A stretch of 34,361 nt of DNA from Asaia bogorensis. Lineage in GTDB: Bacteria > Pseudomonadota > Alphaproteobacteria > Rhodospirillales > CAMCUA01. Where the stretch lies: contig CAMCUA010000005.1 in NCBI GenBank assembly GCA_945878455.1, positions 1 through 34,361 on the forward strand, written 5' to 3'. The stretch's first letter is position 1. Each line of letters begins with the position of its first letter. The position numbers and the translations under genes were made by a program. Positions 1 to 34,361 of this stretch are shown piece by piece. Below the pieces are notes generated by a model, which was not told the origin of the DNA, did no database searches, and was given only the letters and a program-made list of their open reading frames with translations.

Positions 1-612
1 AACTATCCCGAAGGCGACGGGGAAGTACTGGACGCGGTCAACAATCCGGATGACGCCACCGCCGGCAGCCGCCAGGTCCCCTTCGCACGCGAACTGTGGA
101 TTGAGCGCGAAGACTTCATGGAAGACCCGCCGAAGAAATTCTTCCGCCTGGCGCCCGGCCGCGAAGTGCGCCTGCGCTATGGCTATCTGATCACCTGTTC
201 CGACGTAGTCAAGGATGCCGCCGGCGAGGTGATCGAGTTGCGCTGTCGCTACGATCCGGCGACGCGCGGTGGCAACGCGCCCGATGGCCGCCGTGTCAAG
301 GCGACCTTGCATTGGGTCTCAGCCCGCCACGCGCTAGATGCCGAGGTGCGACTTTACGACGCGCTATTCACCACGGTGACGCCGGGAGCCGGCGGCGACT
401 TCCTCGACGACATCAACCCGCAATCGCTGACCGTTCTGACCGACTGCAAACTGGAACCCGCATTGATCGACACGGCGGCCGGCGAGGCGGTGCAGTTCGA
501 GCGGCTGGGCTATTTCTGCGCTGATCCCGACAGCAGCGCATCGGCACCGGTCTTCAACCGCACCATCGGCTTGCGCGATACCTGGGCCAAGGTGCAGTCG
601 CAAGGCGGCTGA
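1..612 (+). CDS. glnS: Glutaminyl-tRNA synthetase, C-terminal part (5' truncated by window)
   Basis: Open frame from base 1 reads [18 protein letters not shown]...[41 protein letters not shown]..., typical of the GlnRS anticodon-binding beta-barrel region; stop at 610-612. Confidence 0.95.
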
Positions 613-645
613 CGGCCGCTCCTTATAGGGAAAGGAACGACGGCA

Positions 646-1431
646 ATGGCGGAACTGGATAACAAGGTCGCCGTGATCACCGGCGGCTCGCGCGGTATCG
701 GTCTCGGCTGCGCCGAACGCCTGGCGGAGGAGGGGGCTGATCTGATGATTACCGCCACCAACAGCGGACGCCTGGCCGCCGCCGCGCAGCGCATTGCCGG
801 AACGACGGGCCGGCGGGTCGAATGGTGCGCCACCGATCTCAGAACCTTGGAGGGCTGCCAGGCCGTGGCGGCAAAGACACGGGCGGTCTATGGAGGCTGC
901 GACATCCTGGTCAACTGCGCCGGGGCCACGCAGAGCGGCCGCTTCCCGGACCAGCCGGACGAGGAATGGCTGGACGGCTTTGCCCTCAAATTCTTCGGTG
1001 CGGTGCGCCTCAGCCGATTGTTGTGGCCGGAAATCAAGAAGCGGCACGGCACGGTGATCAACATCGTTGGCGGTGCGTCGCGCACCCCGTCGGCCAACTT
1101 CATGGTCGGCGGCGCGGTCAATGCGGCGCTGTCGAATTTCTCCAAGGCCTTGGCCGACCAGGGGTTGAAGGACGACGTCAACGTCAACTGGATTCTGCCC
1201 GGCATGACGCAGACTGAGCGCTTGAACGAATTGCAGGCCAAGCGCGCCGAGCTGGCCGGCAAAAGCATCGAAGAGATTCGCCGCGAGACGCTTGTCGCCC
1301 AGGGGCTGCGCCGCATCGGCGAACCCGCCGATACCGCCCATCTGGTGGCCTTCCTGTGTTCGCCCCGCTCGCGCCACATCCATGGCGCCGGTATCGCCGT
1401 CGATGGCGGTGCCACAAAGGGGGTCTATTAG
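646..1431 (+). CDS. SDR family oxidoreductase
   Basis: Rossmann TGGSRGIG motif, NCAG, C-terminal GAGIAVDGGATKGVY; stop codon TAG lies at the left end of a MITE-like element. Confidence 0.9.
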   Translation: MAELDNKVAVITGGSRGIGLGCAERLAEEGADLMITATNSGRLAAAAQRIAGTTGRRVEWCATDLRTLEGCQAVAAKTRAVYGGCDILVNCAGATQSGRFPDQPDEEWLDGFALKFFGAVRLSRLLWPEIKKRHGTVINIVGGASRTPSANFMVGGAVNAALSNFSKALADQGLKDDVNVNWILPGMTQTERLNELQAKRAELAGKSIEEIRRETLVAQGLRRIGEPADTAHLVAFLCSPRSRHIHGAGIAVDGGATKGVY

Positions 1432-1527
1432 TGTCCTGCCCCCGAAGTTCGCTGCATCTTGCAGCAAACTTCGGGGATGAGCGGGCCACTGATTTTGTAA
1501 CGCGACGTGTCCCAAATCGGGACACTA
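1429..1527. mobile_element. MITE-like palindromic element, 95 bp between TA dinucleotides (GTGTCC...GGACAC)
   Basis: Terminal inverted repeats TAGTGTCC (1429-1436) and GGACACTA (1520-1527); internal hairpin CCCCGAAGTTCGCTGC-ATCTT-GCAGCAAACTTCGGGG (1440-1476, one mismatch); terminal hairpin GTGTCCC-AAATC-GGGACAC (1507-1525). Confidence 0.5.
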
Positions 1528-1534
1528 GCGGCCC

Positions 1535-2404
1535 TCAGCGTCTGCGTTCGCCCCAGAGGTTAATGGCGTTGCCAGCCAGGATAATGGCGGCACCGATGGT
1601 AACCACGACCTCCAACGGTTCGCCGTAGGCATAGACGCCGATGGCCACCGCCACCGGTAGGCGCAGGAAATCGAGCGGCATCAGCACCGTGGCCTCGGCA
1701 TGGCGGAAGGCCTGGGTCATGCAGTAATGCGCCGCCATCGAGCCGATGCCGACCACGGCCAACCAGGGCCAGAGTGCCGGCGACGGCCATACCCATCCCG
1801 GAAGGGCCGGGAGCATGGTCACCGGCAACTGCATCACGGCCATGTAAAAAACCACGGAAGCATTAGCTTCGGTGGTTGTCAGATGGCGGGTGATCACATA
1901 GACGCTGGCATAGCAGACGGCGGCGAACAGTACGGCCAACGAGGCTGTGTCGATGATGGCGATGCCGGGGCGCAGGATAACCGCCACGCCGATCAACCCA
2001 AGGGCGATCGCCGCCAGCCGATAACGGTTCGGCCGTTCGCCAAGAAAGAAGGCGGCCAGCAGCGCCGTCCAGACCGGTGTGGTGAACTCGATGGCAAAGA
2101 CTTCGGCCAACGGGATGGCGGCGACACCGGTGAACCAGCCCCATTGACCGCCAAGATGGATCATGTTGCGCCCGAGATGGGTGAAGGGCCGCGCAGTGCG
2201 CAGGTTGGCGATGCCGATTCGCGGCAGTAAGGCCAGCATGATGAGCAAGCTGACCGCACCGCGTGCGAACAGTATCTGAAAGACGTTGAGTTCGGCTGAC
2301 AACTCTCGGCCGGCAATGGCCATAGCCAGAAAGCTCAGGATGGCGCCACTCATCCACAGCATGCCGCGCGGCGTTTCCCTGTACGCAGGCGCGGGCATGG
2401 CCAA
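1535..2404 (-). CDS. DMT/EamA family transporter (10-TM type)
   Basis: Hydrophobic repeats; ARGAVSLLIMLALLP, EFTTPVWTALLAAFFLGERPNRYRLAAIALGLIGVAVILRPG, two EamA-like halves. Confidence 0.88.
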   Translation of the reverse strand: MAMPAPAYRETPRGMLWMSGAILSFLAMAIAGRELSAELNVFQILFARGAVSLLIMLALLPRIGIANLRTARPFTHLGRNMIHLGGQWGWFTGVAAIPLAEVFAIEFTTPVWTALLAAFFLGERPNRYRLAAIALGLIGVAVILRPGIAIIDTASLAVLFAAVCYASVYVITRHLTTTEANASVVFYMAVMQLPVTMLPALPGWVWPSPALWPWLAVVGIGSMAAHYCMTQAFRHAEATVLMPLDFLRLPVAVAIGVYAYGEPLEVVVTIGAAIILAGNAINLWGERRR

Positions 2405-2409
2405 TGGTG

Positions 2410-3135
2410 TCAGTTCCTGCTGGTGGCCTGGGCCGGGGATGGCCGGGGTGTCAGCACGGCGATAAAACTGGCGGTCCAGATACTGGGCGCATCACCAAAC
2501 AGACAGGCTGCTACACCTTCGCTCAGGCGCTGCAGAGCCCGACGCCAACCGGTGCGTCGGTAAACGGGCAGGCAATGCGGTGGAGAAAATCCGGCGGCAT
2601 AGGCAACTTGGCGCAGGCTATCGGGTGTATAAGCGGCTTTGTGGGTAACGTCGCCGAAGTGGTGCTTCAGCCCGAATGGCGAGGCAGCATTCGGTAAGCG
2701 CAGTACGATTCGGCCATCTTGCGCCAGATGCCGCTGCAGCCGTTCGAGCAAGCCAACGCCCTCGACCGGCGAGAAATGCTCGAAAACGTCGAGCAAAACT
2801 ATGCGATCGTAGCATCGACCGGACAGTTCCCCATCCAAGGCTGTCTGGATGCCAGCGATGCGGACATGTCCGTGCAAGTCCTTTGGCATGTATTCCAGGA
2901 CGCGAGGTTCGCTGTCGATACCGAGAAAATTGTCGACACGGCGTTGCCGCAAGTAGGCCAAGAACAGACCCGTGCCGCAACCCAACTCGAGGAACGACAG
3001 ATTGGCCGAACAGGATGCCGGCCGCCAGACCTGTTCGTCGAATTGACGCTGGTGTTTGCGCTTCGGTTCTGCGGCAGCATAGGTGCGGTCCGCTGCACAG
3101 GCAGCGTAGAAATCCTCGATCCGCTCAATGGCCAT
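2410..3135 (-). CDS. Class I SAM-dependent methyltransferase
   Basis: LELGCGTGLFLAYLRQ motif I, DRIVLLDVFEHF, DGRIVLRLPNAASPFG. Confidence 0.82.
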   Translation of the reverse strand: MAIERIEDFYAACAADRTYAAAEPKRKHQRQFDEQVWRPASCSANLSFLELGCGTGLFLAYLRQRRVDNFLGIDSEPRVLEYMPKDLHGHVRIAGIQTALDGELSGRCYDRIVLLDVFEHFSPVEGVGLLERLQRHLAQDGRIVLRLPNAASPFGLKHHFGDVTHKAAYTPDSLRQVAYAAGFSPPHCLPVYRRTGWRRALQRLSEGVAACLFGDAPSIWTASFIAVLTPRPSPAQATSRN

Positions 3136-3288
3136 TTAGAACAGCCACCCGCCACTGGGAACGGGAAGTGCCGGAGGGACCAGCCCCACATTGCCGGCGG
3201 TATCGGGAATGCCCGGATCCAGACATGCCGACAGAAAAGGGCCGATGCGCACGTCGACCTTCAGGAAATCGTCGAAGGTGATGGTCAT
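3136..3288 (-). pseudogene. csaA: Internally deleted CsaA-like tRNA-binding-domain protein (50 aa remnant)
   Basis: MTITFDDFLKVDVRIG resembles the CsaA N-terminus and is joined in frame to IGPFLSACLDPGIPDTAGNVGLVPPALPVPSGGWLF, which resembles the CsaA C-terminus; the ~60-aa middle of the ~110-aa family is absent. Confidence 0.7.
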
Positions 3289-3365
3289 GGTGGCTACCCC
3301 GTTCGGCGTCGGCTGAACCTGACCGAGGGGAATTGCCGCGTCAAGCACGGGGAGACCAAATGAAA

Positions 3366-3387
3366 GGGCCGCCCCGAAGGGCGGCCC
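3366..3387 (-). terminator. Rho-independent terminator downstream of phasin gene
   Basis: Minus strand GGGCCGCCC-TTCG-GGGCGGCCC perfect 9-bp stem with TTCG tetraloop, followed by TTTCATTT. Confidence 0.85.
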
Positions 3388-3417
3388 ATCATCATCGCAA
3401 CGTCTGACGAACGAGGA

Positions 3418-3912
3418 TCAGACGGACTTTTTCGTGGCGCTGCCGTTGGCGGCCAAAGTCTTAAACTCATCCATCTGCTCGGTAACCCGGGCGTTGATGA
3501 TCTCGACAGCTTCGGCGTTCGACTTCGCAGCGATCTCGGCAAGTTCACGGCCCTGATCGGCAAAGCGCTTGTAGGCGCCTTGGACGAACTCAACCTGCTT
3601 GATGGCGGCGTCGCGAGGCGTGCTCGCCTTGACGATGGATTCCATCGCCGTATTGGCATCCTTGAAGCCGTCGCGGGCAATTTCGGCCTGACGGCGGGCG
3701 AATGCCTGCAACCCGTCGAATACCTGACGCTGGGCGGTGATCAGGGTTTCGAAAGTCTTGCGCTGGCTGTCGGTGACAGCCTTAACGTCAATCACCGGCA
3801 TTTCGGTCGGACCAGTGAATTTGCTGAACTGCTCCATCACCTTCGACGGATCGAAAGCCGCCCACATCTTGGTGATGTCCGTTTCCGGGGTAGCGTATGG
3901 TGTCTTTGCCAT
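3418..3912 (-). CDS. Phasin family protein
   Basis: MAKTPYATPETDITKMWAAFDPSKVMEQFSKF...ETLITAQRQVFDGLQAFARRQAEIARDGF...; phasin-like helical protein; upstream GGAG before ATG at 3912. Confidence 0.88.
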   Translation of the reverse strand: MAKTPYATPETDITKMWAAFDPSKVMEQFSKFTGPTEMPVIDVKAVTDSQRKTFETLITAQRQVFDGLQAFARRQAEIARDGFKDANTAMESIVKASTPRDAAIKQVEFVQGAYKRFADQGRELAEIAAKSNAEAVEIINARVTEQMDEFKTLAANGSATKKSV

Positions 3913-3950
3913 GAGAGGAGCTCCATCTTCAATAAACTGTTCGCAGGAAT

Positions 3951-4026
3951 TATGTTGCACTGCACAACTTGCATTAAATAGGCGGTCGATCCTCGGAGTC
4001 AATAGATTATTTTGCAGTGCAACATA
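3951..4026. promoter_or_regulatory. Inverted repeat TATGTTGCACTGCA...TGCAGTGCAACATA upstream of phasin (candidate PHA regulator operator)
   Basis: Perfect 14-bp arms at 3951-3964 and 4013-4026 in the AT-rich intergenic region upstream of the phasin start. Confidence 0.6.
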
Positions 4027-4093
4027 AAAACAACAACACTCCTTTCGCAAGGATGGAGGCGATCCGCGCGGCATTCAACTCGACGCCTCGAAC

Positions 4094-4756
4094 CTACGCG
4101 GCTTCCTCGCCGCGTTTCTGGCGATGGCGTTGTCCGCCGCAGATGCCGCTCAACCATCCCGCCATGGACTCGGCCCGCGCCAAGCCCTTGTCCAGGGCAG
4201 CCATCGTCTTGGCCATGTCCGGGCTATCGTCACTCAGCCAGATGCGGAATGCGCCGGCCGCGACAAGCGCCAGTCCCTGGGTGCGCAGCAATCCGCGCAT
4301 GCCGCTGGTCGGAATGCCGGCCATCTCCAGCATGGAAGCCATCGAGCGCAGCGCGCGCGGCGCCGCGCACAGAAACGTAAGCGGATCGGACCGACTTCCC
4401 GCCATCAAGGCAACGATGCCCTCTCGCCGTGCCGCCAGCGCATCGAAGCGGCGCATCAGCAGGTCGAAAAGCCGGTCGCGTGGGCTGTCGGCCGCATCCG
4501 TGGCACCGCCATGCAGGACCTGACGGTCAATATCGGCGATCAGGCCCGTGACGATGGCGGCCCGGGTGGGGGCGACGGCATGCACCTCGGCCGGTGGAAG
4601 TCCTGCACGCTGGGCGATATCGGCCAGCGTCACGTTTGGCCAGCCGCTTTCCACGGCCAATGCCAGAGCGGCGGCGAAGACGCTCTCATTGGGGTTGGTC
4701 GCTGGCTTGGGTGTGGCGGCGGGGCGGGCTTTGCGGGCCATCGGTATCCCTTGCAA
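4094..4756 (-). CDS. TetR/AcrR-like transcriptional regulator
   Basis: N-terminal HTH-like VTLADIAQRAGLPPAEVHAVAPTRAAIVTGLI; start may be at MARKARP. Confidence 0.72.
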   Translation of the reverse strand: MQGIPMARKARPAATPKPATNPNESVFAAALALAVESGWPNVTLADIAQRAGLPPAEVHAVAPTRAAIVTGLIADIDRQVLHGGATDAADSPRDRLFDLLMRRFDALAARREGIVALMAGSRSDPLTFLCAAPRALRSMASMLEMAGIPTSGMRGLLRTQGLALVAAGAFRIWLSDDSPDMAKTMAALDKGLARAESMAGWLSGICGGQRHRQKRGEEAA

Positions 4757-4867
4757 TCGATCCGTCCTGGGCTTCGGCCGCCGACAAGGCGGGTCAAGGC
4801 TGCGGGCGGAGGCTGGGCCTTCAATCGATCATTCAGTATACTACAAAAGTACCGTGGTGCGGAACTG

Positions 4868-5812
4868 ATGGAACGATTCGACGCCGGCCTCGCGATGACA
4901 GGTGACACAAACGGGGACTGGACGGCGGAAAAGCATACCGTCATGAACAGACCGACTGTAGCCCCGGCAATCCGCTTGCTGCGCACCGCCGCGCAGCAAC
5001 CGATGCTGCGCCACGACGAGGAAACGCGCCTGGCCCGCGAAGCCTCGGCCGGCGATCGCGCAGCGGAAGGCCATCTCATCCTCAGCCACCTGCGTGTCGT
5101 CATCAAAATCGCCCGCGGCTACCGCCATTCCGGCGTGCCGATGAACGACCTGGTGCAACAGGGCACGCTTGGCCTGATCCATGCCGTGCGCAAGTTTAAT
5201 CCGGATCGCGGCATCCGATTGTCAACTTATGCCATGTGGTGGATCCGGGCCTCGATCCAGGAACATGTGGTGCGCTCCTGGTCACTGGTTCGCGTCGGAA
5301 CCACAAACGGACAGAAAGCCCTGTTTCTACGCCTGCGGCGAATGTCGGCCGAATGGCTCGGCAACGCCGAGGAGATGAGTGATGACATCGTTCACAAGCT
5401 GGCCCGGGGTTTCGGAGTCACCGCTGCGGAAGTCGCTGCCCTGGCCCGCCGATTGGCGGGCGGCGGTGACCAGCCCCTTGAACCTCAGGTGGCAGATCCG
5501 GGGGCGGGGTCGTCCGGCGCGTTGCATTCCGGCTGGCTCGGTTTCCTCGCCTCGTCTCAGCCTAATCCCGAAGAAGCCCTGGCCCAGGTCAGCGAACGCC
5601 GCTTCCTCGATGACATTGTCGCGCGCGCACTCGGTATGCTGCCGCCGCGCGAACGATTGATCATCGAGCGCCGCTATTTGGCCGAAGCCCGGGCCACCTT
5701 CGATGCCATCGGCCGCGAGATCGGCCTGTCCAAGGATCGGGTTCGACAATTGGAACGGATCGCATTGGATAAGCTGCGTACCCTGCTGCAACCCGCCTTC
5801 AGGGAAGGTTAG
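4868..5812 (+). CDS. RNA polymerase sigma factor, RpoH (sigma-32)-like paralog
   Basis: LSHLRVVIKIARGYRHSGVPMNDLVQQGTLGLIHAVRKFNPDRGIRLSTYAMWWIRASIQEHVVRSWSLVRVGTTNGQKALFLRLRR; region 4 LPPRERLIIERRYLAEARATFDAIGREIGLSKDRVRQLERIALDKL; alternative start at 4943. Confidence 0.88.
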   Translation: MERFDAGLAMTGDTNGDWTAEKHTVMNRPTVAPAIRLLRTAAQQPMLRHDEETRLAREASAGDRAAEGHLILSHLRVVIKIARGYRHSGVPMNDLVQQGTLGLIHAVRKFNPDRGIRLSTYAMWWIRASIQEHVVRSWSLVRVGTTNGQKALFLRLRRMSAEWLGNAEEMSDDIVHKLARGFGVTAAEVAALARRLAGGGDQPLEPQVADPGAGSSGALHSGWLGFLASSQPNPEEALAQVSERRFLDDIVARALGMLPPRERLIIERRYLAEARATFDAIGREIGLSKDRVRQLERIALDKLRTLLQPAFREG

Positions 5813-5819
5813 TTGGCCT

Positions 5820-6650
5820 TTAGCCGGCCAGTTCCTTGCCGCGACGGGTGGCGGCGGCGACGGCGCGGGTCATCAGCCCTTGCAGGCTGGCATCGCCGTC
5901 GCTCATCAAGACATCGAGTGCCGCTGCGGTGGTACCGCCCGGGCTGGTGACATTGCGGCGCAGCACGGCGGCCGTTTCCGGCGAACGTGCCAACAGTTCG
6001 CCCGCACCCGATACGGTGGCGCGGGCCAGGCGCTGCGCCAGTTCGGTCGGCAATCCGGCTTCCTTTCCGGCCGCCTCCAGGCATTCGGCCAGGAGAAAAA
6101 CATACGCCGGGCCGCTGCCCGATACGGCGGTCACAGCATCCATCAGCGATTCGTCGTCGACCCAGGCCACCTCGCCGACCGCTTCCAGCAGGTCGTGACA
6201 GCGGCGGACCTGATCGTCGCTAACCCGGTCGTTGGGGCAGGCGACCGTGATGCCGCGTCTCACTGCTGCTGGGGTATTGGGCATGGCGCGCACGATGGCG
6301 GCGCGCTCGCCCAGCATGGCTGCGAAGGAATCGATGGTGCGTCCAGCGGCAATCGACAGGAAGACAACTTCCGGTCCGGCCAGATCGCGGTAGGCGGGAA
6401 CAATAGCATCCATGACCTGCGGCTTGACGGCGAACACAACGACGCCGGGCGGGCTATCGCTGGCCGCTTCTGCCGCCGTCGTGCGCACGGCAACGCCATG
6501 ATGCTCGCGCACGCATGAAGCCTGGATCGGATCGGGTTCGACAACGGCGATGTCGCCGGCCGGCATGCCGCGATCGAGCCATCCCGCCAGCAACGCACTG
6601 CCCATCTTGCCGCCACCGACCAGCAGCAAGCCCGGTCGCCTGATGGCCAT
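5820..6650 (-). CDS. proC: Pyrroline-5-carboxylate reductase
   Basis: LLVGGGKMGSALLAGWLDRG; VRAMPNTPAAVRRGITV; AVSGSGPAYVFLLAECLEAAGKEAGLP; SPGGTTAAALDVL. Confidence 0.95.
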   Translation of the reverse strand: MAIRRPGLLLVGGGKMGSALLAGWLDRGMPAGDIAVVEPDPIQASCVREHHGVAVRTTAAEAASDSPPGVVVFAVKPQVMDAIVPAYRDLAGPEVVFLSIAAGRTIDSFAAMLGERAAIVRAMPNTPAAVRRGITVACPNDRVSDDQVRRCHDLLEAVGEVAWVDDESLMDAVTAVSGSGPAYVFLLAECLEAAGKEAGLPTELAQRLARATVSGAGELLARSPETAAVLRRNVTSPGGTTAAALDVLMSDGDASLQGLMTRAVAAATRRGKELAG

Positions 6651-6654
6651 TGTC

Positions 6655-7158
6655 TCAAGCCTCGCCGACGGTCTCGATCATGGAAAGAGTCATGGCGTCG
6701 AGCGGCGTGCGTCCGCCCCAGATGACGTACTGGAAGGCCGGATAAAATCGCTCGCACTCGACAAGGGCCGTATCGACCACGTCTTCCATCTGCTCGACGG
6801 TTGGGCCGCCTTGACCGCGCAACGGCAAGGCATGGCGGAACAACGGCAGGCCATCGTCCTCCCACATGCCGAAATGGCCGAGCCACAATTTTTCGTTGAT
6901 TAAGGCGAGCAGTTCGTGGACCAGCTTACGCCGCTCGTCGGGCACCCGCATATCGAAGGCGCAGGTTACGTGCAGGGCACTGGCTTCATCATTCCAGGCG
7001 AAATAGAGACTGTAATCGCACCAGCGACCTGGCACCTGAACAGCCATCTCGTCGTCATTGCGTCGATCGAATAGCCAATCGTTGGTGCTGGCGATCTGTT
7101 CGACCACATCGAGCGGCTTATGCTCGTGGGTCACGCCAAAGTGACTTGTCGTCGTCAT
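6655..7158 (-). CDS. YbjN domain-containing protein
   Basis: MTTTSHFGVTHEHKPLDVVEQIASTNDWLFDRRNDDEMAVQVPGRWCDYSLYFAWNDEASALHVTCAFDMRVP...; alphaproteobacterial YbjN-like, located next to proC. Confidence 0.8.
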   Translation of the reverse strand: MTTTSHFGVTHEHKPLDVVEQIASTNDWLFDRRNDDEMAVQVPGRWCDYSLYFAWNDEASALHVTCAFDMRVPDERRKLVHELLALINEKLWLGHFGMWEDDGLPLFRHALPLRGQGGPTVEQMEDVVDTALVECERFYPAFQYVIWGGRTPLDAMTLSMIETVGEA

Positions 7159-7413
7159 GTCCGCTTCTCCTCGAAAGGGGGAGTCTGTTAAAGCGGCGCT
7201 CGGGAGGGACGATACGCAAGATGTAGTGTGAGCCGCCAAATGTTGCGAATTCGTTACCTCCTTCCTACAATCTGTAGCCTGCCAAATGAGGATGGTCGAC
7301 GCAAGGGGCCTTTTGCATCGCAACGCAATCTTATTGTGGAAAACTAAAAATGAGGGGCGGCAGTGAGGGATAACCCTAGGTCTGCATCGCACCCAAAGCC
7401 TGAAATTCGGCGC

Positions 7414-7722
7414 TCAGTTCCCGGCGCGCTCGCCGCTCGCCCGACGGCTGCGGGATTTCAGTTTGGCTTCGGCGGTCGGCGCCATCGCAGCTTCCAGCAC
7501 CGCGACCCGCTGCTCGAGCACTTCTTGCGCGGCGCGTGCCTTGGCAGCCATATCGCGCACCGCTTCGAATTCCTCGCGCGGCACCACATCCATGCGCGCC
7601 AGCATCCCTTCGATGCGTTGGTGGATCAGGCTCTCAATTTCCTCTTTGATACCGGCGGCGGTGGAGACGGCGCCGCCTGCTATCCGGGCGAGGTCTTCGA
7701 AGAAACGGCTCTTGGTCTGCAT
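7414..7722 (-). CDS. ubiK: Ubiquinone biosynthesis accessory factor UbiK (BMFP family)
   Basis: MQTKSRFFEDLARIAGGAVSTAAGIKEEIESLIHQRIEGMLARMDVVPREEFEAVRDMAAKARAAQEVLEQRVAVLE. Confidence 0.88.
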   Translation of the reverse strand: MQTKSRFFEDLARIAGGAVSTAAGIKEEIESLIHQRIEGMLARMDVVPREEFEAVRDMAAKARAAQEVLEQRVAVLEAAMAPTAEAKLKSRSRRASGERAGN

Positions 7723-7898
7723 GGCGGCTACCGCGGTTCTGAGGGGCAATGTCGGTACTATGACTTCCGCCGCGCACCGGCGCAACCCGGCCCCGCCTTG
7801 CGGCCTTCGGCATGCTCACCTATAAGGCGGGCTCACCTGTGGGACGTCGCGGGCCCTTTGGGCCAGAGGGCGATAACCCTTGGAAAGCGGGGAATGCC

Positions 7899-8879
7899 GT
7901 GTACGTGGTGACGGGCGGCGCCGGTTTCATCGGCTCCAACATCGTGGCCGGCCTCGAAGCCCGCGGCGGTTGCGACATCGTTGTTGCCGACATGCTCGGC
8001 ACGGGCGAGAAATGGCGCAATATCGCCAAGCGCGAATTGGCCGATCTAATACCGCCGCAGGCTCTGCTGCCGTTTCTCGGCACGCATGCGTCGCGGGTGC
8101 GTGCGGTGCTTCACATGGGTGCCATTTCGTCGACAACGGAGACCGATGTCGATGCCTTGGTGCGCGACAACGTCCGACTGTCCCTCGATCTATGGCATTG
8201 GTGCGCGGCACAAAGCGTGCCGCTGATCTATGCGTCCTCGGCCGCCACCTATGGCGATGGTGCAGCCGGCTTTCGCGATGACGATTCGCCCGCCGCGCTC
8301 GCCCGTCTCCGGCCGCTCAACGCCTATGGCTGGAGCAAGCACCTGTTTGACCGCCGCGTGGCGCGCCTGGTGGCGACCGGCGGTCCGGTGCCGCCACGGT
8401 GGGCCGGATTGAAGTTCTTCAACGTTTACGGCCCGAACGAATACCACAAGGGCGGCCAAAAAAGCGTCGTCGCCCATATCGTCCCCGAGGCCAAGGCCGG
8501 GCGTCCGGTGAAGCTGTTCCAATCCCACCGGCCGGATTATCCGGACGGCGGCCAGATGCGCGATTTCGTTTGGGTCGACGATTGCGTTGCCATGGTCCTG
8601 GCGCTGCTTGACCGGCCGGTGACCAACGGCATCTACAACTGCGGTACCGGCAAGGCGCGTAGCTTCGCCGATCTCGCCCGCGCCGTGTTCGCCGCCCTGG
8701 ACCTAGAACCGCGCATTGAATACGTGCCGACGCCCGAACCGTTGCGCGAGCGGTACCAATATTTCACGCAAGCGGAAAACGGCCGCAACGCGGAACTCGT
8801 TTCTGCTTGGACGCCGTTGGAAGACGGTGTCGGCCGCTACGTGCGCGACTATCTGAACGCCGCCGATCCTTACCGCTAA
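7899..8879 (+). CDS. hldD: ADP-L-glycero-D-manno-heptose-6-epimerase
   Basis: VYVVTGGAGFIGSNIVAGLEARG (GTG start preceded by GGGGA); YASSAATYGDG, LRPLNAYGWSKHLFDRRV, KFFNVYGPNEYHKGGQKSVV, DYPDGGQMRDFVWVDDCV. Confidence 0.93.
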   Translation: MYVVTGGAGFIGSNIVAGLEARGGCDIVVADMLGTGEKWRNIAKRELADLIPPQALLPFLGTHASRVRAVLHMGAISSTTETDVDALVRDNVRLSLDLWHWCAAQSVPLIYASSAATYGDGAAGFRDDDSPAALARLRPLNAYGWSKHLFDRRVARLVATGGPVPPRWAGLKFFNVYGPNEYHKGGQKSVVAHIVPEAKAGRPVKLFQSHRPDYPDGGQMRDFVWVDDCVAMVLALLDRPVTNGIYNCGTGKARSFADLARAVFAALDLEPRIEYVPTPEPLRERYQYFTQAENGRNAELVSAWTPLEDGVGRYVRDYLNAADPYR

Positions 8880-8891
8880 AGTCAATTCAGC

Positions 8892-9683
8892 ATGCTGGCC
8901 ATCGCCTTTCCCGCCTTCGATCCGATCATCGTACAGATCGGTCCGTTTGCCATTCGTTGGTATGCGTTGGCCTATGTCGGTGGCCTGCTGCTCGGCTGGC
9001 GCTATATGCGCCAGCTGGCGGTCCGAACTCCGCAGGTGGTGTCCGCCTTGGATGTCGACGATTTCCTGATTTGGGCGACGCTCGGTGTCGTCCTCGGCGG
9101 TCGCGCCGGCTATGTGCTGTTCTATCAGCCAGCATACTTCGCCCAGGATCCGCTCGCGATCCTGGAGGTCTGGCGCGGCGGCATGGCGTTTCACGGCGGA
9201 TTTCTCGGCGTCGCTGTCGCCACTCTGCTCTATACCCGTGCCCGCAAAATCCCGTTCCTGGTCTTCGCCGATCTGCTCGCCGTGGTGGCGCCCATTGGCT
9301 TGCTGCTCGGCCGCATCGCCAATTTCGTCAACGGCGAGCTGTGGGGGCGGGTCAGCGACGTGCCCTGGGCCGTGGTCTTTCCCGGCGGCGGCCCGCTGCC
9401 ACGCCATCCCAGCCAGTTGTACGAAGCGCTGCTCGAAGGCTTTGTCCTGATGATTGTTCTCGGCCTGCTGGCGCGCCACGAACGGGTGCGCCGGCGTCAC
9501 GGTCTGCTTAGCGGCGTGTTCCTGCTGGGCTACGCCCTAGCACGCGGCTTCGTTGAACAGTTCCGCCAGCCAGATGCGTCTATCGGCTTCCTGTTTGGCG
9601 GCAGCACCATGGGGCAATGGCTGTCGCTGCCGATGGCGGCGGTGGGTGTACTGCTGATCGTCCGCGCCCGGGTGCGGGGTTGA
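8892..9683 (+). CDS. lgt: Prolipoprotein diacylglyceryl transferase
   Basis: IRWYALAYVGGLLLGWRY; GVVLGGRAGYVLFY; WRGGMAFHGGFLG; PIGLLLGRIANFVNGELWGR; PRHPSQLYEALLEG. Confidence 0.97.
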   Translation: MLAIAFPAFDPIIVQIGPFAIRWYALAYVGGLLLGWRYMRQLAVRTPQVVSALDVDDFLIWATLGVVLGGRAGYVLFYQPAYFAQDPLAILEVWRGGMAFHGGFLGVAVATLLYTRARKIPFLVFADLLAVVAPIGLLLGRIANFVNGELWGRVSDVPWAVVFPGGGPLPRHPSQLYEALLEGFVLMIVLGLLARHERVRRRHGLLSGVFLLGYALARGFVEQFRQPDASIGFLFGGSTMGQWLSLPMAAVGVLLIVRARVRG

Positions 9684-10798
9684 TGCGGCCGACTCCGGCC
9701 AACGCGTCTGAACGCCTGCACGATCTTCTGCTCCAACGCATCGCCCTGACCGGGCCGCTCACCGTCGCCGAATATATGGCCGAAGCGCTCGGTCATCCGC
9801 GGCATGGCTATTACCGCACCCGCGATCCGCTCGGTGCTGCCGGCGACTTCGTCACGGCGCCGGAAATCAGCCAGATGTTCGGCGAGCTGATCGGTCTTTG
9901 GGCTGCTGTCGTCTGGCAGTCGGCGGCGGCGCCGGCGCCGCTGCATCTTGTCGAATTGGGTCCCGGACGGGGCACCTTGGCCAAGGATGCCTTGCGCGCC
10001 GCCGCCCGGGTGCCGGCCTTTCTCGACGCCGTGCAGCTGCATCTGGTCGAGACCAGCCCCGTGCTGCGCCAAGTACAGGCGACGAACCTGGCCGGCGTTC
10101 CCCTGCGCCATCCCGTGCGCTGGCATGATGGCATCGCCACCCTACCCGATGGCCCGTTGCTGATCGTCGCCAACGAGTTCTTCGACGCGTTACCGATCCG
10201 CCAATTCCAGCGCGGCGCCGCCGGCTGGCACGAACGCCTGGTCGATGCCGGCCCGGACGGCGGACTGCGCTTCGTGCTCGGCCCGCCTGCGCCATTCCAA
10301 CCCTTGGTGCCGCTCGCCTTGCGCGACGTGGCGCCGGGCGTCGTCGTCGAGGTATCGCCCGCTTCCATCGGTCTGATGGCGGCCTTGGCCGGCCGTATCG
10401 CGACGGGCGGTATCGCCATGCTAGTGATCGACTATGGCCATGCCGCAGGCGGTGCCGGCGAAACGCTGCAGGCTGTACGCCGCCATGAATTCGCCGATGT
10501 CCTGGCCGATCCTGGCGAGGCGGATTTGACCGCCCATGTCGATTTCGCGGCCCTTGGCCGAGTCGCGGCGGAAGCCGGGTGTGCGGTACATGGCCCCATC
10601 GGCCAGGGTGCCTTTCTGACGGCGCTCGACATCGCTGCTCGCGCCAAGACCTTGAGTCACGCCGATGGCGGTCGCCATACGGCGGCGGTAGGCGCTGCCG
10701 TGGAACGGTTGACGGGGGCGACGGCCATGGGTGACCTGTTCAAGGTGTTGGCCCTAACCCACCCGAGTCAGCCCAAGCCACCCGGTTTCGATGGTTGA
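9683..10798 (+). CDS. SAM-dependent methyltransferase, MidA/NDUFAF7 family (DUF185)
   Basis: TVAEYMAEALGHPRHGYYRTRDPLGAAGDFVTAPEISQMFGELIGLWAA; LVELGPGRGTLAKDALRAA; VANEFFDALPIRQF; ATG overlaps lgt stop (TGATG). Confidence 0.93.
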   Translation: MRPTPANASERLHDLLLQRIALTGPLTVAEYMAEALGHPRHGYYRTRDPLGAAGDFVTAPEISQMFGELIGLWAAVVWQSAAAPAPLHLVELGPGRGTLAKDALRAAARVPAFLDAVQLHLVETSPVLRQVQATNLAGVPLRHPVRWHDGIATLPDGPLLIVANEFFDALPIRQFQRGAAGWHERLVDAGPDGGLRFVLGPPAPFQPLVPLALRDVAPGVVVEVSPASIGLMAALAGRIATGGIAMLVIDYGHAAGGAGETLQAVRRHEFADVLADPGEADLTAHVDFAALGRVAAEAGCAVHGPIGQGAFLTALDIAARAKTLSHADGGRHTAAVGAAVERLTGATAMGDLFKVLALTHPSQPKPPGFDG

Positions 10799-10849
10799 TG
10801 GCACGCCTGCCTGTTTGCCCTGAATTGCCGCGCGTCGCATAATCGCAGC

Positions 10850-11647
10850 ATGGATTCGTCGCGTCCCATACCTGAAACCTTGCAGGCGTCGCCGCTCGCC
10901 AAGTTGTCCGGTATCCGCCATGCGTTCTTCTCTCGCCGCGGCGGCAATAGCAGCGGTCTTTTTGCCGCGCTCAACTGCGGCCTCGGTTCGGGCGACGACA
11001 AACAGGTGGTGGCGGCCAACCGCGCTGCCGCCATGAGTGAACTCGGTCTGTCGGCAGCGGCGCTGACCACGCCCTTTCAGATTCATTCGACCCGCGTGCT
11101 GACGGTGGTCGATCCCTGGCCGGGCGGACCCGGCGCTCCGCAAGGCGATGCGGTGGTGACCGACCGGCCGGGTATTGCGCTCGGTATCCTGACCGCCGAT
11201 TGCGTGCCGGTGCTGTTCGCCGATGCCCGGGCTGGCGTCATCGGCGCGGCCCATGCCGGCTGGAAGGGCGCCATCGGCGGCGTGTTGGAAGAAACGGTGC
11301 AGGCCATGCAATCCCTCGGGGCGGCAGCCGATCGGATCGTCACCGCCATCGGCCCCTGCATCCGCCAAAATTCCTACGAAGTCGGCGACGATTTTCGCGA
11401 ACGCTTTCTGGCCGCCGACCCCCGTAACGACCGGTACTTTTCGCCAGGCAGCCGCGCTGGCCATTGCCAGTTCGACCTGGCCGGCTATACCGTCGCCCGC
11501 TTGTCGGCCATAGGCCTAGCCGCTGTCGGCGACAACGGATATGACACCTGCGCCGATGCCGAACGCTTTTTCAGCTATCGGCGCAGCGTGCTCAACGGCG
11601 AAGGCGGCTATGGCCGCGCCCTGGCGGCCATAGCCATGGTAGAATGA
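10850..11647 (+). CDS. pgeF: Peptidoglycan editing factor PgeF / laccase-domain (YfiH) protein
   Basis: GIRHAFFSRRGGNSSGLFAALNCGLGSGDD; LTADCVPVLFADARAGVIGAAHAGWKGAIGGVLEETV; AIGPCIRQNSYEVGDDF. Confidence 0.95.
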   Translation: MDSSRPIPETLQASPLAKLSGIRHAFFSRRGGNSSGLFAALNCGLGSGDDKQVVAANRAAAMSELGLSAAALTTPFQIHSTRVLTVVDPWPGGPGAPQGDAVVTDRPGIALGILTADCVPVLFADARAGVIGAAHAGWKGAIGGVLEETVQAMQSLGAAADRIVTAIGPCIRQNSYEVGDDFRERFLAADPRNDRYFSPGSRAGHCQFDLAGYTVARLSAIGLAAVGDNGYDTCADAERFFSYRRSVLNGEGGYGRALAAIAMVE

Positions 11648-11757
11648 CGCCGGATACCAATGCCTTTCAGCCATCGGGCCGCTTTCCCATGCCATACCTC
11701 ATCATTCTCTGTCTCGTCTTCATCCTGGCCATGATGGCGACCTGCGTCATAGCGTAA
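11644..11757 (+). CDS. Putative 37-aa single-TM micro-protein
   Basis: ATGA overlap with pgeF stop; translation MTPDTNAFQPSGRFPMPYLIILCLVFILAMMATCVIA; absent from the supplied ORF track because it is short. Confidence 0.45.
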   Translation: MTPDTNAFQPSGRFPMPYLIILCLVFILAMMATCVIA

Positions 11758-11771
11758 GGACGGAGTCGGCG

Positions 11772-12638
11772 ATGCTGTCGCGGATGCTGCATCCCTATGG
11801 CTTGTTGGTGTGGATCGTTGCCATTTGGCTGGCGGCTTGCGGCGAATTGCCGCGCCCGTTCCACGAATCGACCAATCCGCTGGCCCAGCCGGACGAAACC
11901 GTCGACATCGTCATCGCGCCGCTGTCCGGCATACCGGAACCTTTGGCACGCCAAATGGCGGGTAAGATTGCCGAGCACCTGGGTCGGATCGACATTCCGG
12001 CGGTCGTCGGCACCGCCCGCAATGCACGTTACCGGCTCATTGGGACAGTGAACGATACTGTGCCGGCTCCCGATGTGGCGGTCGTGCATTGGCTGCTGCT
12101 CGATGCCGACGGTAACGCTGTCGGCGTTCACGATCAGGGCATCGGCGGTACGTTGGAAGACTTTATGAGCGGCGAGCCTCGCCTCCTCGAACGGATCGGT
12201 GCCATGGCGGCGCGCGCGCTGGCCCGCGTCACCGCCGATGCCGACAGCGGCATCGCGCCGCCGGCCGCAGGATCGCTCATGGTCGAGGCGGTTCAAGGCG
12301 CCCCCGGCGATGGCAATGGTGCGTTGGCGCGGGCCATGCGTCAGGCGTTAGTTCGTGGCGGCCTTCCCGTCGTCGATGCGGGATACCCTTCGGCCTATCG
12401 GCTACTGGGCGAGGTCGATATCACCCCGCCGCAGGCTGGCAGGCAGGCGGTCCGCATTGTCTGGCGGGTCGTGGCCCGTGACGGCACACCCAGCGGCCGG
12501 GCCGTCGGCCGCGCCGCCCAGGAGAACGTTCTTGCCGCTGGCAGCCTGGACGGTGCCTGGGGTGAAGCGGCGACGGCCATCGCCTCCGCCGCTGCGCAAG
12601 GCATTGCCGATATTATCAAACGCGACGGCGGTAGTTAG
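11772..12638 (+). CDS. Putative lipoprotein of unknown function
   Basis: N-terminal signal with lipobox LLVWIVAIWLAACGEL; no family recognised by eye. Confidence 0.72.
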   Translation: MLSRMLHPYGLLVWIVAIWLAACGELPRPFHESTNPLAQPDETVDIVIAPLSGIPEPLARQMAGKIAEHLGRIDIPAVVGTARNARYRLIGTVNDTVPAPDVAVVHWLLLDADGNAVGVHDQGIGGTLEDFMSGEPRLLERIGAMAARALARVTADADSGIAPPAAGSLMVEAVQGAPGDGNGALARAMRQALVRGGLPVVDAGYPSAYRLLGEVDITPPQAGRQAVRIVWRVVARDGTPSGRAVGRAAQENVLAAGSLDGAWGEAATAIASAAAQGIADIIKRDGGS

Positions 12639-12680
12639 GGCGTGGCATCGGCAACGGGCCGCACCTGCGATGCGTAGCAG

Positions 12681-14801
12681 CTATCGCCCTTCGCGGTACC
12701 AGCCGGCCATTAAGCCACCCAAGGCGAGAGCAAGGATCAGCAATCCCGGCATCAAGGGTAACGGTGCCTGGCCGACCACGGTGAAGGCCTCGTTGCGCAC
12801 CAGGCCGATCCAACCATTGCCACTACTATCGCGGTCGGTGCGCACCCGGCGCAGGTCTGGCATACCGCCGTCCTCGAGCCAGAACAGGCCACCGCCGGTG
12901 GCATGGGCTACAGGTGCAAGTTTTTCGTCGGTGGTGCGCAGATCAGCGAATTCGACGGGGTTAAGATTGCCCGAGGCGGCCAAGGCAATCTTCTCACCGT
13001 CGGTAACGCGATAGAGCCCGGTTTCCTCGACCGGCATGGTGGTACGCGCCACGCCGCCGCGTACTGGCGTCAGAGCAAGCGAGCGGGTCTCGCCAGAGGG
13101 CGTCGTTACGGCAATGGTCGGCAACTCGGGCTGCAGGCTGCCGCGCTCGACGGTCAGCCGACCGTCCTCGATGTGGGCGGCCAGCCTTTCCTCTTCCAAT
13201 TCCGGCTCTTTCATCAGCCAGTGCGATACCCGGCGCAGCAGTTCGGCGTAGGGACCGCCGCCTTCGTAGCCGCGCGCCCACAGCCAGGCATGGTCGCTCA
13301 TGATCTGGGCGACGCGGCCTTCTTCCACCCGGTCGAGCAGCAGCAGCGGCCGGTTGTCGAGCCCTTCCATCAGCGTTTGGCCGGAACGTACGTCGACTTC
13401 CACCTGGCGCAGCCAGCGGCCCCAATCCGGGCGCGCTGGATTGGCCCCCACCGGCAGCGATGCGGTGACGGGATGGCGCGTGCCGAGGTCGCTCAGGATC
13501 GGTGGAAAGCTCTGTTCGATCACCCGGCCGGTGGGCGATCCCGGCATCACTTGTCCGAGCGGCGTGTCGAACAGACTGCGATTGCCGGTGAACTCGGGAC
13601 CGTTCGACACCAACAGAGCACCGCCCTTGCGCACGTAGTTCTGGATATTGTCGAAATAGGACGGCGGCAAGACGTCGCGCACGATGTAGCGGTCGAAGAC
13701 GATCAGGTTGAATTCGTGCAGCCGCACCTGGAACAGTTCCTGGATGGGAAAGACGATCAACGACAGTTCGCGCAGCGGCGTCATGTCGTCCTTCTCGGGC
13801 GGCCGCAGGATGGTGAAATGCACCAGATCGACCGAAGGATCGGACTTCAGCAGGTTGCGCCAGGTGCGTTCGCCGGCATGAGGCTGGCCGGAAATCAGCA
13901 GCACCCGCAGCCGGTCGCGGACGCCGTTGATGCTGACTGCCGAACGGTTGTTCTGCACCGACAGCTCGCCCTCGACGGGTTCGGCTTCCAGCTCCAGCAC
14001 GGTCGGGCCGGCATGTTCCAGCGTAAAGGTCAGCGGTGTCGGGCGGCCTAATGTCGCTGACATGGTTTCCGGATCGCCGCCATCGCGGCGCACGCTGACA
14101 CGGACCTGTGGCGCGCCCACGGTCGGGGTCTGTCCGACGCCTTGATCCTCTACCCGGTAGACGACGGTGACCTCTTTGTCGACCAAGCCGAAGGTGGGCG
14201 TCGATTCGACGATCAGGCGGCGGTCGCGCTCGCCGTGCTTGCCGGTCAGCAGGACGTGCGTCGGCGCGTTCAGGCGCAGGCCTCGGCCCTCGCCGGGTGC
14301 CGTGTCGCGCTTGTCGAGGGGCGGCACGTCATGCACCTGGCCGTCGGTGATCAAAATGGCGCCGGCAAATCGCCGCGCCGGTATTTCGGCCAGCGCTTCT
14401 TCCAGGCTACGAAACAGGGTCGTGCCATCGTCGGAACGTTCGCGGCCACGGTCGGTGGACCGCACGATGCGCAATTCCAGGTCGTTGTAGGCCGCTGCCG
14501 CTTCGCTCAACTTGGCCAGGGCTTGTTCGCTTCGCGCCCGGCGATCGCCGACGTTCTGGCTACGCGATTCATCGACGACGACAACGGCGATGTCTGGACG
14601 CGGCTCGCGTTCCTCGCGAATGATCCGCGGGTCGAGCAAGGCCAAGGCCAAAACCGAGAGCACCAACAGGCGCAGCACCATGCCTCGGCTGCGACGGACG
14701 GCGCCGAGCAGCACGAAGGCCAGCCCGATCGCAAACAGCGTCGCGATCAGCGGCCAGGGCATTACGGGGTCGAAGGTGATGCTACCGGTCACGGTTCCCA
14801 T
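12681..14801 (-). CDS. Membrane protein with glutamine-amidotransferase-like domain
   Basis: N-terminal TM, LLISGQPHAGERTWRNLLKSDPSVDLVHFTIL, LIVFDRYIVRDVLPPSYFDNIQNYVRKGGALLVSNGPEF, C-terminal TM; last gene of the MoxR/DUF58/DUF4159 cluster. Confidence 0.75.
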   Translation of the reverse strand: MGTVTGSITFDPVMPWPLIATLFAIGLAFVLLGAVRRSRGMVLRLLVLSVLALALLDPRIIREEREPRPDIAVVVVDESRSQNVGDRRARSEQALAKLSEAAAAYNDLELRIVRSTDRGRERSDDGTTLFRSLEEALAEIPARRFAGAILITDGQVHDVPPLDKRDTAPGEGRGLRLNAPTHVLLTGKHGERDRRLIVESTPTFGLVDKEVTVVYRVEDQGVGQTPTVGAPQVRVSVRRDGGDPETMSATLGRPTPLTFTLEHAGPTVLELEAEPVEGELSVQNNRSAVSINGVRDRLRVLLISGQPHAGERTWRNLLKSDPSVDLVHFTILRPPEKDDMTPLRELSLIVFPIQELFQVRLHEFNLIVFDRYIVRDVLPPSYFDNIQNYVRKGGALLVSNGPEFTGNRSLFDTPLGQVMPGSPTGRVIEQSFPPILSDLGTRHPVTASLPVGANPARPDWGRWLRQVEVDVRSGQTLMEGLDNRPLLLLDRVEEGRVAQIMSDHAWLWARGYEGGGPYAELLRRVSHWLMKEPELEEERLAAHIEDGRLTVERGSLQPELPTIAVTTPSGETRSLALTPVRGGVARTTMPVEETGLYRVTDGEKIALAASGNLNPVEFADLRTTDEKLAPVAHATGGGLFWLEDGGMPDLRRVRTDRDSSGNGWIGLVRNEAFTVVGQAPLPLMPGLLILALALGGLMAGWYREGR

Positions 14802-14834
14802 CTTCCCATGGTTCCAGGTTTCCCGCGATACCGG

Positions 14835-17582
14835 TCATTGGCCGAGGCGGTTGATGATGGCAGGCAGGTGGACTTGGTCTGCCTTGTAGTTACCCGTCAG
14901 CGTATACATGATCATGTTGATGCCGACGCGATAGGACCATTCGCGCTGCCGCTCGCCACCCGGCACCACGGCAAACAGCGGCTGTTGCGCATCGTTCATC
15001 GCCCAAGCAGCGGCCCAGTCGCTCGAACCGACGATGACCGATGATACGCCGTCGTTGATGCGTTCGCCCGTCCGCTCCACCCATACCGGGCCACCGGTGT
15101 AGCGCCCCGGAAAGTCGCGCAGCAGGTAATAGGCGCGACCCAGCACGTGATCCTCCGGCAAGGCGACCAGCGGCGGCAAGTCCAGGTCCTCGCCGATCCG
15201 GCGCAAGACGCCGGCATGATCGCCGCTTTCGCCGTCGCGGGTATCGAACAACAAGGTGCCGCCATTGCGCATATAGGCGTTGATGCGGTCGGCGGCCACC
15301 GCCGACAGCTTCTGCTGAGCGTCGCTCATGGGCCAATAGATCATGGGAAAGAACGACAGTTCGTCGCGCTCTGGATTGATTCCTACGGGATCGCCCATCT
15401 CCGCTGCCGTGCGCCGGTTGACGATGACCCCCAGGCCCCGCAAGCCCTGCCGGCTGACGTCGTCGACTTGATTGTCGCCGGTCAGCACGTAGGCCAGCCG
15501 GGTGGTCAAGCTGGCCATCATGGCAAAGGCATCGCCGGTCTGGCCTTGGGTTTGGACCAAACCTGGTGCCGGGGCTCGGGTCTGGGCCGGCGCATCGGGT
15601 GCCGCGAAGGGCAACAACGCCAGGGCCAGCATCGCCGGCCGCGTCACGTACAACAGACGCCGGAGCCCCAGGCTGGCGATCAGGTCGACTACTGCTAGGA
15701 TGAGGGCTGCCAAGAGCAGCCACGGGCGTGCATCGGTTTCATGCGCCGTACCGTATGACTCGGCCGTCACCGAATTGTCGAGAGGCGGCAGGGTCTGCGG
15801 ATCGGCCAGGCCTTGGCTGAGGTTCAGCGCCCGGCGCGCTTCCTCCTCACCATAATAACCCGGCGGGTGGCGCGGGCCGACCGTGGTGCGTTCCAATTCG
15901 TTGGCGATCACCGGCAAGGCTGCCGCCGGCGGCGGACCGATACGTCCGAAACCGTCCAGGCTTTGCATCGGCGGCAGCGGCGTGGTGCCTTCGGTGCCGC
16001 CGATGCCCTGGCTCAAGTTGACAAACTTGCGCAGCATTTCGACGAAGACTCCGCTCAATGCCAAATCCGACCATTCCGTATTGGCGGTGGTATGCACCAG
16101 CACCAACCATCCATCGCCGCGCTTCTCGGCCGTGACAAGGGGCGTGCCGTCGCTCAATCTTGCCCAGGTCTTGGCGGCAAGGTCGATGGACGGTTCGGCC
16201 AGGACTTGGCGGCGGAAGCGGATGTTGCCGGTCGAACGGATGCCATACAGCGGGCTGCTTTCGTCGATGGCGGCCAGCGTCGCTGGGCGGCCCCAAGCCA
16301 GCGCGCCTTCCAAGATGCGATCGCCCGGGCGCAGGCGGACTGGCAGCAGGCCATCGACCTCCTGGGCCAGGCGCGGACCGGCGAAACGCACTGCCAAGCC
16401 GCCCTTGCCGATCCACGCTTCCAAACGCTTGCTTTCGCTATCGGCCAGCACCCCAGGGTCGGCCAGTATGATCACCGCGAGTTGACGTTCCAACAACGAG
16501 TCGACCGATCCTTTGCGGAGTTCGGTGAAGGGCGACAGCGCCCGCTCCAGATAAAATAAATCGCCCAACAACGGCTGCTCGGCCAATGTACCTTGAGCCG
16601 ATACCAACCCGACCGGCCGGCGGCGCCAGTGCTCGTCGAGCAGGACGACGGCGGCGGCTGTCTCTTCGTTTTCGATTTGCAGGCGCGACAGCCTGTTGCG
16701 CAGTTCCGGCGGCAGCAGGAAACGCGCCTGTGCCGTCCGCTCACCCGCGGCGAAGGCGATGCCTTGGCGGCCCAATACCGTGCCATCCTCGCCATAGGCC
16801 AGCACGACGGTATTGTCGGTGGCCTCGCCCGTAGCCCGCGTCACGCTGATGCGCAGCGCGGCGCCATCGCTCACGGGTGGACGCAGGACGTGAGCTAGGG
16901 CGCTTGCCGCATCGGCATAGAGTGTGACGGAACCGATGCCGGCCAAGGCTTCGGCGGTTGCCTCGGCGGTGCCGTCGTCCAGTCCATCGCTCAGCCAGGC
17001 GACTTGGGCCGTCGGCAGCCCCGCCAGTTGGACGGCCTCCCGCAGACGGGCGACGGCGGCGGTGCGGTCGCCGGGCCATGGCTTCGGTTGCAGGCCGCGC
17101 AGGAGCAAGCGGGCCTCGCCGGGCGACATCGGACCGGCGTTTCGCGCCGACTCTCCAACCTCGCCGGTCAGCGTCGCCGTGGCGGCGAACATGACCGGGC
17201 GGTTCTGCCGTTCGGCTTGGTCGAGCAGGCTGCCGATGGTGGTTTCGCGCGACGCCCACTCGCGCCCGGCGGCCCAGCCGTCGTCGATGAACAGCACCAG
17301 CGGACCGTTGCCGAGTAACGCGGTGGCGGCGTTAAATAAGGGATGGGCCGCGACCAGGATGATTAACGCAGCCAACAGCATGCGCAGGATCCACAGCCAT
17401 AACGGCGCTTTGACTGCGCTTTCCTGGCGCGATGCCAGACTCAGCAACAGGCGTATGGGCGGGAACTGCACTCGTTGCGGCGCTGGTGGGGTCAGGCGCA
17501 GCAACCACCAAATCACCACCAGCGAGGCTAGGGCCGCCAGCGCCCAAGGTGCGGCGAACGACAAGGTGCCTAGGCTCAGCAT
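14835..17582 (-). CDS. DUF4159 domain protein with N-terminal BatA-like double TM
   Basis: MLSLGTLSFAAPWALAALASLVVIWWLLRLTPPAPQRVQFPPIRLLLSL; C-terminal DDVSRQGLRGLGVIVNRRTAAEMGDPVGINPERDELSFFPMIYWPM...MRNGGTLLFDTRDG. Confidence 0.85.
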   Translation of the reverse strand: MLSLGTLSFAAPWALAALASLVVIWWLLRLTPPAPQRVQFPPIRLLLSLASRQESAVKAPLWLWILRMLLAALIILVAAHPLFNAATALLGNGPLVLFIDDGWAAGREWASRETTIGSLLDQAERQNRPVMFAATATLTGEVGESARNAGPMSPGEARLLLRGLQPKPWPGDRTAAVARLREAVQLAGLPTAQVAWLSDGLDDGTAEATAEALAGIGSVTLYADAASALAHVLRPPVSDGAALRISVTRATGEATDNTVVLAYGEDGTVLGRQGIAFAAGERTAQARFLLPPELRNRLSRLQIENEETAAAVVLLDEHWRRRPVGLVSAQGTLAEQPLLGDLFYLERALSPFTELRKGSVDSLLERQLAVIILADPGVLADSESKRLEAWIGKGGLAVRFAGPRLAQEVDGLLPVRLRPGDRILEGALAWGRPATLAAIDESSPLYGIRSTGNIRFRRQVLAEPSIDLAAKTWARLSDGTPLVTAEKRGDGWLVLVHTTANTEWSDLALSGVFVEMLRKFVNLSQGIGGTEGTTPLPPMQSLDGFGRIGPPPAAALPVIANELERTTVGPRHPPGYYGEEEARRALNLSQGLADPQTLPPLDNSVTAESYGTAHETDARPWLLLAALILAVVDLIASLGLRRLLYVTRPAMLALALLPFAAPDAPAQTRAPAPGLVQTQGQTGDAFAMMASLTTRLAYVLTGDNQVDDVSRQGLRGLGVIVNRRTAAEMGDPVGINPERDELSFFPMIYWPMSDAQQKLSAVAADRINAYMRNGGTLLFDTRDGESGDHAGVLRRIGEDLDLPPLVALPEDHVLGRAYYLLRDFPGRYTGGPVWVERTGERINDGVSSVIVGSSDWAAAWAMNDAQQPLFAVVPGGERQREWSYRVGINMIMYTLTGNYKADQVHLPAIINRLGQ

Positions 17583-17643
17583 GGCGACCTCGTCGGCGGC
17601 ATCCCTTGCCGCATAAGTGTCGATGGATGTAGGCGTGTGCCCA

Positions 17644-18525
17644 TCACATCTTCTCGCTCATGCTCATGGTGACGAACAGCGGCAGCAAGGCCGCTTGCGG
17701 CGGCTGATCCGTGCGGTGCACGGCAAAGGTCCAGCCGACGGCGCGGGTCATGTCGCGCAGGGCCTCGCGAAGATGGGCGAGCAGGGCCTGGTAATCCGAG
17801 CGAATGGCTTCGACGCGGCCGATGATGATGTCGCCCTCTTGCTCCAGTCCCTGAAACTGGACACGCCCGTCGAAGGGCAGGGCTTCCTCGATGGGGTCCA
17901 TCACCTGCACGAGATGGCCGCGCAAGCCATGCCCGGCCAGTCCCTCGACCGCGCGCCGAATTTCTTCCAGCGGCGACAGAAAGTCGCTGAAAATCGCCAC
18001 CCGGGCGTAACGCGGCAGCGGTTCGACGGAGGGCACACTCGCCGTCGAGGCGGCTTTGTCCTCGATTAGGGCGGCCAGTCGGTTCATGGCGCCACGGCCG
18101 CCCGAAGGCGGCAAGCCGGAACCGAGCAGGGCGACATGTTCGCCACCGCGCACCAATAGCGACGCCAGCGCCAGCAACAGCAGGTTGGCCCGCTCCGCCT
18201 TTTCCGGCCGGTCGCGCCCGCCGGTGAAGTGCATCGACGGTGAGGTGTCGCGCCACAGCCAGATGCTCTGCGCCGCTTCCCACTCCGTCTCGCGCACATA
18301 GACCGGCACCGACTTGGCCGACTGGCGCCAATCGATGCGCTGTGCCGAGTCGCCAGGCTGATAGCGACGAAATTGCCAGAAGGTTTCGCCTTGCCCGACC
18401 CGACGCCGGCCGTGCACGCCTTGCGACACCATCGAGGCGACGCGCTCGGCCGCTACTAGCAAAGGCGGCAGTTCAGCGGCTACCGCCTCGGCGCGCAGGC
18501 GCAAGGGCACGGCGGCTTCGCTCAT
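17644..18525 (-). CDS. DUF58 domain-containing protein
   Basis: GRRRVGQGETFWQFRRYQPGDSAQRIDWRQSAKSVPVYVRETEWEAAQSIWLWRDTSPSM. Confidence 0.93.
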   Translation of the reverse strand: MSEAAVPLRLRAEAVAAELPPLLVAAERVASMVSQGVHGRRRVGQGETFWQFRRYQPGDSAQRIDWRQSAKSVPVYVRETEWEAAQSIWLWRDTSPSMHFTGGRDRPEKAERANLLLLALASLLVRGGEHVALLGSGLPPSGGRGAMNRLAALIEDKAASTASVPSVEPLPRYARVAIFSDFLSPLEEIRRAVEGLAGHGLRGHLVQVMDPIEEALPFDGRVQFQGLEQEGDIIIGRVEAIRSDYQALLAHLREALRDMTRAVGWTFAVHRTDQPPQAALLPLFVTMSMSEKM

Positions 18526-18571
18526 GCCGCCTCCGGTACCGCTGGATGGGATGGGCGGCAGTGCGCCAGCG

Positions 18572-19588
18572 TCACGAAACCCTCTCGCACAGTTTGTCGA
18601 TAATCTGCCCGACGCCGACGCCTTCGGCCCGGGCCGCGAAGTTCAACGCCATGCGGTGGCGCAGGATCGGATGGGCCAGTGCCATGACGTCATCGATGCT
18701 GGGCGACAGGCGGCCTTGGGTAACGGCCCGGGCGCGCACACCCAGCATCAAGGCCTGGCTGGCGCGTGGCCCCGGCCCCCACGAAACATGGCGGCGCACC
18801 GCGTCGATATCGCTGCCTTCCGGCCGGCCGCTGCGGACGATCTTGAGAATGGCCTCGACGACGCTTTCGCCGACGGGCACGTGGCGCACCAACCGCTGTG
18901 CCTCGATCAGGTCGTCGGGGGTCATGACACGCGGTGCGTGTTCCTCGCGGGCGCCGGTCGTGGCGATCAGCACGTCGCGCTCGGCCGCCAAATCGGGGTA
19001 TTCGACATCGATCTGCATGAAGAAGCGGTCGAGCTGGGCTTCCGGCAGCGGATAGGTGCCTTCCTGTTCCAGCGGGTTCTGCGTTGCCAGCACGTAAAAC
19101 GGCCGCGGCAGGATATGATGATGCCCGGCCACGGCCACCCGATGCTCCTGCATCGCCTGCAACAGGGCCGATTGGGTGCGTGGGCTGGCGCGGTTGATTT
19201 CGTCGGCCATCAGCAGCTGACAGAACACCGGACCCTGGATGAAACGGAATGACCGCCGGCCGGTATCCGATTCCTCCAGAACCTCGGAACCCAGGATATC
19301 GGCGGGCATCAGGTCGGGGGTGAACTGGACACGGCGCGATTCCAGGCCAAATACGGTACCAAGGGTATCGACCAGCTTGGTCTTACCGAGGCCGGGAACG
19401 CCGATCAACAGCACATGGCCGCCGGCCAGCAAGGTGATCATAGTTTCCTCGATGACCGTTGGCTGGCCGAAGATGACCCGTCCGATACCGGCCTTGGCAT
19501 CGCGGATGCGCTGGCCGAGCGCCTCGATGGCGTCGATCAGCTTCTGGGAATCGTTTAGGTTGGTGACGGTATCGACGATGGGGGTCAA
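18572..19588 (-). CDS. MoxR family AAA+ ATPase
   Basis: VIFGQPTVIEETMITLLAGGHVLLIGVPGLGKTKLVDTL; QFTPDLMPADILGSEVL; GPVFCQLLMADEINRASPRTQSALLQAMQEHRVAV. Confidence 0.96.
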   Translation of the reverse strand: MTPIVDTVTNLNDSQKLIDAIEALGQRIRDAKAGIGRVIFGQPTVIEETMITLLAGGHVLLIGVPGLGKTKLVDTLGTVFGLESRRVQFTPDLMPADILGSEVLEESDTGRRSFRFIQGPVFCQLLMADEINRASPRTQSALLQAMQEHRVAVAGHHHILPRPFYVLATQNPLEQEGTYPLPEAQLDRFFMQIDVEYPDLAAERDVLIATTGAREEHAPRVMTPDDLIEAQRLVRHVPVGESVVEAILKIVRSGRPEGSDIDAVRRHVSWGPGPRASQALMLGVRARAVTQGRLSPSIDDVMALAHPILRHRMALNFAARAEGVGVGQIIDKLCERVS

Positions 19589-19631
19589 GCCGGCGTCTCC
19601 GCTGCGGGTGAAAGTACGTTACAATACGTTA

Positions 19632-20276
19632 ATGATGCTCAACGCAAAATCTAACGCAAATGCAGTTCTGTTCGTGGCGGACCCCGACTTGCCGTTGCCG
19701 CCGGCCATCCCGCGCGGACGCACCAACTGTGGCGACATCGACATTCGCATTGCCCGGGACGGCACGTGGTATCATGAAGGCTCTCCAATCGGCCGGTTGG
19801 AATTGGTCAAACTCTTTGCCGGTACACTTACACGCGATCGGTCGGAGGGGTATTGGTTGGTCACCCCGGCCGAAATGGCGCGTATCCGCGTCGATGACGC
19901 ACCCTTCATCGCTGTCGACATGTTGGTATTTGGCCAGGGGCGCGATCAGGTTCTGACCTTCCGTACCAATATCGACGAGTCGATAACCTGCGATGACCGT
20001 CATCCGATTCGAGTGGCTATCGATCCCAAGACCGGGGAACCTTCGCCCTACGTGACGGTGCGGCAACGAATGGAAGCCCGCATCGTGCGCAGTGTCTATT
20101 ATGATCTGGTATCGCTGGGAACGGAAGAAAAGGTGAATAACGAGTCCGTGTTCGGTGTCTGGAGCGCGGGAACGCTGTTCATACTAGGCCGGCTGGATGA
20201 CGCCGGCATCGATGGCGCCGCCACGCAGGCCGGCGCCCCCACGCCATTTGGCGCCCCGAGGGAGGCAGGATCGTGA
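19632..20276 (+). CDS. DUF1285 domain-containing protein
   Basis: NCGDIDIRIARDGTWYHEGSPIGRLELVKLFAGTLTRDRSEGYWLVTPAEMARIRVDDAPFIAVDM. Confidence 0.88.
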   Translation: MMLNAKSNANAVLFVADPDLPLPPAIPRGRTNCGDIDIRIARDGTWYHEGSPIGRLELVKLFAGTLTRDRSEGYWLVTPAEMARIRVDDAPFIAVDMLVFGQGRDQVLTFRTNIDESITCDDRHPIRVAIDPKTGEPSPYVTVRQRMEARIVRSVYYDLVSLGTEEKVNNESVFGVWSAGTLFILGRLDDAGIDGAATQAGAPTPFGAPREAGS

Positions 20277-20917
20277 CGCGAGACTGGTTATTGGCCCGCC
20301 TGGCGCCGCCGCCCGCCGCCTTCCGTGGCGACCACGATCTCAATCCCGGTTGGGCTCCCGGCGATGGGGCGCCAGAGGAAAGTCTGACCCGGGCGGCCGT
20401 CTTGGCGCCCTTGGTCGAACGTCCCGACGGGCTGACCGTGCTGCTGACCCGGCGTACCGATCACCTGGCCCATCACCCTGGCCAGATCAGTTTCCCGGGC
20501 GGCCGCCAGGAACCCGACGATGCTACCCCTGAACACGCGGCGCTGCGCGAGACCGAAGAGGAAATCGGACTGCACCGGCGCCATATCGAAATCCTCGGCC
20601 GGCTCGATCCCTATGTCACGCGGACCGGTTTTCACATCACGCCGGTGGTGGCGCTGGTCCGCCCGCCCTTCGAATTGGTCCCCGATCCGCACGAGGTGGC
20701 CGAAGTCTTCGAGGTGCCGCTAGCCTTCCTGCTCGATCCGGCCAATCATCAACGCCACAGTCGGACGCATAAGGGCAATGAACGGCAATTCTACGCCATG
20801 CCCTATGGCAATTATTACATCTGGGGGGCAACCGCGGGCATGCTGATCAATCTGTACGACAGGCTGTCGGCCGATTCGTCGACCGTGGCGGCGGCGTCTG
20901 CCGGTGGTTCGCCGTGA
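20273..20917 (+). CDS. NUDIX CoA pyrophosphatase
   Basis: VLLTRRTDHLAHHPGQISFPGGRQEPDDATPEHAALRETEEEIGL (CoA-diphosphatase signature plus Nudix box); GTG start overlapping upstream stop. Confidence 0.94.
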   Translation: MTRDWLLARLAPPPAAFRGDHDLNPGWAPGDGAPEESLTRAAVLAPLVERPDGLTVLLTRRTDHLAHHPGQISFPGGRQEPDDATPEHAALRETEEEIGLHRRHIEILGRLDPYVTRTGFHITPVVALVRPPFELVPDPHEVAEVFEVPLAFLLDPANHQRHSRTHKGNERQFYAMPYGNYYIWGATAGMLINLYDRLSADSSTVAAASAGGSP

Positions 20918-21189
20918 TCCGCGTCCTGATCGAATTCCTGCTGCCGTTCCTGCTGCCGATCGCGATCTTCGTTGCCTGGATATTGCTCAGCCACCGGTGG
21001 CAGGGTCAGGACCAGTCGGTTGCCGAACGGCTGCGTGGCGGTCCCTGGCTGTGGCTGATTGTGGCTTCGGTCCTGCTGCTGGTGGCGGCGCTCGCCTATT
21101 CCGCCCTGACCGGCGGTGCCCCGGCTGGTTCCAAGTATCGGGCCCCGCATCTGGAGAACGGCCGGGTGGTGCCGGGCACTTTCGAGTAG
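20914..21189 (+). CDS. DUF6111-like small membrane protein
   Basis: MIRVLIEFLLPFLLPIAIFVAWILLSHRW...PHLENGRVVPGTFE; two TM segments; overlaps NUDIX stop. Confidence 0.75.
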   Translation: MIRVLIEFLLPFLLPIAIFVAWILLSHRWQGQDQSVAERLRGGPWLWLIVASVLLLVAALAYSALTGGAPAGSKYRAPHLENGRVVPGTFE

Positions 21190-21201
21190 TTGGTCCGGCC
21201 G

Positions 21202-22506
21202 GTGAGCGAACATTCCCCTGTCGTCGAAGCCAACGGCAAGCTGCCGCCGCAGCCGTGGATGGCTTGGCCCGAGACCCGCGCCGTCGTTGCTGCCCTGTCC
21301 GCCGAAGGCGCCGAAGTGCGTTTCATCGGCGGCTGCGTGCGCGATTCCATCCTCAAGCGGCCGGTTACCGATATCGACATCGCCACGCCGGATCATCCCG
21401 AACGGGTCGTGGCACTGTTGCAGCGTGCCGGCATCCAAGCGGTGCCGACCGGCATCGATCACGGCACGGTCACCGCCGTTGCCGGTGACCGGCAATTCGA
21501 GGTGACGACGCTGCGCATCGATGTGGAGACCGACGGGCGCAGGGCCAAGGTCGCCTATACCGACGACTGGGTCGCCGACGCGGCCCGCCGCGACTTCACC
21601 ATCAATACCTTTTCCTGCACGCTGGATGGCGACTTGTTCGATCCGTTCGAGGCGCTGGGCGATCTGGCGCGCGGGCGGGTGCGCTTCGTCGGCAATCCGA
21701 CGCAACGCATTGACGAAGACGTGTTGCGTATCCTGCGCTTCTTTCGCTTCCAGGCCTATTACGGCCGCCCGCCGGCCGATGCGGAGGCACTGGCCGCCTG
21801 TCGGCTGCGCGCGCCGCGCCTCGACAGCCTATCGGGCGAACGGGTGCGCAACGAACTGCTGCGCATCCTGCTCGCTCCCGATCCGGCCGCTGCCCTACTG
21901 CTGATGCGCGGCGAGCGCGTGCTCGAAAGGGTTTTGCCCGAAGTTGGCGAAAGGACCCGCCATATCGGCCGTCTGCGCACGTTGGTCTGGCTGGAAACCC
22001 GAGCGCTCGGCATGGATGCCATCGAACCGGATACGATGCGGCGGCTGGCCGCCGTGCTTGACACCGACGCCGAAGGCGCCGCCCGCGTCGCCAAACGGCT
22101 GCGCCTGTCCAATAGACAGACGGATCGGCTGATTGGCTTGGCAGCGCCCAGCTTCGACATTGTCGCCAGCATGCAGGACGACGCCTTGCGCCGCGCGTTG
22201 CATCGCTGGGGCGGCGAGACGGTGCGCGATCTGGCGCTGATCGGCTGGGCGGCCGAGCGCGCCGTCGACACCCGCCAACCGGAAGCCCGCACAGCCGCCT
22301 GGCGTACCATCGTCGAAGCGGCGGCGACTTGGCGGCCGATAGCCTTCCCGCTGCACGGCCGCGATGTGCTGGCCCTTGGCCTCGCGCCCGGGCCCGCCGT
22401 CGGCCAAGCAATTAAGCGAGTCGAGGATTGGTGGGAGGAAGGTGGCTGCCGGGCCGACCGCGAGGCCTGCCTGGCGCGGTTGACGGCGATTGTCAGGGAG
22501 CGTTGA
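21202..22506 (+). CDS. CCA tRNA nucleotidyltransferase / poly(A) polymerase family
   Basis: EVRFIGGCVRDSILKRPVTDIDIATPDHPERVVALL; TDDWVADAARRDFTINTFSCTLDGDLFDPFEALGDLARGRVRFVGNPTQRIDEDVLRILRFFRF; start GTG 21202 or TTG 21190. Confidence 0.93.
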   Translation: MSEHSPVVEANGKLPPQPWMAWPETRAVVAALSAEGAEVRFIGGCVRDSILKRPVTDIDIATPDHPERVVALLQRAGIQAVPTGIDHGTVTAVAGDRQFEVTTLRIDVETDGRRAKVAYTDDWVADAARRDFTINTFSCTLDGDLFDPFEALGDLARGRVRFVGNPTQRIDEDVLRILRFFRFQAYYGRPPADAEALAACRLRAPRLDSLSGERVRNELLRILLAPDPAAALLLMRGERVLERVLPEVGERTRHIGRLRTLVWLETRALGMDAIEPDTMRRLAAVLDTDAEGAARVAKRLRLSNRQTDRLIGLAAPSFDIVASMQDDALRRALHRWGGETVRDLALIGWAAERAVDTRQPEARTAAWRTIVEAAATWRPIAFPLHGRDVLALGLAPGPAVGQAIKRVEDWWEEGGCRADREACLARLTAIVRER

Positions 22507-22520
22507 GGGGGGGGGTAGCG

Positions 22521-22536
22521 TGTGACCTTGGTCACA
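22521..22536. promoter_or_regulatory. Candidate CRP/FNR-family site TGTGA-CCTTGG-TCACA
   Basis: Perfect palindrome GTGTGACC-TT-GGTCACAC (22520-22537) in the intergenic region upstream of the 22598 ORF. Confidence 0.55.
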
Positions 22537-22597
22537 CCTGCCGGCGCGCAGCATGTTATCGTGCAAGCGTGCGAGCTTCGGGAGCTGCGGTGCGGTC

Positions 22598-22924
22598 ATG
22601 GTCATGCCGAGAGACGACAATCTTCGCTTGATCGGCGCGGAGGAAGAAGCGCGTCACATCCTCGAACACCTGCGCAGCGCTTCTTACGCAACGATGTTCT
22701 GTCTTCTATCAGCTGCTGCATGCCTTGGAGTTGGTTATTTCGTTGTGACGCATGGCGATTGGATAGGATTGTTTACGGCCGACAGGGAAACCGCGCTGAT
22801 CTGGGCAGCCTTAGCCTGTTCGCTCAGCTGTTTTTTTTCCACCTTCTACGGTGCCCGCGTTGTCCGATACCTCTGGTATCGTCACCAGCACCAGACTTTC
22901 CTGCGAAAGTACAATCGCCTCTAG
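22598..22924 (+). CDS. Small membrane protein of unknown function (two predicted TM segments)
   Basis: MVMPRDDNLRLIGAEEEARHILEHLRSASYATMFCLLSAAACLGVGYFVVTHGDWIGLFTADRETALIWAALACSLSCFFSTFYGARVVRYLWYRHQHQTFLRKYNRL; start uncertain (22553, 22598 or 22604). Confidence 0.62.
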   Translation: MVMPRDDNLRLIGAEEEARHILEHLRSASYATMFCLLSAAACLGVGYFVVTHGDWIGLFTADRETALIWAALACSLSCFFSTFYGARVVRYLWYRHQHQTFLRKYNRL

Positions 22925-22955
22925 GCGCCTTGAACCCACGGCCGCCGTCCAACCC

Positions 22956-23735
22956 TTACAGGTGGATGCCGCACTCGGTCTTGGCCGTCCCGGCCCAGCG
23001 GCCGGCGCGGGCTTCTTCGCCGGGCTGCACGGCGCGGGTGCAGGGGGCGCAACCGATGGACAGAAAACCGCTTTCGAACAGTGGGTGGCGCGGCAGCCGG
23101 TGGCGCGCGTAATAGGCGTCGATGTCCTCGGGCGTGAATTCGATCAGCGGATTGACCTTCAGCCGCCCCTGGGTGAGTTCGAGACTGGGCAACGAGCTGC
23201 GCCCCCCGCTTTGATAGCGTTTGCGTCCGGTCGCCCAGGCGGCGAAACCGTCCAATGCCTTGTCCAGCGGCCAGACCTTGCGAATGGCGCAACAGGCGTT
23301 GGGGTCGCGCTGCCACAGATCGCCGTGCGGGTCGTGGCGGGCGATGTCGCGAGATTCCACCTGGATGATGCGCACGCCGGTCAGGCCAAGATGGGCGCAC
23401 AGGTCGGTGCGGTAGGCCTCGGTCTCGGGAAACAGCTTGCCGGTATCGAGGAAGATTACCGGCAATGACCGGTCGACCTTGGCCGCCATATGCAGCAGTG
23501 CGGCGGATTCCGAACCGAACGAAGAGATAATGGCAAAGCGCCCGGGTACCACTTGAAAGGCAATGGCGGCGATCAGTTCAGGGCCCGTTAGGTGCCCGTA
23601 ACGGGCTTTGACCTGGCTCAATTCCTCGCGGCTGATGCCTTCCGGGGCGGCTTCGACGGCAATGGCCGCCCGTTGCGAGGCTCCCCCCACCGAGACTAGA
23701 TCCATAGTAGCCGTGGCGGCACGAAGCGCGATCAT
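22956..23735 (-). CDS. cysH: Phosphoadenylyl-/adenylyl-sulfate reductase
   Basis: AIISSFGSESAALLHMAAKVDRSLPVIFLDTGKLFPET; DPNACCAIRKVWPLDKAL; SIGCAPCTR; C-terminal TECGIHL. The Cys pairs fit the Fe-S APS reductase type; start uncertain (23705-23777). Confidence 0.93.
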   Translation of the reverse strand: MIALRAATATMDLVSVGGASQRAAIAVEAAPEGISREELSQVKARYGHLTGPELIAAIAFQVVPGRFAIISSFGSESAALLHMAAKVDRSLPVIFLDTGKLFPETEAYRTDLCAHLGLTGVRIIQVESRDIARHDPHGDLWQRDPNACCAIRKVWPLDKALDGFAAWATGRKRYQSGGRSSLPSLELTQGRLKVNPLIEFTPEDIDAYYARHRLPRHPLFESGFLSIGCAPCTRAVQPGEEARAGRWAGTAKTECGIHL

Positions 23736-23853
23736 TCTAAAAAACACTGGTCTTTTGGGTAATGTCCATAAAAACAATATGAGCGTGTTTTTATAAACTT
23801 CAATCCATTTATTTTGTGTATATTAGCGTGCTGCCGCGAGGTCCTGCGTCGCC

Positions 23854-24726
23854 TCAGGGCCAGGCGACATCGGGTGGCAGCGACATCAGGATGGCTTCCG
23901 TATTGCCGCCGGTCATTAAGCCGAAGCGGGTTCCGCGGTCGTGCAGCAGGTTGAATTCCACATAACGGCCGCGCTTGATCCGCTGCGCCTGGCGGTCTTC
24001 CGGGGTCCAGCTTTCATCCATATGACGGCGCACCAGCCGGGGATAGACCTCGAGGAAGGATTCGCCAATGGCCCGAGTGAAGGCGAAATCGGCGCCCCAA
24101 TCGCCGGAATTTAGCCGGTCGTAAAAAATGCCGCCGACGCCGCGCGGCTCATTGCGGTGCGGCAGGAAGAAATAGCGATCGCACCAATCCTTATATTCGA
24201 CATAGGCCCCGGGGCGATAGGCGTCGCAGGCTGTCTGAAAGGCGGCGTGGAAATCCCGCGTATCGTCGGCCACTGGTGTGACGGGCGTCAGGTCGCCGCC
24301 GCCGCCAAACCACCAGTCGGCGGTAACGATCATGCGGGTGTTCATATGCGCCGCCGGCACATTGGGCGAACAGGGGTGGGCGACCAGTGAAATGCCGGAA
24401 GCCCAAAACCGAGGATCCTTGTCGGCGCCGGGAATCTCCTTGCGGAACGGCTCGGTAAACTCGCCCCAGACGGTCGATACGTTGACCCCGACCTTCTCGA
24501 ACACCCGGCCGCGCATTACGGCCATGACACCGCCGCCGGCCTCGCCCTCGGGCGGGCGTTGCCAGGCGGTGCGAACGAAACGCCCGGGCGCTCCGCTGCT
24601 GGCCGGATTGGGTCCGGCTACGGCGTCCTCGATGGCCTCGAAGGCGGAGCAGACGCGGTCGCGCAGGGTTGTGAACCAGTCGGCGGCCGCTTGCTTCTGG
24701 CGCTCGGCAGAAAGGTTCATCGGCAT
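23854..24726 (-). CDS. hemF: Oxygen-dependent coproporphyrinogen III oxidase
   Basis: [92 protein letters not shown]. Confidence 0.97.
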
Positions 24727-25257
24727 TCAGTCCTGAGTTGGATGTTCGCTTGTTTGGCGCAAGGCCTCGCCCAATACCATCGCAGCGGACAGTGCGACGT
24801 TGAGCGACCGCAAACCGGCCCGCATGGGAATCCTTACGACGGCATCGGCCGCGGCATGAACGGCGACGGGAGCACCGGCGGCTTCGCTACCGACCATAAG
24901 ACAATCATCCTTAGCAAAGCGAAAGTCTGTATAGGGGATTGCTCCGCGCGTCGACAACAGGATCAGCCGACCGTGGGATGCCGAATCCGGTTGCTGCCGG
25001 GTGGCGATGAAGGCCTCCCAGGAGGCATGCCGGGTCATATCGACGCCGTCCAGATAATCCATGCCGGCCCGGCGCAGCCGCCGGTCGGACAAGACGAAAC
25101 CGGCCGGCTCGATCAGGTCGACTTGTGTGCCGAGGCAGGCGGCCAATCGGAGCATGGCGCCGGTATTCTGCGGGATATCGGGCTGAACGAGTATGAGGCG
25201 CAAGGTTCTTGCCTGTTTGCCGCCACCTGGACGGCACCTAGTCGGTTGTATTCGCAT
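24727..25257 (-). CDS. trmL: tRNA (cytidine(34)-2'-O)-methyltransferase (SPOUT)
   Basis: [84 protein letters not shown]; start uncertain. Confidence 0.9.
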
Positions 25258-25469
25258 GTGTCTTCGCCGGTCGGTTAGGCTGGGCCGGCCAAGCCTTTGT
25301 CCCTTTGCAAGCAAGGGGAATTGCATTATACCCACGCCCGGAATCGGTTCTACGGCGGTCGGTGGCACGGCGCTCAAAAGCGGCTGTACTTCGGCTTCCA
25401 CTGTCCAAGACCACGGCTAGCTATCGACAGCCGGCCTCTCCGTATGGTGGGCGAGGAAAAGGATTGCGC

Positions 25470-26027
25470 ATGAGTGATACGGCAATGACGGCCCCCGGTG
25501 GTCATGACGACGACGGGACGACTCGACGGGATTTCCTTCTTTTCACGACCTTGACGGCGGGCGCGGTGGGTGCCGGGCTCTCGGTCTGGCCGCTCATCGA
25601 TACGATGAACCCGGCCAAGGACGTGCTGGCCCTGTCCTCGACTGAAGTCGATCTGACGCCGGTCCAGGAAGGACAGGCGATCACGGTCGTTTGGCGCGGC
25701 AAGCCGGTCTTCATCCGTCGCCGGACCCAGGCAGAAATCGCCGCCGCCCGTTCCGTGGTGGTGGCTGATCTCCCCGATCCGCAGCCTGACACTGCTCGTG
25801 TCAAACAGCCGGCGTGGTTGATCCTGGTCGGCGTCTGTACTCATTTGGGCTGCATTCCGCTGGGTCAGAAAAGCGGTGATGCACGGGGCGATTTCGGTGG
25901 TTGGTTCTGTCCCTGCCACGGTTCGCATTACGACACGTCCGGGCGCATTCGCCGGGGCCCGGCACCGGCAAATCTGCCCGTGCCGCCCTACGAATTCCTG
26001 AACGATACATCCGTCCGCATCGGCTAG
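25470..26027 (+). CDS. petA: Ubiquinol-cytochrome c reductase Rieske iron-sulfur subunit
   Basis: Tat-like [30 protein letters not shown] and [10 protein letters not shown] Rieske cluster motifs. Confidence 0.97.
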
Positions 26028-26038
26028 GGGGCGCCACC

Positions 26039-27274
26039 ATGAGCAAGCCGACCTGGACCAACCCGGTTGTCCGGTGGATCGATTACCGCCTGCCGGTATT
26101 CACCTTCGCCAACGAACAGCTGATCGAATATCCGACGCCGAAGAACCTGAATTACTGGTGGAACTTCGGTTCTCTGGCCGGCATCGTGCTGGTGATCATG
26201 ATCGCCACCGGCATCTTCTTGGCCATGCACTACACACCGCATGTCAGCATGGCCTTTGCCAGCGTCGAACGCATCATGCGTGACGTGAACTACGGCTGGC
26301 TGATCCGCTACATTCACATGAACGGCGCGTCGTTCTTCTTCATCTGCATCTATATCCATCTGTTTCGCGGCCTCTATTACGGGTCCTACAAAAGCCCCCG
26401 CGAAATTTTGTGGATCATCGGCGTGTTGATCATCCTGACCATGATGGCCACCGCCTTCATGGGTTACGTGCTGCCCTGGGGCCAGATGAGCTTCTGGGGG
26501 GCGACCGTGATCACCAATCTGTTTTCGGCCATTCCGCTGATAGGCGAGTCCATCGTGTCTTGGTTGTGGGGCGGTTTCGCTGTCGACAACCCGACCCTGA
26601 ACCGCTTCTTCTCGCTGCACTATCTGTTGCCTTTCGTTATATTCGCCTTGGTCTTCCTGCACCTGTGGGCCTTGCATGCGCATCACTCCAGCAACCCGCT
26701 GGGTATTGAGATGAAGGGGCCGCAAGACTCTATCCCCTTCCACCCGTACTACACGGTGAAGGATGCCTTCGGGTTGGGCGTCTTGATGCTGGCGTTGTTG
26801 GGCTTCGTCTTCTTCGCGCCCAACTTCTTCGGCGAGCCGGACAATTACATCGAGGCGAACCCGCTGGTGACGCCGACCCATATCGTACCGGAATGGTACC
26901 TGCTGCCCTTCTACGCCATCTTGCGGGCGATCCCGAACAAGCTTTTAGGCGTCATCGCCATGTTCGGTTCGATCCTCATCCTGGTGCTGGTGCCGTGGCT
27001 GGATACCTCGCGGGTGCGCAGCGCGCGTTTCCGTCCGGTCTATCGGGTGTTCTTCTGGGTCTTCCTCGCCGATTGCATCGTGCTTGGCTATGTCGGCGCC
27101 AATCCGCCGGAAGGCTGGTTCATCACCGTCGGTCAGTTGTCCACCTTCTGGTATTTCTTCCACTTCCTGATCGTATTGCCCCTGGTCGGATGGTTGGAAC
27201 GACCCCGACCTTTGCCGGATAGTATTTCGGCATCGGTCATGACTGGTAAGGGCAAGGAGGCGGGTCATGCATAA
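26039..27274 (+). CDS. petB: Cytochrome b (bc1 complex)
   Basis: [87 protein letters not shown]. Confidence 0.98.
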
Positions 27275-28028
27275 AGCTTTGCTCGCCCTACTGCTGGCCG
27301 GGACGGTTCTTGTACCGCAATCTTCGCCTCAGGCCGCCGAAGGCAGCGCGCCGCCGGCTCAGGCGTGGTCCTTCAAGGGGGTCTTCGGCACTTACGACCG
27401 GGCTGCTGCACGTCGCGGCCTGCAATTATATCGCGAGGTGTGCGCGGCCTGCCATTCGCTGAACCTGGTCGCCTTCCGACATCTCGGGGACATCGGTTTC
27501 CGCGAACCGGAGGTCAAGGCGGTGGCCGAAGCCTACAAGGTCAAGGACGGTCCCGACGATGCCGGCGACATGTTCGAGCGCGCCGGTCGGCCGAGCGATT
27601 ATTTCCCGGCGCCTTTCGCCAATGCCAAGGCGGCGCGTGCCTCTAACGGCGGCGCCTTGCCGCCGGATCTGTCGCTGATCGCCAAGGCGCGCAAGCAGGG
27701 ACCGGATTACCTTTATGCCCTGATGACGGGCTTCAAGGCGCCGCCGGCCGGCATGACGCTGATGCCGGGGATGAACTACAACGAATATTTCCCCGGCCAT
27801 CAGATCGCCATGGCGCCGCCCCTGGTGGAAGGCGCCCTGACCTTCGCCGATGGCACGACAGCGTCCGTTTCGCAGATGGCCAAGGATCTGGTGACGTTTC
27901 TTTCATGGACGGCGGAACCCGAGATGGAGGCGCGCAAGCGCCTGGGCGTCAAGGTGATGCTGTTCCTTCTGGTATTGACCGGCTTGCTTTATGCCTTGAT
28001 GCGAACCATCTGGCAGAAACTGCATTAG
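27267..28028 (+). CDS. petC: Cytochrome c1
   Basis: [24 protein letters not shown] (CxxCH); [26 protein letters not shown]-terminal TM anchor. Confidence 0.97.
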
Positions 28029-28069
28029 GTCGGACCCGCCCGGTCCGTCCGGGCCGCCGAGTGATGAAG

Positions 28070-28113
28070 ACGCCCTCGTCGGCGGCCTGCGGTGGCCCGG
28101 CGGGGGCGTTTTC
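28070..28113 (+). terminator. Putative rho-independent terminator after petABC
   Basis: ACGCCC (28070-28075) pairs with GGGCGT (28104-28109), followed by TTTTCGTT; imperfect stem. Confidence 0.5.
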
Positions 28114-28151
28114 GTTCCGCCGCGCTGTCGCGCGTCGGGTGGAGAAGTCGG

Positions 28152-29291
28152 ATGATCATGGTCCAGGCCGCCAAAGTTCCGCGCGCCGGGGTTATCCTGC
28201 GCGATGCAACCCTCGCCGACGTCCCAGCGTTATTGGGTTTGGAAGAACGCTGCTTTGCGATCGACCGCCTGTCACGGCGCAGCTTTCAGCACCTGGTCGC
28301 GCACGGAAATGCCATCTGCCAGCTGGTTGAGCGCCAAGATGATATTCTCGGCTACGTGCTGGTGCTGTTCCGACAGGGCTTACCGATGGCCCGTATGTAT
28401 TCCCTGGCCGTCGATCCCGATGCGCAGGGGCAGGGGCTCGGGCGCATGCTCCTGGAAGCCGGAGAGGCGGCGGCCCGGGCACGTAACTGCGTTACCATGC
28501 GGCTTGAAGCGCATCTTCATAACGATGCCGCCATCGGCCTTTATGCGGCGGCAGGGTATCGGGAGTTCGGCATCTATCCGGACTATTACGAGGATCACGC
28601 CGATGCCAAACGGTTCGAGAAGCGGCTGATTACCGGTCCGGGTCCCGACCAGACGCGGGTTCCTTATTATGCGCAGACCCTGGAATTCACCTGCGGGGCG
28701 GCGGCGCTGATGATGGCGATGGGGGCGCTCGACCGGAATCTTCGTCTCGACCGCCGGTTGGAGTTGCGCCTGTGGCGCGAATCGACCACGGTCTACATGA
28801 CCAAGGGCCACGGCGGCTCCGGACCGCATGGCTTGGCCTTGGCCGCTTATCGGCGGGGCTTCGATGTTCGGGTTCATGTCAGCGACGAGACGGATTTGTT
28901 CATCGATTCCGTGCGCAGCGCGCATAAGAAAGAAGTCATCCGTCTGGTCGAAGAAGATTTCCTCGCCGAGATCGCCGAGACCGATATGGTGGTGCAGCGC
29001 GGAAGGTTGGGCATCGACGATCTCGCCGCCTCTTTCGCCCGGGGTGCCGTGCCGGTGGTGATGGTCAGTTCCTATCGCTTCGATCGCAAGAAAATGCCGC
29101 ACTGGGTGACGCTGGCCGACATCGATGACCAGTTTGTCTATGTGCACGATCCCTTCGTCGACGTGAAAGAACAGCAAAGTGCCACCGACTGTATGAGCAT
29201 GCCGATACCGCGTGCTGAATTCGCCCGGATGGTCCGTTATGGCCGGGCTCAGCTCCAGGCCAGCATCGTGCTGGGCCCGGGCCGGCACTGA
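28152..29291 (+). CDS. GNAT N-acetyltransferase fused to peptidase C39-like domain
   Basis: GNAT half: MARMYSLAVDPDAQGQGLGRMLLEAGEAAARARNCVTMRLEAHLHNDAAIGLYAAAGYREFG; C39-like half: PYYAQTLEFTCGAAALMMAM and HWVTLADIDDQFVYVHDPF (Cys and His/Asp catalytic-type motifs). Confidence 0.9.
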   Translation: MIMVQAAKVPRAGVILRDATLADVPALLGLEERCFAIDRLSRRSFQHLVAHGNAICQLVERQDDILGYVLVLFRQGLPMARMYSLAVDPDAQGQGLGRMLLEAGEAAARARNCVTMRLEAHLHNDAAIGLYAAAGYREFGIYPDYYEDHADAKRFEKRLITGPGPDQTRVPYYAQTLEFTCGAAALMMAMGALDRNLRLDRRLELRLWRESTTVYMTKGHGGSGPHGLALAAYRRGFDVRVHVSDETDLFIDSVRSAHKKEVIRLVEEDFLAEIAETDMVVQRGRLGIDDLAASFARGAVPVVMVSSYRFDRKKMPHWVTLADIDDQFVYVHDPFVDVKEQQSATDCMSMPIPRAEFARMVRYGRAQLQASIVLGPGRH

Positions 29292-29307
29292 GCGGCCGGC
29301 CCCCGCC

Positions 29308-30804
29308 GTGCTGGTCGTCATTGTCGATCGTTGGACCAAGCAACGGCTGCTCGAAGCAGGATTTGCCGATCTGAACGTGCGCGTTGTGACCGCCAGGGAA
29401 TACGTTGGCTTTCCCCGGGCCTTTGGGCGTCGCGGCACGCGGATCATCAATCTCAGTCGCCGTTACGCCTATATGGACTACGGCTACTACTGCTCGCTGC
29501 TGGCAGAAGCCCGCGGCCATCGGGTGATACCCACCGTGACCGGCATTCTCACCTTGGGCAGTCGCGCCTTGTCTCGCCTTGCCCTGCCGGAACTGGACGC
29601 CGCTCTGCGGCGGCGCATCTCGCGCCTGTCCGAACCGCCGGAACCGATGTTCGACCTGTTCGTCGCCTTCGGACAGACGGACGATTCCCGGTTTCAGAAG
29701 TTGGCCCGTCATGCCTTTGACCGATTCCGCTGCCCCTTGTTGCTGCTGCGGATCGAAAATCGCGAAGACGGCTGGTGCGTGCGCTCCGTCCGGGCGCTGG
29801 CCAGCCGCGATCTCAACGAAGACCGCTTCGCCCTGTTCCAGCTGGCGCTCGAGCGCCACCTGCGCGTCGGCTTCGGCCGGCAGGCTGCACGCAGCGCGCC
29901 GCGTTACAGCATCGCCATGCTGCACAATCCGCGTGAAGCCTTTCCGCCGTCATCGCCGCGCGCCTTGCGCCGCTTCATTCGGGCCGGCATGTCGCTGGGT
30001 ATGGAAGTGGAGCTGATCGAACCGAAAGATCTGTTGCAGATCGCTGAATACGACGCCCTGTTCATCCGCGAAACCACTTCCATCGACGATCACACCTATC
30101 GGGTGGCGCGCCGGGCCGAATACGAAGGCATGGTAGTTCTCGACGATCCGGATTCGATCGTGCGCTGTACCAACAAGGTCTTCCTGGCCGAACTGCTGGC
30201 CGCCAACGGCGTACCTTCGCCGCGCACCGTGGTATTGGAGCCCGACCGCCTGGCCGCCGCGGAATCGGAATTAGGCTATCCGATGGTCTTGAAGGTGCCC
30301 GACGGATCGTTTTCGCGCGGCATCCACAAAGTTCAGAATCGTGAGGAACTGCGCCAGCGTGCCAGCGAACTGTTCAAGCGGTCGGATGTGATTCTGGCGC
30401 AGCAGTATGTCTATACCGACTACGATTGGCGGGTCGGCATCCTCAACGGCCGGCCGTTGTTCGTCTGCCAGTACTTCATGTCGCGCCATCACTGGCAGAT
30501 CATTCGTCACGGGGCCAGCGGACCGGCCCTCGGGCGCGCCCGCACCTTCTCGGTCGAAGAAGCGCCGAAGGCTGTGGTCGAAACGGCGTTGCGCGCCGCC
30601 CGCCTCATCGGCGACGGATTGTACGGCGTCGACCTCAAGGAGACTGCCGACGGAGTCGTCGTCATGGAGGTCAACGACAATCCGAATATCGACGCTGGCA
30701 TCGAGGATCAGGTGATGGGCGATGCCCTGTATCTGGCGATCATGGAAGAATTCGCCCGGCGGCTCGATCATCGCCGCCGCTCCCCCGGCTCGCCGCCGCT
30801 CTGA
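29308..30804 (+). CDS. RimK-family ATP-grasp ligase with RimK-like N-terminal domain
   Basis: C-terminal ATP-grasp: YPMVLKVPDGSFSRGIHKV; DWRVGILNGRPLFVCQYFM; GVDLKETADGVVVMEVNDNPNIDAGIEDQ; long N-terminal VVIVDRWTKQRLLEAGFADLNVRVVTAREY...; GTG start. Confidence 0.9.
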   Translation: MLVVIVDRWTKQRLLEAGFADLNVRVVTAREYVGFPRAFGRRGTRIINLSRRYAYMDYGYYCSLLAEARGHRVIPTVTGILTLGSRALSRLALPELDAALRRRISRLSEPPEPMFDLFVAFGQTDDSRFQKLARHAFDRFRCPLLLLRIENREDGWCVRSVRALASRDLNEDRFALFQLALERHLRVGFGRQAARSAPRYSIAMLHNPREAFPPSSPRALRRFIRAGMSLGMEVELIEPKDLLQIAEYDALFIRETTSIDDHTYRVARRAEYEGMVVLDDPDSIVRCTNKVFLAELLAANGVPSPRTVVLEPDRLAAAESELGYPMVLKVPDGSFSRGIHKVQNREELRQRASELFKRSDVILAQQYVYTDYDWRVGILNGRPLFVCQYFMSRHHWQIIRHGASGPALGRARTFSVEEAPKAVVETALRAARLIGDGLYGVDLKETADGVVVMEVNDNPNIDAGIEDQVMGDALYLAIMEEFARRLDHRRRSPGSPPL

Positions 30805-30819
30805 CGCCTGCAGCTGCCA

Positions 30820-31209
30820 TTAGGGCCGATGGTCCATAAGTTCCCGCACTGCATGGACCAGATCGGCCATCCGCAGCGGTTTGCCCATGACGCGGATGGG
30901 TCCTAACGTATCCATGGTGGCAGGATCGACAGCTTCGCGCATGCCGGTCAACAGGATGACCGGCAGGTCGGCGCGAATGCGGCGCGCCTGTCCGATCAGT
31001 TCCTGACCGTCCATGATCGGCATCAATAGATCGGTCACCAAGACGTCGAAGGCATAGGGGTCGCGTGCCAATTCGGCCAGGGCTTCCACACCGTTGGTGT
31101 GGCCGGTGACCCGTAGTCCCAGGTGCCGCAACTGTACTTCGCTTGCCGCCAACAGTTCTCGTTCATCGTCGAGGAACAGCACGCGCGGCCCATCTTGCTC
31201 ATCAGCCAC
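30820..31209 (-). CDS. Stand-alone response regulator receiver protein
   Basis: VLFLDDERELL; DVLVTDLLMPIMDG; VILLTG; RVMGKPLRMADLV; no output domain. Confidence 0.92.
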   Translation of the reverse strand: MADEQDGPRVLFLDDERELLAASEVQLRHLGLRVTGHTNGVEALAELARDPYAFDVLVTDLLMPIMDGQELIGQARRIRADLPVILLTGMREAVDPATMDTLGPIRVMGKPLRMADLVHAVRELMDHRP

Positions 31210-31373
31210 CGCTTGGTCCTCTTTCCCCTACCGCTCGCAAGGAGCCATGACTCGATGCTATTGGTAACACGACGTTCGTCGCAAGGCGATGGTCCCGCTA
31301 CCTCTCGAATGTAATTGCACCCTTGACTGTTCGATGCAAAAAATTGGCGCCAACCACGAGGGAATGAATTGAT

Positions 31374-32273
31374 ATGGCCCCAAATTCCGGCACGCCGCCG
31401 GTTGTCGGCATCATCGGCGGCAGCGGCGTTTACCAGATCGAGGGGCTGCAGAACGCTCAATGGCGGCGCGTCGCATCGCCCTTCGGCACACCGTCCGACG
31501 AATTCCTGTTCGGCGAGCTGGATGGGCAGGGCGTCGTCTTTCTGCCGCGTCATGGACGCGGCCACCGCATCCCGCCCAGCGAACTGAACTTCCGCGCCAA
31601 CATCGACGCCTTGAAGCGCTGCGGGGTTACCGAGATCGTCAGCCTCAGCGCCTGCGGCTCGTTCCGCGAGGATCTGCCGCCAGGCACCTTCGTCATCGTC
31701 GATCAATTTATCGATCGCACCTTCGCGCGCACCAAGTCTTTTTTCAGCACTGGCATGGTGGCGCACGTCGGTTTCGGCCACCCCGTCTGTTCGCGCCTCG
31801 GCGATCATCTGGAATCGGCCGCCGAGGGGTTGGGTATCGCGACGGTACGGCGCGGCACCTATCTGGTGATGGAAGGGCCGCAGTTTTCCACCTTGGCCGA
31901 GTCCAAGCTTTACCGCTCCTGGGGTTGCGATGTAATCGGCATGACCAACATGCCGGAAGCCAAACTCGCCCGCGAGGCCGAGATGTGCTACGCCACCGTC
32001 GCCATGGTCACCGACTACGACTGCTGGCATCCCGAGCATGACCACGTCACTGTCGATGCGGTGATCAAGGTACTGCTCGGCAACGCCGACAAGGCGCGCA
32101 ATCTGGTCAAGGCGACGATCCCCCGCTTGGCCGGACGTCAGGACATCTGCTCCGCCGGCTGTCACCGCGCCTTGGACAACGCCCTCATCACCGCGCCGGA
32201 GGCCCGCGATCCGGCTGTATTGGCCAAGCTCGATGCGGTCTCCGGGCGCGTGCTTGGCGTGCGCAGGCCATGA
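31374..32273 (+). CDS. mtnP: S-methyl-5'-thioadenosine phosphorylase
   Basis: [113 protein letters not shown]. Confidence 0.96.
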
Positions 32274-33391
32274 AGGTCGGTGGGCGGCACTACCGTTCGA
32301 TCTGGCGCACGGCGGACGGCCGGGCCGTCGAGATCATCGACCAGACCAAACTGCCGCATGCCTTCGTCACGTGCCGGCTGGAGACGGTTGCCGATGCCGC
32401 CCATGCCATTCAGGTCATGCTGGTGCGGGGCGCGCCGCTGATCGGGGCGACTGCCGCCTATGGCCTGTGCCTGGCCCTGCGCGACGATCCGTCCGACCAG
32501 GCCTTGCGCACCGCCTACGACGCCTTGGTCGTCACCCGGCCGACGGCGATCAACTTGCGATGGGCTTTGGACGAGATGCTGGCTGTGCTCGCCCAGCTTC
32601 CGACCAGTCGCCGCACCGAAGCCGCTTGGCGCCGCGCCGCTGAGCTGTGCGACGAGGATGTAGCAATCAATTCGGCGATCGGCGAGCACGGCCTGGAATT
32701 GATCCGCCAGGCATGGCAACGCAAGGGCCAGCGTGGCCGTGTCGAGGTATTGACTCATTGCAATGCCGGTTGGCTGGCCACTGTCGACTGGGGCACGGCG
32801 CTGGCGCCGCTCTACAAGGCGCACGATGCTGGTATCCCGATTCACGTCTGGGTCGACGAAACCCGGCCGCGCAATCAGGGCGCTCACCTGACCGCTTGGG
32901 AGTTGGGCGGACATGGTGTGGCGCACACCGTCATCGTCGATAACGTCGGCGGCCATCTGATGCAGCGTGGCCAGGTCGATCTCTGCATCGTCGGCACCGA
33001 CCGCACCACGGCCGGCGGCGATGTGTGCAACAAGATCGGCACCTACCTGAAGGCGCTGGCCGCCCATGACAATGGCGTGCCCTTTTATGTCGCGCTGCCG
33101 TCGCCGACCATTGATTGGAACCTGGAGAGCGGCGCCGACATTCCCATCGAACAGCGTACGCCCGACGAGGTGGCCCGCATCGCCGGGCGCACCGCCGACG
33201 GATCTGTGGTCGAGATCACGATAACGCCGGAAAACAGCCCGGCAGCGAACTATGCCTTCGATGTGACCCCGGCCCGTCTCGTCACTGCCCTGATCTGCGA
33301 ACGCGGCGTCTGCGCCGCCTCGCGCGCCGGATTGCTCGGCCTGTTTCCAGAACGGGTCCCCGAAGCTAAGGGCGGTGGCGGGCCGATTTGA
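32270..33391 (+). CDS. mtnA: S-methyl-5-thioribose-1-phosphate isomerase
   Basis: [95 protein letters not shown]. Confidence 0.96.
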
Positions 33392-33426
33392 AACCGGCCC
33401 CTACGCGCGTAGAGGCGGGTTTCAAA
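33387..33426. repeat. Imperfect 40-bp palindromic element at the mtnA 3' end (dispersed-repeat-like / bidirectional terminator)
   Basis: TTTGAAACCGGCCCCTACGCGCGTAGAGGCGGGTTTCAAA; perfect core CTACGCGCGTAG (33401-33412). Confidence 0.65.
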
Positions 33427-33446
33427 GCCGCCTGTCTTTCCTCTGC

Positions 33447-34116
33447 TCAGCCGACGTTCTTGCGGAAGAAGTCGAGCGTGCGTTCCATCGCCTGCTTGGC
33501 GCTGGTCGGATGGAAGCTGCCGCGCTGGTCGCAATGAAAACCGTGGCCGGCGTCCTTATAGATGAACAGCGGCAGGTTGGGGTGCTTGGCGCGGACTGCC
33601 TCGACCTTCTCCAGCGGGATGCTGGCGTCCTTCTCGCCGAAGTGCAGCATGGTGGGGCAGGTCGGCTTCTCGTCCTTGAAGTCGTGGAGCTGTCCGCCGT
33701 AGTAGCACGAGGCGGCAGCAGGCTTTATCCGGCAGGCCGCCAGCCAGGAAAGCGATCCGCCCCAGCAGTAGCCGACGACGCCGACCTTGCCGGCACCCTT
33801 CACGGCGTCCATGGCGGCGGCAACGTCCTTCAATGCGTCATCCCAGGCGATTTTGCCGCGAATATCGAGGCCGGCGGCGATATCAGTCTGCTCGTAGCCC
33901 AATTCGATGCCCTTCTTGACCCGGTCGAACAAGGGCCGGCGCGATGGCCAGATAGCCTTGCGCGGCGAAACTGTCGGTCACGGCGCGTATGTGGCTGTTG
34001 GCACCGAAGATTTCCTGGATGACAACGATCCCGCCGCGCGGCTTGCCCGTCGGTTCGGCCTTGTAGGCGTCGAATGCATGTCCGTCGGCGGCCTTCAAAG
34101 TGATGGTCTTGCCCAT
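33447..34116 (-). pseudogene. Dienelactone hydrolase family protein, frameshifted
   Basis: N-terminal part in one frame (MGKTITLKAADGHAFDAYKAEPTGKPRGGIVVIQEIFGANSHIRAVTDSFAAQGYLAIAPAL) continues in another (FDRVKKGIELGYEQTDIAAG...VGYCWGGSLSWLA...DAGHGF); apparent +1 base near 33931. Confidence 0.88.
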
Positions 34117-34264
34117 GACGTATTCCTCCCTGAGTGATGGCGGCTGGATTTAAGCAGGGAGAAAGCCGGGCGGGCAAGGCCGCTGCCGGCACATTCAGAC
34201 GTTGAAGCGGAAAAGACGCTAAATTCTCATTCCAAGTGCAACACCGTTATGCTTCGGAGTTGCG

Positions 34265-34361
34265 ATGGGAATTCACTATGGTCAGCTCGACCTTGATGAG
34301 CGTTACGAGCTTTATCGTCTCCGGGAGGACGGTAGAGGCGTTCGAGAGATCGGCCGCCTGA
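34265..34361 (+). mobile_element. IS30-family transposase, N-terminal fragment (cut by window end)
   Basis: ATG at 34265 reads MGIHYGQLDLDERYELYRLREDGRGVREIGRL, matching the N-terminal HTH_38-type pattern of IS30 transposases; not in supplied ORF track. Confidence 0.82.

Follow-up and report, generated by a model that had tools for sequence, protein, structure and literature searches.

Two adjacent genes of Asaia bogorensis, one encoding an acetyltransferase fused to a peptidase and the other an amide ligase, raise the question of what three such activities could make, or modify, together. The genes occupy positions 28152-29291 (+) and 29308-30804 (+) of the stretch of 34,361 nucleotides analysed here, hereafter the window. 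Working from the letters alone, the original prediction had read them as a GNAT-C39 peptidase fusion and a RimK-type ATP-grasp ligase, had proposed that together they synthesise, cap and trim a peptide or amino-acid conjugate, and had named domain searches, a tabulation of gene neighbourhoods and modelling of both structures as checks. Our literature searches on DUF3335, RLAN, DUF2817 and the pair itself found no functional study, product or phenotype.

The locus and its two enzymes

The GNAT-C39 gene begins at ATG 28152, with a ribosome-binding-like site (GGAGAAG) lying 5' of it. The longest open reading frame of the ligase begins at 29212 and overlaps the GNAT-C39 gene; however, the start is most likely GTG 29308, 16 bases past the stop of the preceding gene, since both the conserved sequence and the intergenic layout favour it. 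Upstream of the pair lie petABC of cytochrome bc1, and between them, 3' of petC, a hairpin ending in a T run (28060..28118, + strand; fold z -2.9, with 1 of 200 shuffles as stable) is a probable intrinsic terminator. Given the strength of this terminator-like hairpin, an operon shared with the bc1 genes is disfavoured and the pair is probably transcribed on its own; hence its neighbours in the A. bogorensis genome say little about function. Downstream are a response regulator gene on the other strand and MTAP/mtnA. A dienelactone hydrolase gene of the window (33447-34149, - strand) is split over two frames near 33900, its N-terminal half lying in 33883-34149 and its C-terminal half in 33447-33977, by a frameshift in either the gene or the assembly.

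The domain searches show that the two adjacent same-strand genes are what they had been taken for. The first (28152..29291, + strand) encodes a protein of 379 aa with a RimI/ARD1-type GNAT domain at residues ~14-159 (Acetyltransf_1, 3e-16) and a DUF3335 papain-like (C39-like) peptidase domain at residues ~170-374 (DUF3335/Peptidase_C39-like, PF11814, 4e-86; 288 bits against a cut-off of 25). The Cys and His/Asp-type motifs reported in it are retained across relatives: the predicted nucleophile Cys181 in FTCG (codon 28692..28694), the predicted catalytic partner His317 in PHW (29100-29102) and Gln175, a probable oxyanion residue (28674-28676; all on the + strand), are conserved in 107/107 relatives, and the second predicted catalytic partner, Asp333 (29148-29150, + strand), is D or E in all 107. 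For the peptidase part, no solved structure resembling its sequence was found. In the acetyltransferase part, E119, the glutamate that occupies the place of the RimI base, is present in 132/132 GNAT partners, with or without C39, and Tyr145-Tyr146 (28584..28589, + strand), which align with the NYY of RimI, would by homology form the loop typical of RimI/ARD1-type N-alpha-acetyltransferases (Y146 in 131/132 and Y145 in 124/132 of the same partners). An AlphaFold2 model (m4fc35231c771, pLDDT 88.7) places the GNAT domain closest to RimI (5isv and 2cnm; TM-score to target 0.86-0.88), with ARD1 matched too. The domain thus combines this fold with the catalytic Glu and the Tyr-Tyr loop, and it is nearest to alpha-amine N-acetyltransferases in both sequence and structure.

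The second gene (29308..30804, + strand) encodes a protein of 498 aa, in which an extra N-terminal RLAN domain (7e-40; PF14401, 136.5 bits against 25) precedes a RimK-like ATP-grasp domain (7.5e-8). Its ATP-grasp motifs had been described as intact, and D373, R375, D442, E454 and N456 are indeed invariant in 135/135 relatives, as is a family-specific acceptor-side motif, H395-W396-Q397 (HWQ). In the AlphaFold2 model (m711d6a47ba63, pLDDT 86.2) the ATP-grasp part resembles D-Ala-D-Ala ligases (Ddl), RimK, LysX and ArgX, all of which are carboxylate-amine ligases, and the nearest PDB sequence relative is of the LysX/ArgX type (3vpd). Since catalytic residues are kept in the peptidase, the GNAT and the ligase across relatives, all three activities are likely to be live.

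Neither protein belongs to the characterised families nearest to it. The GNAT scores 66.6 bits against 86.4 for RimI, the S18 acetyltransferase (TIGR01575), and 21 against 569 for Ngg (TIGR03103); the ligase scores 93.7 against 143.4 for RimK, the RpsF glutamate ligase (TIGR00768), and 32.9 against 331 for the E. coli-type RimK (NF007764). Scores below these cut-offs leave the window proteins outside the RimI, RimK and Ngg families, but they are no argument against a similar way of working. A relative of the ligase is carried by a P. aeruginosa plasmid (NZ_CP133752.1, 38438-39868), where it is annotated as a RimK family alpha-L-glutamate ligase.

Conserved pairing and an optional peptidase

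The pair is a real, widespread and conserved unit. Among 150 genomes of the order, DUF3335 was found in 41 and RLAN in 46, and the two genes lie within 5 kb of each other in all 41 DUF3335 genomes (28 in the same direction, 13 convergent); among 299 genomes of the phylum, with DUF3335 in 47 and RLAN in 56, this holds for 44/47, including 13 divergent pairs and 3 in reverse order. This is far more than chance would give: Fisher tests on the genome counts, without correction for phylogeny, yield p about 1e-31 for the order sample and 4e-43 for the phylum sample. Moreover, same-direction, reverse-order, convergent and divergent arrangements occur in different lineages, which favours functional linkage over inherited synteny. 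Among the sampled Pseudomonadota, roughly one genome in five (phylum) or one in three (order) thus carries the ligase, nearly always with an adjoining GNAT. The original prediction had staked itself on conserved co-occurrence of the two genes, on catalytic residues that survive alignment and on a ligase distinct from the canonical RpsF glutamylase; given the pairing, the intact sites and the RimK scores, it stands on each of these points.

The two synthetic domains can also be joined in a single chain, as in one genome (G046) that encodes a 667-aa GNAT-RLAN-ATP-grasp protein; open frames of similar length are present in the 13 sampled genomes of the same genus. A further candidate, a four-domain GNAT-C39-RLAN-ATP-grasp fusion (G104; a 1012-aa ORF at L233 5096-8134), was set aside, because the junction contains an ambiguous base, read as X in the linker, that may hide a stop.

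RLAN occurs without DUF3335 in 10 genomes of the phylum sample and 5 of the order sample. In 12 of these 15 the inspected loci have a GNAT of the same family, lacking the peptidase domain, next to the ligase, and the remaining three give the same GNAT-only picture in phylum loci (L117, L120 and L146). On a tree of 118 ligases (the window and 117 non-redundant loci), C39 is present in 84 loci and the window, 28 loci have the GNAT alone, and the other 5 lack a GNAT within 3.5 kb; one of these five lies at a contig edge and another has its GNAT-C39 gene on a different contig, so that the ligases with usable context but truly without a GNAT number three (L049, L099 and L104). The C39 state changes 15 times on the tree, and 14 of the changes are forced by well-supported branches. 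Hence, the constant core is GNAT plus ligase, to which the C39 peptidase has been added, or from which it has been lost, on at least 14 occasions. Of the proposed system of ligation, acetylation and peptidase activities, the conserved ligase/acetyltransferase unit therefore remains, whereas the peptidase, missing from 28/117 non-redundant loci and changing state so often, is an accessory of the synthetic pair and not an essential partner. For experimenters this means that the GNAT and the ligase are the two enzymes to reconstitute first.

Some members depart from this layout. One of the three ligases without a GNAT neighbour (L099 1892-6434) is flanked by genes for an ArgE-type deacetylase and a gamma-glutamyltranspeptidase. 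Two DUF3335 peptidases without a GNAT or a near ligase (L211 4136-5194 and 13189-14394) lie among solute-binding and oligopeptide-transport genes, and another (L212 5671-6303) has 2-oxoglutarate dehydrogenase and histidine kinase genes nearby.

Neighbouring hydrolases and the proposed product

In the window no hydrolase besides C39 adjoins the pair, and the genome holds no Ngg (TIGR03103), AsnO (TIGR03104) or M42 peptidase (TIGR03106) over cut-off; a DUF2817 gene is present on another contig of this genome (C8:5741-6757, L213). Elsewhere, 14/56 RLAN genomes of the phylum sample, 13 of them belonging to a single family, have a DUF2817 gene no more than 5 kb from the ligase, and five additional loci have one at other positions; one DUF2817 member weakly matches the catalytic profile of succinylglutamate desuccinylase/aspartoacylase. 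M20 deacetylases of the ArgE (acetylornithine-deacetylase) type adjoin the pair in L056, L068, L074, L099 and L150, and also in L199, from an alphaproteobacterium of the window's own order. Two other kinds of neighbour recur: three distant lineages have a gene for a calcium/sodium antiporter no more than about 1.2 kb from the ligase (L201 7592-8545, L215 5090-6070 and L220 7832-8800), and threonine dehydratase genes are found near the pair in Pseudomonas loci (e.g., L065, L076 and L095) and in the f56 family (L158, L163, L174 and L215).

Only two genomes among hundreds place the pair, or its GNAT-C39 gene, beside genes for the osmolyte NAGGN, whose system comprises AsnO, Ngg and an M42 peptidase and is encoded by PA3459-PA3461 in P. 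aeruginosa (PMC8070244). In one, from the window's order (G131), GNAT-C39, ligase and M42 peptidase genes follow one another on one strand, 2 and 45 bp apart, and the M42 peptidase passes the NAGGN-family cut-off (TIGR03106; 494.6 vs 397.75). No Ngg or AsnO over cut-off was found in this genome, which is ~90% complete in ~390 contigs, so that the absence of ngg and asnO is uncertain. In the other (G155), a complete asnO-ngg-M42 locus is followed on the same strand by GNAT-C39 and DUF2817 genes. Among 30 genomes checked, Ngg was over cut-off in 23 and AsnO in 23, mostly adjoining the M42 gene. A simple genome-wide link between NAGGN M42 and RLAN was rejected: co-occurrence reaches significance among the genomes of the order (uncorrected p 3e-5) but fails to do so among those of the phylum (p 0.31). 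Orphan NAGGN-type M42 genes in the g29 genomes (G046, G072 and G127) were not counted as support; the one in G046 has oligopeptide-transport, pyrimidine-degradation-type and M20 genes as neighbours. An AsnB-like gene behind the GNAT-ligase genes of one genome (G206, L203/L272), at 371 against the TIGR03104 cut-off of 570 and in a single locus, counts as no more than a weak hint. The broader "peptide or amino-acid conjugate" foreseen for the window can be narrowed, since the gene context of G131 and G155 suggests acetylated dipeptides similar to NAGGN.

Given these observations, we tentatively propose, at somewhat less than even chances, that the products of the two genes work together as one system to make a small N-acetylated peptide, in the simplest case an N-acetyl dipeptide. 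With the same reserve, the pair would be best explained as an analogue of the NAGGN synthetase Ngg that is not orthologous to it and is split over separate genes. This explanation draws on the observed domains, intact active sites, pairing, GNAT-ligase fusion, dispensable C39 and hydrolase neighbours. We infer the step order, substrates, product and physiological role, the individual steps being taken from family chemistry: with acetyl-CoA as donor, the RimI-like GNAT would acetylate an amino acid or short peptide at its alpha-amine, and the RLAN ligase would use ATP to activate a carboxylate as an acyl phosphate and then couple it to an amino acid through the latter's amine. Where present, the papain-like domain may hydrolyse or trim the amide product, for turnover or proofreading, a part that in other lineages could be taken by AspA/AstE-like DUF2817, ArgE-type M20 or NAGGN-type M42 enzymes. 

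Several points count against such a product: the window's genome lacks NAGGN genes over cut-off, adjacency to NAGGN-type genes is confined to two genomes, and, judged by fold, protein termini would suit a RimI-like GNAT and a RimK-like ligase just as well. RimI acetylates S18, and RimK adds amino acids to the C-terminus of S6. The main alternative, which we regard as rather unlikely, is that the GNAT acetylates a protein N-terminus, the ligase extends a protein C-terminus and the peptidase removes the tag. The affinity of the GNAT to RimI/ARD1 and of the ligase to RimK/LysX would suit it, as would the lack of a RimK over cut-off in the window's genome and the finding that a protease, RimB, counteracts RimK in Pseudomonas (PMC12239564). 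However, both window proteins fall below the RimI and RimK cut-offs, the acceptor-side HWQ invariant in 135/135 ligases is specific to this family, no RimB-type retropepsin is among the annotated neighbours, and the hydrolases that do neighbour the pair (ArgE, DUF2817, NAGGN M42) are small-molecule deacylase types.

The ArgE-type neighbours in those six loci, together with LysX/ArgX among the solved structures nearest to the ligase, could instead indicate an alpha-amine-protected intermediate of arginine/lysine-type metabolism, N-acetylated or carrier-linked, as with LysX/ArgX and LysW, and freed by ArgE-like deacylases. Yet such neighbours are few, and their position may be no more than the ordinary placement of arginine genes; we find this reading improbable. 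Still further down we place a RiPP- or antibiotic-type system, in which the ligase and peptidase would act on a ribosomal precursor peptide or the GNAT would detoxify a compound. Graspetide clusters use ATP-grasp ligases (PMC8939145), and C39 peptidase domains elsewhere cut off leader peptides (PMC10318531). Against this, RLAN is broadly distributed (46/150 and 56/299 genomes), the window has no room for a short ORF next to the pair, and across diverse loci no conserved ORF of 20-90 aa adjoins it, beyond those of near relatives and antisense shadows; hence, no conserved short ORF there could serve as a peptide precursor, and such a precursor was rejected.

Returning to an acetylated peptide, a further-reaching proposition, which we consider unlikely as it stands, is that the RimI-like GNAT and the RLAN ligase give bacteria a second, non-orthologous way of making acetylated dipeptide solutes; one of the synthetic enzymes would bring a hydrolase domain of its own, and a single system would thereby both make and recycle the compound. 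The enzyme classes involved, GNAT, RimK-like ligase, and AspA-like and M20/M28-like hydrolases, also match those of mammalian N-acetylaspartylglutamate metabolism. An acetylated peptide solute would be a common but unseen metabolite; if the pair tags proteins instead, it would represent a new terminal modification.

Comparison with known systems

One close parallel is the NAGGN system, in which Ngg of P. aeruginosa, working with AsnO, acetylates one glutamine and joins a second to it (PMC8070244). Like the pair, Ngg brings together a GNAT and an ATP-grasp domain, in one chain as in the genus with the GNAT-ligase fusion, and it makes an N-acetyl dipeptide, the kind of product proposed for the pair; besides, a NAGGN-family M42 peptidase adjoins the pair in G131, and the full trio adjoins GNAT-C39 in G155. 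They differ in that the ligase described here is RLAN/RimK-like, whereas the ATP-grasp part of Ngg is cyanophycin-synthetase-like, and in that the window system carries a C39 domain while its genome has no AsnO over cut-off.

The combination of RimK and RimB, like the Rlo system of P. aeruginosa (both described in PMC12239564), shares with the pair a RimK-type ATP-grasp ligase genetically linked to an opposing peptidase. However, that peptidase is aspartic and the one described here of the cysteine type, and the window pair has an extra RLAN domain, an acceptor-side motif of its own, a GNAT partner and RimK scores below cut-off. With RimI/ARD1 the window GNAT shares the GNAT fold, the position of the glutamate base and the Tyr-Tyr loop, but it is fused to C39, paired with a ligase and below the RimI cut-off. 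LysX/ArgX provide the nearest ATP-grasp sequence in the PDB (3vpd) and have an acceptor-side H-W motif in common with the ligase; unlike it, they lack the RLAN domain and work with the LysW carrier.

Iyer et al. (2009), a study cited in PMC10318531 and PMC4431377, predicted neighbourhoods of amidoligase genes that are also close to the locus. As described in PMC10318531, they include the same fusion of a GNAT to a DUF3335 papain-like peptidase as in the window, with a possible role in peptide ligation or acetylation, and the idea is thus not new. Leaving aside priority with respect to Iyer et al. (2009), the present analysis adds that the C39 peptidase is optional, that GNAT and ligase occur fused in one chain, and that the pair is linked to NAGGN, DUF2817 and ArgE-type genes.
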